Shown here in pieces: positions 1-64,000 of a stretch of DNA of 64,000 nucleotides. Within the stretch, counting starts at the first letter, position 1. The number at the start of each line of letters is the position of its first letter. The notes under the pieces are model-generated. The model worked only from the letters and a program-made list of their open reading frames with translations, ran no database searches and was not told the origin of the DNA. Source of the DNA: Bacteroidaceae bacterium. Lineage in GTDB: Bacteria > Bacteroidota > Bacteroidia > Bacteroidales > Bacteroidaceae. The stretch lies in contig JAFWXX010000029.1 of NCBI GenBank assembly GCA_017522915.1, positions 62,001 through 126,000 on the forward strand. The letters run 5' to 3'. The position numbers and the translations under genes were made by a program.

Positions 1-2
1 GT

Positions 3-1370
3 GATCACGGAACGAACCATTGGGTAGCAGTAACTACAGCTGGCAGCAGTGTTGCCATGTCATCAAATGAGGATGCAGCTGCTGTATTTCTAAAGACTAC
101 TAATGGTTTCCAGGAAGTTACAACAAAGAATTATCTGGGATACACAGGAGGTAAATTTACATTTAATAGTACTGCTCTTAATGTTGAACTCCGTAATACA
201 GGACAACAGGCAAACAGTGAAGGCAAATATGCAATTGTATCAGGTGGTAACTATATGTATAATAATAGTGATGATGGTATTGCACATGAATCAAGCTCAT
301 GGCTTGCTATTCCACGTCTTTGGGGTTTTATAGAGGTTGAATATGATGACGAATACAATGGAAAGGTTTTTAGGCTAACAACATACTCTAGTAATAATTT
401 CAATAAATACCTTTACCAGAAGACCGATGGTACAACAGATTTGTACTATAATGGTACAGATGATGATACACGGGCTTACTGGAAGTTTGAAATGGTAACG
501 ATGGGTGCATATAATATTAAGAATATACATACAGGACTTTATATTGATGTTTTAACAGGCAATAATGATTTTGTAAATATGAGTGAGACTGCGCCCGGTC
601 AATATGAGGTTATAACACAGATTGGAACAGAGACTTCGGCTAATGGTAAGTATTATATAAAGAAAGTTGGTGCAAATTGCAGTTTGCACTCAACTGATGG
701 TAGCGGTAAAGTGAAAGGCTGGGAAGGTGGTGGCCTAGGTAATCAATATGTGTTTACAGAGATTACGGATTTTTCTCACACTCTTAGCATTGGTGCGACC
801 GGCTATGCGACTCTATGTCTTGGCTTTGATGCTGAAATTCCGGTAATCGACGGTGAAGGAAATGGTGTGTTTATTGCAACACGCAGCACTGTGGCTGGCA
901 ATGTTCATTTGACGCAGATTGCTGGTGTGTTGCCAGCGAACACTGCTGTTATTGTAAAGGCACCGGCTAATACTGATTGTGAATTTGCATATTCAACTTC
1001 AACCGAAAATTATGCTGATGTTGATGAAAATCTTTTGACGGGTACGCTTTACGACAAGACTGTTACGGGTGAGGCTTATGTACTTGGTATTATTGATGGT
1101 GTAGTAGGTCTTTATAAGGCTACAACAAGCGGATTGGAAGATGGCCGTTTCAAGAATAATGCTAATAAGGCATATTTGCCTGCCGGTAATGTTGCAAATC
1201 AGACTGCTGCATTCTACGGTTTTGATTGGGACGGCACAACAGGCATTGACCAGATAACAGATAACAGAGAACAGAGTACAGCTATCTATGACCTTACAGG
1301 TCGTCGTATAGAGGCTATTACTGCTCCTGGAATCTATGTCGTTAACGGCAAAAAGGTTTTGGTTAAGTGA
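3..1370 (+). CDS. Secreted multidomain protein, C-terminal part (5' end outside window)
   Basis: The reading frame is open from base 3, so the gene begins upstream of the window and only about 455 residues are seen. There is no catalytic motif I recognise. The visible part has beta-rich, Asn/Thr/Gly-rich modules. The stretch around 'GYATLCLGFDAEIP' resembles a beta-sandwich module that often precedes the tail in Prevotella and Bacteroides surface proteins. The last 25 residues (IYDLTGRR..GIYVVNGKK..VK) match the sorting-like tail of many secreted Bacteroidales enzymes, and the same tail ends the glycosidases at 2069-6709 and 11948-15472. This suggests an exported, possibly carbohydrate-active protein. 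Its enzymatic identity cannot be told from this fragment. Confidence 0.75.
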   Translation, partial: DHGTNHWVAVTTAGSSVAMSSNEDAAAVFLKTTNGFQEVTTKNYLGYTGGKFTFNSTALNVELRNTGQQANSEGKYAIVSGGNYMYNNSDDGIAHESSSWLAIPRLWGFIEVEYDDEYNGKVFRLTTYSSNNFNKYLYQKTDGTTDLYYNGTDDDTRAYWKFEMVTMGAYNIKNIHTGLYIDVLTGNNDFVNMSETAPGQYEVITQIGTETSANGKYYIKKVGANCSLHSTDGSGKVKGWEGGGLGNQYVFTEITDFSHTLSIGATGYATLCLGFDAEIPVIDGEGNGVFIATRSTVAGNVHLTQIAGVLPANTAVIVKAPANTDCEFAYSTSTENYADVDENLLTGTLYDKTVTGEAYVLGIIDGVVGLYKATTSGLEDGRFKNNANKAYLPAGNVANQTAAFYGFDWDGTTGIDQITDNREQSTAIYDLTGRRIEAITAPGIYVVNGKKVLVK

Positions 1371-1387
1371 TTAGAGGTGATATAAAA

Positions 1388-1421
1388 CTGTAACTGCTAA
1401 GGTATGCCCTTGCAGTTACAG
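1388..1421 (+). terminator. Hairpin after the truncated secreted protein gene
   Basis: A 10-bp perfect stem (CTGTAACTGC / GCAGTTACAG) continues inward with AAGG/CCTT around a short loop. It starts 17 nt after the stop codon at 1370 and lies 32 nt upstream of the small ORF at 1454. There is no T-run after it, so it may be a terminator, a processing site or an mRNA-stabilising hairpin. Confidence 0.5.
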
Positions 1422-1453
1422 TAAACATAATAACGAGAAAAACGAAACTAAAT

Positions 1454-1621
1454 ATGAAGAAGACTTATATTTCACCTCTTATGACAGAGGTAAACTTAGA
1501 AGCAGAGCAGATGCTTGCAGCTTCATTGAAAATGGATAATGAAAAGACAGTAGATACCTCAGCACCCGGCAATCAGCTTGGCGGCGGTCACCGCGGTGAA
1601 TGGGGAAATTTGTGGAAGTAA
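1454..1621 (+). CDS. Small 55-residue MKKxYxxP-type protein of unknown function
   Basis: A short ORF encodes a 55-residue protein starting MKKTYISP and ending GEWGNLWK. The N-terminal pattern MKK-x-Y-x-x-P, followed by an acidic stretch and 'QMLAAS', is one I recognise from many unannotated small Bacteroidales proteins. There is no signal peptide and no membrane segment. The C-terminal third is Gly-rich (QLGGGHRGEWGN). The layout of a charged leader plus a Gly/aromatic tail would suit a modified peptide precursor, but no modifying enzyme lies nearby, so that is speculation. It sits between two genes for secreted proteins and is followed directly by the hairpin array at 1657-1913. Confidence 0.6.
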   Translation: MKKTYISPLMTEVNLEAEQMLAASLKMDNEKTVDTSAPGNQLGGGHRGEWGNLWK

Positions 1622-1656
1622 AGAAAACGGAGTTTTCTTTACTCGACAGCACGAGC

Positions 1657-1913
1657 GGTGATAGGTCACGCGTAGTGCGGACGTAGTTCGCACCGCGTGG
1701 GTCACCAAAATCGAGTGTTGTCAAGTAAGGCATTAAGACTCGACAGCACGAGCAGCAACAGGTCGCGCGTAGTGTGGCTTTAGTCACACCGCGCGGGTTG
1801 CAATAGAGCAAAACGAGTCAATGGGGCTGGAATTAATCCACAATTTACCTATCGCGAGTTTTGCAGCAACAGGTCACGCGTAGTGCGCCTTAGTTCGCAC
1901 CGCACGGGTCACC
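1657..1913 (+). repeat. Three tandem copies of a covarying hairpin repeat
   Basis: Copy 1 (1657-1706) folds with three consecutive 5-bp stems: GGTGA/TCACC, CACGC/GCGTG and GTGCG/CGCAC. Copy 2 (1755-1801) keeps the same architecture with different bases: GCAAC/GTTGC, CGCGC/GCGCG and GTGTG/CACAC. Both strands of each stem changed together. Copy 3 (1866-1913) keeps only the innermost stem intact. Compensatory change indicates selection for a folded RNA or DNA hairpin, or repeated gene conversion of palindromes. The element follows the small ORF and precedes a secreted glycosidase gene. I cannot assign it to a named family. Confidence 0.65.
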
Positions 1914-1995
1914 AAAAGCGAGAGTTACTGAGTAGAATAATATAATAGAATATAAGTTATATAGTGATTTTTTCATTATAATATTGAGGTTCAGG

Positions 1996-2022
1996 AGGCT
2001 GTGTCCCATAGGGGCACGGCCT
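1996..2022 (+). promoter_or_regulatory. Leader hairpin upstream of the GH36-like glycosidase
   Basis: AGGCTGTGTCCC pairs with GGGGCACGGCCT around an ATA loop, a near-perfect 12-bp stem ending 46 nt before the chosen ATG at 2069. A run of seven T residues follows about 20 nt later. It could be an attenuator in the 5' leader or the terminator of upstream transcription. Confidence 0.4.
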
Positions 2023-2068
2023 TATGAGTTTATTAAGATTTTTTTTATTAACCATAAATGTTTTACCT

Positions 2069-5000
2069 ATGAAGAAATTTTTCTCTATTCTGTTGGCTGC
2101 GTTGTGTCTCTCGACACAGGCATACGCCGACAAGGTGACAGCTTCGACTACATTGCCTTCAGAAGGCAAACCGGAGCATGTTTACACAATGGTGAACGGT
2201 AACGGAGCCAATGTGGGCCCTACAACCGCACCTGCGACTGATGAGAACGGTCTCTTCGCTTTCTATGCGGTAGAAGGTGTTGACGGTGCGTACTACATCT
2301 ACAGTCACAATGCTAAGAAGTGGCTCGGCTACACAAAGGCTGCAAGCTACAGTTCTAAGAAGGGTTTCGTAACTCTTAGCGATTCAAGAGTTGACGGTGC
2401 CTATTTCAAGGTTGACAACTACTCTGGTGACAACTACCAGATTCAGCCTTACACAACTGCCGGTTCAGCTCAGGCAATCTACCTTAATTGGTATCAGGGC
2501 GTAAATGCCAATGCCGGAACGACACTCGGCCTTTGGACCGATAACGGTGCTACCGATGCCGGCAGCCGTTACACACTCGCTGAATACGTAATAGTTGAGC
2601 GTACCTACACAATCACAGTTCCTGATGGCGTTACACTCACTATCGGCGGTACAGAGTATGCCGATGGCTCTACTATCACTGTAGAGGGTTCACTTGACAA
2701 GAGCAAGGTTTCGGTAACTGCTCCCGAGGGTAAGTTCGCAGTTGTTTCTGTTGATGATGTGAACAATACCATCACTGTAAATGTTGCGACACTTCCTGTT
2801 CTCCCGGATTGTGAGACATACACGAATGCATGGGTTTATCCTAAGCAGCAGGAGGATGTGGGTGTTGCAAAGATTGCCGAGGCTGACGGTGTATACACAC
2901 TCAGCAACAATGTCCTTGCAGCAAGCTATATGAAGGTGGGCAATGCCCTTTATTTTGCAGGTTCAAACGCAATGAATCTTGTTGCAGGTACAGAGCCTTT
3001 CACAGTGGCATTCGGTAGCGGTGACAATGTTTCTGCTTCGGCAATGACCCTCAAGAGTGTTGAGACCGAGACTCTTGCGGCAAATACATCTGCCATTGGC
3101 GGTGCAGAGCACTTTGCAGGCGTTCAGCTTGTAGCAAACTATGAGTACACATACAAGGAGACAAAGATTGAGATTGTATGGCGTGCGGTACTGCGCGACG
3201 GCAGCCACTATCTGCGTACCGAAATGGAACTGACAGGTGTTGATGATGTTGACATGTACAATGTAGTTCCAATGATTTACAATGTCGATACAGAAGCTGC
3301 GGGCTCAGCTCCAAAGGTTGTGGGCAATACACGCGGTGCCGTGCTCATGAGCGACAAAATCTTTGCAGGCCTTGAGACTCCTACAGCATACAACACCGTT
3401 GGCGAGGCTACAGGCGACAGCGACCCATGGACACTCTCAGAGACAAAGAATGCTTCTCTCACTGCATCTTCTTGGACACAGGTAGCTGCAGCCGATGTTC
3501 CGAAGCGCGTAGAGGAGGCTACAGGTGCGAACTATCCTAATGTTTACGCATATGATATGGAGAATGTTACCTTGAAGGAGGGCCAGAAGGTTTCAATCCT
3601 TGTGAAGTACACAAGCGGTAACCACCGCCTTAACTTCGGCGGTGCCGTATTGCTCGATGCAAACGGTGCTATTGCTGCAGTTGACTACCACAGCGGTTAT
3701 TCAGGCGGTCAGCACAGCAACAATACATTTACATTCCTCGCTCCTTATGACGGCACTTTTGCTGTGCGTGTGTTTGTTGAGAACAAGACCGAGACTATCG
3801 ATGCGTCAAGTACAATGACTGTCGATATCTACACAGCCAAGGAAGGTGCTGTAATCAATACTGATATTGTTGGTATCCAGGGTCTCTGGAGCCGCAACAC
3901 AACACTTGCTGCTGGCGATACATGGAAGGTTGCTGCTGTTGTAGGTCTTGTAGCGCAGGACGGTACACAGAGCAAGACAAACATCCGCGAGACTCAGAAA
4001 CGCCGTTCATTCCTCGCATACAGCGAGCGCGAGCGTGCAGTGCCCTGGAGAACATTCCCTCACTACAACAGCTGGTACGAGCTGAACATCAACCGCAACA
4101 ATGCGGCTCCAGGCAGCGAGCATACAAACTTTACAGCCGAGGATATTCTTGCTGTAATGGAGCAGTGGAAAGAGAAATACTTTGACAAGTACGGCGAGGG
4201 TATTGCAGCCTTTGTAATTGATGACGGTTGGGACAACTACGGTCCTTGGACATTCCACAGCGGTTTCCCCAACGAGATGCGCGATATGTCTATTTTGGCC
4301 AAGGAGATGAACGCCGGTATCGGCGCATGGTTAGGCCCTGTAGGCGGTTATGGCCAGAGCGGTAACTACCGTCGCCAGTATTGGAACGGCAAGGGTGGCA
4401 TGCAGCTCTCTAACCCTGCTTACTATGAGACATACCTTGCTGCTGCAAACAACCTCGTATGCCAGCAGGACGGTGTGGCTGGTTTCAACCGTGAGACCGA
4501 TAACTACGTATTCTTCAAGTTCGACGGTATCTCAGGCCAGTTCTCAGCTGTAGGTCCCGATGCAGGCGACACAGGTAACGAGAACGCTGAGGGTATCATC
4601 CGTCTTGAGCAGTACGTTCGCGAGAATATGCGCGAGGATATCTTCTTCAACACTACTGTAGGTACATGGGCTTCTCCGTTCTGGTATCAGATTTCCGATG
4701 CAACATGGCGTCAGGAGAACGACCACGACCGTATCGGCAACAACAGCATCAACCGCGAGAACTGGATTACATACCGCGACCGTCTGGTTTATCAGAACTA
4801 TGTACAGAACTCTCCAATCTGTCCGATCAACACTTTGATGACTCACGGATTCATCCTTTCAGAGGATGGACCTCCGGCAAGCGATTCAAGAGACTACAAT
4901 GCTGTTCTCCGCGAGCTCCGTTGCGCATTCGTTTGCGGTTCGGGTATCGTTGAGCTTTACACCAACTGCAACCTGATGAACACAATCAATAACGGCAAAC

Positions 5001-6709
5001 TTTGGGAAGATGTAGCTGAGTGTGTTGCTTGGCAGAAGAAGAATGCCGATGTATTGCCCGATGCTCACTGGGTAGGCGGCAATCCTTGGAACGGCAGTGC
5101 TCAGGAGGTTTACGGCTGGGCTTCTTGGAACGGTGCTAAGGCTACCTTGGCTCTCCGCAACGGCGGCAACAGTGCACAGACCTACACCTTCACACTGCGT
5201 GAGGCTCTTGAGATTCCTGCGAACATCACAGGTGCAATTATCCTTACAAAGTCATTCAATGTACAGGATGCTCTTCAGGGTTTGACCGAGGGCGTAGCTA
5301 TTGATGTTGACCAGCAGCTGACAGTAACTCTCCCCGGCAGCACAGTATTTGCATTCGACGGTGTGAATGCCGACCCAGCACAGGTTCCTTTCGAGGTTAT
5401 AGGTACTACACCAAATACAGGTGTTGAGGCTATTGAGGAGATTACACTCACTTTCAACAGCGAGGCTGCAGGCGAGTTTGACCAGAATTCAATGACAGCT
5501 ATGAAGTTCAAGCAGGGCAACAATGTTGTAAGCGGAATCTCTAACTATGTTGTGAACGGTAATGTGCTTACAGTGACTTTGACTACCAAGGTGAATACTC
5601 CGGGCGAATATACACTCGTTATCCCTGAAGGCCTTATCACACGTGCAAGCGACGGCAAGGCGTTCTCCGGTGAGTTCAATTTCACTGTAATTGCTCCGGA
5701 TCCTCTTGAGGTTGTTAGCGTTGAGCCTGCAAGCATAGTACGCGAGCTTAAAGAAATTACACTCACTTTCAATAGCGAGGTTGCCGGCGAATTTGACCCT
5801 TATGGTATGACTGCCATGAAGTTCAAGCAGGGTAACAGTGTTGCTTGCGGTATTTCTAACTATGTTACAAACGGCAAGGTGCTCGCTGTTACTCTTGAAC
5901 AGACAATTACTGAAGAGGGTGAATATACACTCGTTATCCCCGAAGGCCTTATTACACGCAAGAGCAACGGTGACAGCTTCTCCGGCGAGTTTGCATTTGA
6001 GGTTGGTGTGCCGCCTGTTGACTATACTCCTACAAACAACGGCACAAGAACAAATACAGGCCGTGTAATAAAGGGTATTACTCTTACCGGTGCATCTGGC
6101 GTAAATGAATATACTCTTACATCTCAGGAACAGACACAGGATTATACCGATGCAACAGAAAATGTTACATTTACAGTTGAACCTGGTGAGGAACTGACAA
6201 TTACATTCAACAAGACAGGTGAATGGATTCACCAGTTCGTGTTCATTGATTTCGATGCAGACGGTTTCACTGCAAGTATTGCCGAGGGTAGCGAGTGGGC
6301 TCCTGCAGAGGACCTTGTAGCATATTCATTCTATAACAACAATAGTTCAAGCGATGCAAGCGGTTGGAATAGTGTAGGTACATCAATCACAGGCAATAAC
6401 CGCAGTACTCCGGCTGTTCCTGCGTTCAAAGCTCCCGAAGAGGAAGGTACTTACCGCATGCGTATCAAGCAGGACTGGAGCAACATTGACCCGGCCGGTG
6501 ACGCTGACGGCAAGTTCGGCGACTTCAAGGCTAACGGCGGTCAGATTATCGACGTGCTGCTTAAGGTGGCATATCCTACCGGAATTGAGGCTGTTGAAGG
6601 TGAAAACGGAAAGGTGGAAGGTATTTACGACCTTCAGGGCCGCAAGATAGAGCAGATTACAACTCCCGGCATCTACATTGTGAACGGTAAAAAGATGTTT
6701 GTGAAGTAA
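2069..6709 (+). CDS. Secreted GH36-like (clan GH-D) glycoside hydrolase with Ig-like repeats
   Basis: The protein has 1,546 residues from the ATG that opens a clear signal peptide (MKKFFSILLAALCLSTQAYA). An in-frame ATG 45 nt upstream would spoil the signal peptide. Approximate domains: a ricin/lectin-like beta module (50-180); a supersandwich (250-600) interrupted by a beta-sandwich insert (about 440-590); a TIM barrel (about 650-1000); two near-identical Ig-like repeats of about 95 residues (about 1105-1310), each with 'EITLTFNSE...AGEF' and 'GEYTLVIPEGLIT'; a GEVED-like beta module; and the sorting-like tail. The barrel has VIDDGWD (about 716) and FKFDG (about 817), where the clan GH-D nucleophile Asp is expected, then TWRQENDHD as candidate acid/base region. 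An alpha-galactosidase or alpha-N-acetylgalactosaminidase activity is plausible; the substrate is not shown by the sequence. Confidence 0.7.
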   Translation: MKKFFSILLAALCLSTQAYADKVTASTTLPSEGKPEHVYTMVNGNGANVGPTTAPATDENGLFAFYAVEGVDGAYYIYSHNAKKWLGYTKAASYSSKKGFVTLSDSRVDGAYFKVDNYSGDNYQIQPYTTAGSAQAIYLNWYQGVNANAGTTLGLWTDNGATDAGSRYTLAEYVIVERTYTITVPDGVTLTIGGTEYADGSTITVEGSLDKSKVSVTAPEGKFAVVSVDDVNNTITVNVATLPVLPDCETYTNAWVYPKQQEDVGVAKIAEADGVYTLSNNVLAASYMKVGNALYFAGSNAMNLVAGTEPFTVAFGSGDNVSASAMTLKSVETETLAANTSAIGGAEHFAGVQLVANYEYTYKETKIEIVWRAVLRDGSHYLRTEMELTGVDDVDMYNVVPMIYNVDTEAAGSAPKVVGNTRGAVLMSDKIFAGLETPTAYNTVGEATGDSDPWTLSETKNASLTASSWTQVAAADVPKRVEEATGANYPNVYAYDMENVTLKEGQKVSILVKYTSGNHRLNFGGAVLLDANGAIAAVDYHSGYSGGQHSNNTFTFLAPYDGTFAVRVFVENKTETIDASSTMTVDIYTAKEGAVINTDIVGIQGLWSRNTTLAAGDTWKVAAVVGLVAQDGTQSKTNIRETQKRRSFLAYSERERAVPWRTFPHYNSWYELNINRNNAAPGSEHTNFTAEDILAVMEQWKEKYFDKYGEGIAAFVIDDGWDNYGPWTFHSGFPNEMRDMSILAKEMNAGIGAWLGPVGGYGQSGNYRRQYWNGKGGMQLSNPAYYETYLAAANNLVCQQDGVAGFNRETDNYVFFKFDGISGQFSAVGPDAGDTGNENAEGIIRLEQYVRENMREDIFFNTTVGTWASPFWYQISDATWRQENDHDRIGNNSINRENWITYRDRLVYQNYVQNSPICPINTLMTHGFILSEDGPPASDSRDYNAVLRELRCAFVCGSGIVELYTNCNLMNTINNGKLWEDVAECVAWQKKNADVLPDAHWVGGNPWNGSAQEVYGWASWNGAKATLALRNGGNSAQTYTFTLREALEIPANITGAIILTKSFNVQDALQGLTEGVAIDVDQQLTVTLPGSTVFAFDGVNADPAQVPFEVIGTTPNTGVEAIEEITLTFNSEAAGEFDQNSMTAMKFKQGNNVVSGISNYVVNGNVLTVTLTTKVNTPGEYTLVIPEGLITRASDGKAFSGEFNFTVIAPDPLEVVSVEPASIVRELKEITLTFNSEVAGEFDPYGMTAMKFKQGNSVACGISNYVTNGKVLAVTLEQTITEEGEYTLVIPEGLITRKSNGDSFSGEFAFEVGVPPVDYTPTNNGTRTNTGRVIKGITLTGASGVNEYTLTSQEQTQDYTDATENVTFTVEPGEELTITFNKTGEWIHQFVFIDFDADGFTASIAEGSEWAPAEDLVAYSFYNNNSSSDASGWNSVGTSITGNNRSTPAVPAFKAPEEEGTYRMRIKQDWSNIDPAGDADGKFGDFKANGGQIIDVLLKVAYPTGIEAVEGENGKVEGIYDLQGRKIEQITTPGIYIVNGKKMFVK

Positions 6710-6720
6710 TTTCGTGTATA

Positions 6721-6821
6721 TGTCATCCCGAACCAAAGGGAGGGATCTCTGAAAAGATGGAGATATCTCACATACGTTGCCTTTGGCCCCTTTGGGCGGC
6801 GAACTCCGTTTCGATATGACA
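6721..6821. repeat. Dispersed palindromic element, copy 1
   Basis: A 101-bp element has inverted ends TGTCATCCCGAA ... TTTCGATATGACA. Its right two thirds (ATCTCACATACGTTGCCTTT...CGAACTCCGTTTCGA) recur nearly unchanged, in opposite orientation, at 15574-15688. No ORF is present. This looks like the short TGTCATnTCGA-ended intergenic repeats common in Bacteroidota genomes, which are probably mobilised in trans. Confidence 0.6.
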
Positions 6822-6830
6822 AGAACTATC

Positions 6831-6860
6831 AATCAGCACGCGCCATGGCGCGTGCTGATT
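6831..6860. terminator. Perfect 30-nt palindrome
   Basis: AATCAGCACGCGCCA pairs with TGGCGCGTGCTGATT with no unpaired base. It lies 121 nt after the glycosidase stop and 24 nt before the next ATG. It may be a terminator or cruciform; no T-run follows on the plus strand. Confidence 0.5.
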
Positions 6861-6883
6861 TCATCTGAAAAACCTTGATAACT

Positions 6884-7999
6884 ATGAATGACAATAAACG
6901 ATTGCTCTCGTTAGACGTTCTGAGAGGTCTTGACTTGATGCTGCTTGTAGGCTTGCAGCCTGTATTGCGTCATGCATTGATAGAACTTGACTGTCAGGCA
7001 CTGAACGAAACCCTGCTTTATCAGCTCGACCATGCTGAGTGGGAGGGCCTTCGTGTATGGGACCTTGTTATGCCTCTTTTTCTTTTCATGTCGGGTGTGA
7101 CAATGCCGTATTCTCTCCCTAAGTATAGAGCGCAGAACGGAGACAGCGCAGTGTGGAAGCGTGTTATTAAACGATTCCTCTTGCTTTTCCTTCTTGGCAT
7201 GCTTGTACAAGGAAATATACTCTCTCTCGACCCTGATAGAATATACATATACAGCAATACCCTGCAGGCCATAGCTGTGGGTTATCTGCTTGCTGCGCCA
7301 TTGGTGCTTTATCTGAAGCCTGGAGCGCAGTTGATTGCAGTTGCGCTTCTCCTTATTATATATTCAATACCGATGCACATGCTCGGCGACTGGAGCCCGC
7401 AAGGGAACTTCGCATCTATCGTTGACAAGGCTCTGCTATGCCGTTTCAGGGATGGCAGTACGGTAGCTGCCGATGGAACTGTAGAGTTCGCTTTGTGGTA
7501 CGACTATACATGGATATGGAGCAGCATTACCTTCTGCTGCACTGTCGCTCTCGGAAGCTTTGCCGGGCATCTTGCAAAGAACGGCAATGCGAACCGTGCT
7601 GCAACGGCAAAGAGGCTTTTTGTTATTGCCGTTGTGCTGTTGTTGCTCGGATGTCTGTCGGGAATGGTTCAGCCTATAGTAAAGCGTATATGGAGTGCAA
7701 GCATGGTGCTTTATAGTGCAGGCTGGTGCTATCTGTTGCTTGCATTGTTCTATTGGTGGATAGATGTGAAAGGACACACAAAGGGGTGGGGATGGCTGCT
7801 CTGCTACGGATGCAATGCAATAACAGCATATCTTATCGGTGAACTGGTGAACTTCCGTTGCATAGCAGCGTCGTTGCTCTATGGAACAGAACAGTATTTT
7901 GGAGGCTGGTATCAGGTGCTCCTTACCGCATGCAACAGCATGGTGATATTCTTTATTTTAAAACTTATGTACAAGCACAGGCTTTTCCTTAAAGTATAA
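6884..7999 (+). CDS. DUF5009/HGSNAT-like membrane acyltransferase
   Basis: A 371-residue polytopic membrane protein with about 10 hydrophobic segments. The N-terminal 'RLLSLDVLRGLDLMLLV' is the signature of the DUF5009 / heparan-alpha-glucosaminide N-acetyltransferase-like family (NagX-type). Members are thought to move acetyl groups across the inner membrane onto sugars during glycan breakdown. I chose the ATG at 6884; a TTG at 6875 is in frame, 9 nt upstream. It follows a secreted glycosidase gene on the same strand, which suits a role in amino-sugar or host-glycan use, but the substrate is inferred only. Confidence 0.75.
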   Translation: MNDNKRLLSLDVLRGLDLMLLVGLQPVLRHALIELDCQALNETLLYQLDHAEWEGLRVWDLVMPLFLFMSGVTMPYSLPKYRAQNGDSAVWKRVIKRFLLLFLLGMLVQGNILSLDPDRIYIYSNTLQAIAVGYLLAAPLVLYLKPGAQLIAVALLLIIYSIPMHMLGDWSPQGNFASIVDKALLCRFRDGSTVAADGTVEFALWYDYTWIWSSITFCCTVALGSFAGHLAKNGNANRAATAKRLFVIAVVLLLLGCLSGMVQPIVKRIWSASMVLYSAGWCYLLLALFYWWIDVKGHTKGWGWLLCYGCNAITAYLIGELVNFRCIAASLLYGTEQYFGGWYQVLLTACNSMVIFFILKLMYKHRLFLKV

Positions 8000-8191
8000 A
8001 GGATTTCTTTAATGATTGTTTCTGTAGTATATGTAACAAAAGGGTGTAGAAAAATATTATCATCCTTATGTTTTTGCATAAGTGCGATTTTGCTATAATT
8101 GCAAATTGAAAAGGGTGTTGCAGGACAATGTACACTGCGTTATAATTCTTTATGAGGTCAATGATATGAAAATCACCAAATATCTATTGTT

Positions 8192-9319
8192 ATGAAAAAG
8201 ATTGCTATGTTTGTTTTCGCGCTATTGTTTGCGACGGCTTCTTTATTTGCTCAGAACGAGGGTTTTTCTAAGGTTACCAAAAAACTGGAGAAGGCTGTGC
8301 ATTCCTTTAAGTATAAGCCTGAAGAAAAGAATTTACAGAAGTTGGAGGATACTTTCCAGAAGTCTTTGAAGTCAGATCCTGCCCAGGAACATTATATGTG
8401 GCGGTTGATGGGTGAGGCTTTCTATTTTGTGAATGTAAAGGAGAAAAGGGACTTCGGCAAGGCTTTTGAATACTACACAAAGGCTCTTGAAATGGTTCCT
8501 GAATCACTGCATGCAGAGCGTTCTGTGTGTTTGTACAATCTGGGACTTATGTATCTCAGGGGACATCATGTAGAACGCAATCTTGAGAAGGCTGTGGAGC
8601 TTTTTACTGAGTCGAGTAAAGAGGGGTATCTCCCGGCCGATGTCGCTATGGCTAAAATGTACAACTTTGGCTTGGGCGTAGAAAAGGATTTTGCAAAAGC
8701 TGACGAGTTTTATCTGAAGTTAATTGAGCAAGGACATAATGTCTTCTCCGAAAGGTATTCAATGCTGTATGTTCAGGCGAATGCAGATGCTCCTGATGAT
8801 GTAGAGGCAAACAACCTCTTTGAAAAGGCTCTTGTAGGTCTGTTCCTGGAAGAGAGTGAAGAGGTTATATTTAAGGACCTGATGAAAGCTTCGGATATGG
8901 GGCATGCAGCTGCAAAGACGACTCTTGCTGAGTTGAGGCTTGCTGGAAAATTTATCTCAGAATCCAGTCTGGATCTTGGCGTTGCCGAGCAACTGACCCA
9001 AAATGCATCTGCAAAAGGATATGTACACGGTATCTTCGTTCAGGCACAGATTATAGAGAGAAGTACATGGGGCAAGATGTTCCAGTGGGATCGTGCAAAG
9101 CAATATTGGAACCTGTATCAAAAGGCTGCAGAATTAGGGCATCCGTTGTCACAATGCGCAGTCGGTGTAGTCTATTCAGGAGAGGCTCCTCCGGTGTTGT
9201 CTCTGCTGAAGATGAAACCTGATAAGGAAAAGGCATACGAATGGTTCTCCAAGGCTGCAGAGCAAGGTTGGCCAACGGCTAAGAATAAAGCACTGCAATA
9301 TAAATCCTATGCCAAGTGA
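8192..9319 (+). CDS. Secreted Sel1-repeat (TPR-like) protein
   Basis: The 375-residue protein begins with a signal peptide (MKKIAMFVFALLFATASLFA, cleaved before QNEG). It then carries Sel1-like helical repeats, for example 'YNLGLMYLRG...LEKAVELFTES', 'AMAKMYNFGLGVEKDFAKA' and the C-terminal 'KAYEWFSKAAEQGWPTAK'. Sel1 repeats form an alpha-solenoid used for protein binding, often as adaptors in the envelope. There is no catalytic domain and no lipobox, so a soluble periplasmic location is likely. It is monocistronic by its flanks: 190 nt upstream without a gene and a strong terminator downstream. Confidence 0.8.
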   Translation: MKKIAMFVFALLFATASLFAQNEGFSKVTKKLEKAVHSFKYKPEEKNLQKLEDTFQKSLKSDPAQEHYMWRLMGEAFYFVNVKEKRDFGKAFEYYTKALEMVPESLHAERSVCLYNLGLMYLRGHHVERNLEKAVELFTESSKEGYLPADVAMAKMYNFGLGVEKDFAKADEFYLKLIEQGHNVFSERYSMLYVQANADAPDDVEANNLFEKALVGLFLEESEEVIFKDLMKASDMGHAAAKTTLAELRLAGKFISESSLDLGVAEQLTQNASAKGYVHGIFVQAQIIERSTWGKMFQWDRAKQYWNLYQKAAELGHPLSQCAVGVVYSGEAPPVLSLLKMKPDKEKAYEWFSKAAEQGWPTAKNKALQYKSYAK

Positions 9320-9333
9320 TGATTTTCTTATAT

Positions 9334-9371
9334 AACAAAGGGTTAAAGCCACAATGCTTTAACCCTTTGTT
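9334..9371. terminator. Strong hairpin terminator after the Sel1 protein gene
   Basis: AACAAAGGGTTAAAGC pairs perfectly with GCTTTAACCCTTTGTT (16 bp, 6-nt loop), starting 15 nt after the stop codon. A T-rich tract follows. Confidence 0.8.
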
Positions 9372-9429
9372 ATTGTCGTTGAGGATATGTTGCAGTTTTT
9401 TTTCATTTCATAATGTTTTTTCGGCATAT

Positions 9430-9450
9430 AAAACTAATTTTGCCGATATA
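9430..9450 (+). promoter_or_regulatory. Bacteroidota-type promoter of hydF
   Basis: The -7 box TAATTTTG (consensus TAnnTTTG) lies about 25-30 nt upstream of the hydF ATG, with a T-rich -33 region before it. The segment CGGC...GCCG that spans the box can form a weak hairpin. Confidence 0.5.
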
Positions 9451-9463
9451 GAATTTATTTGAA

Positions 9464-10651
9464 ATGACAGAAACTTCACGTTCCAACCGTTGTCACATAA
9501 CAATATTCGGTCGCAGGAATACCGGCAAGTCATCGCTTCTGAACCGTCTTGCAGGGCAGGATGTATCTATTGTGTCGTCTGTTGCCGGCACGACAACCGA
9601 TGTCGTATGGAAGAACATAGAACTGCCGGGCATAGGTGCTGCCGTGATAGGGGATACAGCCGGCTTTGACGATACGGGCGTTGTCGGTGAGATGCGTGTC
9701 GCCGCTTCAAGAAAGGTCCTTTCACGTACGGATATTGCTCTTCTGCTGCTCGGCGACGACCCTTATGATGCTTCCTTTGAAAATGAGTGGATAAAGGCAA
9801 TAAAGGCACACGGAATTCCCTTTATGCTTATCATGAACAAGTGTGACGCAGAGGGTAGTGAGGTGCGGCTTAAGGAGTGGCAGGATGTGTTAGACGATAA
9901 TGTGATTCCGTTTTCTGCCATTACCGGTGAGGGACTCACGTCGTTGATTGATAGGATGGCCCGTTGCTACAGGAACGATGACGATTATGACGATATTACA
10001 TATACCCTTGTAAGGAGTGGCGATATCGTGGTTCTTGTAATGCCGCAGGACAGCTCCGCGCCTAAAGGACGTCTTATACAGCCTCAGGTGCTGACGCTCC
10101 GCAATCTGCTAGACAAGCACTGCATTCCTCTTTGCTGTGCTCCGGAAGAGTTCTCTCAATTACTGAGTTCATTAACAGTTCCTCCGCAGCTTGTAATAAC
10201 CGATTCGCAGCTCTTTGCCGAGATTGAGAGGGTTACCCCGCCCGGAACAAAATTAACCTCCTTCTCGGTTCTTATGGCTCGTCACAAAGGGGATATCGAT
10301 GCTTTTCTTAATGGGGCCGAAGTGCTTCGTTCATTGGGACCCGATGCCCGGATACTTATAGCGGAGGCATGTTCTCATGTTCCGCAGAACGAGGATATCG
10401 GCCGTGTAAAGCTTCCGCGCATGTTGCGTGCCAAGCTGGGTAATGGTATTTCGATTGATATAGTATCAGGCAATGATTTCCCCGATGACCTTGCCGGCTA
10501 TGACCTTGTAATACATTGCGGGGCATGCATGTTCAACCGCAGGGCGGTGATGTCGCGTGTGCGCCAGGCTAAGGCGCAAGGCGTGCCGGTTACGAATTAT
10601 GGAATTGCAATAGCAACGCTAAGCGGTATAATTGACAGGATTACCGTGTAG
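9464..10651 (+). CDS. hydF: [FeFe]-hydrogenase H-cluster maturation GTPase HydF
   Basis: The 395-residue protein has an N-terminal Era/TrmE-like GTPase domain with P-loop GRRNTGKS (about 16-23), G2 GTTTD, G3 DTAGFDD and G4 NKCD. The middle is a dimerisation domain. The C-terminal cluster-binding domain has the HydF ligand pattern: CxH (ACSH, about 304) followed roughly 50 residues later by HCxxC (HCGAC, about 355). HydF is the scaffold on which HydE and HydG assemble the 2Fe subcluster before transfer to the hydrogenase. HydE, HydG and the hydrogenase are not in this window. The presence of hydF implies an anaerobic, H2-metabolising organism. Confidence 0.93.
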   Translation: MTETSRSNRCHITIFGRRNTGKSSLLNRLAGQDVSIVSSVAGTTTDVVWKNIELPGIGAAVIGDTAGFDDTGVVGEMRVAASRKVLSRTDIALLLLGDDPYDASFENEWIKAIKAHGIPFMLIMNKCDAEGSEVRLKEWQDVLDDNVIPFSAITGEGLTSLIDRMARCYRNDDDYDDITYTLVRSGDIVVLVMPQDSSAPKGRLIQPQVLTLRNLLDKHCIPLCCAPEEFSQLLSSLTVPPQLVITDSQLFAEIERVTPPGTKLTSFSVLMARHKGDIDAFLNGAEVLRSLGPDARILIAEACSHVPQNEDIGRVKLPRMLRAKLGNGISIDIVSGNDFPDDLAGYDLVIHCGACMFNRRAVMSRVRQAKAQGVPVTNYGIAIATLSGIIDRITV

Positions 10652-10721
10652 TGTAACCATGTCGCGTTATAATCAGGACGCGACAATGATATTATTGTGA
10701 TATAAATGTGAAACCTATGCT

Positions 10722-11837
10722 ATGAAACAATATACCGAAATAGAGAATTATGACGATTTGTCGCAGCTCATTGTACCGGGTGCCCTGCTTGAACATTATG
10801 CTTTCCAGAACATTGAATTCGGGCGCAATGCAGTGCAATGCCGTTTCAAGGATTGCATATTCTTCGGTTGCACGATGCCCGATGTTATGAGACAGGAACT
10901 CTCTCCCGACTGCATTCTCTTTCCCAGGCTTTCTGTTCCTTTCAATATGTTCCGGGCTAAACTGTATTCAGCTGCGGAACTGTATGCCGGATACGATTAC
11001 CGTTTTCCCGATACTTTTGCGCAGTGTTACGATACCCGTATATACAGGCATTATGTTTCGGAAGGCAAGCTGGCCGGTGATATAGCAGAGACTGCTGCAC
11101 GTTCGCTGCACGACCATTCTATAAGCGATGCTTTGCACGATTTCCTTGCCGGCTATGACGAACGCAGTGTTGTAGCTGTAATGGGCGGGCATGCCTTGTT
11201 GCGTACCGATGATATGTACCGTAAGGTTGTTCTGTTAAGCAAGCATCTTGCCGAGAATGGTTGTCTGATGGTTACGGGCGGTGGTCCTGGGGCTATGGAG
11301 GCTGCCCATTTGGGTGCTTGGCTTGCAGGACGTGCTGACAATGAGGTGGACGTGGCTTTGGGTATGCTGGCTTCGGCTCCTTCGTACAAGGATTGCGATT
11401 GGCTTCCGTCGGCTTTTGCTCTTATGGAGCACATGCCGCGTGTGAGCGATTGCAGCAGCGTTGGTATTCCTACATGGTTCTATGGACATGAGCCGGCAAC
11501 TCCGTTTGCTACGCATATTGCAAAATATTTCGATAACAGCATACGCGAGGACGGTCTGTTGGCTATAGCGAAGGGTGGTGTGGTCTATTCTCCCGGCAGT
11601 GCAGGGACTATGCAGGAGATTTTTCAGGATGCTGCTCAGAACCATTATCTTACTTGCGGTTATGCGAGCCCGATGGTTTTTCTCGGTATTGAGTATTGGA
11701 GTGAGAAATTCCCGGTATATCCTTTGCTTAAAGGGCTGCATGAGAAAGGCTGCTACAGGAATCTTATGCTTTCGCTTACCGATTCACCCGAAGAGGCGGA
11801 GCGTGTTATAATGCGGTTTGTCAGAAACCGAGTATGA
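10722..11837 (+). CDS. LOG-family Rossmann-fold nucleotide-binding protein
   Basis: The 371-residue protein has a C-terminal LOG/lysine-decarboxylase-like domain. 'VVAVMGGHALLR' and 'MVTGGGPGAMEAAHLGA' form the Rossmann nucleotide site. 'SPGSAGTMQEIFQD' corresponds to the PGGxGTxxE signature. Known members cleave nucleoside 5'-monophosphates (cytokinin LOG, PpnN). The first 150 residues are extra relative to short LOG proteins and include a Cys-rich stretch (CRFKDCIFFGC), so it is closer to the long bacterial forms. It starts 70 nt after hydF and may share its transcript. The substrate is not shown by the sequence. Confidence 0.8.
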   Translation: MKQYTEIENYDDLSQLIVPGALLEHYAFQNIEFGRNAVQCRFKDCIFFGCTMPDVMRQELSPDCILFPRLSVPFNMFRAKLYSAAELYAGYDYRFPDTFAQCYDTRIYRHYVSEGKLAGDIAETAARSLHDHSISDALHDFLAGYDERSVVAVMGGHALLRTDDMYRKVVLLSKHLAENGCLMVTGGGPGAMEAAHLGAWLAGRADNEVDVALGMLASAPSYKDCDWLPSAFALMEHMPRVSDCSSVGIPTWFYGHEPATPFATHIAKYFDNSIREDGLLAIAKGGVVYSPGSAGTMQEIFQDAAQNHYLTCGYASPMVFLGIEYWSEKFPVYPLLKGLHEKGCYRNLMLSLTDSPEEAERVIMRFVRNRV

Positions 11838-11844
11838 ATGTGAA

Positions 11845-11881
11845 TTCGATATAACTCAGGTAATCAGATTATTATATCGAA
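11845..11881. repeat. Inverted pair of TTCGATATAA, right side of the hexosaminidase gene
   Basis: TTCGATATAA (11845-11854) and TTATATCGAA (about 11872-11881) form a 10-bp inverted repeat. The same 10-mer pair occurs on the other side of the GH20 gene at 15528-15537 and 15709-15718. This could be an operator half-site or part of a small repeat element. Confidence 0.5.
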
Positions 11882-11889
11882 CTCCTGTT

Positions 11890-11937
11890 AATAATAGAAA
11901 TGCGGAGTGGTTCAAGCCACTTCACATTTCTATTATT
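11890..11937. terminator. Bidirectional terminator between converging genes
   Basis: AATAATAGAAATG pairs with CATTTCTATTATT, and AGTGG/CCACT pairs inside. The element lies between the converging LOG-family gene and GH20 gene and has A/T tracts on both arms, so it can terminate both transcripts. Confidence 0.8.
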
Positions 11938-11947
11938 TAACAGCTTC

Positions 11948-14900
11948 TTACTTTATATATATCTTTTTGCCATTGATAATGTATATACCTCTGGTCGGGG
12001 TTTCTACTTTTCGGCCTTGCAGGTCGTATGTACCTTTGCTATTTGCTCCTTGCTCTGTTATCTCTTCTATCCCTGTCTCTACTTCAACAGCCGATTTCTC
12101 CAGTGTCCATACGCTTGCACCCCATGTATAAGGCTTTGTGAGTATGTAGCCCCATGCATCGGGGTTGGTGTACCAGCCGTGCTCGCCGTCGCCTGCAATA
12201 ATTGCAATTCCTTTGCTGCCGGTATCGGTTGTGGTCTCCTTTAGAGTCCATGCATAGTCACGGCCTACATACAGAGTCTGTTCAACAGCATCGCTGCTGA
12301 TGTATGCAGCCTGGCCGTTAGCCTTGTTGTAGATGTTTACAGTGCCGTCGCTGTTCTTTGTAAAGCTCCATAGGAAGTTGTCGGTTGTGCCTTTTGCCTT
12401 TGGCTCTACGCGGTTGTTGCTGTATGCTGCATAGTAGTTTGTAAAGTATGCATTGCGTATGTAGTAGTATGCACCGGTGTCGATGGCATCGGCCATAGTT
12501 GCGCGTGGCATCATCATGAACTGGTGGTAGAGTGCAACGTATGCATTGTACTGCTGCTCGGTAACGCCGCCTTCTGCAACAGCTGCTCCGGCCGGAGTTG
12601 TCACGTTGTTCAAGAGGTACTCAAGAGCTTCTTCTGTAGGCTCTCCAACCTTGCCCGGCTTTGCATTCAGGGCGATGAGTTCGCATTTCTTTACAAGACC
12701 TGCAAGCTGGGCTGTAAAGTCTGTCACCTCTACAAGCTTCCAGGTACCGTTGTAGCAGAGTGCAGCCTCGTCCTTTACATATACATCGCCCGATGGTTCT
12801 GCGCTCAAACGCTTTACACTGCCTGTCATTGCTGCATTGTAACCGCTGACAGCAGATATTGTCACTGCCCCCGGCATGTATGTGACATCGCGTGCAGCAA
12901 TGGTTGCCTTGTCGATTCTTACCGCTGTTCCGTTGTCAGTTGTTGTAACTGCTGTATTGTAGCTTGGCATTGTTATGGCCTTGCCGCTGTAAAGATTTCT
13001 CATTATATAACCGCCGTCGGTTGTCTCGAACTGCCACAACTCCTCCGGCTCAACCTGTGGTGTGTAGTGGAAACGTATGCCGTTGCCGCTTTGATACATT
13101 GTAGAGCCTGCATACTGACGCTTGTAGTAAGTGGATGCCGAAACAATCTGGTATGTTTTTCCGGCTTCGGGCTGCAGAACAGGGGCGTTCTTGTAATTAT
13201 TGATAGCTGTTGTCAGTTCTGTGACATCGTCACCGTTTACTGCGTCAAGTGCTGTCTGCAATGCATCGTACAGTTCGGCAGCAGGGTAGCCAACGCCTCC
13301 GCGTATGCTGCCTGCAAGGATAGATTCGGCCTCCATGACTGCTGTTTCGGCAGCGGTGTATTCCTTTGGCTCAATGTAGTGCTTCGCGTATGTATAGCCA
13401 AGAAGGTCAAGAATCTCGTCATGGCTCTGCAGTCTCTTGTAGAAACCGCTCCAATTCTTCTTGCTGCTGGGGAGCCAGCCGGTCTCGGCAACAGCTATCA
13501 TACGTGGCAACAGCTGGTACTCAAGCTCTGTATTGTCGTTTAGAGTCTCTGCCCAAAGGTTGCACTGAACGCCCATGCAGTACTCCTCGCGTCCGCTGAG
13601 TGAACCGGCCGGGTTCAGTGAGTATGCCTCTTCCAATGTGTTTGTATTTGTCTCGCTCCAGCCTCCGTAGTATGGCTCGTCAATGATTGTCTTGTCCGGG
13701 CCTACCTGCATGAAGTCGATATATACATGTGAATATGGGGTGGCGATGCTCTTGAAACCTTTGTTGGCAGCCTCGGCTGTCTTTCCAAGGCTGTTCCATG
13801 CCATGATGACTGGCTTTACTGCATTGTCGCTTGTCCAGTGCGAAAGCAACTCGTCCCATACTACAATATCCTTTCCGTGCTTGTTCTTGAGGTATGTACC
13901 CAATTCCTCTACAAGCCATGACTGCAACTCATGTACACCTGCAAGTCCTTCTTCCTGTACGCGGCGCAAGCAATCCTCGTTTGTCTGCCATTGGTCGGTG
14001 GGGCATTCGTCACCGCCAATGTGTATATATGGGAAGGGGAATATTTCCGCAACATTGTCGAGTACGCACTTCAGAAAGTCGATGGTCTCGTCCTTGCCGA
14101 TGTTCAGGACATCCTTCGATATACCTCCGTCAATGCGCACTGAATACTCCTTTGTCGGGTCGCAACTCAATTCTGGATAAGCGGTAACTGCAGCCACCAT
14201 GTGTCCGGGCAGGTCAATCTCAGGCATGATATCAATGTTGAGCTCGGCAGCGTATGCCACAATCTCACGCAGGTCATCCTGGGTGAAATACATTCCACGG
14301 CCATACTCTGTATCGTCAAAGAACTTGCTGCCGTCGCCGGGGCTTGTAAACGAACCGGAACGTATCGCACCCACTTCTGTGAGCAATGGGTATTCGGGTA
14401 TCTCTATGCGCCAGCCCTGGTCATCGGTGAGGTGCCAATGCAAGCGGTTCATCTTGTAGAGTGCCATAATGTCGAGCACCTTCTTTACCTCGTCCTTGTC
14501 GAAGAAGTGACGCGCCACATCCATCATGAAACCACGATGGCCGAACTGTGGCTGGTCGGCAATGGTTACGAAAGGAATCTCCCATTTTGCCTCGTTGTTG
14601 AGCTCCTCGCCGAAGAGGTCGCGTGGGAGCAACTGCTTCAATGTCTGTATTGCATAGAAGAAACCGGTCTTTGTGGCTGCCTTGATTTCAATGCCGTTTT
14701 CGTTTACGTTGAGCGTGTAACCCTCAGCCGGCAGTGAGGCATCGGCTGCAAGCCATATTTCGCCGGCCTCAGCCGAAGCTCCGCTCTCCTTGACAGCGAG
14801 TGATGTACCCGATGTCTTTGCAAGCATTGAGGCAAAATCGCTGACATACTTCTGTGTGCCGTCATTGGGGTATGTGATGGCCTTGAGAGATGCTACGGCA

Positions 14901-15472
14901 AGGTTGCCCTCTCCGACTGTGATTTCTGCAGGGTAGGGGATGATTGAAATGTTGCCAAGGTTCTCGAATACGGCATATTCTACGAACTGTACAGGGTTGT
15001 TCTGGTCTGCCTTGTCCCAAAGGCCTACGCCACGGTTTTCCGCGGGTCCGCCCCAAAGATTCATGGAAACGGAAGTATTGCCTTTCGGTTGAATCTCATA
15101 ACCGCCGCTGTATGTGCTGTTGGCGGTAGCGTTGATAAAGAACTTGCTTACACCGGTTGCTGTGGTTGCAGATTTTACCATCTGGTTCTTGGCTGCAGAA
15201 CTCACATACAATATATTTCCTTTCTTGTTTGTGAATGTGTAGCCGTTTGTCGCATCACCGGTAATCTTCCACAGCTGTGCGTCGCTGCCGGTTGCTGTAG
15301 CTGTGGTAATCTGCGCTCCTGCCGTTTCGGCAGTGAGTGCGTTCCCGCCGTTCATGAACTGTATGAGATACCATTTGGTGTTCTCACCGCTGCTTATTGT
15401 CGGGAATCCTTGTGCAAATGAGCCGGCCAGGCCTGCAAGCATGCACGACAAAAGAAGTAAAGTTTTTTTCAT
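11948..15472 (-). CDS. Secreted GH20 beta-N-acetylhexosaminidase
   Basis: The protein has 1,174 residues from the ATG that opens a signal peptide (MKKTLLLLSCMLAGLAGSFA); an in-frame ATG 42 nt upstream is less likely. Approximate domains: ricin-like lectin module (30-165), GH20 N-terminal alpha/beta domain (180-300), and GH20 TIM barrel (305-640) with 'HRGFMMDVARHFF', 'LHWHLTDDQGWR' and HIGGDE, whose D488/E489 pair is the substrate-assisted catalytic Asp-Glu. A C-terminal helical linker and further beta modules follow, with a sorting-like tail (GTYDLQGRK...GIYIINGKK). It should remove terminal beta-GlcNAc or GalNAc outside the cell or in the periplasm. Together with the GH36-like enzyme and the HGSNAT-like protein it fits host-glycan foraging. 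Confidence 0.92.
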   Translation of the reverse strand: MKKTLLLLSCMLAGLAGSFAQGFPTISSGENTKWYLIQFMNGGNALTAETAGAQITTATATGSDAQLWKITGDATNGYTFTNKKGNILYVSSAAKNQMVKSATTATGVSKFFINATANSTYSGGYEIQPKGNTSVSMNLWGGPAENRGVGLWDKADQNNPVQFVEYAVFENLGNISIIPYPAEITVGEGNLAVASLKAITYPNDGTQKYVSDFASMLAKTSGTSLAVKESGASAEAGEIWLAADASLPAEGYTLNVNENGIEIKAATKTGFFYAIQTLKQLLPRDLFGEELNNEAKWEIPFVTIADQPQFGHRGFMMDVARHFFDKDEVKKVLDIMALYKMNRLHWHLTDDQGWRIEIPEYPLLTEVGAIRSGSFTSPGDGSKFFDDTEYGRGMYFTQDDLREIVAYAAELNIDIMPEIDLPGHMVAAVTAYPELSCDPTKEYSVRIDGGISKDVLNIGKDETIDFLKCVLDNVAEIFPFPYIHIGGDECPTDQWQTNEDCLRRVQEEGLAGVHELQSWLVEELGTYLKNKHGKDIVVWDELLSHWTSDNAVKPVIMAWNSLGKTAEAANKGFKSIATPYSHVYIDFMQVGPDKTIIDEPYYGGWSETNTNTLEEAYSLNPAGSLSGREEYCMGVQCNLWAETLNDNTELEYQLLPRMIAVAETGWLPSSKKNWSGFYKRLQSHDEILDLLGYTYAKHYIEPKEYTAAETAVMEAESILAGSIRGGVGYPAAELYDALQTALDAVNGDDVTELTTAINNYKNAPVLQPEAGKTYQIVSASTYYKRQYAGSTMYQSGNGIRFHYTPQVEPEELWQFETTDGGYIMRNLYSGKAITMPSYNTAVTTTDNGTAVRIDKATIAARDVTYMPGAVTISAVSGYNAAMTGSVKRLSAEPSGDVYVKDEAALCYNGTWKLVEVTDFTAQLAGLVKKCELIALNAKPGKVGEPTEEALEYLLNNVTTPAGAAVAEGGVTEQQYNAYVALYHQFMMMPRATMADAIDTGAYYYIRNAYFTNYYAAYSNNRVEPKAKGTTDNFLWSFTKNSDGTVNIYNKANGQAAYISSDAVEQTLYVGRDYAWTLKETTTDTGSKGIAIIAGDGEHGWYTNPDAWGYILTKPYTWGASVWTLEKSAVEVETGIEEITEQGANSKGTYDLQGRKVETPTRGIYIINGKKIYIK

Positions 15473-15573
15473 ATCGTTGAATTTATTTAGGTTAGTTATG
15501 TCCGAAACTTTCATATATTAACCTGAGTTCGATATAAAATTTTCGCTATAAATTGGTGTGTTTGTATAGTGTT

Positions 15574-15688
15574 TGTCATCTCGAAACGGAGTTCGCCGCC
15601 CAAAGGGGCTAAAGGCAACGTATGTGAGAGATCTCTTTTTTTGCAATGTTTTTGAGATTTCTCGTCGCTACGCTCCATCGAAATGACA
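15574..15688. repeat. Dispersed palindromic element, copy 2
   Basis: A 115-bp element with ends TGTCATCTCGAA and TCGAAATGACA, inverted relative to copy 1 at 6721-6821. The segment running from the CGAACTCCG end through TTGCCTTT to CACATACG is almost identical between copies; the other third differs in sequence and length. Confidence 0.6.
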
Positions 15689-15822
15689 GGTTCGCAATTT
15701 GAACGAGTTTATATCGAACTGACGTTATATTATATGATAATTCTGCAAATATAATTTTTTTAATAATATAGTGCAAGGCTGGTTCTTGAAATGATTTCAT
15801 TTGAAAAAACAACCGGGCTTGT

Positions 15823-15853
15823 TTTGTTCTACGTTCAGCTTTGACTATCTTTG
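15823..15853 (+). promoter_or_regulatory. Bacteroidota-type promoter of the DUF5715-like lipoprotein gene
   Basis: TTTG (15823-15826), a 19-nt spacer and TATCTTTG (15846-15853) match the -33/-7 consensus. The ATG at 15902 implies a 5' leader of roughly 40 nt. Confidence 0.7.
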
Positions 15854-15901
15854 CAATGGTGTGCGCGGTAGCTGTTTCTATCCTGTTCCCATAAGATTGC
15901 T

Positions 15902-16579
15902 ATGAAAATATATTGCTATATATCACTTTTTTTCTTTATTCTCTCTTGCGGAAACGATATTGTTGTAGAGAATGTTGCAACAGTCTTTCCCGATACCATT
16001 GCCGGCAAGCCCAATAGAATTACATATATAAACTCAAATAGGGCTTTCAACGACCTTAATGATACTCATCTTGCTGCGGCTCAGAAAATTGGGATAAAGC
16101 CGCTTGCATCGCGCGACGGCATTCCAACGGCTTCTAAGAAGCTATATCTTATCGGAGGCCCAATGCGTTATAATGAGCCTTTTGTCGTTGATGAGCTTAC
16201 TCATTCGAGCCCGTTTCTTGTAAAGGAGGCTTATGACCTTCTTCACGATATCGGAAAGAATTTCCAGGATTCGCTGAAAAGGAAAAATCTGCCGGCATAC
16301 AGCGTTATTGTATCTTCGGTGCTGAGAACAGATGCCGATGTAAAGAGCCTTTCACGCAGGAACGTGAATGCCTCAAAGCGTTCGGTGCATTGTTACGGTA
16401 CTACTGTCGATATCTCCTACCGTCGTTTTGAAAAGCATGACGATGAAGGCCCCGATGCCCGTGAGGTTGACTTGAAAGCCGTTCTGGCCGAGGTCCTCCG
16501 CGACCTGAAGAACGCCGGCCGTTGCTATGTGAAGTATGAAATAAAACAGGCTTGTTTCCATATAACAGCAAGGAAATAG
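15902..16579 (+). CDS. DUF5715/M15-like lipoprotein
   Basis: The 225-residue protein begins with a short hydrophobic signal ending in a lipobox (FILSC, lipidated Cys about residue 16). The body contains 'YSVIVSSVLRTDADVKSL' and 'SVHCYGTTVDISY'. The latter matches the SxHxxGxAxD zinc motif of M15 (D-Ala-D-Ala peptidase-like) folds, with a later 'CFHIT' that could give the last ligand. 'FNDLNDTHLAAAQKIGI' is typical of the DUF5715 family as I recall it. It is probably anchored in the envelope and may act on peptidoglycan peptides; activity is unproven. It has its own promoter. Confidence 0.65.
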   Translation: MKIYCYISLFFFILSCGNDIVVENVATVFPDTIAGKPNRITYINSNRAFNDLNDTHLAAAQKIGIKPLASRDGIPTASKKLYLIGGPMRYNEPFVVDELTHSSPFLVKEAYDLLHDIGKNFQDSLKRKNLPAYSVIVSSVLRTDADVKSLSRRNVNASKRSVHCYGTTVDISYRRFEKHDDEGPDAREVDLKAVLAEVLRDLKNAGRCYVKYEIKQACFHITARK

Positions 16580-16723
16580 TAGGGGAGGTTATTGCTTATC
16601 TACTATGGAGTTGGCGTCTTTTGATTAGCTCCAATTCATCATAATATATCATAAAAAAAGAGTTCCACTCCTGCTATGGAATGAAACTCTATTTCTATGC
16701 CAGTATAAACAGTTTTTATCGAA

Positions 16724-18049
16724 TTACATATCGTCTATAGATAATCCTCTATAAATAAACTCATAGTTCTTGAATGTGCCAACTGCTTTAAAGAACAACT
16801 CGGATTTGGCTCTTAATACAACTTCATCAAAGTTCTTCTCTTGACGCTTAACTTCGATAAATTCTATCTTGTTTTCCAATTCATCTTCGGCTACTATGTC
16901 AATTTCATTTTCTCCCTTGCGGTCATGCCAGTATCCAAGGCGAGTATATTCACCAGACTCTTTCATTACTTCAATAAAGTAGCTTTCGAGAGATTTACCG
17001 CTGAATGTGGAAAAGTCACGTTCAACTATCTTTCTCAATCTGTCATTACCACCAGCCTCAATGATGTGTGTATATTTGTATATGAAACGGAACCAGAATT
17101 TTAGAAACTGGTCGTTGATGGCATAATGCACATTCTTATTGCTTGACTTCTCGTAAATAGGTTGCATCTTACTTATCAAACCATATTCCTCGCTTAGGTT
17201 TTTCAAGTACCCAGACAGCTCTTTTATATTGAGAGCATTTTCCAATTCATGGCGTGTATTTCTACCTTGTGCAATGAGTGTAAGTATTGAGAAGTAGATA
17301 CCATAGTCTTTGCCAAATTCATCGACAAGCATATTCTTACCCTCAGACAAAAAATAAGAGTCTCGCTCAAAGAACATGTCAAGCATCTTCTTCTCCGTAA
17401 ACTTCTTTCTGTCAATAAACAACTCAACATACTTAGCCACACCGCCAGTTAGGGTATAAAGAGCCAACAAGTCAGACTTTTTATAGTCTTGACAATATTC
17501 AGACATGATTTCTTTTAGGACTGAGGGCTTAAAAGGCCTAACATGCATTGTTCCTGTCTGTCTACCAAAAAGTGGTTGCTTCTTATCCTTGAAAATCTTA
17601 TTCATTAAGGTATTCACAGAACCTGCCACAATTAGGTTGATATGAGCCTTATTTTTATAGCTATCCCATATGTTTTGCATATCGGAATAGATAGATGGAT
17701 TTACCCTATAGAAATCCTGGAACTCATCAATAAAAAGGTTGATATGCTGAGTCTGAGACAACTCCATGATGAATTTGAATACGGAAGCAAAAGACATTCC
17801 CTTGCTGTCAAGCATGGGCATGTCCAGTTTTGTGTGAATCTCATCAACAAATATATCGCATAGATCTGCTTCCGCTTTACGAGCAACAAAAAAGTATAGC
17901 ATAGTCTTGTTCTCATAAAACTTCTTGACCATCTCAGTCTTACCAATACGACGTCTTCCCGTAATGATAGTAAATTGAGCTACCTCATGAGACAATTCCT
18001 CAATTTCTCTAAGTTTTTCAAACTCTTGTTCTCTATCAAAAAATCTCAT
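16724..18049 (-). CDS. ATP-binding protein, archaeal-ATPase/DUF234 type
   Basis: The protein has 441 residues from the ATG before 'RFFDREQEF', which is the usual N-terminus of this family; the longer frame upstream is a non-conserved hydrophobic stretch. Walker A is GRRRIGKT (about 31-38) and Walker B is INLFIDEF. The C-terminal part holds a winged-helix region and a PD-(D/E)XK-like core, 'NEIDIVAEDE...IEFIEVKRQ'. Such ATPases are common, often in many copies, in Bacteroidales and archaea; their role is poorly known. The gene and its flanks are visibly more AT-rich than its neighbours, suggesting transfer. An inverted-repeat operator-like sequence lies at its 5' end. Confidence 0.75.
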   Translation of the reverse strand: MRFFDREQEFEKLREIEELSHEVAQFTIITGRRRIGKTEMVKKFYENKTMLYFFVARKAEADLCDIFVDEIHTKLDMPMLDSKGMSFASVFKFIMELSQTQHINLFIDEFQDFYRVNPSIYSDMQNIWDSYKNKAHINLIVAGSVNTLMNKIFKDKKQPLFGRQTGTMHVRPFKPSVLKEIMSEYCQDYKKSDLLALYTLTGGVAKYVELFIDRKKFTEKKMLDMFFERDSYFLSEGKNMLVDEFGKDYGIYFSILTLIAQGRNTRHELENALNIKELSGYLKNLSEEYGLISKMQPIYEKSSNKNVHYAINDQFLKFWFRFIYKYTHIIEAGGNDRLRKIVERDFSTFSGKSLESYFIEVMKESGEYTRLGYWHDRKGENEIDIVAEDELENKIEFIEVKRQEKNFDEVVLRAKSELFFKAVGTFKNYEFIYRGLSIDDM

Positions 18050-18060
18050 ATCTACAAGTT

Positions 18061-18099
18061 TTATCGTAATATATATTACCGTAACAGCGGTTACGATAA
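18061..18099. promoter_or_regulatory. Nested inverted repeat upstream of the DUF234-type ATPase gene
   Basis: TTATCGTAA (18061-18069) and TTACGATAA (18091-18099) form perfect 9-bp arms. Inside, TTACCGTAAC and GGTTACGATAA form a second near-palindrome. The sites sit 12-50 nt upstream of the ATG, where a repressor would block transcription. Confidence 0.4.
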
Positions 18100-18173
18100 T
18101 GCAAAAGTACAAATAAAATTATCATTCGTGCAAGAAATCCATAGTTTTTATTGTTTTTGCAGCTAATAAGTGC

Positions 18174-18290
18174 CTCCGACACCTAAAATGTCGGTGATAT
18201 GTCGGAGACAAAACCACTTGAAAGACAACTGTGAGTAAGCATTAACCATTTAATCTCCGACAAAACAACTTAAGTGAAATGTCGGAGACT
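18174..18290. repeat. Cluster of TCTCCGACA / TGTCGGAGA repeats
   Basis: CTCCGACA (18174), TGTCGG (18189), TGTCGGAGAC (18200), TCTCCGACA (18254) and TGTCGGAGAC (18280) occur within 117 nt in alternating orientation. They can pair as hairpins in several ways. No ORF is present. Confidence 0.5.
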
Positions 18291-18404
18291 TTAACTGGTT
18301 CCTTTCATTAGTTTGTTTCGGTTATTATTGGCCCATATGTTTAAGATATAACGCACTCCTAAATTGTTACAAATGACATTTTTTGTGTATTTTTACCTCT
18401 TCTC

Positions 18405-18435
18405 TTGATTAGGGCTTTTATTTTTAGTAAATTTG
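18405..18435 (+). promoter_or_regulatory. Promoter for the structured leader and small unknown gene
   Basis: TTG (18405-18407), a 20-nt spacer and TAAATTTG (18428-18435) match the Bacteroidota -33/-7 consensus. Transcription from here would give a leader of about 320 nt before the ATG at 18764. Confidence 0.6.
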
Positions 18436-18480
18436 CAATGTTATGTGGTGTTGTCACATCGCATGACTTGTTTTATTGTT

Positions 18481-18505
18481 AAAGGCGTTTACACGCTTTG
18501 TTTTT
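18481..18505 (+). terminator. Terminator-like hairpin inside the leader
   Basis: AAAGGCGT pairs with ACGCTTT (one bulged G) around a 4-nt loop and is followed by GTTTTT. Lying about 60 nt after the predicted transcription start, it could end a short RNA or act as an attenuator for the downstream gene. Confidence 0.45.
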
Positions 18506-18551
18506 ATCTCAGAAATCTAGCAAATTTCAAAGCAAGTTAAAAACAGAGTCT

Positions 18552-18635
18552 TGTAGATGCCCCAGTTTGATGTTGTTCATCTTTTTCCAACAATGGTTGG
18601 ATTAGGATGTTATAATATCTGCGTGGGGTTCTACA
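18552..18635 (+). ncRNA. Candidate cloverleaf-like structured RNA in the leader
   Basis: An 84-nt segment can fold as a four-way junction. The closing helix pairs TGTAGA (18552-18557) with TCTACA (18630-18635) and CCCC (18560-18563) with GGGG (18625-18628). It encloses three hairpins: GATG-TTGTT-CATC (18569-18581), CCAAC-AATG-GTTGG (18587-18600) and GATGT-TATA-ATATC (18606-18619). It is not a tRNA: there is no T-loop GTTCGA and no normal arm spacing. Sited between a promoter and an ORF, it could be a cis-regulatory RNA or an independent small RNA, possibly a Bacteroidales-specific class. No family search was possible. Confidence 0.45.
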
Positions 18636-18763
18636 TTGCTCATTTCAACTTGCTGGGTATGCTAGAACCTCTGAGGTGGAGTGGGTATATGTAGGCTTCA
18701 CGCTTCTTTTGTATCCTTTCAATTCGTGTACCGCCGTTTTTTGAATCCTTAATCTAATTTATT

Positions 18764-19126
18764 ATGGAAAGGTACACTTTTAAGCCGGAACTTCCTAAAA
18801 TCGTTACTTTGACAGCTGCTTCTTTCAGTGGTGAGGAGCTGGAACAGATGATTGACAGAATGGTGATGATGCACACTCCCACAGGAGGTATTGTGGAGAT
18901 TCTTCCGAGTAGGGTGCTGTTGGACGGTGAGTATGAAGAGCATCCATTTGTTTTTACTGACAACAAGGGTGCATCGTGTCATTATACGGCTTTGCTTCTT
19001 AATGGGCATCGTATGCAAAAGGCAGAGGAGAGGAGGATTGCCTTGAATTATGTGGTAAAATGGTTCTTGAAGTATGCCGAAGAGTATGGTATGGTTATGT
19101 CGGCAAAACCGGTGCAATATATCTAA
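18764..19126 (+). CDS. Conserved-looking small protein of unknown function (120 residues)
   Basis: The 120-residue soluble protein has no signal peptide and no membrane segment. It begins MERYTFKPELPKIVTLT and contains 'FSGEELEQMIDRMVMMHTP', a beta-rich middle (GGIVEILPSRVLLDGEY) and a C-terminal amphipathic helix (ALNYVVKWFLKYAEEYG). I do not recognise a family. The ORF is free of rare features and is framed by a promoter with a long structured leader and a strong terminator, so it is very likely a real single-gene transcript. The leader suggests regulation at the RNA level. Confidence 0.7.
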   Translation: MERYTFKPELPKIVTLTAASFSGEELEQMIDRMVMMHTPTGGIVEILPSRVLLDGEYEEHPFVFTDNKGASCHYTALLLNGHRMQKAEERRIALNYVVKWFLKYAEEYGMVMSAKPVQYI

Positions 19127-19131
19127 TCATG

Positions 19132-19167
19132 CAAAATGAGGATGACTTTGTGGTCATCCTCATTTTG
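19132..19167. terminator. Bidirectional terminator between converging genes
   Basis: CAAAATGAGGATGAC pairs perfectly with GTCATCCTCATTTTG (15 bp, 6-nt loop), with A-rich and T-rich sides. It lies between the small unknown gene and the converging carboxyltransferase gene. Confidence 0.85.
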
Positions 19168-19183
19168 TTAACTGATTGGTTTT

Positions 19184-20959
19184 TCAATTGAAAAGCTCGT
19201 CCCGTTGAATGTATGCTATAACATCTCCGCGGTTGACTCTGTCACCCTGTTTTGCGCATATCTCTATCACGCGGCCTCCTAAGCCTGTGGCAACCGGCTG
19301 CAGCTGGCCCCACGGCGTTATTATGGTGCAGAACATCTCGTCGGCATCGACATGGCTGCCAATTGCAGGAGGCATGGATTCGCCTTCAACGGCAACTTCC
19401 CATACAATCTGTCCTTTTTCGGGTGCCACAATAGGGTCGGCCTTAGCATGCTTTATAGCCTTTATCTCCTCAAGGCTGACACCCTTGCTTGCCATTTCGG
19501 CATCCTTGGCCTTTTCTATGTCGGCAAGGAAACGCTCTTTGGCAACACCGCTCTTGTAGTCACGGTATTGGCGTTCGTGCATTGCAAACTCCCATAGCTC
19601 TTCATCGTCCTGTCCGGCATCCCAGCCAAGCTCCTGCATCTCCTTGCGGAATCCTTCCAAGGCATCGGGGTAGAAGCTCTGCGGGTCGGCTGTGGTGAAT
19701 TCATAGCCTTTTTCCTTAGCAAGTTCCTTTATCTCTGGTGCAACATCGCCAGGCAAGCGACCGCTCTTGCCGAGAATCATTCCCCACATGCTTTCGTCCA
19801 TGCGACTGAATCGCGGTTCGTCCTGGGCACGTGAGAGCAGGTTCATGAGTGCGATGTTCTTTACATATTGGCTGAATGGAGTAACGAGTGGGGGATAGCC
19901 GACGCGTGGCCAAACATAAGCGACCTCATTGAAGAGCTCGACCATAAGCTCGTCGAGTGTGTATGTCGGCTTGCCTTTGCTCTGCAGGATGCCGTTGATG
20001 CCTTTATGTACACCGGCAAGGTCGGACATCATGGAACCCATCATGCCGCCCGGCAATCCGCTGGTAAGCAGGAGAGAGCTCATGAGCTTGTTGTTCTTGT
20101 CCATGAAAATGCCTAACCAGTCGTCGATGAATTCCTGAGTAAGGCTGCGTGCTTTCATGTATGCGTTCATGTTGATTTTCGGCACGTTGAATCCTGCATC
20201 TTTAAGCATTGCTTGAACGCTTATGATGTCCGGGTGAACCTTGCCCCATGAAAGAGGCTCTATTGCCGTGTCTATTATGTCGCAGCCGTTCTTGCATACT
20301 TCGAGAATAGAAGCCATGGAGAGACCCGGACCGCTATGTCCGTGGTACTGGATTATTGTTTCTGGGTGCTTCTCCTTTATGCTTCTTGTAAGGCGGCCAA
20401 GGAAATCGGGGCGTCCGATGCCGGCCATGTCCTTGAGGCATATTTCTGTTGCTCCGGCTGCGATGAGTTCGTCGGCAATATTGCTGTAGTACTCAACAGT
20501 GTGGATAGGGGAGGAAGTGATACAAAGTGTTGCCTGCGGTATCATTCCTGCCTCAAGCGCGTATTTGATTGACGGTATTATATTTCTTGTATCGTTCAAA
20601 CCACAGAAGATACGTGTTATATCAACTCCCTGCGCCTTCTTTACCTTATACATCAATCGTCTTACATCGGCAGGTACCGGGAACATTCTCAATGCATTGA
20701 GTGCTCTGTCGAGCATGTGTGTCTGAATGCCGGCGTCGTTGAAGGCCTTTGTGAAACGCCTTACAGCCTGGTTGGGATTCTCTCCTGCCATGAGGTTCAC
20801 TTGCTCGAATGCACCTCCGTTGGTTTCTACGCGTGCAAAACATCCCATTTCGATGATGGCCGGGGCTATTCTTTCGAGCTGGTCGGCCAATGGTTGGAAT
20901 TTGCCTGATGACTGATACATGTCGCGATAGACAAGGCTGAATTTAATCTCTCTTACCAT
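19184..20959 (-). CDS. Carboxyltransferase (pyruvate carboxylase B / oxaloacetate decarboxylase alpha-like) lacking the biotin lysine
   Basis: The 591-residue protein has an HMGL-like TIM barrel carboxyltransferase domain (about 1-300) with 'REIKFSLVYRDMYQSSG', 'CLKDMAGIG' (the lysine that is carbamylated in the family) and 'IQYHGHSGPG' (two metal-binding His). A conserved PYC_OADA region follows (about 310-500). The last 75 residues look like a biotinyl/lipoyl hammerhead domain (VAPEKGQIVWEV...GDRVNRGDVIAYI). Where AMKM is expected it reads ITPWGQLQP, with no lysine to carry biotin. N-terminal substrate motifs also differ from usual ones (ETNGGAF for EvWGGAtFD). It may work with a separate carrier or have another role. 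A -7 box TAACTTTG lies at 21017-21024. Confidence 0.8.
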   Translation of the reverse strand: MVREIKFSLVYRDMYQSSGKFQPLADQLERIAPAIIEMGCFARVETNGGAFEQVNLMAGENPNQAVRRFTKAFNDAGIQTHMLDRALNALRMFPVPADVRRLMYKVKKAQGVDITRIFCGLNDTRNIIPSIKYALEAGMIPQATLCITSSPIHTVEYYSNIADELIAAGATEICLKDMAGIGRPDFLGRLTRSIKEKHPETIIQYHGHSGPGLSMASILEVCKNGCDIIDTAIEPLSWGKVHPDIISVQAMLKDAGFNVPKINMNAYMKARSLTQEFIDDWLGIFMDKNNKLMSSLLLTSGLPGGMMGSMMSDLAGVHKGINGILQSKGKPTYTLDELMVELFNEVAYVWPRVGYPPLVTPFSQYVKNIALMNLLSRAQDEPRFSRMDESMWGMILGKSGRLPGDVAPEIKELAKEKGYEFTTADPQSFYPDALEGFRKEMQELGWDAGQDDEELWEFAMHERQYRDYKSGVAKERFLADIEKAKDAEMASKGVSLEEIKAIKHAKADPIVAPEKGQIVWEVAVEGESMPPAIGSHVDADEMFCTIITPWGQLQPVATGLGGRVIEICAKQGDRVNRGDVIAYIQRDELFN

Positions 20960-21406
20960 ATCCTATTATATGTTTGTTGTTTGTTATGGCACCTGTAGGG
21001 TGCATTTTCTTTATGGCAAAGTTAACGACTTTATTCATATATCCTAATTTTTACTGTTTTTTTTGTCTGTTCTTCTGTTTTTTCTCTTTTTGTGATATGT
21101 TGAGGTTGCCTTTGTTCTCTTTTCAGTGCGATTGTAACCGGTTCTTTTCAGAGGTCCGTTTTTGTTCAAAATTTACGGTTATACATGTAAATTGGGGTGA
21201 ATATATGGAATTTGAGTGCGATTTGCAGTTTTTAAAATTATTATTTCGCCACTAAATAGTTGATTTCGCCACGTATTTAAATGATTCGCCAAGACATGCC
21301 GCTCTATAGCGACAGATTTGAAAATGTATTGAATCATTTGCGAAATTTGCATCGGGAAAGCTGCTGACAGCATTCCTGACAACATTCGAACATTATTATA
21401 TTTGAC
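20960..21406. other. Divergent intergenic region with promoter boxes and 20-bp-spaced repeats
   Basis: The 447-nt AT-rich gap lies between divergent genes. It holds the minus-strand -7 box TAACTTTG (21017-21024) of the carboxyltransferase gene, long T-tracts, and a three-copy direct repeat at 21243-21292 ahead of the first acyl-AMP ligase gene. A 93-codon open frame here is low-complexity and is not called. Confidence 0.55.
21243..21292 (+). promoter_or_regulatory. Three ATTTCGCCA-type direct repeats with exact 20-bp spacing
   Basis: CGCC occurs at 21247-21250, 21267-21270 and 21287-21290, each preceded by ATTT or GATT and followed by A. The exact 20-bp period (two helical turns) puts the sites on one DNA face, as expected for cooperative binding of an activator. 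They end about 115 nt upstream of the ligase ATG. Confidence 0.5.
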
Positions 21407-23071
21407 ATGAAACATTTTATTGAGTATGTAGAGGCTGCCATTAAGGAAAACTGGACAAAGCCTTCCATTTCGAACTATGGCACAAAAACATATAATTTCT
21501 CTGGCATTGCTGAAGGTATTTGCAAATGGCATATACTTTTTGACAAATACGGAATAAAGAAAGGCGACCACATTGCTATCTGCTCGCGAAATTCGGCGGA
21601 GTGGTGCATGGCTTTCCTTGCAATTACATCATACGAGGCTGTTGCAGTTCCTCTTTTGCCCGACTTCTTGCCTGAGAACATGGTGAATCTCACGAAACTT
21701 TCCGACAGCAGGCTTATGCTTGTTGACAACAATATCCTTGCTGCATTGAAGAAGGAGAATTTGACAGGAGCGTTTGCCGATGTAGAAGGCTTTGTCAGTA
21801 TGGTGGATATCGTAAACTTCAGGTCTGTAGAAGGTTATGAATCTGTCGTTGATGTTGAAGCCGAATACTCCAGGCTCTATCCTGCCGGCTTGAACGCTGC
21901 CGCTTTCAAACTTGCTCACGGTGCTATTGACGATTTGGTGCTTATAAGCTATACATCGGGCACCAGCAGTTCGCCCAAAGGTGTAATGTTGCCGGCACGC
22001 TCACTGTCGGGAAATGTGGAGATTGCTAGAAAGCTGGTTCCAATTGCTGTTGAAGAGCCGGGCAACTCGCTGTCTATTCTTCCTCTGGCGCATATCTTCG
22101 GTCTGGCATTCGATTTCCTTTTCCTTTTCTCCAGCGGTTGTCACATAAATATATTTACCGAGAAACCTGCCCCGGCACGCTTGCTCAAGGCTCTGGCCGA
22201 TGTTAAGCCGTTCATATTCCTTACAGTACCACTGTTGGTAGAGAAGATTTTCCGTTCTAAGGTCATTCCTGTATTGCGCAAGCCTGTAATGAAGGTGCTT
22301 ACTTCTATACCGGGGGTCAGAAGACTTATATTCAATAAGGTGCGTTCTACAATTCTTGATACATTCGGCGGTAATCTCGGTAAGGCCGGATTCTTTATTG
22401 GAGGTGCGGCTATAAGCAATGATGTCGATAAGGTTATGAAAAGGATAAGGATACCTTATGCTGTAGGCTACGGCATGACAGAGTGCGGTCCGCTCATCAG
22501 TTATGTTGCATCATGGCATCCTTCAATAGATGATATCGGCGGTGTGGCGAAGCCTACAATAGAGTTGCGTATCGACTCGGACAAGCCTGCTAAGGTTCTC
22601 GGTGAAATTCAGGTGCGCGGTGATGTCGTTACTACAGGGTATTACAAGAACGAAGAGGCTACAAAGGCTTCATTTACAAGTGACGGTTGGCTCAAGACCG
22701 GTGATATGGGTACTCAGGACCGTAACGGTACTGTATATATAAAGGGCCGTTGCAAGAATATGATTCTTACCGGCAGCGGACAGAACATCTACCCCGAAGA
22801 GATAGAGGATCTCATAAACCAGCAGCAGTATGTGCTTGAATCATTGGTTGTGGGCCGTAAGCATGCTCTTGTGGCTCTGGTTGTTGCCGATTACGAAACA
22901 GCAAGGAAGGATGGTATAAATGAGAGCGAACTTCAGACTGTGCTGGAGAACAGCATATTCGCGCTGAATGCCAAACTGCCTTCGTACAGCCAGATAGGCC
23001 GTTGCGAATTGCGTCGTGAGCAGTTTGAGAAAACGCCTAAGCTAAGCATTAAACGGTTTATGTATAATTAA
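21407..23071 (+). CDS. Acyl-AMP ligase / acyl-CoA synthetase, paralog 1
   Basis: A 554-residue ANL-superfamily enzyme. The phosphate-binding loop is 'YTSGTSSSPKGVML' (usual form YTSGTTGxPKG). Other motifs are GYGMTECGPL (A5), GWLKTGDMG (A7) and 'IKGRCKNMILTGSGQNIYPEEIED' split over A8. The family activates a carboxylic acid with ATP and passes it to CoA or a carrier. The C-terminal 'KTPKLSIKRFMY' has Ser where the A10 catalytic Lys usually aligns. It is the first of four related genes and lies 27 nt upstream of paralog 2, so the two are surely co-transcribed. The acid substrate is unknown; long-chain fatty acid is the default guess. Confidence 0.85.
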   Translation: MKHFIEYVEAAIKENWTKPSISNYGTKTYNFSGIAEGICKWHILFDKYGIKKGDHIAICSRNSAEWCMAFLAITSYEAVAVPLLPDFLPENMVNLTKLSDSRLMLVDNNILAALKKENLTGAFADVEGFVSMVDIVNFRSVEGYESVVDVEAEYSRLYPAGLNAAAFKLAHGAIDDLVLISYTSGTSSSPKGVMLPARSLSGNVEIARKLVPIAVEEPGNSLSILPLAHIFGLAFDFLFLFSSGCHINIFTEKPAPARLLKALADVKPFIFLTVPLLVEKIFRSKVIPVLRKPVMKVLTSIPGVRRLIFNKVRSTILDTFGGNLGKAGFFIGGAAISNDVDKVMKRIRIPYAVGYGMTECGPLISYVASWHPSIDDIGGVAKPTIELRIDSDKPAKVLGEIQVRGDVVTTGYYKNEEATKASFTSDGWLKTGDMGTQDRNGTVYIKGRCKNMILTGSGQNIYPEEIEDLINQQQYVLESLVVGRKHALVALVVADYETARKDGINESELQTVLENSIFALNAKLPSYSQIGRCELRREQFEKTPKLSIKRFMYN

Positions 23072-23098
23072 TTCAATATTTGATAGTTATAATAAGTT

Positions 23099-24772
23099 AT
23101 GAAACACTATTTGTCTTACATTGATGAATCAATCAAAGCCAATTGGAATCGTCCTGCTTTGAGCAACTACGGAGCGAACACATTGACTTATGGTGTTGTT
23201 GCATCTGAAATAGAGAAGATGCATATCTTTTTCGAGAAATGCGGTATTGCCAAAGGCGATAAAGTGGCAATATGTGCCAAGAACTGTGCCGAATGGTGTG
23301 TCTCATATCTTGCAGTTGTGACTTACGATGCTGTTTGCGTGCCTCTTCTGCCCGATTTCCTTCCTCAGAACGTTGCTGACCTGACACGTCTGTCCGACAG
23401 CCGTATTCTTCTTCTTGACAAGGTTATATTAGGTAACCTCAAACGTGATAACATAGTTCCTCAGTTCTCGGAACTGGATAATTTCTGCGGATTGGTGGAT
23501 ATTGTCGGCCTTGAGGTACACGAGAACTGCAACGGTGCTCTTGACGGCATAAACGAGGAGGTTGAGAAGACATTTGCAACACGTTTTCCTAACGGAGTAA
23601 CTGCCAAGCGTGTCGATTATTCAAAGACAAATTTCGATAACCTTGCGGTTATAAGCTATACATCGGGTACAAGCAGCTCGCCTAAGGGCGTAATGCTTAC
23701 ATCGCGTTCATTGTCATCGAATGTGCAGTTTGCACGTACCCATATTCCTGCAAATAGTGATGACAGGATTCTTTCAATCCTGCCTCTGGCACATATATTC
23801 GGACAGATATTCGACTTTGTGTATCCTTTCACATGCGGCTGTCACATAAATATATATACAGAAAAACCTATTCCGGCCCGCTTGCTTAAGGCATTGGCCG
23901 ATGTGAAGCCCTACATGTTCCTTACAGTGCCTCTTCTGATAGAGAAGATTTTCCGCGGAAGAGTTATGCCTCAGCTGAAGACTCCTTTGATGCGCGTATT
24001 GCTCTGCATCCCAGGACTTAAGAATGTTATCTATAAGAAGGTATGCGACAAGCTGATTGCAACATTCGGAGGCAATGTCGTGAAAGGCGGTATAATTCTC
24101 GGCGGTGCTGCGTTGAACAAGGAGGTTGAGGCGTTGATGAAGAGAATGAAGCTCCCTTATACTGTAGGATATGGAATGACAGAGTGCGGTCCGTTGCTCA
24201 GCTACCAATGCTGGGAGAAGTTCGTGATGCGTTCATGCGGAGTTGTAGCGCATCCGGGTGTGGATATCCGCATCGACTCCGAAGATCCGGCGAATGTTCC
24301 CGGAGAGATACAGGCCAAGGGCGATTCTGTAATGGTGGGCTACTATAAGAACGAAGAGGCTACCAAGGCCACATTCACCGAAGACGGCTGGCTCAAGACC
24401 GGCGATATGGGTCTCATGGACAAGGACGAGAACATATTCATCAAGGGCCGTTGCAAGAACATGATTCTTACTGCCAACGGACAGAATGTATATCCTGAGG
24501 AGATTGAGGACCTTATCAACCAGCTTCCTATGGTGGCCGAATCATTGGTCGTAGGCCGCAAGCATGGCCTGGCTGCTCTTGTTGTGCCTAACGTAGAGGA
24601 GGCCGAAGCTGCCGGCATCAAGGGTGAGGAGCTCAAGAAGGCAATTGAAGAGAATCTCTTTGCATTGAATGACAAGTTGCCTGTATATAGCAAGCTTACA
24701 ATATGTGAACTGCAGGATGAGCCTTTTGCAAAGACTCCTAAGCTAAGTATAAAGCGATTCATGTACAAGTAA
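23099..24772 (+). CDS. Acyl-AMP ligase / acyl-CoA synthetase, paralog 2
   Basis: The 557-residue protein is a close relative of paralog 1 over its whole length, with the same P-loop form (YTSGTSSSPKGVML), GYGMTECGPLLSY, GWLKTGDMGLMDKD and the C-terminal PKLSIKRFMY. Relative to paralogs 3 and 4 it shares the shorter P-loop, so copies 1 and 2 form one subfamily. It ends at a strong intrinsic terminator (24812-24839), giving a two-gene transcript with paralog 1. Confidence 0.85.
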   Translation: MKHYLSYIDESIKANWNRPALSNYGANTLTYGVVASEIEKMHIFFEKCGIAKGDKVAICAKNCAEWCVSYLAVVTYDAVCVPLLPDFLPQNVADLTRLSDSRILLLDKVILGNLKRDNIVPQFSELDNFCGLVDIVGLEVHENCNGALDGINEEVEKTFATRFPNGVTAKRVDYSKTNFDNLAVISYTSGTSSSPKGVMLTSRSLSSNVQFARTHIPANSDDRILSILPLAHIFGQIFDFVYPFTCGCHINIYTEKPIPARLLKALADVKPYMFLTVPLLIEKIFRGRVMPQLKTPLMRVLLCIPGLKNVIYKKVCDKLIATFGGNVVKGGIILGGAALNKEVEALMKRMKLPYTVGYGMTECGPLLSYQCWEKFVMRSCGVVAHPGVDIRIDSEDPANVPGEIQAKGDSVMVGYYKNEEATKATFTEDGWLKTGDMGLMDKDENIFIKGRCKNMILTANGQNVYPEEIEDLINQLPMVAESLVVGRKHGLAALVVPNVEEAEAAGIKGEELKKAIEENLFALNDKLPVYSKLTICELQDEPFAKTPKLSIKRFMYK

Positions 24773-24811
24773 CATAGAATACTTTAGATAGTTGATTGAT
24801 TTTATCCGCCG

Positions 24812-24839
24812 GGGCAAGCAACAAGCGTGTTGCTTGCCC
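24812..24839 (+). terminator. Intrinsic terminator after acyl-AMP ligase paralog 2
   Basis: GGGCAAGCAACA pairs with TGTTGCTTGCCC (12 bp, 4-nt loop), followed within 6 nt by a run of eight T residues. Confidence 0.85.
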
Positions 24840-24869
24840 TGGCATTTTTTTTCTTACTCATGTAAAAAT

Positions 24870-24949
24870 GTGTTAAAAATCAAGTATAAATGTACAATCT
24901 TTGATGATTCAATGTACAATTTGTGTTAATCTGCGGAAAATATTAACAC
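24870..24949 (+). promoter_or_regulatory. GTGTTAAW and TGTACAAT operator-like repeats upstream of paralog 3
   Basis: GTGTTAAA (24870-24877) is followed by GTGTTAAT (24923-24930) and its inverted partner ATTAACAC (24942-24949), an 8-bp palindrome with an 11-nt spacer. TGTACAAT also occurs twice, 22 bp apart (24891 and 24913). GTGTTAAA and TTTAACAC recur upstream of paralog 4, suggesting a shared regulator. Confidence 0.45.
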
Positions 24950-25027
24950 TTTTAGAAAAAAACGAGGACCTTTGCAAAGTCGAACCCGGTTCGGCGCAAA
25001 TGTTTGTAAACGACAATAGATATAAGC

Positions 25028-26707
25028 ATGAGACATTTTGTAAGCATTTTTAATGAGTCTGTAAAAACGCATTGGAATCTTCCTGCAGTTTCTAATTTCG
25101 GTGGAGTTACATATACCTATGCTCAGTTGGCAGAAGGTGTGGCAAAGTACCATATCCTATTTGAGGGAGCCGGCATAAAGAAGGGTGACAAGGTTGCACT
25201 TTATGCACGTAACTCGGCTGAATGGGTCATTGCCTACTTCGCGACATTGACGTACGAGGCTGTTACTGTTCCGTTTCTTCCCGATTTCCTCCCGGCTGCT
25301 GTGGCCGAGTTGGGTGAATTCTCGGAGTGCAAGCTCATTATTGCCGATGATATAGCCATTTCGGGTCTTAAGGAGAATGGGGAGAATATCAGCCGTCTTC
25401 AAAAGAGTGCCGGTTTTGCAGGAATAATCAACGTCAAGGACATATCTGTAGATACCGCATGTGACAAGACTCTTGAGAAGGCTCACGATTCCATTGAGGA
25501 TACATTCAAGTCGCTCTATCCGTCGGGAATGAGTGCTGCTGACGTGAATTATTACAAAGAAGAGAGAGACCCGGAGGCGATTGTGGAAATCAGCTTTACT
25601 TCCGGTACAACCAGTGCGACATCAAAAGGCGTTGTCCTGCCGGCACGTTCGTTGAGCGTTAATCTTGATTTTGCAAAGCGTGAGATTCCGGCTGCAGTCG
25701 AAGGTCATATATTTGCAATACTTCCTATGGCGCACATGTTCGGACAGACATTTGACGTGCTTTTCCCGTTGTCAAGCGGTTGTCATGTGTATGTGATGCC
25801 CGGAAAACCGACACCGGCACGCTTGTTGGGAGGCCTTGGAGCAGTAAAGCCGTTCATGTTCCTTACAGTGCCAATGGTGGTTGAGAAGATATTCAAGTCA
25901 AAGGTGTTCCCGGCAACACGCAAGTTCCCTGCAAAGTTCCTGCTTAAGGTTCCGGGGCTCGACAGGATTGTCCTGAACAAGATAAAGAGAGCGTTGCTGA
26001 CTGCCTTCGGAAACGGTTTCACAACAGGTCTCATCATAGGCGGTGCTGCATTGAACCGTGAGGTTGAAGATTTGCTCAAGCGTATGAATTTCCCCTATGT
26101 GGTAGGCTATGGCATGACAGAGTGCGGCCCGCTCATCTCATATCGCGACAAGAGCGAATATGTAAAATACTCATGCGGTACAAAGGCGCATCCGATTGAG
26201 CTCCGCATCGATTCGGCCAATCCACGTCGTGTGCTCGGAGAGATTCAGGTGAAGGGCGATGCCGTAATGCTCGGTTACTACAAGAACGAGGAGGCTACAA
26301 AGGCTGCGTTCACCAAGGACGGCTGGCTAAAGACCGGTGACATGGGTGTCGTTGACAGCAAGGAGAACCTCTTTATAAAGGGACGTTGCAAGAATATGAT
26401 TCTTACAGGCAGCGGACAGAATATATACCCTGAGGAGATAGAGGACAAGATAAACAATCTTCCGTATGTTATTGAATCGCTTGTGGTGGGACGCAAGAAT
26501 GCTGTCGTTGCTCTTGTAGTTGCCGACTATGAAGGCGGCAACAAGGCGGGTCTTACCGATGAACAGGTGGAGCAGAGCATAAACGAGAGCGTGCTGGCTT
26601 TGAATTCGGAGCTTGCAGCATACAGCAAGATAGGTTATGTGGAGACACGCCGCGAACCGTTCGAGAAGACTCCTAAGCAGAGCATCAGACGATTTATGTA
26701 CTCCTGA
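25028..26707 (+). CDS. Acyl-AMP ligase / acyl-CoA synthetase, paralog 3
   Basis: A 559-residue ANL enzyme with GYGMTECGPLISY, GWLKTGDMGVVD and IKGRCKNMILTGSG. The P-loop differs from copies 1 and 2: 'FTSGTTSATSKGVVLP', one residue longer and lacking the Pro before KG. The C-terminus is KTPKQSIRRFMY. It shares long identical stretches with paralog 4 (for example 'YRDKSEYVKYSCGTKAHPIE'), so the two are recent duplicates. It has its own upstream region with operator-like repeats and is closed by a large bidirectional terminator. Confidence 0.85.
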   Translation: MRHFVSIFNESVKTHWNLPAVSNFGGVTYTYAQLAEGVAKYHILFEGAGIKKGDKVALYARNSAEWVIAYFATLTYEAVTVPFLPDFLPAAVAELGEFSECKLIIADDIAISGLKENGENISRLQKSAGFAGIINVKDISVDTACDKTLEKAHDSIEDTFKSLYPSGMSAADVNYYKEERDPEAIVEISFTSGTTSATSKGVVLPARSLSVNLDFAKREIPAAVEGHIFAILPMAHMFGQTFDVLFPLSSGCHVYVMPGKPTPARLLGGLGAVKPFMFLTVPMVVEKIFKSKVFPATRKFPAKFLLKVPGLDRIVLNKIKRALLTAFGNGFTTGLIIGGAALNREVEDLLKRMNFPYVVGYGMTECGPLISYRDKSEYVKYSCGTKAHPIELRIDSANPRRVLGEIQVKGDAVMLGYYKNEEATKAAFTKDGWLKTGDMGVVDSKENLFIKGRCKNMILTGSGQNIYPEEIEDKINNLPYVIESLVVGRKNAVVALVVADYEGGNKAGLTDEQVEQSINESVLALNSELAAYSKIGYVETRREPFEKTPKQSIRRFMYS

Positions 26708-26724
26708 TTCCATTGCAGTAACTG

Positions 26725-26776
26725 AAACTAAACGTAAAGGAGACTTTCCGCGGAAAGTCTCCTTTATGTTTAGTTT
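26725..26776. terminator. Large bidirectional terminator between paralog 3 and the esterase gene
   Basis: AAACTAAACGTAAAGGAGAC...GTCTCCTTTATGTTTAGTTT forms a stem of about 25 bp with one mismatch around CCGCGG. The 3' arm overlaps the last 7 nt of the converging esterase gene (stop at 26770). Confidence 0.85.
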
Positions 26777-27594
26777 GTCTTGTCTGCTTTTATCAGTCCC
26801 GGTTTCTTGCGGGAGGTTGTTCCCTTATACACTGCTTTTGTAAGTGTCTTCTTCGATATCTCATACTTAGGGGATATTTTACGCTCCTTGTCTCTAAGGC
26901 TGTGCTTGAAGAGCCATTCGTAACACTCTACCATGTAGAATATGCGTGCAAGCAGGGAGTGGTTCACGCCTTTGAGGCGGTCGTAATGCAGTCTCTTTGT
27001 TCCGTCTTTTACCTTTTTCATCTCGTTGACAACAGCATCGCTGCACTTGACGCTTACAGCCTTGTCGGCAGTGCCGTGTACAATCCATAGCGGAACTTCT
27101 GTAAGCCCGCTGTAGTCGGCCTGCGTTCCTCCTCCGCAGAATGCCATGGCGGCTGCAATCTCCTTCGGGTGGGTTGCTGCAAGGTCAATCGTGCCATATC
27201 CTCCCAGGCTCATTCCCAATACATATATGCGTGTCGAATCGACATTGTTGTTCTGTTTTACCCACTCTACGATGTTCATTATCCGTGATGGTTTCCATGC
27301 TCCTCCTGGGTTCTGCGGAGCCAGTATGTATGCATCGATTTCGCGTCCTTTCTCAACAGCGTCAATGGTGCCGTACCTGCGCACCTTGTCGATATTTGTT
27401 CCGCAAAGACTTGCTCCGTGAAGGAATATCACAAGAGGTTTGGGCTTCTCTTCGTTTGCCGGGCTGTAGAGCCAGAAGTTGTACTCCTCCTTGACTTTGC
27501 CTTTGTGTGCAACCAATGACTGGGCATGCAATGTGCAGCACCAGGCCATGCATAGCAAGGTCATGAATATGGCTATAGCAGTGTTTCTTCTCAT
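26770..27594 (-). CDS. Secreted alpha/beta hydrolase (PHB-depolymerase/esterase-like)
   Basis: The 274-residue protein has a signal peptide (cleavage near LHAQ, residue about 25) and an alpha/beta-hydrolase core: 'PLVIFLHGASLCG' (oxyanion), GMSLGG (nucleophile Ser), HGTADKAV (Asp) and GVNHS (His). The layout matches feruloyl-esterase / PHB-depolymerase-like peptidase-fold proteins of Bacteroidetes. The C-terminal 40 residues are Lys-rich. Its ATG overlaps the stop of the upstream propeller gene (ATGA at 27594-27591), so the pair is translationally coupled and probably acts together in the periplasm. Confidence 0.8.
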   Translation of the reverse strand: MRRNTAIAIFMTLLCMAWCCTLHAQSLVAHKGKVKEEYNFWLYSPANEEKPKPLVIFLHGASLCGTNIDKVRRYGTIDAVEKGREIDAYILAPQNPGGAWKPSRIMNIVEWVKQNNNVDSTRIYVLGMSLGGYGTIDLAATHPKEIAAAMAFCGGGTQADYSGLTEVPLWIVHGTADKAVSVKCSDAVVNEMKKVKDGTKRLHYDRLKGVNHSLLARIFYMVECYEWLFKHSLRDKERKISPKYEISKKTLTKAVYKGTTSRKKPGLIKADKTN

Positions 27595-29180
27595 TTTATG
27601 CTCATTTTATATATTGAATTCCCTCGTGAACCTACAACTACCTGATTGCCGGTTACGGCCGGTGACGACTCGAAGTTGTTGCCTACATTCTTGCGGCACA
27701 GAACCTTTCCGTCAATACCGTTGATGAGATATGCGTTTCCTTGTGTGTCGCCGGTAAAGATGAACATCTCGTCATTCTCGTTCAGGAAGCCTACCGGAGA
27801 CGACCATGCGTAGTGCGATAGCTTTACCCTGTAAACAATCTCGCCAGTCTTGCGGTTTATGGCAACAAAGTCGCCGTTCTGGTTCTTGGTGTTCGCAACG
27901 CAGTTGCTGAAGATAAGCTCCTTGCAGTTGCCGATGCCTGGCAATGGCGAAGCATAGTATCCTCCGTCGAAATGCTTCTCGCCTACATCGGCTCTGCGTG
28001 CAGGAGATGATACCTCCCATATCAGGTTGCCGTTCAAGGCATCCAGCTTGCGGAAATAGGCTGGGCCGTCAGGCTTGCGGTCAACCTCGTTGCCGATGTA
28101 AACGAACGGTTTGCCATCCTCTTCGCATACGACAATTGTCGCATCGGTGTCATCACCGTTGTCGAAGCACCATACAGGCTGCATTGTGTTGAGGTTTGTA
28201 CATACAATTATTCCATGGTTGTCGGCCGTGTATCCGTAGTTGCGATATACTGATATTGAAGCTTCCATTCCTGGCGCAACTCCGTTACGCGTGTATCGCA
28301 AGGTTGAGTGAGGAGTGATATCCCCGTCTGCACATTTGTATTTGTATAAGGTACCGTTCTCTCCCGGCCAGAATAGGAAGTTGTCCACTCTCAGGGGCGA
28401 TGAGTCGAATGCCCCCCAACGACGCTGGGCTTTTCTGTCTTCAGGTATAAACCTGCTTACTTTTCCTTTGTTCAAATCGACAACCATGTGCCCGAACGGT
28501 CTTTTTGCCGGTACTCCTTGTCCTACATACAGATTACCGTTCAGAGTTGGGTCGAGAGATACGCTTCCTTTTATAGGATTGCCCACGTCTATGGCTTTCC
28601 GTGATGGCTTTCCGGTGTTGAAATCTATAAAATAGAGCATGTGGCATAGTGAGCCTACAATTATTTCCCGGTTGGCGAAATTCTCGTTCACGACATTTTC
28701 GGCCTTGAAACGTGCTGCTATGCTGTCGGGCCAATTCACATATACCGGCTGTCCTGTCCAGCCCGAACCTCCTCCCCATTTTGTGGCGTTGGTATCGGGT
28801 GGTGTCATTGCAGTGTTGAACTCCCAATCGACGATTATTGTATCGGGAGTGCCTGTTACCTTGCCTGCATAGCCGGCATCCCTTGACATATTCCCTCTGA
28901 ATGTGAATATTCCCGGAGCATTTGCGTACATATCGGTGTAATCGGATATTTCTGGTGCTGTCACTGTATCCAGAACCTCTATCATATGCCTTATCATGGT
29001 CGATGTTACGTAAGCAGTGTCGGGCAATGCTTCGATGACCTCTTCCGGTTCTGCTGTCACAACAGTTATGCTGTCGATGTTTGGGCTCTCATCGGTGCTG
29101 ATGTTCTTCTTGCTGCCGCCGCAGCATGTGAATGAAGCTGAAAGAAGTGCTGCAATAATGATCAGTGCCTGTTTTCTCAT
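27591..29180 (-). CDS. PQQ-like beta-propeller lipoprotein
   Basis: The 529-residue protein begins MRKQALIIIAALLSASFTCC and is lipidated at a Cys near residue 19-20. It then has repeated beta-propeller blades of the PQQ/YncE type, for example 'PFVYIGNEVDRKPDGPAYFRKLDALNGNLIWEV', 'GDFVAINRKTGEIVYRVKLS' and 'NAYLINGIDGKVLCRKNVG' (each a four-strand W/G-rich blade). No quinone-binding residues can be assigned, so a structural or binding role is as likely as a dehydrogenase. It is coupled to the esterase gene and interrupts the series of acyl-AMP ligase genes on the opposite strand. Confidence 0.75.
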   Translation of the reverse strand: MRKQALIIIAALLSASFTCCGGSKKNISTDESPNIDSITVVTAEPEEVIEALPDTAYVTSTMIRHMIEVLDTVTAPEISDYTDMYANAPGIFTFRGNMSRDAGYAGKVTGTPDTIIVDWEFNTAMTPPDTNATKWGGGSGWTGQPVYVNWPDSIAARFKAENVVNENFANREIIVGSLCHMLYFIDFNTGKPSRKAIDVGNPIKGSVSLDPTLNGNLYVGQGVPAKRPFGHMVVDLNKGKVSRFIPEDRKAQRRWGAFDSSPLRVDNFLFWPGENGTLYKYKCADGDITPHSTLRYTRNGVAPGMEASISVYRNYGYTADNHGIIVCTNLNTMQPVWCFDNGDDTDATIVVCEEDGKPFVYIGNEVDRKPDGPAYFRKLDALNGNLIWEVSSPARRADVGEKHFDGGYYASPLPGIGNCKELIFSNCVANTKNQNGDFVAINRKTGEIVYRVKLSHYAWSSPVGFLNENDEMFIFTGDTQGNAYLINGIDGKVLCRKNVGNNFESSPAVTGNQVVVGSRGNSIYKMSIK

Positions 29181-29491
29181 TTTGTTTTGTGTATTGTAGG
29201 TGGTTTCGGGTAAATTCTGTGCTAAATTACACTCTTTTCCTTATATCTCAAAAAAAGACTTAATTTATATTAATATATGGCCTAATATCCGCTTTGTCTT
29301 TCAAGAAAGCTGTTTCTGTTTAAAGAATCTATTTATTGGTCCTTTTGTGTTAAAGTAGGTTAAAAAATATCAAAAAAACAGCGAAAAACATATAAAAATT
29401 GCACATTTAACACTGTTTTGTGCAAAAGCTATTGCAGATTCAAAAAAAAAGTGGAAATTTGCAGTCGGAAAATCAATCACACTATCTTTTA
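29181..29491. promoter_or_regulatory. Divergent control region of the propeller operon and ligase paralog 4
   Basis: The 311-nt AT-rich gap has no ORF. GTGTTAAA (29347-29354) and TTTAACAC (29406-29413) form an inverted pair, the same octamers as upstream of paralog 3. Short A-tracts (CAAAAAAAC, GAAAAAC) lie between them. No perfect TAnnTTTG box is seen upstream of the chosen ATG at 29492. Confidence 0.45.
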
Positions 29492-31171
29492 ATGAGACAC
29501 TTTATAAGTTATTTCAACGATTCGGTCAAGAATCATTGGGATTTGCCTGCCGTTACAAATTTCGGTAAGGAGACATATAAATATTCCCAGGTGGCCGAAG
29601 GCATTGCCAGATACCATATCCTCTTTAAGGAGGTTGGTATAGCAAAGGGTGACAAGGTTGCACTCTATGCACGTAACTCGGCAGAGTGGGTCATTGCCTA
29701 TTATGCCACATTGACTTATGGCGCAGTAACAGTTCCCTTCCTTCCCGACTTTCTTGCAAGTGCGGTTGCTGAGCTCAGTTCATTCTCGGAGTGCAAGCTT
29801 CTTATAGCAGACGACATTGCTGTCAAGGCGTTCGAGGAGAGTGAAGACAATTATGCCGTACTTGACAAGGTAAATGGTTTTGTGGGAGTGCTTAACGTTA
29901 AGGATATCAGTGTTGTACATGCTAATGGCGATACTTTGGCGAATGTTAGGAGCAAACTCGATTCTCTCTATAATTCGCAGTATCCTTCGGGTCTATCTCC
30001 CGAAATGGTGAACTATTACAACGACAGCTTCGGATTGGAAGATGCCGCTGAGATAAGTTTTACTTCGGGAACGACAAGCGCGACTTCGAAAGGTGTAATT
30101 CTTCCGGCGCGTTCGTTGTCGGTGAACCTTGAATTCGGTTTCCGTGTAGTGCCTTCTGCTGTCGGCGGACATATATTTGCAATATTGCCTATGGCCCACA
30201 TGTTCGGTCAGGCTTTTGATGTGCTTTTCCCGTTGTCGAGCGGATGTCATGTGTTCGTTATGCCGGGCAAGCCGACTCCTGCACGCCTCTTGGGAGGTCT
30301 TGCTGTAGTAAAGCCTTTCATGTTCCTGACTGTTCCGTTGGTTATAGAGAAGATTTTCAAGTCAAAGGTTTTTCCTGCAACACGCAAGTTCCCTGCAAAG
30401 CTGTTGCTTAAGATTCCGGGACTTGACAGAATTGTATTGAACAAGATAAAGAAATCTCTTCTGAATGCTTTCGGCAACAATTTCACTGTAGGTGTCATCA
30501 TTGGCGGCGCAGCTCTGAACCGCGAGGTGGAGACTCTTCTGAAACGAATGAAGTTCCCTTACACTGTGGGCTACGGCATGACAGAGTGCGGTCCGCTCAT
30601 ATCATATCGTGACAAGAGCGAATATGTGAAGTATTCATGCGGCACAAAGGCGCATCCGATTGAGCTCCGCATCGATTCGGCCAATCCTCGTCGCGTGCTC
30701 GGTGAGATTCAGGTGAAGGGCGATGCCGTAATGCTCGGCTACTACAACAACGAAGAGGCTACAAAGGCTGCATTCACAAAGGACGGCTGGTTAAGGACCG
30801 GTGATATGGGTGTTCTCGACAACAGGGGTAACCTTTATATAAAGGGCCGTTGCAAGAATATGATTCTTACAGGAAGCGGACAGAATATATATCCGGAGGA
30901 GATTGAGGACAAGATAAACAACCTGCCTTACGTTATCGAGTCGCTTGTAGTAGGCCGCAAGAATGCTATTGTCGCTCTTGTCGTTGCCGATTACGAGGCC
31001 GGCAAGAAGGCCGGATTGAGCGAAGAGGAGGTCAACAAGGTTGTCAATGAGAACGTGCTTGCGTTGAACTCGGAGCTCGCTGCATACAGCAAGATCGGTT
31101 ATACCGAAATCCGCAAGGAGCAGTTCGAGAAGACTCCGAAGCAGAGTATAAGACGATTTATGTACAATTGA
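29492..31171 (+). CDS. Acyl-AMP ligase / acyl-CoA synthetase, paralog 4
   Basis: The protein has 559 residues from the ATG of 'MRHFISYFND', which aligns with the starts of the other three copies; an in-frame upstream ATG adds 24 non-conserved residues. It is very close to paralog 3, sharing the lengthened P-loop 'FTSGTTSATSKGVILP', GYGMTECGPLISY, GWLRTGDMG and C-terminal KTPKQSIRRFMY. Divergence is concentrated in residues about 120-180, possibly at the acyl-binding side. The order copy 1-copy 2-copy 3-(two inverted genes)-copy 4 implies duplication followed by insertion of the esterase/propeller pair, or loss around it. Confidence 0.85.
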   Translation: MRHFISYFNDSVKNHWDLPAVTNFGKETYKYSQVAEGIARYHILFKEVGIAKGDKVALYARNSAEWVIAYYATLTYGAVTVPFLPDFLASAVAELSSFSECKLLIADDIAVKAFEESEDNYAVLDKVNGFVGVLNVKDISVVHANGDTLANVRSKLDSLYNSQYPSGLSPEMVNYYNDSFGLEDAAEISFTSGTTSATSKGVILPARSLSVNLEFGFRVVPSAVGGHIFAILPMAHMFGQAFDVLFPLSSGCHVFVMPGKPTPARLLGGLAVVKPFMFLTVPLVIEKIFKSKVFPATRKFPAKLLLKIPGLDRIVLNKIKKSLLNAFGNNFTVGVIIGGAALNREVETLLKRMKFPYTVGYGMTECGPLISYRDKSEYVKYSCGTKAHPIELRIDSANPRRVLGEIQVKGDAVMLGYYNNEEATKAAFTKDGWLRTGDMGVLDNRGNLYIKGRCKNMILTGSGQNIYPEEIEDKINNLPYVIESLVVGRKNAIVALVVADYEAGKKAGLSEEEVNKVVNENVLALNSELAAYSKIGYTEIRKEQFEKTPKQSIRRFMYN

Positions 31172-31192
31172 TATCTCCATAAAAATGAAGCT

Positions 31193-31300
31193 GACTAAAA
31201 AGGCTATTTTGTTGTTGCACTCGCCCTCAAAATGCTCATTTACGCTTAGTAAACTGTGCTTTTTCGGGCTTCGCAAGCCTAAAAATAGCTCTTTTTATTC
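31193..31300. repeat. MITE-like dispersed repeat, copy A
   Basis: A 108-bp non-coding element begins GACTAAAAAGGCTATTTT and ends AAAATAGCTCTTTTTATTC; the two ends pair as inverted repeats. The right half contains CTTCGCAAGCCT. The same outline recurs at 37008-37118 (copy B), partly at 37142-37180 (copy C), and as a middle-deleted form at 39026-39069 (copy D). Confidence 0.55.
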
Positions 31301-31314
31301 AACTTCTTACAAAC

Positions 31315-31348
31315 GAGGGTGTCCCTTTAATACTTTTGGGTCACCCTC
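31315..31348. terminator. Hairpin between ligase paralog 4 and the nitrilase promoter
   Basis: GAGGGTG...CACCCTC with inner CC/GG pairing, 20-nt loop. A very similar GAGGGTGACC hairpin occurs at 39082-39118 after another copy of the dispersed repeat. Confidence 0.6.
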
Positions 31349-31366
31349 ATTTATGTATATGCCTGT

Positions 31367-31397
31367 TTTGCCATGACTTTAAAAAGAGGTATCTTTG
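31367..31397 (+). promoter_or_regulatory. Bacteroidota-type promoter of the nitrilase gene
   Basis: TTTG (31367-31370), a 19-nt spacer and TATCTTTG (31390-31397) match the consensus. The ATG at 31417 is 20 nt downstream of the -7 box, giving a leader of only about 12 nt. Confidence 0.75.
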
Positions 31398-31416
31398 CAC
31401 TGCAAAAAGAGAAATC

Positions 31417-32154
31417 ATGAAAGTTACCGTCATACAGCAGGATATCGCGTGGAAGGATATCCCGACAAACATCAAAAGGCTTGAAAGGCTCGTGGCATCG
31501 GCCGAGCGTTCCGACTTGTACCTGTTTCCGGAAATGTGCTCGACGGGCTTCTGCATGCAGCCCGAAGGGGTTGCCGAAGAGGCTGAAGGAGCTACAGTAC
31601 AGGCAATGAAGAGGCTGGCTGTAGAGTACGATGCTGCTATGGCGGTACCGGTGATGACACACGAGAACGGCAGCTACTATAACAGAATGTATTTCATTAC
31701 TCCTGAGGGAGTAATGGGAAAATACGACAAGCACAACCTGTTCGAGTACAGCGGCGAGGACAAGGTCTTTGTTCCAGGCGAGGGTAAGGTAATATGGGAG
31801 TGGCGCGGAATACGCATACGACCGGCAATCTGCTACGACCTCCGTTTCCCGGTGTTCCTTTACAACAGGGCCGAATATGACCTTCTCCTCATTGCAGCCA
31901 ATTTCCCCGACAGCCGTCTCCTTGCATGGGATACGCTTGTACGTGCCCGCGCAATAGAGAACATCTGCTATGTTGCGGCAAGCAACAGAGTGGGGGCCGA
32001 CGAATTCGGTACATACAAGGGGCATAGCGTAATACTTAACCCTTACGGCATGACATTGTCGAAGTGCCGTTCACGCCGTCAGGGCAGTGCTACAGCGGAA
32101 CTTGACGACGAGATGATAGCCAAGATGAGGGTTATGGCGCAGTTGAACAAGTGA
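31417..32154 (+). CDS. Nitrilase-superfamily amidohydrolase (omega-amidase/YafV-like)
   Basis: The protein has 245 residues from the ATG of 'MKVTVIQQDIAWKD'; the longer frame would start upstream of the promoter. The nitrilase Glu-Lys-Cys triad is visible: LYLFPEM (Glu), GKYDKHNLF (Lys) and AICYDLRFP (Cys). The overall pattern 'IQQDIAW', 'RARAIENICYVAASNRVG' and 'GHSVILNPYG' resembles YafV / omega-amidase (Nit2-like) enzymes, which hydrolyse alpha-keto acid amides such as alpha-ketoglutaramate. Cytoplasmic. Substrate by analogy only. Confidence 0.85.
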   Translation: MKVTVIQQDIAWKDIPTNIKRLERLVASAERSDLYLFPEMCSTGFCMQPEGVAEEAEGATVQAMKRLAVEYDAAMAVPVMTHENGSYYNRMYFITPEGVMGKYDKHNLFEYSGEDKVFVPGEGKVIWEWRGIRIRPAICYDLRFPVFLYNRAEYDLLLIAANFPDSRLLAWDTLVRARAIENICYVAASNRVGADEFGTYKGHSVILNPYGMTLSKCRSRRQGSATAELDDEMIAKMRVMAQLNK

Positions 32155-32170
32155 CGCTTGCCGGGCTCTG

Positions 32171-32626
32171 TCACTCAATAATCCTTGAGTATTCCGGAAT
32201 CTCCTGAAGGAAAGTGAAGCTCTGCTTTCCGTAATCCATTCTGCAGCAGTAGTGCTGCACTCCGTTGCTTATTATCAGATAATCGACACGCAGTGTGAGG
32301 TTGTAGCGCGAAATCTGCGCAAAGACCTCCTTTGTTATCTTAACTGTCGGTGCCTTGTATTCGATTATGACGCGAGGGCGCAGTGCCTTGTCATATATTA
32401 CAGTGTCGCACCTGCGGTTCATGCCGTTGAGCGTTATCGATACTTCGTTTGCCATGAGAGAGGCCGGGTAGCCTTTGTGCTCGGCAAGGTAGTGCACGAA
32501 GTGCTGGCGTACCCACTCTTCGGGAGTCAATGCCACGTAGCATTTGCGGAGCATGTCGAAAATCTGATGTTTTCCGTCATGCTCTGTTATTTTTGTTTCG
32601 TACGGTGGTAGGTTTAACGCCGACAT
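32171..32626 (-). CDS. Type I restriction R-subunit N-terminal-like (HSDR_N_2) protein
   Basis: The protein has 151 residues from the ATG of 'MSALNLPPYE'. The fold signature is PD-(D/E)XK-like: 'RRCDTVIYD...RVIIEYKAP', with the Asp and ExK spaced as in HSDR_N_2 domain proteins, then 'QISRYNLTLRVDYLIISNG'. This stand-alone protein is widespread next to holA in Bacteroidales as I recall, and lacks the helicase domain of true HsdR. A nuclease role is not established. It is divergent from holA, with a near-consensus -7 box TATCTTCG (minus strand) about 25-30 nt upstream. Confidence 0.75.
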   Translation of the reverse strand: MSALNLPPYETKITEHDGKHQIFDMLRKCYVALTPEEWVRQHFVHYLAEHKGYPASLMANEVSITLNGMNRRCDTVIYDKALRPRVIIEYKAPTVKITKEVFAQISRYNLTLRVDYLIISNGVQHYCCRMDYGKQSFTFLQEIPEYSRIIE

Positions 32627-32717
32627 TTTATATATTTGCAATTTATTGCGAAGATACAAAAACTCCTTGCCTGTTGCAATATGTGTGTCTTAATCTTTGC
32701 ATTTTTACAATAATAAT

Positions 32718-33731
32718 ATGGCAAAACATACATACGAATCCATAATGTCGGAACTCAAGAGCGGTACTTACCGGCCCGTGTATTACCTCATGGGCGAGGA
32801 GGGATATTTCACCGACAAGATTACCGACTATGTAATGGAGAATGCTCTCACCGAAATGGAGCGCGACTTCAACCTCACTGTCTTCTATGGTCTTGAGACG
32901 ACTATGGACAATGTGGTTACAGCTGCAAAGCGTTTTCCAATGATGGCCGAAAGACAGGTCATCATCGTAAAGGAGGCCCAGATGATAAAGAATACCGATG
33001 CCTTGCTCTACTATCTGCAGGCACCGCAGCCTACAACGGTTCTCCTCTTTGCCCACAAGAACGGTTCTCTCGACAAGCGCAAGAAGGTTGCTGCGGAGCT
33101 TGAACGTACGGGCGTTGTGCTCGACTCGAAGAAGCTGCGCGACGACCAGCTGCCGGCTTTCATTACCGGATATATGCGCGAAAAAGGACTCACGGCCGAC
33201 AACAAGTCGGTGCTTATGATACGCGAGTCAATCGGTGCCGACCTTGCCCGCATTGCCGGAGAGATTGACAAGCTTGCCATAGCTCTCCCAGCCGGTTCGG
33301 CAACAGTCACTCCCGACCTTGTTGAAGAGCATATAGGCATAAGCAAGGAGTATAATAACTTCGAGCTGCAGAATGCCATTGTGAACAAGGATATATACAA
33401 GGCGAACAAGATAATAAACTATTTCGCGCAGAACCCGAAGAAAAACCCGATACAGATGACTCTGGCACTGCTCTTCAGCTTCTTCTCCAATGTGATGATG
33501 AGCTACTACGCTCCCGACAAGAGCGAGAGGGGAGTGGCTGAGTTCCTCGGCTTGAGAAGCGCGTGGGGTGTAGGTGACTACATCAAGTCGATGAAGAACT
33601 ACCGCGCCATGCATGTGATGGAGATTCTGCATCTCATCCGCCTTGCCGACGCGCAGTCGAAAGGTGCAGAAGGACCGCAGACTCCCGACGGTGAGATAAT
33701 GCGCGAGCTGCTGTACAAGATACTGCATTGA
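32718..33731 (+). CDS. holA: DNA polymerase III delta subunit
   Basis: The protein has 337 residues from the ATG of 'MAKHTYESIMSELK', reached after a short non-conserved in-frame extension. It matches HolA: the N-terminal AAA+-like fold 'YLMGEEGYFTDKITDYV', 'VIIVKEAQMIKN', the helical 'IGADLARIAGEIDKLAI', and a C-terminal collar domain with 'NPIQMTLALLFSFFSNVM'. Delta opens the beta sliding clamp inside the clamp loader. Its length is normal for the family. The PD-(D/E)XK gene follows after 28 nt and is probably co-transcribed. Confidence 0.9.
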   Translation: MAKHTYESIMSELKSGTYRPVYYLMGEEGYFTDKITDYVMENALTEMERDFNLTVFYGLETTMDNVVTAAKRFPMMAERQVIIVKEAQMIKNTDALLYYLQAPQPTTVLLFAHKNGSLDKRKKVAAELERTGVVLDSKKLRDDQLPAFITGYMREKGLTADNKSVLMIRESIGADLARIAGEIDKLAIALPAGSATVTPDLVEEHIGISKEYNNFELQNAIVNKDIYKANKIINYFAQNPKKNPIQMTLALLFSFFSNVMMSYYAPDKSERGVAEFLGLRSAWGVGDYIKSMKNYRAMHVMEILHLIRLADAQSKGAEGPQTPDGEIMRELLYKILH

Positions 33732-33759
33732 TGCGTACGGCATGGAATTATCCCAATAA

Positions 33760-34560
33760 ATGAAAAGCATAATGACAAATATAAATCTAAACGGTTCGGA
33801 TATTGTATTCGAGCAGGACGGAAAGCTCTCTTTCAACGAGGAAGAGCACCGCTATTCGCTCGACGGAGTTGGTGAATTCAAGTCGGTGAGCAACATCGTA
33901 GCCATGTTCTTCCGCGAGTTCGACGCAGTGGGCATAAGCCTGCGCAAATGCGGAGGAGACGAAATTGAGGCTGCAAGGCTCCGTGAGGCGTGGGAGAGTA
34001 AAGGTGCAATCGCAAGCCAGGCCGGCACATTCATGCACAAGCAGATTGAGGATTATCTGAACGGCAAGCAAGTGCCCGATCTCCTGTGCGATGTATCGTA
34101 CGAAGGGTGTTATGTAAGACTAAAGGAGCGCATAGATATCTCGCGCGAATGGAGCTTCTTCAAGTCCTTTGAGAGGAATACCGATTTTATCCCTTTCCGT
34201 ACCGAGTGGCGTATATATGATGCTGATGCACGTATGGCGGGCACGCTGGATTTCGTGTGCGAGTGCAGCGACGGAACATATGAGATATACGACTGGAAGC
34301 GCAGCAACAAGATTGACCCTACCGAGCGCAATCCTTGGGCTAACGGAATGAACGGCCTTGAACATCTTACCGATACTGCTTACAGCCATTACTGCCTGCA
34401 GCAGAATCTCTACCGTTATATGCTGGAGAAAAACTACGGAATAAAGGTCAGCCGCATGAATCTTGTTGTGCTTCATCCCGAACTCCCTACATACCGTGTC
34501 GTTCCCATTCCGCCCATGGACCGCGAAGTGGGCATCATACTAAAGAAACTGGGTGCTTGA
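33760..34560 (+). CDS. PD-(D/E)XK nuclease-like protein
   Basis: The 266-residue protein has the RecB/Cas4-type nuclease outline: 'GTFMHKQIEDYL' (His of motif I), 'FRTEWRIYD', then 'AGTLDFVCECSDGTYEIYDWKRS', giving the D-(E/D)xK core, and 'HYCLQQNLYRYMLEKNYG' (QxxxY motif). These fit the PD-(D/E)XK superfamily, as in phage exonucleases and AddB C-termini. An alternative ATG lies 12 nt downstream. It sits 28 nt after holA. A role in DNA end processing is inferred from fold only. Confidence 0.7.
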   Translation: MKSIMTNINLNGSDIVFEQDGKLSFNEEEHRYSLDGVGEFKSVSNIVAMFFREFDAVGISLRKCGGDEIEAARLREAWESKGAIASQAGTFMHKQIEDYLNGKQVPDLLCDVSYEGCYVRLKERIDISREWSFFKSFERNTDFIPFRTEWRIYDADARMAGTLDFVCECSDGTYEIYDWKRSNKIDPTERNPWANGMNGLEHLTDTAYSHYCLQQNLYRYMLEKNYGIKVSRMNLVVLHPELPTYRVVPIPPMDREVGIILKKLGA

Positions 34561-34621
34561 AGTACACAAAATAGAGCTCCTCTTGTTTGGAATCAAAAGA
34601 CAATATTGTGATTAAGAGAGT

Positions 34622-34648
34622 GCATAGACAAACTTGTTTGAGCTATGC
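34622..34648. repeat. Perfect hairpin in the gap after the nuclease gene
   Basis: GCATAG-A-CAAAC-TT-GTTTG-AG-CTATGC folds into a two-part perfect stem. It is followed by CCGC...GCGG (about 34720) and the terminator at 34763. The 288-nt gap shows no ORF. Confidence 0.45.
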
Positions 34649-34762
34649 CGAGCGGGAACAATTCAGACGAAGTCAACTGTACGAAGTGACTGAGGAGATA
34701 AAAACTTAAAACTGCACACCGCTTTGCGGAGAGGGCAACCCAAGGTAATATACACAAAGCGA

Positions 34763-34796
34763 ACACCCCCGTTAGAACATATTCTATCGGGGGTGT
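34763..34796. terminator. Bidirectional terminator between the nuclease and htpG genes
   Basis: ACACCCCCG-T-TAGAA pairs with TTCTA-T-CGGGGGTGT (14 bp plus one T-T mismatch, 4-nt loop). It lies between converging genes. Confidence 0.85.
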
Positions 34797-34848
34797 GATA
34801 CCTTAAAAAATGACTTCTTAGTCACCTTCTTTACATTCTACATTCTTT

Positions 34849-36897
34849 TTATTTCATCAGCTCGATGCTGCGCTTGACGAAGTTGTTGAGTGCTTCGCCG
34901 GTGAGCATGTTGTTCTGCAGCAAGGTGATGTCGATAAGCTGCTTCACAGTGGTGTCGTTGGCAGCATACTCGCCCAGGATTCCCTCCTTCTCGCTCTTTG
35001 CGGCAGTAATCTCCTTCTCAACCTCGAACATCTCGTCCTTTTCGCTCTGCGGCACTTCGTCCTCTTTCTTTCCGCTGCGTGCATCGTAGAGCTCCTTGCG
35101 GCGTTTCTCAAGAGTCTCTTTCTTCTCGTCTATCGGTTTGAGCTTATCGGCACATGCATTTTCGGCATTCTCAAGCACACGCTTGATTAGAGGGTGCTCC
35201 TCATTAAGCATCACGTTGTACATGTCGGGCATCTCGCCGTAGAACGACATTCCCGGCTGTATTGCAGCCATATCCTTCATGCGTCGCATGTACTCGGCCT
35301 GTGTTATCACTACCGGCGCACCGTTCTCGCCCATAGCCTGAGAGGTAACTGTGAACTCCTTCTTCTCCATGCTTGGCAACTGGCTCTCAAACACGCCTGT
35401 CAGCACCTCGCGCTTGCTCTCGGTGAGCGAGCTTCTCTTCATCTCTTCCTTGACGATAAGGTTCTCTACTGTGTCGCTATCGACGCGTGTGAAGCGTGTC
35501 TTCTCGAACTTGCGCTCAAGAAGGCTTATGAGCGCGACATCCAGCTGACCGTCCATCAGGAGCACGTTGTAGCCCTTGTTCTTGGCGTTGTCGATGAAAC
35601 TGTACTCCTTCTCCTTGTTGTTGGAGTAGAGATATATTACGTTACCCTCCTTGTCGGTCTGTTCGGCAGCTACAAGGTTCTTGTACTCCTCGTATGTATA
35701 TTTGTTGCCGTCGGTGTCCTGCAAGAGAGAGAACTTGTTTGCCTTGTCGTAGAAATCCTCCTCGGTAAGCATGCCGTAGTGGATGAATATCTTAAGGTCG
35801 TTCCATTTCTCTTCGAACTCCTTGCGGTCGTTCTTGAATATCTGCTGCAGGCGGTCCGATACCTTCTTCGAGATGTAGGTCGAAATCTTCTTAACGTTGG
35901 AGTCGCTCTGCAAGTACGAACGTGACACGTTCAGCGGAATATCCGGAGAGTCAATTACACCGTGCATCAGTGTGAGGAAGTCGGGAACGATTCCCTCTAC
36001 CTCGTCTGTCACATACACCTGGTTGCAGAACAGCAGAATCTTGTTCTTCTGCAGCTCAAGGTTGCTCTTTACCTTAGGGAAGTAGAGTATTCCGGTGAGG
36101 TTGAAGGGGAAATCGACGTTGAGGTGAATCCAGAAAAGAGGCTCGTCGCTCATAGGGTAGAGCTTGCGGTAGAACTCCTTGTAGTCCTCGTCCTTGAGCT
36201 CACTCGGCTTGCGTGTCCACAGCGGAGTAGTGTCGTTTATTATGTTGTCCTCGTCGGTATCGACCTGCTTGCCGTCCTTCCACTCCTTTTTCTTGCCGAA
36301 TGCAATCTCTACAGGGAGGAAACGGCAGTACTTGTTAAGGATACCGCTTATGCGGCTCTCGCTCAGGAACTCCTTGCTGTCGTCGTCGATGTACATGATG
36401 ATGTCTGTTCCGCGCTCACTCTTCTCAACCTCTTCGAGAGTATATTCGGGGCTTCCGTCGCAGCTCCACTTTACAGCCTGTGCTCCGTCTTTGTACGACT
36501 TTGTGACAATCTCAACCTTCTTCGATACCATGAAAGCCGAGTAGAAGCCGAGGCCGAAGTGACCTATGATGCTGTTTGCGCTGTCCTTGTACTTCTCAAG
36601 GAAGTCGGTTGCACCAGAGAGAGCAATCTGGTTGATGTACTTCTCTATCTCTTCGGCAGTGAGGCCGATACCGTTGTCGCTGACAGTAATAGTATCCGTG
36701 CCAAGTGTTACAGTAACCTTTGGAGTGCCCATCTCGCCTTTGAACTCGCCCTTTTCGTAAAGGGTCTTCAGTTTCTGTGTCGCGTCAATGGCGTTCGAAA
36801 CAATCTCACGTAGAAAAATCTCATGGTCGCTGTACAAGAACTTTTTGATTACGGGGAATATGTTCTCGGTCGTTACCCCAATGTTTCCTTTTTGCAT
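34849..36897 (-). CDS. htpG: Molecular chaperone HtpG (Hsp90)
   Basis: The 682-residue protein has the Hsp90 N-terminal ATPase motifs 'FLREIVSNAIDATQKL' (Asn for Mg-ATP), 'DNGIGLTAEEI' and 'IGHFGLGFYSAFMV'. The middle domain ('PLWTRKPSELKDEDYKEFY', 'GVIDSPDIPLNVSRSYLQ') carries the conserved catalytic Arg loop. The C-terminal dimerisation domain contains a charged insert of Lys and Glu (about 590-640). Length and order are normal for bacterial HtpG. Cytoplasmic folding factor, likely stress-induced. Confidence 0.95.
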   Translation of the reverse strand: MQKGNIGVTTENIFPVIKKFLYSDHEIFLREIVSNAIDATQKLKTLYEKGEFKGEMGTPKVTVTLGTDTITVSDNGIGLTAEEIEKYINQIALSGATDFLEKYKDSANSIIGHFGLGFYSAFMVSKKVEIVTKSYKDGAQAVKWSCDGSPEYTLEEVEKSERGTDIIMYIDDDSKEFLSESRISGILNKYCRFLPVEIAFGKKKEWKDGKQVDTDEDNIINDTTPLWTRKPSELKDEDYKEFYRKLYPMSDEPLFWIHLNVDFPFNLTGILYFPKVKSNLELQKNKILLFCNQVYVTDEVEGIVPDFLTLMHGVIDSPDIPLNVSRSYLQSDSNVKKISTYISKKVSDRLQQIFKNDRKEFEEKWNDLKIFIHYGMLTEEDFYDKANKFSLLQDTDGNKYTYEEYKNLVAAEQTDKEGNVIYLYSNNKEKEYSFIDNAKNKGYNVLLMDGQLDVALISLLERKFEKTRFTRVDSDTVENLIVKEEMKRSSLTESKREVLTGVFESQLPSMEKKEFTVTSQAMGENGAPVVITQAEYMRRMKDMAAIQPGMSFYGEMPDMYNVMLNEEHPLIKRVLENAENACADKLKPIDEKKETLEKRRKELYDARSGKKEDEVPQSEKDEMFEVEKEITAAKSEKEGILGEYAANDTTVKQLIDITLLQNNMLTGEALNNFVKRSIELMK

Positions 36898-37007
36898 ATC
36901 GTTTGTTTTTTAGAATTGCATATCAACTGCGGTTTGTTCCGCACATACTTATATAAACAAAAAAAGTGCCAGTTGTTCTGTGACTGACATTTTGACAGAC
37001 AAGGAGT

Positions 37008-37118
37008 GACTAAAAAGCGCATTGCTGCGTTACGCTCGTTTTTGATGTGAGTCATTTAGGAATACTAAACTCCTCACATCCAAAACTTCGCAAGCCTTGT
37101 ACTGCCTCTTTTTATTCA
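37008..37118. repeat. MITE-like dispersed repeat, copy B
   Basis: Begins GACTAAAAAGCGCATTGC and ends GCCTCTTTTTATTC; shares the CTTCGCAAGCCT core and both ends with copy A at 31193-31300. Contains an internal inverted repeat GATGTGAG...CTCACATC. Confidence 0.55.
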
Positions 37119-37141
37119 CTCCTTGATTGCTGAGATTTGAA

Positions 37142-37180
37142 ACTAAAAAGTGCATTACTTCGTTACGCTTGTTCTCAAAA
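37142..37180. repeat. MITE-like dispersed repeat, copy C (5' half only)
   Basis: ACTAAAAAGTGCATTACTTCGTTACGCTTGTTC matches the first 35 nt of copy B with few changes; the rest of the element is missing. Confidence 0.45.
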
Positions 37181-37258
37181 CGGGTATATTTTACAACTAT
37201 AAGACCGAACCAAAATTGCTTTTGACCCGGTCTCATAGCTGTATCGTTGAATGCTTTT

Positions 37259-38908
37259 TCAGCAGAAAATCAGAATCATCATCTGTCCTACAAGTATTCT
37301 CAGGAACATTGCGAGAGGATATACCGTTGCATAGCCTACGGCCGAATCGCCTCCCTTGCACTGCTGGTTGGCGAATGCCAGAGCCGGCGGGTTAGTGCAT
37401 GAGCCCGAAATCACTCCGGCCAGCGTGTTGTACTTTATCCTAAGTATATAACGGCCTGCAAGCCCTGCTATAAGTATAGGCACAACAGTGATAACCGCTC
37501 CGTATAGTATCCACATGTAACCGCCCTTGTTTATGATGCTGTCAACAAAGTCGCCTCCTGCACCCAGGCCCACACAAGCAAGGAACAAGGTTATTCCAAT
37601 CTCCCTTATCATAAGGTTCGCGCTAGTAGTAGTGTATGTGACAACACCCAGTTTTGGGCCGAAGTAGCTGACAAGTATAGCCACAATAAGAGGACCTCCG
37701 GCCAAGCCGAGCTTGAGCGGGGTAGTGATCAGAGTTCCGCTCAAAGGAATGCTTCCCAATACACATCCCAATGCAATGCCTATGAATATCGGTATTAGGT
37801 TCGGGTGGTCGAGGTATCTGCGCTCGTCACCGAACATCTTCTTTATATCGTGTATTGCAGCCTCATGCCCCACAACGGTAATGATGTCGCCAACCTGCAG
37901 GCGGAAACCGGCTGTAGGGGCCAAATCGACACCGGCACGGTGCACGCGTGTGATGTTCACTCCGAACTCTCTTCTTATGTTAAGCTTGCTCAGCTTTGTT
38001 CCGTTAAGCTTAGGGTTGGTGAAAGTAATCTTGCGCGACACCAGTTCCTCGTCAATCTTTATCCACTCCTGCTGTACAGGTACTCCAATAAGCGACACCA
38101 ACCTGCTCTCTATCTCCTTGTCGGCAATCACAAGCACACGGTCGCCTACCTCAAGCCTGCTTTGCGAATTGGCAATGTCGCAGTGGCCTGTTGCCTTGCT
38201 TATTATGCGCGATACAATGAAGTTGAGGTTGTTCCTCTTGCGTATCTCCTCCAGTGCCATGCCGGTAATCTCCTTGTTCGTTACCTCAAGCGACAGACGC
38301 TGTATATCGACATTGCTGCTCTTCTCCTTGTTGAATCTCTTTTCTCCCTTGTAGATGAACTTGATTGCAATTATTGACAGTATGCAGCCTATGACACCAA
38401 GAGGGTAGGCGACACTGTAGCCAAGCGCAATGTTGGAACTGTCGTGCCCGAACATATCCTTGTATGCGGCAGCTGCAGCACCCATTCCCGGAGTGTTTGT
38501 CACAGCACCCGACATTATGCCGGTTATAGTGTCAACGCTCTCGCCTGTCATGAAGATTAGCATCACGGCAGCAAGCACATCGAACAGCACAATTATACAG
38601 GTTATTGTGTTGAGCTTCAGACCGCCCGACATGAAGCTGGAGAAGAAACCGGGGCCCACCTGCAATCCAATGGAATAGACGAACAGTATAAGGCCGAACT
38701 CCTTTACAAAGTGCAGCAGCTCGCCGTCGAGCACCATTCCGAAGTGCGATAGGAGAATACCTATGAACAGCACCCATGTAACTCCAAAAGAGATACCTGC
38801 AATCTTGACCCTGCTCAGATACACACCGACGCCAATAGCGACAGCAAGGATAATCATTGAGTGTGCAACCCCTGAACCGAATAGCAGATTGTTAAAGAAA
38901 TTTTCCAT
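37259..38908 (-). CDS. AspT/YidE-type membrane transporter
   Basis: The protein has 549 residues from the ATG of 'MENFFNNLLFGSG'. It has two sets of transmembrane helices of the AspT antiporter type ('FGLILFVYSIGLQVGPGFF', 'GITLFLACVGLGAGGDFV') that flank two TrkA-C domains in the middle (about 200-370: 'LSKLNIRREFGVNITRVHR', 'LQVGDIITVVG'). The order TM-RCK_C-RCK_C-TM is that of YidE/YbjL/AspT. AspT swaps aspartate for alanine; most homologs have unknown substrates. Signal 'GxxGxxNTPG' is visible as 'MSGAVTNTPGMGAAAA'. It is probably monocistronic. Confidence 0.85.
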   Translation of the reverse strand: MENFFNNLLFGSGVAHSMIILAVAIGVGVYLSRVKIAGISFGVTWVLFIGILLSHFGMVLDGELLHFVKEFGLILFVYSIGLQVGPGFFSSFMSGGLKLNTITCIIVLFDVLAAVMLIFMTGESVDTITGIMSGAVTNTPGMGAAAAAYKDMFGHDSSNIALGYSVAYPLGVIGCILSIIAIKFIYKGEKRFNKEKSSNVDIQRLSLEVTNKEITGMALEEIRKRNNLNFIVSRIISKATGHCDIANSQSRLEVGDRVLVIADKEIESRLVSLIGVPVQQEWIKIDEELVSRKITFTNPKLNGTKLSKLNIRREFGVNITRVHRAGVDLAPTAGFRLQVGDIITVVGHEAAIHDIKKMFGDERRYLDHPNLIPIFIGIALGCVLGSIPLSGTLITTPLKLGLAGGPLIVAILVSYFGPKLGVVTYTTTSANLMIREIGITLFLACVGLGAGGDFVDSIINKGGYMWILYGAVITVVPILIAGLAGRYILRIKYNTLAGVISGSCTNPPALAFANQQCKGGDSAVGYATVYPLAMFLRILVGQMMILIFC

Positions 38909-39025
38909 AATAAACAGCATTTGTTTTTAAATTTTTGCAAAATTACTAAAAAACGGAGTTTGTATTTTTTTGCATTTATGATATGCTGCGATAGTAATTA
39001 TCGATATTGCCGATAGAAAGTATGA

Positions 39026-39069
39026 GGCTAAAAAAGGCTCCGAAAGCCTAAAAACAGATCTTTTCATTC
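39026..39069. repeat. MITE-like dispersed repeat, copy D (internal deletion)
   Basis: GGCTAAAAAAGGCTCCGAAAGCCTAAAAACAG...CTTTTCATTC keeps both ends and the AAGCCTAAAAA core of copy A but lacks the middle 60 nt. It is followed, as in copy A, by a GAGGGTG hairpin. Confidence 0.45.
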
Positions 39070-39081
39070 AACCTCAAAGCA

Positions 39082-39118
39082 ATGAGGGTGACCACCAATT
39101 TAAGTGGGTCACCCTCAT
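39082..39118. terminator. Hairpin terminator downstream of clpC
   Basis: ATGAGGGTGACC pairs perfectly with GGTCACCCTCAT, and CCAC/GTGG-type pairing extends it. It starts 20 nt after the clpC stop in the direction of transcription. Confidence 0.75.
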
Positions 39119-39137
39119 GTGTGTTATGGGTTGGTTG

Positions 39138-41654
39138 TCATTTCTTTACTTCAAACTTCATTTTTTCTTCTCCGGCCGTTACAAATATAGTGTCTCCCGG
39201 CTGCAGTTCGCCGTCGAGCAGGAGTGCCGAGATTTCGTCTTCAACATAGTTCTGCAGGGCTCGCTTTAGCGGGCGTGCTCCGTACTGTATGTCGTATCCC
39301 TTGTTTGCAAGGAAGTTCTTTGCTTCGGCTGTAAGTTCTATGCTGTAGCCTAGCTCCGTTACACGCTTTACTATCTGTACAAGTTCAAGATCGACGATGT
39401 CTATGATTGCTTCCTTGCCCAGCTGGTCGAAGTTTATTATCTCATCGACACGGTTTAGGAACTCTGGCGCGAAACGCTTGTTGAGTGCCTTCTGTATGAC
39501 GTCGCGCGAGTATTTCTTGTCGCTGGCACGCTCGTCCTTGGCGAAACCTATGCCTGCGCCGAAGTCCTTTAGCTCGCGTGTGCCTACGTTAGAGGTCATT
39601 ATTATCACGGTGTTGCGGAAATCGACTGTGCGTCCATAGCTGTCGGTAAGACGGCCTTCATCCATTACCTGCAAGAGCAGGTTGAATACGTCGGTGTGGG
39701 CTTTCTCAATCTCGTCGAGCAGTACAATGGAGTAGGGGCGTCGGCGCACTCGCTCTGTGAGCTGTCCGCCCTCCTCGTAGCCTACATATCCCGGAGGTGC
39801 TCCGACAAGACGTGACACGGTGAACTTCTCCATGTATTCGCTCATGTCTATGCGTATGAGTGCATCGGCACTGCCGAACATGAACTTTGCAAGCTCCTTT
39901 GCCAGGAGTGTCTTTCCTACTCCGGTGGGGCCGAGGAACATGAATGTGCCTATAGGCTTGTTGGGGTTCTGGAGGCCTACACGGCTGCGCTGTATTGCTT
40001 TGGTTAGCTTCTCGATTGCGTTGTCCTGCGCTATGACCTTGCCGGTGAGCTCGCCCTGCATTCCCTTGAGGCGTGTCCATTCGTCCTGCTGCATGCGCTG
40101 TACCGGAACGCCTGATATCATAGAGACAACACGTGCTATCTCCTCTTCGTTCACGGTCTGTCGGCTTTGTGCAAGGCTCTTCTCCCAGTCGGCTTTCATT
40201 GCAGCCAACTGGTTCTGCAGCTCTTTCTCCTTGTCGCGCATGTTGGCTGCGGTCTCGAAGTCCTGACGCTTGACGGCTGCATTCTTCTCGCTGTTGACAC
40301 TGTCTATCAGAGCTTCCTGCTCCTCAATCTCCTTTGGCACTGTTATGTTGCTGATGTGCATGCGTGCCCCGGCTTCGTCCATTGCGTCTATGGCCTTGTC
40401 GGGGAAGCAGCGGTCGGTTATGTAACGGTCTGTCAATTTGACACACGCAAGCAGTGCTTCGTCGGTATATGTGACATTATGGTGGTTCTCGTAACGCTCC
40501 TTGATGTTCTTGAGGATAGTGTATGTGTCCTCGGTAGATGTGGGCTCTACAAGCACCTTCTGGAAACGGCGTTCAAGAGCTCCGTCCTTTTCTATTGTCT
40601 TGCGGTATTCATCGACTGTGGTGGCTCCGATGCATTGTATCTCGCCTCGTGCAAGAGCCGGCTTGAGGATGTTTGCGGCATCCATTGAACCGGGTGTTGA
40701 GCCGGCACCTACAATGGTGTGTATCTCGTCGATGAAGATGATTATGTTTGGATTGTTCTCCAGTTCTGTTATTATGGCACGCAGGCGTTCCTCGAACTGT
40801 CCGCGGTACTTTGTTCCTGCCACTACAGCTGTCATGTCGAGCGATACGATGCGCTTGTCGAACAGCATGCGCGAGGTCTTTCTCTCAACAATGCGCTGTG
40901 CGAGCCCCTCTACGATGGCCGACTTGCCGACACCCGGCTCGCCTATAAGTATGGGGTTGTTCTTCTTGCGGCGGCTCAATATCTGCGAGATGCGTTCTAT
41001 CTCCTTCTCACGCCCTACAACAGGGTCGAGCTTGCCCTCGCTTGCTGCCTTTGTCATGTCGAAACCGAAGTTGTCGAGGACCGGTGTGTCGTTCGACGGT
41101 TTTGCCTGCTGTGTGCCGGCATAGCTGTGCGCGCTGCCCTGGCTGCCCTTCGGCAAGGTGTCCTCATCGTCGTCGTCCTGGTCGGTGAAACCGAAACCGT
41201 TGCTGATGTTGCTGCTGTCGGGGGTCTTTGACTTTATCGCATCAAAAATCTGAGAATATGTAACATCGTTTGCCTCAAGAATGTCTGCGGCAAGGTTGTT
41301 CTTCTCCTTCAGTATGCCCAGCAGAAGGTGCTCGGCATCGGCAACGGCCTTGAAGCTGCGTGCCTCAAGGGTGGTGAAGCGCAATATGCGTGCCGTGCTC
41401 ATGCTCATCTCGACGTCGGTGCTGTATGGCTGGTCGGCAAGTGATGCATCGGTGCATCTTCTCTCTATCGCTTCCTTGATCTCCTGTATGTTTACGTTCA
41501 TGCTGCCCAATATGTCGAGCGCACACCCTTTTCCTTTGCGTATGATGCCCAGCAACAGATGCTCCGGGTTTATGGTGCGGCTGCGCAAGCGGGTTGCCTC
41601 CTCCTTGCTCAGTGACAGTATTTCGGACATTTTCTGCGAAAATTCATTGCTCAT
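39138..41654 (-). CDS. clpC: ClpC-type AAA+ chaperone ATPase
   Basis: The 838-residue protein has two ClpN repeats (about 5-145), D1 AAA+ with GEPGVGKS and 'VVAGTKYRGQFEERL', a UVR-like coiled-coil insert between the AAA+ domains ('KRQDFETAANMRDKEKEL', typical of ClpC), and D2 AAA+ with GPTGVGKT and 'VVLLDEIEKAHTD'. The UVR motif and length favour ClpC over ClpA or ClpB. It unfolds proteins for ClpP, which is not in this window. An acidic/Ser-rich linker (about 150-185) follows the N-domain. The upstream gap of 248 nt holds the terminator of the RyR operon. Confidence 0.9.
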   Translation of the reverse strand: MSNEFSQKMSEILSLSKEEATRLRSRTINPEHLLLGIIRKGKGCALDILGSMNVNIQEIKEAIERRCTDASLADQPYSTDVEMSMSTARILRFTTLEARSFKAVADAEHLLLGILKEKNNLAADILEANDVTYSQIFDAIKSKTPDSSNISNGFGFTDQDDDDEDTLPKGSQGSAHSYAGTQQAKPSNDTPVLDNFGFDMTKAASEGKLDPVVGREKEIERISQILSRRKKNNPILIGEPGVGKSAIVEGLAQRIVERKTSRMLFDKRIVSLDMTAVVAGTKYRGQFEERLRAIITELENNPNIIIFIDEIHTIVGAGSTPGSMDAANILKPALARGEIQCIGATTVDEYRKTIEKDGALERRFQKVLVEPTSTEDTYTILKNIKERYENHHNVTYTDEALLACVKLTDRYITDRCFPDKAIDAMDEAGARMHISNITVPKEIEEQEALIDSVNSEKNAAVKRQDFETAANMRDKEKELQNQLAAMKADWEKSLAQSRQTVNEEEIARVVSMISGVPVQRMQQDEWTRLKGMQGELTGKVIAQDNAIEKLTKAIQRSRVGLQNPNKPIGTFMFLGPTGVGKTLLAKELAKFMFGSADALIRIDMSEYMEKFTVSRLVGAPPGYVGYEEGGQLTERVRRRPYSIVLLDEIEKAHTDVFNLLLQVMDEGRLTDSYGRTVDFRNTVIIMTSNVGTRELKDFGAGIGFAKDERASDKKYSRDVIQKALNKRFAPEFLNRVDEIINFDQLGKEAIIDIVDLELVQIVKRVTELGYSIELTAEAKNFLANKGYDIQYGARPLKRALQNYVEDEISALLLDGELQPGDTIFVTAGEEKMKFEVKK

Positions 41655-41828
41655 TCCTTCTCCTCCAATTCTTCTTGTGAATAATCGTGTATAGCTTTTC
41701 TTTTTTTCAAATGCGAAGTTAGGGTATTATAGAACCCGTACGCAATATTTTTACATAATCTTTCTTACAAAAAGCGTGCCAAACTATTAATTTTTCGAAA
41801 AAAGTTCACTTCGGTTGAACAAAAATCG

Positions 41829-41876
41829 ACAAGGACGGTGTCTGCTTATGCATTCTGACACGGCCCTTGTCGGTTA
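41829..41876. terminator. Terminator of the RyR operon
   Basis: CGACAAGG-A-C-G-GTGTC pairs with GACAC-G-G-C-CCTTGTCG; the stem begins 27 nt past the stop of the PrsW-RyR gene (stop at 41903) in the minus direction, with T-rich sequence beyond on the minus strand. Confidence 0.7.
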
Positions 41877-41902
41877 ATAATTTGTTTAGAAGCTGTTTAG
41901 GC

Positions 41903-42973
41903 TTATTCCGATTGCTGATCCTTGCTTATCTTGAATCCCAGCTTCCTTATATATCGCAGGGTTCCGAGAGCCGTGTTCCTGTCATACTCCTTTTCAATCT
42001 CAGGAAGTTCTTCGTACGGTACAAGACAAGGGTGCTGCTTCAGCTCGTCGTTGCGTACCGGCCCAAGAGTCCAGCCCTCGTCCATACGTTCCTTTGCCCA
42101 CACTTCGTGTACGTTCTTTGCTATGAGTTCAACGGCTTCGTCAAGCTCTTCGGGCAGCTGAACGTCGGAAATGTCAACCGGAGCAGGAATGTATCCTTTG
42201 CCAGAAGTGGAATCCGACGCGGATTTCATATCGCAGTCAGGAGCTGCTTCAACTGCTGTAGCTGCTTCTGCTACGGCATTGTCGTGTTCGACGTGCATTC
42301 TTATATGTTTGCTTCCTAATTTCCACATCGTAGGGCATAGCATATAGAATGCTATTGTGAATATTGTCGCCAATTCAGGTACGGTTTCTATTGAGAAAGC
42401 CAGGGTGTCGTATATGCCGTGAGCAAGAATAGGAGCAATGAGTATCATGGCGTTGTTGAAGTCGCGCTTCTCTCTTGAAAAACGTGCAAGAGAGTAATAG
42501 TAGCCCATAAGCACGCCAAAGAAGAAGTGGCCAGGAACTGCGGTCAGTGCACGGGATATGCCTGTAGATATATATTCATCCGGTGAATCGTATAGGTACA
42601 GAAGGTTCTCTATGGCTGCAAAACCCATAGAAACACACACGGCATATACAATGCCGTCCATTCTCTCGTCGAAATGCTTGCTCTTCCTGACAAGCAGCCA
42701 AAGGATGATGAACTTTGCAATCTCCTCCGGTATTGCCGCACCAAGGAACGATATCTTGAGGCCGCCTATGAAGTCTGTCGCCACTTCGGGGTAGAATCCG
42801 CCAAGCAGCAACGGTACCGATATTGCCAATGATAGCGGTACCGACAGCATTCCCAGAAAGAAGGAACTTATCAGCTCGCCCTTAGGCTCTGGGCGGTTCT
42901 TGTCCTTGTTGTAGATATAACAGAGCAGAATGACTGCAGGCAAAAATGAGAGGAATATTATATAGTGGTCCAT
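41903..42973 (-). CDS. PrsW-family intramembrane protease fused to a RyR domain
   Basis: The 356-residue protein's N-terminal 225 residues are about 7-8 transmembrane helices with the PrsW (Abi/CAAX-like) metal motifs: EEIAK (83-87), FAAIEN (118-123), H149 and HGIYD (185-189). After a linker (226-265) comes 'PVDISDVQLPEEL', then a RyR domain (about 285-346) with 'VHEVWAKERMDEGWTLGP', 'HPCLVPYEELPEIEKEYDR' and 'LRYIRKLGFKI'. PrsW cleaves membrane proteins such as anti-sigma factors; RyR repeats are found in Ca-release channels and in bacterial proteins where their ligand is unclear. It is the last gene of a three-gene operon, 22 nt after the RyR zinc-ribbon gene. Confidence 0.85.
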   Translation of the reverse strand: MDHYIIFLSFLPAVILLCYIYNKDKNRPEPKGELISSFFLGMLSVPLSLAISVPLLLGGFYPEVATDFIGGLKISFLGAAIPEEIAKFIILWLLVRKSKHFDERMDGIVYAVCVSMGFAAIENLLYLYDSPDEYISTGISRALTAVPGHFFFGVLMGYYYSLARFSREKRDFNNAMILIAPILAHGIYDTLAFSIETVPELATIFTIAFYMLCPTMWKLGSKHIRMHVEHDNAVAEAATAVEAAPDCDMKSASDSTSGKGYIPAPVDISDVQLPEELDEAVELIAKNVHEVWAKERMDEGWTLGPVRNDELKQHPCLVPYEELPEIEKEYDRNTALGTLRYIRKLGFKISKDQQSE

Positions 42974-42995
42974 CGTGCTTTGGAGTTATTGGCAA

Positions 42996-43454
42996 TTATT
43001 CAAGGTTCATATTCCAGTCTATGTCTAACTTTGCACCGCACTTGTCGCAGAATACCTGGTTGAAGTAAAGAGGTGTCATTATGCCTATTGACTTGCACTC
43101 AGGGCAATGGAACCTTGTGTCGGCTTTGCGTATGCGCTTAAGAAGCTCCTTGTAGAGTTCGGTCTCTTCTCTCTTGATAATGTCGTACCCTAACTTGTGA
43201 AGCAGCTTGAGCGTGTTCATGGCCATGGAACGGTCCATGTCTTTCTCTTTTTCGGAAAGTTCGGAGTATGGCATCATGCATGGGCTCTCTTTTTTCTCGT
43301 CATTCCTCTCCGGGCCATAGCTCCAGCCTTGTGCAATGCGTTCTACTGCCCAAATCTCATGCGCGTTTTCGGCAATAGCTTCGCGCAGTTCTGTCAGTTC
43401 TTCATCCAATTTTACATCAGAGATGTCTATCGGTTGCGGTTTGTAGGTTTTCAT
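42996..43454 (-). CDS. RyR domain protein with C-terminal zinc ribbon
   Basis: The 152-residue soluble protein starts with 'QPIDISDVKLDEEL', nearly the same linker as in the PrsW fusion. The RyR domain (about 29-92) has 'AHEIWAVERIAQGWSYGP', 'PCMMPYSELSEKEKDMDR' and 'LKLLHKLGYDI'. A short helix follows, then a zinc ribbon with C117-x2-C120 and C136-x2-C139. It has no membrane segment, so it probably acts in the cytoplasm as a partner of the two membrane-bound RyR proteins encoded on each side. Spacing is 11 nt from the channel-like gene and 22 nt to the protease gene. Confidence 0.85.
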   Translation of the reverse strand: MKTYKPQPIDISDVKLDEELTELREAIAENAHEIWAVERIAQGWSYGPERNDEKKESPCMMPYSELSEKEKDMDRSMAMNTLKLLHKLGYDIIKREETELYKELLKRIRKADTRFHCPECKSIGIMTPLYFNQVFCDKCGAKLDIDWNMNLE

Positions 43455-43465
43455 AGATATACGGT

Positions 43466-46210
43466 TTAATTGTTTTTGTTCTTGTTATTATACTTCCTGC
43501 ATGCGTAAGGGATTATCCTTGTCAGCTCTCTGTCGTACTCCGAGATATTATAGTCTATTTTGTCCAGTATCTTGTTTGAACAGATGTCAAGGTGCTTGTA
43601 CATGCTCTTCTTTTCCTTTTTTATTGCTTCTGAAGCGTCTTCATCCGGGATTTTTGCACTCTCCTGCTCTTCTGGAGTCAACGGGCTGTAGTGCATCAAC
43701 AGTTGCTCGATGACCCATCTGTTGTGCTCTACAAGGCCAAGAGTCTTTAACTCACCTTCGCTGAAGTCTCCTTCAAGAGGGTTGAATCCTCCGTTTCTTA
43801 TACAGCGTGCCTTGCTCCAGAATGAGTTGATGTTATAAATGTTCGACCATGTCATTGCTTGCTTTGTCTTGCCTTTGGACTGTGGCTCCTGCTCTCTATT
43901 CTCCTTAAGCTTATCGACGTATTCGGACAATTTTACTATATGCTCTATTTTTTTCTCGTAATTGTTTACATCGGAATTGCCGTTCTCTAAAAGCAGCAGA
44001 TATTCTTCTTTCCATTTATTGTACCACTCATCTGTTTCTGCCTTGTTCTCCAGCTTGTATGTTTCTATTCCTAGAATATCGGAAGCAGAAGCCTTTTTGC
44101 TCAGTTTCTTCTCGATACTGCACATGTTGTATGCTATACCGATATATTCCGATATTGTTTCTGCAAGTTCGTTTGCCGAGCAGTCATAGCATTTGTCGGC
44201 CATGCCGAATGCCTTGAGCTTCCCTTTGTATTTCCTGTTGCAGTTAAGATTGTCGATAATCTCAGTGTTGTATCTCTGGTAAACAAGAATCTGAAGCGTG
44301 TTCTTGCTGCTGTATATTGCTCCGGGGAGGTATATTGCAGTTGCGACGGCCCTGTTGTTTTCGGGGTTGCATATAGCAACTGTCAGCTTCGCATTATTGT
44401 CGGCACTGATGTCTGTAAGGTACTTGCGCACGACCTCGCTTTCGATGTTTCCATGTATGAACTCCCATTCAATGTCTATGAAATCTTCTCCGAGATATGT
44501 GCCTTTGAAAGGCGATTTGGAATCCTGGTCGGACAGAGGATTCTTCCAACGGCTCTCTTCGGTCTCAAAGAATATATCGTCTTGTCTTGCTGCATTGACA
44601 TATCTGTGCCTGGAGACAGAGAATAGCTCGCTGTATCTGCTGGTAAAGAAGTCCATCTCCTGTTTCATGTTGGGATCTATAAGGGTGATTCTTGTCCTCT
44701 TTTTCTTCTCTTCGAAGTTGGGATAGTGTGCTATGTGCGCAGCTTCGATTGCCATAGCTGTACCCATACGAGACATTCCTACAATGACAATATGTACATA
44801 CGAATCTTCATTCTCCTTTATTCCGGTTTCGCTTTCCAACGGAATGTAATTGTAACCTTTCTGTTCCGAGAAGAGTGAATTGTTCACGACTACATTCTGC
44901 GCCCACATCTCGTAGTAGTTGAACGGGCGGAATTTTAAACAGCCGGCATTGTCGATGTCGGTAATCTGCATAACATTGAAAGTGGTCTGGTACTCGAACA
45001 TCACATGAACAGTAATCTTATCCTTGTCGTTGGCGGTGCATATGCCGAGCTTTCTTCTTTTTTCAACAGACGACGCTGAACCGTATATGTTGGCAATATG
45101 CCTCATGCAGGTCATGTTCAAGGTGTCGTGGTACGATTCGATGTCATCGTCCCTGGAGTCCTCGCCAAGTATGTATATCTCTTTTGCTGTTTCGGGGTAG
45201 AGGCTCTTGATGTCCTTTACAGATGTCCTGCTGCCGTAACGTACAATTATTTTCTGCTCTTCGTAAATATTGAGCCCGGAGAACAATGTGTCTCTGAATT
45301 TGGCTACGTCACCCGATGTCTGGATTATAATGTAGGGCAATTTCCCGTCATCGCCGGGTTTCAGCAACTGTCTTACAATTCCGGGGGTTACGTCACTGCC
45401 TCCTATGATGATGTAGTGCGGAACCTTGCTGAGTACTCTCTTGTATGGTTCCTGTCCTTTTAGCCATCGTTCCTTGCGGCGTTCAATCCAGCTTATGATA
45501 GAAGTAATCATAAGGCCGTTGAACAGCAGTATTCCCAATGAGGTTACTATGGTTGTCCATATCCTTATCTCATGAGAGGTCAGCTGCTGGTTGCCTGGGT
45601 CAACAAAATGGTAATATGTTGACCAGAACAGTGATGGCGATGCGCTTTTCTCCAGTTCCTCGTTGAATACATCCGATTCATTTATGTTGAATATCATCAG
45701 TATTGCCGTGAAAAGAAACGGCAAGAGGAATACAAGGCTTATTGTCTTTCTGAGGAAATTGCCATGTATAAGATGCCAGTCGAATTTTATACCGTTTGCT
45801 GCAATCCGGCAGGCATAGATGATGTATCCTAAGCATACGTAGCTCAGCAGATAACAGAATGCTCTGTTCAGGTATGTTATACAAGCGTATTCCCTGATGC
45901 CGGCAAGCTCTGTTATCTCATGGTAGTGGATGCATAGGATAGCCGATGCTGCAAAAAAGAACGGAATAATCCACCTGTTTCTTCTGTGGAACTTGCTTTT
46001 GTACAACCCATGTGACTTAAGGAGTGCATGTACTGCTATGGGTACTGTGCTTCCTCCGATGTATAGAAGAAGGTTTGCTATAATGCTGTTGTCGTGCGAT
46101 GCCAATATCCATACAGAAGTAACTCCTACTATTGATAATGCTATATACATTATAATGGCGGGCAACCCCAAGGAGCAGTTATCGCCTGCTGTCTTCTCTT
46201 TTGTTATCAT
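43466..46210 (-). CDS. CASTOR/POLLUX-like membrane channel with two RCK-type Rossmann domains and a C-terminal RyR-like region
   Basis: The protein has 914 residues from the ATG of 'MITKEKTAGDN', next to a -7 box; the longer frame would start upstream of the promoter. About six transmembrane helices (16-242) come first. A segment at about 190-210, 'SLFWSTYYHFVDPGNQ', resembles the pore loop of CASTOR/POLLUX ion channels. Two Rossmann/TrkA-N-like domains follow ('YIIIGGSDVTPGIVRQLL', about 266; 'HIVIVGMSRMGTAMAIEA', about 473). A Lys/Glu helical linker then leads to a RyR-like C-terminus (about 822-906: 'LVEHNRWVIEQLLMHYSPL', 'YDRELTRIIPYA'). First gene of the RyR operon. Confidence 0.75.
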   Translation of the reverse strand: MITKEKTAGDNCSLGLPAIIMYIALSIVGVTSVWILASHDNSIIANLLLYIGGSTVPIAVHALLKSHGLYKSKFHRRNRWIIPFFFAASAILCIHYHEITELAGIREYACITYLNRAFCYLLSYVCLGYIIYACRIAANGIKFDWHLIHGNFLRKTISLVFLLPFLFTAILMIFNINESDVFNEELEKSASPSLFWSTYYHFVDPGNQQLTSHEIRIWTTIVTSLGILLFNGLMITSIISWIERRKERWLKGQEPYKRVLSKVPHYIIIGGSDVTPGIVRQLLKPGDDGKLPYIIIQTSGDVAKFRDTLFSGLNIYEEQKIIVRYGSRTSVKDIKSLYPETAKEIYILGEDSRDDDIESYHDTLNMTCMRHIANIYGSASSVEKRRKLGICTANDKDKITVHVMFEYQTTFNVMQITDIDNAGCLKFRPFNYYEMWAQNVVVNNSLFSEQKGYNYIPLESETGIKENEDSYVHIVIVGMSRMGTAMAIEAAHIAHYPNFEEKKKRTRITLIDPNMKQEMDFFTSRYSELFSVSRHRYVNAARQDDIFFETEESRWKNPLSDQDSKSPFKGTYLGEDFIDIEWEFIHGNIESEVVRKYLTDISADNNAKLTVAICNPENNRAVATAIYLPGAIYSSKNTLQILVYQRYNTEIIDNLNCNRKYKGKLKAFGMADKCYDCSANELAETISEYIGIAYNMCSIEKKLSKKASASDILGIETYKLENKAETDEWYNKWKEEYLLLLENGNSDVNNYEKKIEHIVKLSEYVDKLKENREQEPQSKGKTKQAMTWSNIYNINSFWSKARCIRNGGFNPLEGDFSEGELKTLGLVEHNRWVIEQLLMHYSPLTPEEQESAKIPDEDASEAIKKEKKSMYKHLDICSNKILDKIDYNISEYDRELTRIIPYACRKYNNKNKNN

Positions 46211-46232
46211 ATGATAGGGAAATATATAAATG

Positions 46233-46240
46233 CAAATATA
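46233..46240 (-). promoter_or_regulatory. -7 box of the RyR operon
   Basis: On the minus strand TATATTTG matches TAnnTTTG, 23 nt upstream of the ATG at 46210. This supports the shorter start and a leader of about 15 nt. No clear TTTG -33 box is seen. Confidence 0.55.
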
Positions 46241-46438
46241 TATTATTTTATGTAAAAAACAGACAGTAGGAGTGATTTTCATTAACTTGCCAATAATTAG
46301 GCATCTGCTTCTTTTTCGGCTCTGTTTCGTTATAGTCTCTGTTTTTTTTATTAATTTCGCAAGTTGAATTGCCTTTGGTGCTTTTGTGTTGCCTGGGCTA
46401 TGTATATTAACAGCAAGACAAATCAATAATTTTATAAT

Positions 46439-48199
46439 ATGTTCCGTACTAAGACTTGTGGCGAACTACGTTTGGCCAATGTTAATGAGAGCGTTACTTT
46501 AAGCGGCTGGGTACAGCGTGCACGTAAGATGGGCGGTATGACATTCGTCGATCTCCGTGACCGTTATGGCATTACGCAGCTTGTCTTCAGCGAGGACGCA
46601 AATGCCGAGTTGTGCGAGAAGGCTTCGCACCTTGGCCGTGAGTATGTAATTCAGGTAACCGGTATCGTGAGTGAGCGTCAGAGCAAGAACTCCAATATCG
46701 CTACCGGCGACATTGAGATAATCGTGAGTGAACTGAATATCCTCAACGAGGCTGCTACGCCTCCGTTCACCATTGAGAACAATACAGACGGCGGTGATGA
46801 CATACGCATGAAGTACCGTTATCTCGACCTTCGCCGTGAGGCAGTGCGCAAGAACCTCGAACTGCGTCACCAGATGACAATGGAGGTGCGCCGTTATCTC
46901 GATTCAATGAACTTCATCGAGGTTGAGACACCTATGCTCATCGCTTCAACGCCTGAGGGTGCGCGTGACTTCGTCGTTCCTTCACGCATGAATCCCGGTC
47001 AGTTCTATGCTCTTCCTCAGAGCCCTCAGCTCTTCAAGCAGCTGCTTATGGTATCGGGCTTCGACCGTTACTTCCAGATAGTGAAGTGTTTCCGCGACGA
47101 GGACCTGCGTGCCGACCGTCAGCCCGAATTCACTCAGATTGACTGCGAGATGAGTTTTGTAGAGCAGGAGGATGTAATCTCTTTGTTCGAAGGTATGGCA
47201 AAGCACCTCTTCAAGACAATACGCGGCGTTGAGCTTACAGAGCAGTTCCCGCGCATGACATGGCACGATGCCATGAAGTATTACGGCAGCGACAAGCCCG
47301 ATACACGTTTCGGCATGGAGTTCGTGGAGCTTATGGACATTATGAAAGGACACGGGTTCGGCGTCTTCGACAGTGCAGAGTATATCGGCGGTATTTGTGC
47401 CAAGGGTGCTGCGACATATACGCGCAAGCAGCTTGATGCGCTTACCGATTTTGTACGTCGTCCGCAAATAGGCGCGAAGGGTATGGTCTATGCACGTGTA
47501 GAGGCCGACGGCACTGTAAAGTCCAGCGTTGACAAGTTCTATACACAGGAAGTCCTTCAGGCAATGAAGGCTGCTTTCAATGCAGAACCGGGTGACCTTA
47601 TCCTCATCCTTAGCGGCGACGATACAATGAAGACACGCAAGCAGCTATGCGAGCTCCGTCTTGAGGTCGGCAGCCAGCTCGGCTTGCGCGACAAGAACAA
47701 GTTCTCTTGTCTCTGGGTGGTAGATTTCCCGCTCTTCGAATACAGCGAGGAAGAGGGCCGTTACATGGCAATGCATCATCCGTTCACTTCGCCGAAGCCT
47801 GAGGATATTCCTCTTCTCGATACAGATATGGGTGCTGTACGTGCCAATGCCTATGACATGGTCATCAACGGTGTAGAAGTAGGCGGCGGTTCAATACGTA
47901 TTTACGACAGCGAACTACAGAACAAGATGTTCGAACTTCTTGGCTTCACTCCTGAACGTGCACAGCAGCAGTTCGGCTGGTTGCTCGATGCCTTCAAGTA
48001 CGGTGCTCCTCCTCATGGCGGTCTTGCTTACGGTCTCGACCGTTGGGTGAGCCTGTTTGCAGGCCTCGATTCAATCCGCGACTGCATTGCGTTCCCTAAG
48101 AACAATTCAGGCCGCGATACAATGATTGATGCACCTTCGGTTCTTGAACAATCGCAGTTGGATGAATTGAACATTCTTGTTAATATTGAAGAGAAGTAA
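46439..48199 (+). CDS. aspS: Aspartyl-tRNA synthetase
   Basis: The 586-residue bacterial-type enzyme has an N-terminal OB-fold anticodon domain ('[23 protein letters not shown]'), class II motif 1 region ('[20 protein letters not shown]'), motif 2 '[19 protein letters not shown]', a GAD insert domain (about 290-410) and motif 3 '[11 protein letters not shown]'. It charges tRNA-Asp; whether it is discriminating or also charges tRNA-Asn cannot be judged reliably by eye. The small membrane-protein gene follows after one base, so the two share a transcript. Confidence 0.95.
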
Positions 48200-48200
48200 T

Positions 48201-48371
48201 ATGGCGGAGAAAGCAAGAAAGAAGAGCGATGCCCGCATTGCCAAGGAGCGTAAGCGCAAGGCGGCTGCGCAGCGTCGCAGGATGGTCAAGCGAATTGCCA
48301 TAATTGTTGCTGCGATAGCATTTGCTACATTGATGATATTTGCATTTGCTGCGCCACCGAAGGCGTTGTAA
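48201..48371 (+). CDS. Small basic single-span membrane protein
   Basis: The 56-residue protein has a very basic N-terminal half (MAEKARKKSDARIAKERKRK, then RRRMVKR), a single transmembrane helix (IAIIVAAIAFATLMIFAFAA) and a short PPKAL tail. By charge it should be N-in. It starts one base after the aspS stop, so translation is likely coupled. I know of no function; similar small proteins downstream of aspS occur in related genomes as far as I recall. Confidence 0.75.
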   Translation: MAEKARKKSDARIAKERKRKAAAQRRRMVKRIAIIVAAIAFATLMIFAFAAPPKAL

Positions 48372-48375
48372 GCAT

Positions 48376-48427
48376 ATCAGCATAAAAAAATCAACTGCCG
48401 ATTGGCAGTTGATTTTTTTATGCTGAT
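48376..48427. terminator. Very long bidirectional terminator
   Basis: A 24-bp perfect stem (ATCAGCATAAAAAAATCAAC...TGCC with its complement) closes a GATT loop and has A7 and T7 tracts built into the arms. It serves the aspS transcript and the converging DPP-IV gene. Confidence 0.9.
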
Positions 48428-48437
48428 GCTTTCTCTG

Positions 48438-50636
48438 TTACTTGAGATTCTTCTTGAAGAAGTCGGCAATGCGCTCGAACAGGTGGAAACGGGTGTTGGC
48501 ACCGTGGTAGATGCTGTGGTTGCTGTCGGTGTAGAGTGCAACCTCGAACTTCTTGTTGGCCTGTGTAAGTGCATTGATGTAGTGAATCATGTTGCGCAAG
48601 TGTACATTGTCGTCTGCTGTGCCGTGTACGAGCAACAGATGACCGTTGAGCTTGCTTGCATTGACTATGGCTGACCCTGCATCGTATCCCTCCTTGTTCT
48701 CCTTTGGAGTACGCATGTAGCGCTCGGTGTAGATTGTATCGTAGAAACGCCAGTCAGTAGGTGCTGCAACAGCTACTCCTGCCTTGAAGACCGCTTCGTC
48801 CTGGCTCATGGACATGATTGTGTTGTAACCGCCGAAGCTCCATCCCCAGATGCCGATGTTGTCCTTGTCAACGTAGGGTAGTGTGCCCAGGTACTTTGCG
48901 GCCTCTACCTGGTCGCCCGGCTCATACTTTCCTATGCTAAGGTATGTACACTTGCCGAACTTGGTTCCGCGTCCGCCTGTTCCGCGTCCGTCAACACATA
49001 CCATGATGAATCCTTCGCCTGCCATGTAGCTTTCGAACATGGCATTGCCATAGTTGCCCATGTGCCAGTTGTCTGTAACCTGCTGAGAGTAAGGTCCGCT
49101 GTACTGGAACATTACGACAGGGTATTTCTTTGAAGCATCGAAGCCGTACGGCTTTATCATCCAACCGTTGAGCTCAACTCCATCACTTGTCTTGAATGTG
49201 AAGAACTCCTTGCCCGGCATGTCAAACTTCGCCAGTTTCTCTTTAAGCTCGCTGTTGTCGATAAGCCTCTTCAGCTCCTTGCCGTTGTTGTCCTTTACTG
49301 CTACGATGTGCGGTGTGTTGATGTTTGAGAAGGTGTTTACAAAGTATTTCATGCCTTTGCTGAAGACTGCCTTGTTTGTTCCGTTCTCATCGGTGAGCCT
49401 TGTCTTCTTGCCCTTGGCATTTACCTTATATATGCACTCACGCAGAGGGCTTCCTTCGTTGCTTGAGTAGTAGAACTCGTTCTTCTTGCTGTCCCAGCCA
49501 TAGAAGTTCTTTACCTCGAACTCGCCGCTTGTGATTGGACGTACAAGCTCGCCTGCCAATGTGTAGAGATAGAGCTGGTTGTAACCGCTGCGCTCGCTGT
49601 GAAGAACGAAGTTGTTGTCGAAGAACTCAATTCCTGTATATACGTTCTCGTTGAGATAGGTGTCGCTCTCTTCGCGCATGATGGTCTTGCTTATGCCCGA
49701 AAGCGGGTTCACGGCCTGTATCTCCATTACACTCTGGTGACGGTTGAGGGTGAGCACTGCAAGCATTGCCGGGTCTTTGGTGAACTTGATTCTTGGGATA
49801 TATCCCTCTTCGGGGATGTTCACGTCGAGCTTGCGTGTAACACGGCTCTTGATGTCGAATGAGTGTACCGATATCTTTGCGTTCTTGGCTCCGGCTACCG
49901 GATACTTGAAGCTGTATGGCTTGCTGAAGTCGAAATATTCATTGCTCTGGCCACCGTTGTACATTGGCATGTCGTACATCATGACTTCGCTCTCGTCGTA
50001 CTTGATGTATGCAATGACCTTGCTGTCGGCACTGAAGTCGTATGAACAGTTGTTCATGAACTCCTCTTCGTTCACCCAGTCGGGTATGCCGTTTATTATC
50101 TTGCGGAACTCGCCGTCCTGTGTAATCTGCGACTCACTGTTGCCGAAGAGCAACTTTACAAGGAAAATGTTGTTGTCGCGTACGAATGCAACCATTGTGC
50201 CGTCGGGCGAGAATTTGGGAACCTGCTGTGCACCGTTCTGTGACAGAGGCTCAGCTGTGTTGTTCTTGCGGTTGAAGATGAAGTGCTCTGCAGTGAATGA
50301 GTTGCGGTAGATGCCGCGTGTCTTTGTCTGCAGCAGTATTAGCCTTTCGTCGGGCGAGAACTGGTAGCCGTCTATTCTCTTTCCCTCGAAACCGCGTGCT
50401 GTAGCCGCATTGAAAAGAGTTTCGACAATCTCTCCGTTCCTGAAAGAACCCATGAGAATCATGCTTCTGTCGTCGCTCATGCGGGCGAAGTGCTCGCCGT
50501 CGGCCATTGGCTCTATGGCTGCATAGGTCTTTGGCCAGAAGCCGCCGTACATTACATCGCGTAACGTGACATTGTTCCCGGCATAAGCCGAAATTGTCAT
50601 TGCAATAAATGCAAATAATGAAAATAGATGTTTCAT
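48438..50636 (-). CDS. Dipeptidyl-peptidase IV family serine peptidase (S9B)
   Basis: The 732-residue protein has a signal peptide (MKHLFSLFAFIAMTISAYA). The N-terminal part is a DPP-IV beta-propeller (about 40-460: 'PKFSPDGTMVAFVRDNNIFLV', 'DWVNEEEFM', where the EE pair binds the substrate amino terminus). The C-terminal alpha/beta-hydrolase has 'GTGGRGTKFGKCTY', GWSFGGYNT (Ser about 600), HGTADDNVH (Asp about 675) and SNHSIY (His about 707). It should release X-Pro or X-Ala dipeptides in the periplasm, supplying an asaccharolytic or mixed diet. Last gene of the minus-strand run that starts at lon, 15 nt after the carbonic anhydrase gene. Confidence 0.92.
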   Translation of the reverse strand: MKHLFSLFAFIAMTISAYAGNNVTLRDVMYGGFWPKTYAAIEPMADGEHFARMSDDRSMILMGSFRNGEIVETLFNAATARGFEGKRIDGYQFSPDERLILLQTKTRGIYRNSFTAEHFIFNRKNNTAEPLSQNGAQQVPKFSPDGTMVAFVRDNNIFLVKLLFGNSESQITQDGEFRKIINGIPDWVNEEEFMNNCSYDFSADSKVIAYIKYDESEVMMYDMPMYNGGQSNEYFDFSKPYSFKYPVAGAKNAKISVHSFDIKSRVTRKLDVNIPEEGYIPRIKFTKDPAMLAVLTLNRHQSVMEIQAVNPLSGISKTIMREESDTYLNENVYTGIEFFDNNFVLHSERSGYNQLYLYTLAGELVRPITSGEFEVKNFYGWDSKKNEFYYSSNEGSPLRECIYKVNAKGKKTRLTDENGTNKAVFSKGMKYFVNTFSNINTPHIVAVKDNNGKELKRLIDNSELKEKLAKFDMPGKEFFTFKTSDGVELNGWMIKPYGFDASKKYPVVMFQYSGPYSQQVTDNWHMGNYGNAMFESYMAGEGFIMVCVDGRGTGGRGTKFGKCTYLSIGKYEPGDQVEAAKYLGTLPYVDKDNIGIWGWSFGGYNTIMSMSQDEAVFKAGVAVAAPTDWRFYDTIYTERYMRTPKENKEGYDAGSAIVNASKLNGHLLLVHGTADDNVHLRNMIHYINALTQANKKFEVALYTDSNHSIYHGANTRFHLFERIADFFKKNLK

Positions 50637-50651
50637 AATGGTTTATTTTGT

Positions 50652-51173
50652 TTAGTTTTTATCTTTGTACCACGAGGCATACATTATATAGTCGTTGGCT
50701 ATACGTTCGACAATATCCTTCTGTTGTTCCTTGCTAACCTCCTTTATCTTCTTTGCCGGTACGCCGGCGTATATCCAGCCGCCTTCTACCCGCATACCGG
50801 ATGTAATTAGTGCATTTGCAGCAACGATGGCTCCGCTCTCAACTACGGCATTGTCGAGCACTGTGGCACCCATGCCTATAAGGCAGTTCTCCTCAATTGT
50901 CGCTCCGTGTATTGTCGCGTTATGCCCGATAGAGACATTGTCCCCGATTATTGTCTTTGAACGCTGGTAGAGCGCGTGAACTACGGCACCGTCTTGTATG
51001 TTGACATTGTTGCCGATTGTGATACTGTTTACATCTCCGCGCAGCACGGTTCCGTACCATACCGAGCAGTTGTCGCCAATAGTCACGTCACCGATGACTG
51101 CTGCAGTCTCTGCCAGGAAACAATTTTCGCCAATCTTAGGCACGAACCCTCTTACTTCCTTTATTATAGCCAT
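50652..51173 (-). CDS. Gamma-class carbonic anhydrase family protein
   Basis: The 173-residue left-handed beta-helix protein is made of hexapeptide repeats ('VTIGDNCSVWYGTVLRGD', 'ITIGNNVNIQDGAVVHA'). The three zinc-binding histidines are present: H66, H84 and H89, with the 5-residue spacing of the last two typical of gamma carbonic anhydrases, and R45 and D47 in the LRGD motif. Activity is uncertain because many family members (YrdA, PaaY) are weak or inactive. It begins 6 nt after the helicase gene. Confidence 0.85.
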   Translation of the reverse strand: MAIIKEVRGFVPKIGENCFLAETAAVIGDVTIGDNCSVWYGTVLRGDVNSITIGNNVNIQDGAVVHALYQRSKTIIGDNVSIGHNATIHGATIEENCLIGMGATVLDNAVVESGAIVAANALITSGMRVEGGWIYAGVPAKKIKEVSKEQQKDIVERIANDYIMYASWYKDKN

Positions 51174-51179
51174 TCCTCT

Positions 51180-52577
51180 TTACTCCTTATTGCTGTTCTC
51201 TCTATTTGTCCGATGGTAGCGGCGTCTGCGGTTATTCCTTTTCTTTGGCGCGTCACCGGGTGCACCTTGCGCTTCGGTTTTCTGCTTTGGAGCTGCCGGG
51301 GCTTTGCTTTCGTTTTTTTTGCCTTTGTCATTGCGCCTTTTGCCGCTTCCTTTCCTGTCGCTTCTTCCGTGTGTCTTTCTGTTGCGCCCGTTCCTGCCTT
51401 TTGCACCTCGTTTCTCCTTTTTCTTAGGTTCGTAGGCCGGTGCTTCTCCCAATTCGGCCGGCACTTCCATCTTCGGTACATCCTGCTCGATGAAATCCTC
51501 TATGCGCTTGAAGTACTCCTGGTCTTCCTGCGACACGAATGTTATGGCACGTCCTTTTGTTCCTGCACGTGCAGTACGTCCTATTCGGTGTATGTAGTCG
51601 TCGCAGTCGCGTGGCACATCGTAGTTTATTACGATGCGTATGTCGTCGATGTCTATTCCTCTGGCAAGAATGTCTGTAGCCACAATCATGTCAATCTTGC
51701 GGCTTTTGTACTGGTACATTATTTCGTCGCGTTCGCTCTGGCTGAGGTCGCTATGCATCTCGCCTACATTGAAGCCATGCTTCCTTATGGTCCTGGCAAT
51801 CTCCTTTACCTTTGTCTTGCGCGATGCAAAGAGTATGACCCTCTCGCTGCTCTCGCTGTCGAAGATACTGTTTATGATTCCGAGTTTCTGTCCTTCATGG
51901 CATATATATGCCTGTTGTGTGATTCCGTCGGCAGGCTTTGCAAGAGCGAGTGTTACCTGAAGAGGGTCGGTGAGAAGGTCGCTTGCAAGCTTGCGTATCT
52001 CTTCGGGCATGGTTGCCGAGAACAGCATTGTCTGCCTCTTCTTCGGGAGCTGCTTTGCGATTGTCATAATATCGTTGCAGAATCCCATGTCGAGCATGCG
52101 GTCGGCCTCGTCAAGAATGAAGAACGAAACCTTTGAAAGGTCGATGTTGCCTAATGTAATATGGCTTATGAGCCTTCCGGGAGTAGCCACTATTATATCG
52201 GCTCCCTTTGCCATTCCACGCAGCTCCTGTTCGTATCGTTGTCCGTCATTTCCTCCATATATGGCAACGCTCGATACCTGCATGAAGTATGTGAATCCCT
52301 CTAACTGCCTGTCTATCTGCTGTGCAAGCTCTCTTGTCGGAGCCATTATAACGCAGTTTATTGCATCTTCGGGGTACTCTCCTGTGCATAGCCTGTTAAG
52401 CACCGGCAACAGGTAGGCTGCAGTCTTTCCTGTTCCGGTCTGCGCTACGCCTATGAGGTCACGTCCATCCATCAGGGGCTGCAGTGTCTGTTCCTGTATA
52501 GGCGTGCACTTCTCGAAACGCATTGCGTCGAGAGCGTCAAGTACTTCGTCTTCGAAATCAAAATCGGTAAAATACAT
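51180..52577 (-). CDS. DEAD-box RNA helicase (RhlE-like)
   Basis: The 465-residue protein has Q motif 'CTPIQEQTLQPLM', motif I AQTGTGKT, Ia PTRELAQQ, II DEAD, III SAT, 'ATDILARGIDIDDI' (V) and HRIGRTAR (VI). The C-terminal tail (about 385-465) is rich in Lys, Arg, Gly and Asn, as in RhlE-type helicases, and should bind RNA. The role is RNA remodelling in ribosome assembly, decay or cold adaptation. It sits 6 nt after the LptF/G gene and 6 nt before the carbonic anhydrase gene, within an operon. Confidence 0.92.
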   Translation of the reverse strand: MYFTDFDFEDEVLDALDAMRFEKCTPIQEQTLQPLMDGRDLIGVAQTGTGKTAAYLLPVLNRLCTGEYPEDAINCVIMAPTRELAQQIDRQLEGFTYFMQVSSVAIYGGNDGQRYEQELRGMAKGADIIVATPGRLISHITLGNIDLSKVSFFILDEADRMLDMGFCNDIMTIAKQLPKKRQTMLFSATMPEEIRKLASDLLTDPLQVTLALAKPADGITQQAYICHEGQKLGIINSIFDSESSERVILFASRKTKVKEIARTIRKHGFNVGEMHSDLSQSERDEIMYQYKSRKIDMIVATDILARGIDIDDIRIVINYDVPRDCDDYIHRIGRTARAGTKGRAITFVSQEDQEYFKRIEDFIEQDVPKMEVPAELGEAPAYEPKKKEKRGAKGRNGRNRKTHGRSDRKGSGKRRNDKGKKNESKAPAAPKQKTEAQGAPGDAPKKRNNRRRRYHRTNRENSNKE

Positions 52578-52583
52578 AATAGC

Positions 52584-53687
52584 TTATCTTGGTGCTTTGC
52601 GGTATAGGTATATCGCAATGAATGTGTATAGGATGTTCGGTAGCCATACGGCCAACGCTACAGGCATCTGTGCTGCAAAAGCCGAAGATATTGCCTGGAA
52701 CAGAATGTATGAGAAACTAAGTGCCAGTCCGATACCGAGCGAGAGACCCATGCCGCCTTTCTTTTTGCGTGAGGATAGTGATGCGCCTATAACGGTGAGG
52801 ATGAAGGCTGCAAACGACATTGCTATGCGTTTGTGGTACTCAATCTCAAATCCTTGTATGTTCGCCATTCCACGTGCCTTCTGCTTGTCGATGTAATCGC
52901 TTAGCTCCGGGCTTGTCATGGTCTCCTGTTCGCCTTCCGATATGAGGAAGTCGCTCGGTTCGAGCGGAATTACCGTATCGAGCGGTTCGCGGTTGCTTGA
53001 GCGTATAACCTCGACATCGTCGCGCAGCTCTCGTATCATCCATCTTCTGGCTGTCCAGGTATGCGGTTTTTCGGGATTGTATGTGATAGTGGCGGCTGTC
53101 ATGTGCGAAACGAGTTTCTTGTCCTCAATCCTGTCGAGTGAGAAACGCCATCCCATGTTGTTGCGGCTTTCGAACCTCTCCATGTAGGCAATGGTGTTCT
53201 CGTCGAGCTTTATCTGTATGTTGGCAGCCGATTCGGTCTTTTTCTTCCTGTTGTGCTGCTGCTCGAAGGCAAGCCTTGTCTCGTTTCCGCGCGGTATGAT
53301 GTATGCGCTCAGCACGAATGTCATGATTGATATTATGGCGGCGGATACCATGTATGGTTTCATCAGTCGTCTGAAGCTGACACCCGATGCGAACATCGCA
53401 ATGATTTCCGAGTTGTCGGCAAGTTTCGATGTGAAGTATATGACCGAAATGAATACGAACAGCGCACTGAAGGTGTTGGCTAGTGACGGAGCAAAATTGA
53501 AGTAGTAGTCGAATATGATTTCGCTTGCAGTAGCGTTCGATGTGGCAAACTTGTCAATCTTCTCGTTGTAGTCGAATACAACGATGACAATGATGATAAG
53601 TGCCAGCGAAAAGAAGTATGTTCCCAGGAACTTCTTTATTATGTACCAGTCAAGCCTCTTTAGCTTTAGATTGTCGAGCCATTTCAT
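52584..53687 (-). CDS. LptF/LptG-family permease
   Basis: The protein has 367 residues from the ATG of 'MKWLDNLKLKRLDWYIIKKF'; the extended frame overlaps the end of tgt and has no family similarity. The fold is as in YjgP/YjgQ: three transmembrane helices near the N-terminus ('YFFSLALIIIVIVVFDY'), a periplasmic beta-jellyroll domain (about 140-270) and three C-terminal helices ending 'AVWLPNILYTFIAIYLYRK'. It is part of the LPS export transporter LptB2FG. Only one such gene is present here; the partner is elsewhere. Confidence 0.88.
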   Translation of the reverse strand: MKWLDNLKLKRLDWYIIKKFLGTYFFSLALIIIVIVVFDYNEKIDKFATSNATASEIIFDYYFNFAPSLANTFSALFVFISVIYFTSKLADNSEIIAMFASGVSFRRLMKPYMVSAAIISIMTFVLSAYIIPRGNETRLAFEQQHNRKKKTESAANIQIKLDENTIAYMERFESRNNMGWRFSLDRIEDKKLVSHMTAATITYNPEKPHTWTARRWMIRELRDDVEVIRSSNREPLDTVIPLEPSDFLISEGEQETMTSPELSDYIDKQKARGMANIQGFEIEYHKRIAMSFAAFILTVIGASLSSRKKKGGMGLSLGIGLALSFSYILFQAISSAFAAQMPVALAVWLPNILYTFIAIYLYRKAPR

Positions 53688-53727
53688 TGCTGAATGCTTT
53701 TTGTGTTCTCTGTTTCTTTTGTTGTGT

Positions 53728-54858
53728 TTATAAACGTCGTGTAACCTCCTGCAGCATATTCTTCTTCCAAGCTGCATAATCGTCGGCAAGAATGTGCTTG
53801 CGTGCCTCCTGCGTCAGCCATACGTAGAATGCCAGGTTGTGTATTGATGCAATCTCCAGGGCAAGCAGTTCCTGCGCTATGAAGAGATGCCGCAGATAGG
53901 CCTTGCTGTAGAGCGTATCGACGAATGATGCTCCGTCCTCTTCTATTGGCGAGAAGTCGTATTTCCACTTTTCGTTGCGCATGTTCATTATGCCGTGCTT
54001 TGTGAACAGCATAGCATTGCGTCCGTTGCGTGTAGGCATTACGCAGTCGAACATATCGACTCCGCGTTCTATTGCTTCCAGGATGTTGGCCGGTGTGCCT
54101 ACTCCCATCAGGTAGCGCGGCTTGTCTGTCGGAAGAATCTCGTTTACTACCTCAATCATCTCGTACATCTTTTCGGCTGGTTCTCCTACGGCAAGGCCGC
54201 CGATGGCATTTCCTGCAGCCTCCTTTGAAGCTATGAACTCGGCCGACTGGCGGCGGAGGTCGGGATATACGCAACCTTGCACGATAGGGAAGAGCTGCTG
54301 TTCATAACCGTATTTAGGTTCAGTCTCTTTCAGACGGCCTATGCAACGGTCGAGCCAACGGTGTGTCCTCTCCATTGACTTCCTGGCATAGTCGTAGTCG
54401 GCGGTGCCGGGGGTACATTCATCGAATGCCATTATGATGTCGGCACCGATGCTGCGCTCGATGTCCATTACCCGCTCCGGCGAGAAGAAGTGCTTTGAGC
54501 CGTCGATATGCGAACGGAATTCCACTCCTTCCTCGCTCATCTTGCGTATATCCTTCAATGAAAAAACCTGAAAGCCACCGCTGTCGGTGAGGATAGGGCG
54601 GTCCCACGCGTTGAACTTATGAAGACCGCCGGCCTTTTCAAGAGTGTCAAGGCCCGGACGAAGGTAGAGGTGATATGTATTGCCCAGAATAATCTGCGCC
54701 TTTATATCGTTCTTAAGGTGCGGTATCTGCACTCCTTTTACCGACCCCACTGTGCCAACCGGCATGAATATGGGTGTCATTATCTCGCCGTGCCCGGTAG
54801 TGAGCACTCCGGCACGTGCCTTGCTGTTGCTGTCGGTATGTATCAGGTCGAATTTCAC
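53728..54858 (-). CDS. tgt: Queuine/preQ1 tRNA-ribosyltransferase
   Basis: The 376-residue TIM barrel has 'TDSGGFQVFSL' and 'FDECTPG' (substrate Asp), 'GLAVGEP', and 'DMFDCVMPTRNGRNAM' containing the nucleophile Asp. It exchanges guanine 34 for preQ1 in tRNAs with GUN anticodons. In the usual zinc site (CxCxxC before AYLRHL) this protein reads 'EEDGASFVDTLYSKAYLRHL', so the three cysteines are absent although the following His region is kept. Length is normal. It starts 3 nt after lon. Confidence 0.92.
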   Translation of the reverse strand: MKFDLIHTDSNSKARAGVLTTGHGEIMTPIFMPVGTVGSVKGVQIPHLKNDIKAQIILGNTYHLYLRPGLDTLEKAGGLHKFNAWDRPILTDSGGFQVFSLKDIRKMSEEGVEFRSHIDGSKHFFSPERVMDIERSIGADIIMAFDECTPGTADYDYARKSMERTHRWLDRCIGRLKETEPKYGYEQQLFPIVQGCVYPDLRRQSAEFIASKEAAGNAIGGLAVGEPAEKMYEMIEVVNEILPTDKPRYLMGVGTPANILEAIERGVDMFDCVMPTRNGRNAMLFTKHGIMNMRNEKWKYDFSPIEEDGASFVDTLYSKAYLRHLFIAQELLALEIASIHNLAFYVWLTQEARKHILADDYAAWKKNMLQEVTRRL

Positions 54859-54861
54859 GTC

Positions 54862-57327
54862 TTATACCATTAGATTAATAGGATTTTTTACTTTCTCGTC
54901 GAGCAGTGCAATCTCAAGCACATCGTTGATATCCCTTACATAGTGGAATGCAAGCCCCGAAAGGTATATCTCCGGTATCTCCTCGATATTGCGTCTGTTC
55001 TCCTCGCAAATTATAATGTCGGTTATTCCGGCACGTTTTGCAGCCAGTATCTTCTCCTTTATGCCGCCTACAGGCAGAACCTTTCCGCGCAGCGTAATCT
55101 CGCCGGTCATTGCCAGGTTAGGCCTTACCTTGCGTTGTGTGAGTGCCGAAGCCAATGCGGTTGCCATTGTTATTCCGGCCGAAGGGCCGTCCTTTGGTAT
55201 CGCGCCTTCGGGCACGTGAAGGTGAATGTTCCATTTCTCGAACACCTCGTAAGGTATTCCCAACTGTCCTGCATGTGCCTTGATGTATTCGAGCGCAAGC
55301 ATTGCCGACTCCTTCATCACGTCGCCGAGATTGCCGGTAAGAGTAAGTTTCTCTCCCTTTCCTCGACTCAGGCTCGTCTCTATGAAGAGTATCTCGCCGC
55401 CTACAGCAGTCCATGCAAGTCCTGTAACCACTCCTGCATAGTCGTTGCCCTGATACTTGTCGCGTGTGAATTCCTTGACTCCAAGAAGCCCCTTGAGGTC
55501 GGCCGGCTTTACTGTCGTAATCTCGAACTCACCTGTTGTTGCCTTCTGGCATGCAAGACGACGGAATATCTTGCCTATTTTCTTCTCCAGGCCACGTACG
55601 CCCGATTCGCGGGTATAATCCTCGATTATGCGTTCAAGGGCTGCCTTGCTTATGCTTATCTTCTCCTTGGCAATACCGTTGGCCTCTTTCTCCTTAGGAA
55701 CAAGATGACGTCTTGCAATCTCAATCTTCTCTTCGGTCAGGTATCCGCTTACCTCGATCAGTTCCATGCGGTCGAGCAGCGGGGCCGGGATGTTGCCGAG
55801 GTTGTTGGCGGTTGCGATGAACATCACCTTCGACAAGTCGTAGTCTATGTCGAGGAAGTTGTCGTGGAACGTGTTGTTCTGTTCCGGATCGAGAACTTCC
55901 AGCAATGCCGATGAAGGGTCGCCGTGCATTGAAGCCTGCCCGACCTTGTCTATCTCGTCAAGAATGAATACCGGGTTGTCTGTACCGGCCTTTACGAGGT
56001 TCTTGAGTATTCGTCCCGGCATTGCTCCGACGTATGTCTTGCGGTGTCCTCGTATCTCCGACTCATCGTGTACGCCACCGAGCGACATGCGCACATACTT
56101 GCGCTTGAGCGATTCGGCTATCGATTTGCCGAGCGAGGTCTTTCCTACTCCCGGAGGGCCGTAAAGGCAAATGATAGGTGACTTGAGGTCGCCTCTCATC
56201 TTTATCACGGCAAGATGCTCCAGAATTCTCTCCTTGACCTTGTCGAGCCCATAGTGGTCGTGGTCGAGGACCTTGCGCGCATTGTTTATGTCAAGGTTGT
56301 CGCTTGTGCATTCGCCCCATGGCAGGCTCACGAACATCTGAAGGTAATTCAGCTGTACATGATAGTCGGGCGACTGCGGATTGATACGGTCGAGCTTTGC
56401 AAGCTCTCTGTTGAAGATCTCCTCTGTCTCGGCACTCCAGTTCTTCTTGTCTGCCTTCTCACGCAACTCCTGTGCGTCCTGCTCCTGAACGCTTCCGCCC
56501 AACTCCTCCTGGATGTTCTTGAGCTGCTGCTGAAGGTAATATTCCTTCTGCTGCTGGTCGATGTCGCTATGTGTCTTCTTCTGTATCCTTTCCTGAATCT
56601 CAGCAATCTGCTGTTCGTGGTTGAGTATCGACAGAAGATGATATGCCCTCTCTGTCGTAGAGTTCTCGTTTAGAAGCGCAATTTTCTCGGTGAGGGATAT
56701 CTTCATGTTTGCACATAGGAAGTTAATCATCGCCTCGTCGTTCGTGAGGTTCTTTATCGCAAATGACGCCTCAGGCAGTGCTCCGGTAGCCTTGAATATC
56801 CTTACCGCTGTTTCACGGCATGTTTTCATCAGAATCTCGTACTCCTGGTCCTGCTTCGGCTGCATTTCTATCGCATTCTCGATGCTGCCTTTAAGGAACG
56901 GCGCAGTCTGTGTAATCTCCTTTAGCTTTATTCTCTGGAAACCATGAAGGATTACTGTAGTCGATTTGTCGGGCATGTCGAAGACCCTTACAATCTTAGC
57001 TACGGTGCCGATAGGGTAGAGGTCTTCCATTCCGGGATTGTTGATGGTGTGGTCGCGCTGGCAGAATACACCCATGTATCCCTTGTTTTTCTCCACTTCC
57101 TTGACGAGACGCAATGAAGACTCCCTTCCTACCGATACCGGCAGTACCGTCGTAGGGAACAGAAGCATGTTGCGTAAAGGCAATATGGGCAACTCCTCTC
57201 CAAGTTCTTCAATGTGCAAACTCTCAGAACCGCCTTCCTGGAAGTCTGCTATAAGCGAGAAACCGCTCTCGTCGAAGACGGTCTCCTCCAGGAAACTTTC
57301 AATCTCATTTCTCTTTTTTCTTCCCAT
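54862..57327 (-). CDS. lon: ATP-dependent protease Lon
   Basis: The protein has 821 residues from the ATG of '[12 protein letters not shown]'; four more codons are possible upstream. It has an N-terminal LAN substrate-binding domain (about 45-240), a coiled-coil (about 250-310), AAA+ with GPPGVGKT and '[18 protein letters not shown]', and the Lon protease domain with PKDGPSAG (catalytic Ser) and '[21 protein letters not shown]' (catalytic Lys). It degrades misfolded and regulatory proteins in the cytoplasm. First gene of the run lon-tgt-lptF/G-helicase-carbonic anhydrase-DPP-IV. Confidence 0.95.
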
Positions 57328-57535
57328 AGTATATTGCAATGCCTTGAGGCATTCTCTTTTTTGTTGTTATAACCATATTTGTGTACGGAGCGCGAAGATA
57401 CGATATTTTAATGATTTGCTGAAATCTTTTCTATTAAATAATATTATATATATAAAAATAGAGGCGTTTACCGGTATATTTGCATGGTAATGGAACAATG
57501 CTTGCCGTCTGTTTTCTATTTCGGTTTATTTATAC

Positions 57536-57543
57536 TAAATTTG
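57536..57543 (+). promoter_or_regulatory. -7 box of the lipid kinase gene
   Basis: TAAATTTG matches TAnnTTTG, 27 nt upstream of the TTG start at 57570, and supports that start because no ATG lies in the following 100 nt of the frame before conserved residues. Confidence 0.55.
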
Positions 57544-57569
57544 CATTTTCGAACATCATACCGTAGCCT

Positions 57570-58526
57570 TTGGAAGCAAAACGCAGAATACTGTTCCTCA
57601 TAAACCCTAAGTCGGGTGTTCAGAACAAGAGGAAATTACCGCAGCTTGTTGAGAAATATCTTGACAAGAACCGCTATGCTCCCTTTGTCGAATTCACCCG
57701 TTATGCCGGCCATGCTTCGGAGTTGGCATCTGCTGCTGCAAAAGATGGTTTTGATGTCGTTGTTGCAGTTGGCGGAGACGGTACAATCAACGAGGTCGGC
57801 CGTGCTCTTGCCCACACTTCAACGGCTATGGGAGTTATCCCATGCGGTTCGGGCAACGGTTTTGCACGTCATCTTGGAATACCGATATCGGTAAAAGGGG
57901 CGATTGACTTCATAAATGTAGCCGAGCCTCTCTGTATTGACTATGGCAGGCTCAATGGGCATCCGTTCTTCTGCTCATGCGGAGTGGGCTTCGATGCGCT
58001 CGTAAGCAATGATTTTGCCAATAGCGGAAGCCGAGGCATGTTTACGTATATACAGAAGACTCTCATTGATTGGGTCACTTATAAGCCCGAAGTCTATGAG
58101 GTTGAGACTGAAAGCGGCTGCGCAATGCATAAGGCGTTTGTCATAGCTTGCGGAAATGCGTCGCAATATGGCAATAATGCATATATAACGCCTTTTGCGT
58201 CAATGCGTGACGGAATGCTTAGCGTGTCGGTCCTTTCACCGTTCACTGCACTTGAGGTACCTCAGATAGTTACACAGCTTTTCAATAATACACTTGCTTC
58301 AAACAGCCACATGACAACATTCGGTGCGCGTTGGATTAAGATAAGACGCAAGGTTGCCGGTCCGGTCCATTACGATGGAGAACCTTGTGTAATGGATGCT
58401 GAACTGATGATTGATATTGTTCCCGAAGGCATTAGTGTGTTAGCGGCCCCCGGTTGGGACGGAACATGTGCGCCGGTGCCCATATACAAGCAGTTCTACG
58501 ATATTGTGGCAGGTGTTATGGATTGA
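57570..58526 (+). CDS. Diacylglycerol/lipid kinase family protein (YegS/DgkB-like)
   Basis: The 318-residue protein is read from a TTG start; the conserved 'RRILFLINPKSG' begins at residue 5, so no later ATG would keep the fold. Family motifs: 'INPKSG', 'AVGGDGTINEV' (the GGDGT nucleotide site) and 'GVIPCGSGNGFARHL'. The second beta-domain is C-terminal ('PVHYDGEPCVMDA'). It uses ATP to phosphorylate a lipid or sphingolipid-type alcohol; in Bacteroidota a sphingoid substrate is possible. Membrane-associated cytoplasmic face. Monocistronic by context. Confidence 0.88.
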   Translation: MEAKRRILFLINPKSGVQNKRKLPQLVEKYLDKNRYAPFVEFTRYAGHASELASAAAKDGFDVVVAVGGDGTINEVGRALAHTSTAMGVIPCGSGNGFARHLGIPISVKGAIDFINVAEPLCIDYGRLNGHPFFCSCGVGFDALVSNDFANSGSRGMFTYIQKTLIDWVTYKPEVYEVETESGCAMHKAFVIACGNASQYGNNAYITPFASMRDGMLSVSVLSPFTALEVPQIVTQLFNNTLASNSHMTTFGARWIKIRRKVAGPVHYDGEPCVMDAELMIDIVPEGISVLAAPGWDGTCAPVPIYKQFYDIVAGVMD

Positions 58527-58570
58527 TTTCCCACGCCTGGATAAGAATCTGTTTTTGTTTCGAAAATAAT

Positions 58571-59281
58571 TTACACTATTTTGAGGTAGAAGTCGCGCAG
58601 GATTTCTCGCGCTTCATCGCTGTAAACTCCAGGTTTATTCTCCAGTATAAGAATGCTTTCATTGCATTTGATGCAATCTCCCTTGCAGAATTCAATCAGC
58701 ACCCTCTTTGCTTCTTTTCTTGGCGTAGTCTTTATATATGCTATTCTGATAGGAGCGAATCTGTAGCTGTTTGCCGAAGAACGCCACTCATTCTCTATGT
58801 CACACGGAATTATTATAGAAATCTTGCCGTTTTTGGAAAGCAACTTGTCGGCCTTTTCAAAGAATGCATCGCTGCCAAGGCTGTCGCTATGCCGTGCAAG
58901 CGTGCGTGAACTGTCATCGCACTTAAGGCTGTTGACGAAGTAGGGTGGGTTGCTTACGATTGTGTCGAAAGTCTCTTCGGGATTGTACTTGAGCAGGTCG
59001 CCGTTTATTATCTCTATTCGGTTGCCCCAAGGGGAATTGTCGGCATTTTCTCTTGCCTGTCTTGCAGCCGAAGCGTCAATTTCAATCCCGGTTACAGTGG
59101 CATTGCTGCGTTGTGCTGCCATAATGGCTATCAGCCCGCTCCCGGTGCCGATGTCAAGTATCCGGCTGCTCTGTGAGCAGTCGAACCAACCGCCAAGGAG
59201 ACAACCGTCGGTTCCCACTTTCATGGCGCAATCACCTTGTTCAATGGTGAACTGTTTGAACTTGAAGTAGCTGTTTGACAT
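58571..59281 (-). CDS. tRNA1(Val) (adenine-N6)-methyltransferase-like protein
   Basis: The 236-residue class I SAM-dependent methyltransferase has 'ILDIGTGSGLIAIMAAQR' (motif I), 'GIEIDASAARQARENA' (acidic loop) and 'DTIVSNPPYFVNSL' (NPPY catalytic motif for N6-adenine). 'FKFKQFTIEQGDCAMKVGTDG' at the N-terminus matches the TrmN6/YfiC family, which methylates A37 of tRNA-Val. It lies 47 nt from the tRNA-Thr gene on the same strand, although its likely target is another tRNA. Confidence 0.85.
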   Translation of the reverse strand: MSNSYFKFKQFTIEQGDCAMKVGTDGCLLGGWFDCSQSSRILDIGTGSGLIAIMAAQRSNATVTGIEIDASAARQARENADNSPWGNRIEIINGDLLKYNPEETFDTIVSNPPYFVNSLKCDDSSRTLARHSDSLGSDAFFEKADKLLSKNGKISIIIPCDIENEWRSSANSYRFAPIRIAYIKTTPRKEAKRVLIEFCKGDCIKCNESILILENKPGVYSDEAREILRDFYLKIV

Positions 59282-59327
59282 CTGTTACCTGTTTATAAAC
59301 GAAAGAAGGCTTTAAAGCCTTCTTTTG

Positions 59328-59400
59328 AGCCGAGTTGGGGACTCGAACCCCAGACCTACTCATTACGAATGAGTTGCTCTACCAACTGAGCTAATTCGGC
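59328..59400 (-). tRNA. tRNA-Thr (anticodon CGT)
   Basis: The 73-nt cloverleaf reads, on the minus strand, acceptor GCCGAAT/ACTCGGC, D-arm GCTC..GAGC, anticodon stem ACTCA/TGAGT with loop TTCGTAA (anticodon CGT, reading ACG), and T-arm TGGGG-TTCGAGT-CCCCA. CCA is not encoded. One acceptor pair is A6-C67, a mismatch. A partial copy of its 5' half lies 83 nt upstream (59484-59519). Confidence 0.93.
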
Positions 59401-59429
59401 AGTATGTTTGTTTTTTCCGTTCGCCTTTT

Positions 59430-59519
59430 GCCTCGTTTTGTAAGGGTACTCGACCCCCAAACCTGCACCTCGTTCATCTTTGGACGAATGAGTTGCTCTA
59501 CCAACTGAGCTAATTCGGC
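59430..59519 (-). pseudogene. Degenerate second tRNA-Thr (5' half duplicated)
   Basis: The first 36 nt (59519 down to 59484) are identical to the intact tRNA-Thr from G1 to the last anticodon base (ATTCGT). After that the sequence diverges at once: the anticodon stem cannot close, about a dozen extra bases are present, and the T-arm is only a relic (GGGGGTCGAGTACCC for GGGGTTCGAGTCCCC). It cannot be a functional tRNA. It could be a decayed tandem tRNA or the scar of a recombination or integration event within the anticodon loop. Confidence 0.75.
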
Positions 59520-59594
59520 AGTGGCAAATATCCTCTTTTGCGCTGCGAAGATAGTGCAAAAGGTGCGGAATTCAAAATTAGAAACGAAATTTCT

Positions 59595-60089
59595 CTATCC
59601 GTTCCATTTAAGGCGTACCTGGCTTCCGGTTTCGGGCAGTACAATTTCCCTCAATGGCAGTATGGAAAGCAGGTCCGATTCGCTGTTTCCGGTGCCAGGG
59701 TCAAAGTTGTCGGGCATTTCAAACAGCGTCCTGTAGCCTCCCTTGAACCCGAATCTTTCATAGTACAGGCGCAATTTCTCGTCGGCCGGTATTGTGACAA
59801 GCGCGTGAAATCCTCTTTCCCGTGCAATCTCTATGGCTTGTTCAATGAGTTTCGATGCATGGCCTTTACCACGCTCTTCGTATGCAGTTGCAACGCCGTA
59901 CATATATCCGACACTTTTTCCGTTCATCTCAAAAGGCAATATGTGGAGCATCGATAACACTCTATCCTCATTTTCAATGAAAAGTGCCCTGTCGGGAGTG
60001 TGGTAGCACTCCATGAACTGCTCTATGAACTCATCGCTGTCTCCGAATGCCTCTTTCCATAGTTTCTTAATAGCCTCTGTGGTGTTCAT
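59595..60089 (-). CDS. GNAT-family N-acetyltransferase
   Basis: A 164-residue GNAT fold. The acetyl-CoA pyrophosphate loop is visible in 'MYGVATAYEERGKGHASKLI' (motif A, R/Q-x-x-G-x-G/A as ERGKGHA), followed by 'ALVTIPADEKLRLYYERFGF' (motif B). N-terminal 'LWKEAFGDSDEFIEQFMECYH' resembles the Eis-like/GNAT 'mycothiol-type' group common in Bacteroidetes. Substrate unknown. It is read from ATG at 60089 with a 177-nt gap to the divergent dipeptidase gene. Confidence 0.82.
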   Translation of the reverse strand: MNTTEAIKKLWKEAFGDSDEFIEQFMECYHTPDRALFIENEDRVLSMLHILPFEMNGKSVGYMYGVATAYEERGKGHASKLIEQAIEIARERGFHALVTIPADEKLRLYYERFGFKGGYRTLFEMPDNFDPGTGNSESDLLSILPLREIVLPETGSQVRLKWNG

Positions 60090-60266
60090 TGGTGCTGTAA
60101 TCTCTTTTTACAAAAGTACTCCATTGTCGGCAGAATGCAAAAACAGTTCCCGTTTTTTCCTTAAGATTAATGCTGTTACTGTTATCTTATCTTAACAGTT
60201 CTTTGATTGTCCGATATTTTAGCTATCTTCGCACTATTGCGTTACGTATTTAAATAAAATAACAAT

Positions 60267-61625
60267 ATGGAAGTAAAGAAGTATATACAGGAGAACGAAG
60301 GACGTTTTTTAAGTGAATTGGAGTCGTTGATACGTATTCCGAGTATAAGTGCAAAGAGCGAGCATAAAGGCGATATAGCAGCCTGTGCCGAAAGGTGGAA
60401 GCAGCTTCTTCTTGAAGCTGGTGTTGACAAGGCTGAGATAATGCCTTCGAACGGCAATCCTCTGGTCTATGCCGAGAAGATTGTGGATGCATCTGCGCCT
60501 ACGGTACTTGTCTATTCACATTACGATGTCATGCCGGCCGAGCCGTTGGAGCTATGGAATACCAATCCGTTTGAGATGGTTGTTAAGGATGGCAGGATAT
60601 GGGCGCGAGGTGCCGATGATGACAAGGGTCAGGCAATGATACAGGCAAAGGCGTTCGAGTATGTTGCAAAGAACGGTATGCTTAAGCATAATGTGAAGTT
60701 TATCTTCGAGGGTGAAGAGGAGATAGGTTCTCCCAGCCTTAACGCCTTTCTGCACGATAACAAGGAGCTGCTCAAGGCCGATATAATACTTGTCAGCGAT
60801 ACAAGCATGCTTGGTGCCGACCTTCCTTCGCTAACAACAGGTCTTCGCGGACTCGCATATTGGGAAGTAGAGGTGACCGGCCCTAACCGTGACCTTCATT
60901 CCGGCCATTTCGGAGGTGCTGTAGCCAACCCTATAAATGTGTTGTGCGAGATGATAGCGAAGATGACCGATGCCGACGGGCGAATCACAATCCCCGGCTT
61001 CTACGACGATGTAGAGGAACTATCTAAGGAGGAACGCGACATGCTTGCATCAATACCGTTCGATGAAGAGAAGTACAAGGCAGCCATTGATGTCAATGCG
61101 CTTCGTGGCGAAAAGGGCTATTCAACTCTTGAACGCAACAGTTGCCGTCCTTCGTTCGATGTCTGCGGCATTTGGGGCGGTTATACAGGAGAGGGCAGCA
61201 AGACAGTACTTCCCTCAAAGGCCTATGCAAAGGTCTCCTGCCGTCTTGTGGCTCATCAGGACCATGCCAAGATATCTCAGATGTTCGTCGATTACTTCTC
61301 GTCCATTGCTCCCGATTGCGTGAAGGTGAAGATAACTCCTATGCATGGCGGTCAGGGATATGTATGTCCTATTACTTTACCGGCCTATAAGGCTGCTGAG
61401 GCCGGTTTTGAGAAGGCTTTCGGCAAGAAGCCTCTTGCAGTGCGCCGTGGCGGAAGTATTCCAATCATAAGCGATTTTGAGAAGATTCTTGGCGTTAAGA
61501 CAATACTCATGGGATTTGGCCTTGAAAGCGATGCAATCCACTCTCCGAACGAGAATTTCAACCTCGACATATTCCGCAAGGGTATTGAAGCTGTTGTAGA
61601 GTTCCACAAGAACCTGAAACTGTAA
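60267..61625 (+). CDS. M20-family dipeptidase
   Basis: The 452-residue metallopeptidase has 'VLVYSHYDVMP' (first zinc His), 'RGADDDKGQAM' (bridging Asp), 'FEGEEEIGS' (general-base Glu and zinc Glu), 'VSDTSM' (Asp), the dimerisation-domain His in 'DLHSGHFGG', and the terminal zinc His in 'SDAIHSPNE'. The outline matches cytosolic M20 dipeptidases of the CNDP/DapE-like group. It releases amino acids from dipeptides and complements the periplasmic DPP-IV encoded at 48438-50636. No signal peptide. A 21-bp perfect terminator hairpin follows. Confidence 0.9.
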   Translation: MEVKKYIQENEGRFLSELESLIRIPSISAKSEHKGDIAACAERWKQLLLEAGVDKAEIMPSNGNPLVYAEKIVDASAPTVLVYSHYDVMPAEPLELWNTNPFEMVVKDGRIWARGADDDKGQAMIQAKAFEYVAKNGMLKHNVKFIFEGEEEIGSPSLNAFLHDNKELLKADIILVSDTSMLGADLPSLTTGLRGLAYWEVEVTGPNRDLHSGHFGGAVANPINVLCEMIAKMTDADGRITIPGFYDDVEELSKEERDMLASIPFDEEKYKAAIDVNALRGEKGYSTLERNSCRPSFDVCGIWGGYTGEGSKTVLPSKAYAKVSCRLVAHQDHAKISQMFVDYFSSIAPDCVKVKITPMHGGQGYVCPITLPAYKAAEAGFEKAFGKKPLAVRRGGSIPIISDFEKILGVKTILMGFGLESDAIHSPNENFNLDIFRKGIEAVVEFHKNLKL

Positions 61626-61673
61626 TTAGTGTCAGATGTTTAACGTTTAAAATTGAACTTCCACAATGCCGGA

Positions 61674-61717
61674 TTTTAAAAGAAAAGACAAGCATGTGCT
61701 TGTCTTTTCTTTTAAAA
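61674..61717 (+). terminator. Terminator of the M20 dipeptidase gene
   Basis: A perfect 21-bp stem with arms starting TTTTAAAAGAAAAGACAAGC and ending in its complement (T-rich 3' arm), 2-nt centre, 48 nt after the stop codon. Confidence 0.85.
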
Positions 61718-61800
61718 CTCTTTTGAGCGGTAAACGGGGCTCGTAACCGACGTAGTCGCTTTGCTTGCAAAGAACGGCTCACCTGCAAAAGTTGGGGGGG

Positions 61801-61938
61801 CTCGTTCCGGCGGATTTCCTAATCCGCTGGCTGTGAGTATAAGCATCTCCCGATGCGAGAATAGGAGTTTCTTTTTTTCGGGATTAGGAAATCCCTATAC
61901 TCAATTACAGGGGATGAATGAACATCCCCTGTGACGGG
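61801..61938. repeat. 138-bp hairpin-rich direct repeat, copy 1
   Basis: Four stem-loops in series: GCGGATT-tcct-AATCCGC, GCATC-tccc-GATGC, GGGATT-agga-AATCCC and CAGGGGATG-aatgaa-CATCCCCTG. Copy 2 at 62027-62165 keeps all four in the same order with about 90 percent identity by eye. No coding potential. Confidence 0.75.
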
Positions 61939-62026
61939 AAAATGACTGCTCTTTTTTGTCCATTGGGGATGTTCTTCATCCGCGGTAATGGAAAAGTACA
62001 AATAATGGCTAATATTTCTTGTTCTT

Positions 62027-62165
62027 CTCGTTCCGGCGGATTTCCTAATCCGCTGGCTATGAGTGTAAGCATCTCCCGATGCGAGGAATAAGAATTCCTC
62101 TTTTTCGGGATTTGGAAATCCCTATACTCAATTACAGGGGATGAAGAACATCCCCTGTGACGGGG
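62027..62165. repeat. 138-bp hairpin-rich direct repeat, copy 2
   Basis: Same four stem-loops as copy 1, with small indels. Its last hairpin (CAGGGGATG...CATCCCCTG) forms the 3' end of the coding sequence of the membrane gene at 62128-62771, whose last 12 residues (...SPSQGMFFIPCN) and stop codon come from the repeat. Confidence 0.75.
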
Positions 62166-62771
62166 ATTTACCCATCTCCATGCTCATGGCAGCCCAACCA
62201 AGACCTACAGTCAGCAGCAGTGTAACCACAATAAGGATTGCCGAACGGAAACGCAGGTTCTGGGTATACTTCTCGCTAAGGAAGAACAAAACAGGGATAG
62301 CCAACAGAATCACGGCAAGAGCATAAGGCAGGATAAGACCCAACAATGCAAACACACACATAAGAGGATAATATATCAAGCAGCCATAAATAATTGGCTC
62401 TAGTATAAAGTGCCCCAAAATTGGGAATGCGAAGTGCCAGAACATGTTTTCTACGACATCATCATTGCGTTTGGCAACCTTGTTGCCATTAGAATCCTCA
62501 TATACATCATAAGGCTGACCGCCCCAATGACCAAACTTGCCCCAGAACACAATTGCCAGAACAAGACCTATCACAAACAGAGGCCAAAGCCATGCCGATG
62601 TAAAGAAATTCCAGTTCACGGCAATTCCAAAATCCCCAACAGTGAACATTTCATAAATAAAGAATATTCCTCCTGCAACCAACAAACCGGCACATATTTT
62701 ACTTGCAAGTGCATAATTCTTCTGCGAAAATTCAGGAATACGATTAATAAGTTTTGAAAAAACACTTTCAT
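62128..62771 (-). pseudogene. Integral membrane protein gene with a 1-base frameshift near the start
   Basis: The uninterrupted frame (62128-62685) begins at a TTG inside a hydrophobic helix, yet coding-like sequence continues upstream in the same frame as 'SKLINRIPEFSQKNYALASKICAGLLVAGG' split at its start. The only good start is an ATG at 62771 (MKVFF...), in another frame. The frames meet at a run of six A/T bases (62757-62762); one extra base there would give a continuous protein of about 214 residues with about 5 transmembrane segments and a soluble loop 'DVYEDSNGNKVAKRNDD'. This is either a real slippage/phase-variable site or a sequencing indel. The C-terminus is made by the repeat. 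Function unknown. Confidence 0.6.
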
Positions 62772-62810
62772 AGTAATAAGTAATAATGATTATAGTGTTA
62801 TGACAAATAT

Positions 62811-63596
62811 TTATCCCTCAATAGGCTTCAGGAAGTAGAAACAGGATGTAGTGAAGAAATTGCGGACCCATGGAATTCCACCGATAGCCGCATATAATTT
62901 CCTTGGACGAAGATTGAATTTCACCTCATAGTGCGGATTGATGAAATAAAGAGTCCTGTCAATGGTTTCAAAACCTTCTTTCCTTACAGTCCTTTCAAAC
63001 AACTCTATCGGACATTTAGTGCGCTTTATATCCAATAGTCCGCTGACACACTCTTCATTCTCCTTGAAGGCCTTAAGAATCCATCCATATAATGCGGCCG
63101 GAAGCAAGTGAAAGAACGGTAAGTGCGACAGAAAACGGCTTTGACACAACTGTTGATGACCACCGAACGGCATATGCCAAGCAGGAAAAGAGATAAAGAT
63201 TACCCCATTTTCTTTCAACATCTGCTTACACTTCTGCACAAACCCACTCTTGTCATATATATGTTCAATCACATCATGGCATATTACAAGGTCAAACTGA
63301 TGTCGGAGCTCCTCTATCTGGAAAACATCGGAAGCAATGAAACGTCCTTCGGCACCCTCCTCCTCGAAGAATTTCCTGGCGTCCCTTATACGTCCCTCGC
63401 ACATGTCCACACCAACTACATTGCAGCCCATACGCGAGAATGGCAATAGATTCCCGCCATCGCCACAACCAATCTCCAATACATTCAACTTGTCGCATAC
63501 CTTGCAGAATTGTTGGATATAAGGAATAAAGTACTTCTCACTTGTAACAGCGAGCTCGTTAAAATACTGTCTTCTGTTATGATGTCTTGGTTGCAT
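62811..63596 (-). CDS. Class I SAM-dependent methyltransferase
   Basis: The 261-residue protein has motif I 'VLEIGCGDGGNLLPF', 'VVGVDMCEGRIRDARKFF' (motif post-I) and 'FDLVICHDVIEHI' (motif II), followed by 'LKENGVIFISFPAWHMPFGGHQQ'. This is the UbiE/Methyltransf_11-like fold, in a group often found in cell-surface polysaccharide or lipid pathways. The substrate cannot be deduced. Its ATG (63596) directly follows the TAA that ends the shifted frame of the upstream broken gene. Confidence 0.85.
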   Translation of the reverse strand: MQPRHHNRRQYFNELAVTSEKYFIPYIQQFCKVCDKLNVLEIGCGDGGNLLPFSRMGCNVVGVDMCEGRIRDARKFFEEEGAEGRFIASDVFQIEELRHQFDLVICHDVIEHIYDKSGFVQKCKQMLKENGVIFISFPAWHMPFGGHQQLCQSRFLSHLPFFHLLPAALYGWILKAFKENEECVSGLLDIKRTKCPIELFERTVRKEGFETIDRTLYFINPHYEVKFNLRPRKLYAAIGGIPWVRNFFTTSCFYFLKPIEG

Positions 63597-63814
63597 TTAT
63601 CTTCTTATTACAAAGTCATTACAGTTAACGACGGCTACACCGTTAGGAGCCGCACCCTCTATCTTTACAAAGATATTGAGCCAACTCCAAGTTCTGTTTT
63701 TTGCGTACCAAGTTCAAATCCAAGTGTCATAGAGATATGTTGGTCTCCTTTTGACTGTGCAAACGACATTGTGCTTAAAAAATACAACGATACAATTAGA
63801 AATAATTTTTTCAT
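63597..63814 (-). pseudogene. Small secreted protein, frameshifted after about 40 codons
   Basis: From ATG at 63814 a clear signal peptide is read (MKKLFLIVSLYFLSTMSFAQ), then 'SKGDQHISMTLGFELGTQK', with a stop after 49 codons (63665). A second frame, open from a six-base A run (63697-63702), reads 'NIFVKIEGAAPNGVAVVNCN...' and ends in TAA exactly before the methyltransferase ATG. One inserted base at the run would give a single 72-residue protein. The start resembles outer-membrane beta-barrel proteins of Bacteroidota; the rest is too short to classify. Confidence 0.5.
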
Positions 63815-63869
63815 GACCAAATTGCTACCATCAGCTCATAGGCATATCCAAATTTGAATAGAAAGGGCA

Positions 63870-63945
63870 TAAAAGAAAGTGTGAGCCTACTTTAACTTTT
63901 CCAAACGGTAGGCCTTCGACTGCCTTGTAGATGGATAAGAAAAAA
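63870..63945. repeat. Imperfect long hairpin at the right end
   Basis: GTGTGAGC near 63880 pairs with GCTCACAC near 63950, enclosing about 60 nt with TAGGCC-containing sub-stems. The last 186 nt of the window (63815-64000) show no gene. Confidence 0.35.
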
Positions 63946-64000
63946 CAGCTCACACCCTTGGCTATATATGTTGTGAATACATATAACAAACCAAAGGGAG

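Follow-up and report, generated by a model that had tools for sequence, protein, structure and literature searches.

What could join a membrane channel, a small zinc-ribbon protein and a PrsW protease in one operon, when each of the three appears to carry the same ligand-binding domain? The question is raised by three consecutive genes in a Bacteroidaceae contig, within the 64,000 nucleotides analyzed as a whole and referred to here as the window. An earlier note on this DNA had proposed a three-gene operon with a RyR domain on three different scaffolds, and the layout was recovered as described, with gaps of 11 and 22 nt, a promoter-like box before gene 1 and a hairpin after gene 3 (Table 1). 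The box, which we take to be of the Bacteroides -33/-7 type, carries one mismatch, and a pattern search for the exact Bacteroides -33/-7 pattern gave no match at this place. The terminator-like hairpin was absent from the list of a simple hairpin scan; folding of 116 nt of the region gave -31.7 kcal/mol with a z of -4.2.

Table 1. Features of the RyR operon, with positions in the window
Feature	Position	Strand	Basis
Promoter-like TCTG-N19-TATATTTG, one mismatch	46233..46263	-	read from sequence
Gene 1, RCK channel, 914 aa	43466..46210	-	
Gene 1 membrane part, residues 16-235	45506..46165	-	AlphaFold2 secondary structure
Gene 1 filter-like motif D204-P-G-N207, immediately following the pore helix	45590..45601	-	
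Gene 1 RCK1, residues 265-442	44885..45418	-	
Gene 1 RCK2, residues 471-703	44102..44800	-	
Gene 1 divergent RyR domain, residues 783-913 (H829, W832, H873, D893)	43472..43864	-	
Gene 2, RyR-zinc-ribbon adaptor, 152 aa	42996..43454	-	
Gene 2 RyR domain, residues 4-92	43179..43445	-	Pfam
Gene 2 C4 zinc ribbon, about residues 116-139	43038..43109	-	
Gene 3, PrsW-RyR fusion, 356 aa	41903..42973	-	
Gene 3 PrsW protease domain, residues 29-209	42347..42889	-	Pfam and motifs
Gene 3 RyR domain, residues 261-350, all four ligand residues	41924..42193	-	
Terminator-like hairpin, then UUUUU	41827..41872	-	folding

The RyR domain was detected in all three proteins, through Pfam in two of them and through profile and fold comparison in gene 1. 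Genes 2 and 3 matched PF02026 with 121.1 and 115.6 bits (cut-off 27.4; 2e-35 and 1e-33). The Pfam search with PF02026 gave no match to gene 1, and its C-terminus is called a divergent RyR-like domain because homology came solely from our own family profile and a fold search, with the four ligand residues aligned (RyR classes and profiles were built with our own ORF caller and HMMs, not from curated genes). The fusion of PrsW to RyR in gene 3 was also borne out (PF13367, 125.6 bits; cut-off 23.5). The PrsW equivalog NF033739 scored 132.2 bits in this protein, under its cut-off of 225, and the sequence contains EEIAK, AAIEN, HFFFG and HGIYD, presumably the PrsW motifs.

The reading of gene 1 as a channel with two RCK domains agrees with its six transmembrane helices and with the profile and structure matches. 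In the AlphaFold2 model, five helices were read as transmembrane, a pore helix spans residues 194-203 and the last transmembrane helix residues 213-235, and the pore is followed by a tandem RCK gating ring, an arrangement common to GsuK and the Slo channels. CASTOR/POLLUX/DMI1 was both the best profile match and the top-ranked (tied) structural match. The CASTOR filter, in which the Asp is essential, is AD265S(A)GNHA (PMC6697748), and at its place gene 1 has VDPGNQ, with the same D, G and N, Pro for Ser/Ala and Gln for His; the pore looks CASTOR/DMI1-like and not of the TVGYG K+ type. Gene 1 resembles the plant nuclear Ca2+ channels CASTOR/POLLUX/DMI1 and their bacterial relatives of ~630 aa in having a tandem RCK behind the pore and, with the partial agreement just given, D-x-G-N at the filter position, but adds a C-terminal RyR domain and is without Castor_Poll_mid (PF06241), which had no match at E<=1 in the Pfam search of gene 1 and was present in all five of the ~630 aa relatives tested; Ca2+ selectivity of gene 1 is hypothetical.

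The TIR products 2'/3'cADPR are ligands of phage RyR proteins (PMC13232231, a preprint of May 2026), and we defined the ligand residues as the equivalents of RyDEP H75, W78, H100 and D117, using an alignment from which identical RyR sequences had been removed with no further thinning. In genes 1 and 3 the RyR domain retains the complete set of four residues (H-type); that of gene 2 keeps H, W and D and has Ser at the place of H100, where its family mostly has Thr (T/S-type). Conservation in RyR is highest at a set of positions that includes the ligand contacts, the divergent domain of gene 1 being no exception, and the catalytic H/D dyad residues of the glycosidase RyDEP are also kept. The pocket residues do not settle function, because among eight phage homologs of RyDEP assayed six bind without cleavage and two showed no binding, none thus hydrolyzing 2'/3'cADPR (PMC13232231). 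In animals, Repeat12 is a two-fold symmetric repeat pair that binds adenine ligands (PMC13232231); R1 has the His and R2 is without it, in parallel with gene 3 and gene 2. This parallel is an analogy and not orthology, because the animal repeats cluster with the T-type domains in a quick tree (0.80).

The genomic context of the channel was analyzed at 79 loci, namely the best 80 of 330 relatives once L152, judged to duplicate L140, was dropped; several of them lie on the same contigs as previously gathered locus sets. At 56 of the 79 loci the gene run of the channel includes a separate RyR gene; at 20, some of them cut by a contig end, none was seen, and PrsW was in the run at nine. Near relatives are over-represented in these counts owing to the selection of the best 80 among 330. 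Among 101 genomes, 17 had both channel and RyR, eight had the channel without an over-cut-off RyR, eight the reverse and 68 made up the remainder; G008 and G060 were not scored RyR-positive, since the only matches there fell under the cut-off and lay in the C-termini of the channels themselves. A tabulation by genus, which omitted G043, does not enter these figures. Across these genomes channel and RyR were associated (odds ratio 18, P 7e-8), whereas PrsW presence showed no association with RyR (P 0.32) or the channel (P 0.13), all P values that overstate independence because the loci are related by descent. Neither outcome that the earlier note had named as contradicting it was seen, since RyR is significant in all three proteins and the channel and RyR genes co-occur. 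What is conserved at the core is the pairing of the channel with a RyR gene. PrsW is optional and unassociated per genome, so the trio of channel, adaptor and protease represents one version within a wider modular family. RyR is found on many different scaffolds across relatives, including stand-alone genes of ~97 aa and fusions to PrsW, to a second RyR protein and, in one relative, to the channel. Genome G020 has the RyR-zinc-ribbon/PrsW-RyR pair, and the channel search was without a match there.

Among the non-core partners TIR was the commonest Pfam domain (the Pfam search covered 147 of the 183 non-core run proteins with a length of 150 aa or more), with TIR genes in 21 runs and absent from 58 of the 79 (best 80 of 330), and three of these TIR proteins match ThsB_TIR. 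STAND and CHAT genes also neighbor the channels of relatives. TIR_2 had no match within the window, and the five TIR_2 matches of this genome lie on other contigs. PF02026 occurs in 43 of 301 family genomes, a patchy distribution (loci drawn from this survey were hand-picked, partly for odd open-frame sizes, and are non-random), and the insertion site is mostly too short for the module. The trigger had previously been left as a ligand or an ion; the RyR ligand residues together with the TIR neighbors of relatives favor a nucleotide as the likely, sequence-predicted trigger and disfavor an ion.

We tentatively favor, at somewhat less than an even chance, a ligand-responsive membrane unit in which an ADP-ribose-type signal in the RyR pockets would gate the channel and regulate the protease, probably in defense. 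The RyR domains would be the shared sensor, with the full nucleotide pocket in the gene 1 C-terminus and in gene 3, and gene 2, without the phosphate-contacting His, would probably partner a domain of the H-type, an analogy drawn from animal repeats 1 and 2. The signal would contain adenine and would most likely be an ADP-ribose isomer made by a TIR enzyme whose gene lies elsewhere in the genome. Its binding would gate the CASTOR-like RCK channel, allowing influx of a cation, possibly Ca2+, or depolarization, and would release or recruit the PrsW protease, which would cut a target in the membrane or in regulation. As a module the unit is accessory and patchily distributed, with a probable role against phages or in the stress response, and the signal to which the gene family responds is probably a nucleotide alarm, perhaps one raised against viruses. 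Several observations count against this reading: TIR is missing from the window operon and from 58 of the 79 runs, PrsW is unassociated with RyR per genome, 20 loci show no separate RyR gene, the G020 pair occurs where the channel search had no match, and the assayed RyDEP homologs show that pocket residues leave function open to variation.

A rival reading, possible but unlikely, is a system of envelope or ion homeostasis, without a defense role, in which the channel, PrsW and the ECF sigma/anti-sigma genes of relatives would sense ionic or membrane stress and RyR would read the housekeeping adenine nucleotides ATP/ADP/AMP. PrsW is known from regulated proteolysis in the B. subtilis PrsW-RsiW-SigW pathway, where the anti-sigma is cleaved. 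ECF sigma genes precede RyR anti-sigma-like partners at 17 of the 79 loci (best 80 of 330). In loci L169, L171 and L172 the ECF gene, the RyR anti-sigma-like gene and PrsW are consecutive; in two ECF candidates tested, TIGR02937 gave 4e-9 and 4e-6, under its cut-off. The adenine ligands of animal Repeat12 would suit this reading, whereas the patchiness, the short insertion site and the TIR, STAND and CHAT neighbors are unlike housekeeping. The PrsW domain is common to the B. subtilis pathway and the window operon, but gene 3 bears its own RyR domain and no sigma gene was found in the window operon. Decidedly less probable are RyR domains that act as protein-pairing modules assembling channel, adaptor and protease around a vestigial pocket: RyDEP is a dimer via helices 1 and 4 (PMC13232231), the animal pair is two-fold symmetric and the scaffolds are many, but the top conservation of the ligand contacts, even in gene 1, argues against a relic. 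It is improbable that the RyR proteins serve as sinks that end a TIR signal, whether by RyDEP-like hydrolysis or as sponges, in the role of an off-switch or of counter-defense; the kept dyad and the action of the phage relatives fit, but fusion to channel and protease better suits a regulatory sensor, and T-type domains miss H100. Chance adjacency of unrelated RyR genes is scarcely credible, despite the eight genomes with the channel alone and the eight with RyR alone, given the odds ratio, the shared gene run and the fusions.

Compared with known systems, the favored membrane unit has parts in common with several. The literature listings searched showed no published system uniting RyR channel, adaptor and protease. 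PADLOC models gave no match at E<=1 to genes 1 and 3 and Cas12f alone to gene 2 (0.0044, across the zinc-ribbon stretch); the three proteins match no known anti-phage system model there. Thoeris resembles it in the TIR genes of relatives' runs and in signals that phage RyR proteins bind, but no TIR, SLOG or macro-domain effector was found in the window operon, whose output would be the channel or the protease. Animal ryanodine receptors likewise link RyR repeats to a large cation channel, with another pore and with tandem repeats of one chain in place of separate subunits. Whether and how cADPR acts on them has long been debated, and RyR, a CASTOR-like channel and relatives' TIR in one run would make the ligand question testable in small proteins. 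With such a unit, the outputs that TIR signaling may have would extend to ion channels, PrsW proteases and ECF sigma circuits. The unit may also be a host context for Thoeris-blocking phage RyR proteins, and it is relevant to where the RyR domain, most familiar from the Ca2+-release channels of animals, came from. A more specific form is rather unlikely: a bacterial ADP-ribose-gated, RyR-regulated, CASTOR-type Ca2+ channel, in which TIR would make a cADPR isomer, RyR would bind it, the channel would open and RyR-linked proteases or sigma regulators would respond. If true, the animal cADPR-ryanodine receptor-Ca2+ axis would have a bacterial immune counterpart with the same sensor domain.

RyDEP and the anti-Thoeris RyR sponges of phages share PF02026 with H-x-x-W, H and D (PMC13232231), and their small size without a partner domain recalls the ~97 aa RyR genes of relatives, but they are phage counter-defense proteins, whereas the RyR domains here are bacterial and belong to proteins with a channel, a zinc ribbon or a protease as the other part. 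In a word search, the main text of that preprint contained no word starting "membrane" or "bacteroid"; a RyR-like structure from B. thetaiotaomicron is mentioned in it. Among the matches listed for genes 2 and 3, the bacterial solved structures were those of B. thetaiotaomicron BtRR (3nrt, 4n05, 6uag), a stand-alone RyR protein known by structure alone.

The genome survey revealed a linkage between the channel and RyR genes. Across 101 genomes (the window's own and 100 relatives), the channel was present in 25 and RyR above cut-off in 25, with both in 17 (P 7e-8), so the association of the three genes proposed in the earlier note held for channel and RyR but not for PrsW, whose per-genome presence in the same genomes was associated neither with RyR (P 0.32) nor with the channel (P 0.13); both results count against the proposed reading of a joint channel, RyR and protease system. 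A wider scan, using one genome per species, returned 330 channel relatives, from which the best 80 were kept, giving 79 distinct loci. Of these loci from the best 80 of 330 relatives, 56 have a separate RyR gene within the same-strand run that holds the channel. The RyR gene adjoins the channel in 34, and 59 have one somewhere in the fetched sequence. PrsW lies in the run in 9, and 20 show no separate RyR gene, which also counts against the proposed reading. The nearest named channel relative within this set was that of a water-buffalo Bacteroidaceae MAG (L073; 57% identical), which makes a member of the Bacteroidaceae from a ruminant gut the probable source of the window. One channel-RyR pair (L147) was on a contig of a MAG labelled Rickettsiales, perhaps mis-binned Bacteroidales DNA.

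Fusions join the same components. RyR is fused to PrsW in the window, L053 and L054, and to the channel's N-terminus in an 836 aa protein of L169 (same contig as L134), while a single 816 aa protein of L168 carries two RyR domains. Where a separate PrsW gene exists, it was within 136 nt of a same-strand RyR gene in 7 of 11 loci. We also observed a 1316 aa RyR-RCK channel ending in a C-terminal FGE-sulfatase domain, and 720-750 aa proteins, recurrent in RyR loci, whose C-terminus matches RyR and whose remainder is Pfam-negative.

Coordinates of the features discussed (L, locus of a relative)
Feature	Sequence	Coordinates	Strand	Remark
Gene 1, RCK channel	window	43466-46210	minus	
Gene 2, RyR-zinc-ribbon (RyR-Zn)	window	42996-43454	minus	
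Gene 3, PrsW-RyR	window	41903-42973	minus	
aspS	window	46439-48199	plus	flanking gene, named by domain content
clpC	window	39138-41654	minus	flanking gene, named by domain content
Asp-Al_Ex permease with TrkA_C domains	window	37259-38920	minus	downstream of clpC
MscS-type channel gene and neighbouring soluble protein	L057	7044-9382		
RyR-RCK-FGE-sulfatase protein	L046	9102-13052		
720-750 aa protein	L036	1900-4101		
720-750 aa protein	L105	14867-17038		
720-750 aa protein	L131	12445-14676		
ECF sigma gene	L098	12565-13137		
ECF sigma gene	L036	161-733		
L172 locus	G692:C1	1105000-1124000		one-contig 3.55 Mb assembly

A 2026 preprint (PMC13232231) describes phage PF02026 proteins that cleave or sequester 2'cADPR and 3'cADPR through ligand residues H75, W78, H100 and D117, common to human RyR3 R12. 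Equivalents of H75, W78 and D117 were conserved in 106/106 bacterial RyR domains of the examined loci. The H100 equivalent is His (H-type) in 56 of 58 stand-alone and 3/3 PrsW-RyR domains, and Thr (T-type) in 12/15 RyR-Zn proteins and 15/20 of the 290-400 aa RyR class. Gene 3 carries an H-type domain and gene 2 a Ser at this position; in the animal R1-R2 pair, R1 has His and R2 Asn. A quick tree split the RyR-Zn and 290-400 aa classes (34/35) from the stand-alone/PrsW class with weak support (0.62). Genes 2 and 3 may work like the R1-R2 pair, a likeness that we infer by analogy because the animal repeats cluster with the T-type side (0.80).

Gene 1 exhibits a filter-like motif, D204-P-G-N207, immediately C-terminal to the pore helix, with D kept in 66, G in 70 and N in 66 of 78 aligned sequences including gene 1. 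For CASTOR, PMC6697748 gives a predicted filter of AD265S(A)GNHA, high Ca2+ selectivity and abolished activity in D265N. Among 395 phylum genomes, the only full-length gene 1 match was the window's own genome; nine weaker matches were ~630-670 aa proteins aligning in pore and RCK1 alone. The Castor_Poll_mid profile, suggested earlier as a check, was absent from gene 1 but present in 5/5 tested of these relatives, and gene 1 is therefore CASTOR-like and not classed as CASTOR.

The pore itself has been exchanged in relatives. In L057 (genome G040, same aspS-clpC site), the gene after RyR-Zn encodes an MscS-type channel domain (Pfam, 1.4e-8), and the product of the next gene is soluble and matches both RCK and the gene-1-type C-terminus; the pore is thus swapped within the module with the RCK/RyR regulators retained, an argument for ion conduction being one of the module's outputs. 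By homology to the L057 gene, MscS versions also lie beside separate soluble proteins with the gene-1-type C-terminus in L062, L171 and L174, and a further homolog occurs in L084.

The Pfam scan of run neighbours other than the channel and RyR genes covered 147 of 183 proteins of at least 150 aa and detected TIR_2 (26), nSTAND1 (10), SIR2_2 (6), Peptidase_M48 (at least 7) and ThsB_TIR (at least 3). A custom TIR profile matched 31/182 run genes versus 14/602 flanking genes (P 2e-11), in 21 of the 79 loci from the best 80 of 330 relatives. Chosen neighbours also gave Pfam matches to CHAT, FGE-sulfatase, vWA, CreD and, weakly, a trypsin-like domain, and PADLOC on 81 neighbour proteins returned scattered defence matches (e.g., MADS, DrmC, SAVED-TIR, Aga-TIR, IetA).

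A ~190 aa gene located 5' of the 290-400 aa RyR class reads as an ECF sigma factor by its TIGR02937 matches (4e-9 and 4e-6 in the two tested, below the curated cut-off). Homologs occur in 17 of the 79 loci (best 80 of 330 relatives), and the gene was found in L098, L036 and 20 further loci, mostly immediately 5' of the RyR gene, whose product appears anti-sigma-like in its N-terminal sequence; one tested case gave a weak C39-peptidase match (5.7e-4), and some carry a zinc ribbon. We read these pairs as a putative RyR-linked sigma circuit. ECF, anti-sigma-like RyR and PrsW genes are consecutive in L169, L171 and L172, the last being the fullest version among the loci examined: TIR, TIR, channel, ECF, anti-sigma-like RyR, PrsW, RyR, RyR in a single stretch. 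Phocaeicola barnesiae DSM 18169 (L116, with L180 taken as the same contig) has the channel together with RyR and TIR genes and an M48-like gene that ends in a zinc ribbon (one RyR gene, several TIR genes), and as a named strain offers a practical test host.

What we observed comprises the domains and their fold matches, the residues of the pocket, the linkage and fusions of the genes, and the TIR enrichment in relatives. Beyond this, we propose that an ADP-ribose-type nucleotide would bind the RyR domains, upon which the channel would open and PrsW would be switched on. The 64-kb window holds no TIR gene; a TIR-made signal acting in trans is possible, since five TIR matches (four over cut-off) lie elsewhere in its genome. 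In animals, according to a review (PMC8295901), TRPM2 responds to ADPR and RyR to cADPR; the bacterial relatives' loci juxtapose enzyme class, sensor domain and cation-type channel. The earlier view that this system is undescribed agrees with the listings obtained from open-licence full texts, among which no paper uniting bacterial RyR with PrsW, channel or TIR appeared. Burroughs and colleagues reportedly surveyed nucleotide-centric conflict systems in 2015. We place the operon among putative nucleotide-signalled membrane-effector systems.

The module is accessory at its site. Of the 44 genus genomes that were searched, 19 have aspS and clpC facing each other within 6 kb on one contig; their spacing is 316-541 nt in 15, too short for the module, and 1.6 kb in one, and RyR genes lie inside the site in three (window, G037, G040). 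In G004, G020 and G035, RyR genes adjoin clpC with aspS on another contig. PF02026 is present in 43/301 family genomes, and no channel relatives were found in viral contigs.

In the window, whose parent assembly comprises 60 contigs and 2.41 Mb, the operon layout described earlier was confirmed, the consecutive minus-strand genes being separated by 11 and 22 nt, as was the hairpin after the last gene (folded 116 nt, -31.7 kcal/mol, z -4.2, then a U run). The promoter box stood in part: TCTG-N19-TATATTTG, which we take to be a Bacteroides-like promoter, lies 23 nt 5' of the first ATG but departs from the exact two-box pattern, and a scan gave no excess of sigma-70-like sites. The Asp-Al_Ex/TrkA_C permease is probably a conserved chromosomal neighbour outside the module, because a similar-sized homolog also follows clpC in G037 (L033).
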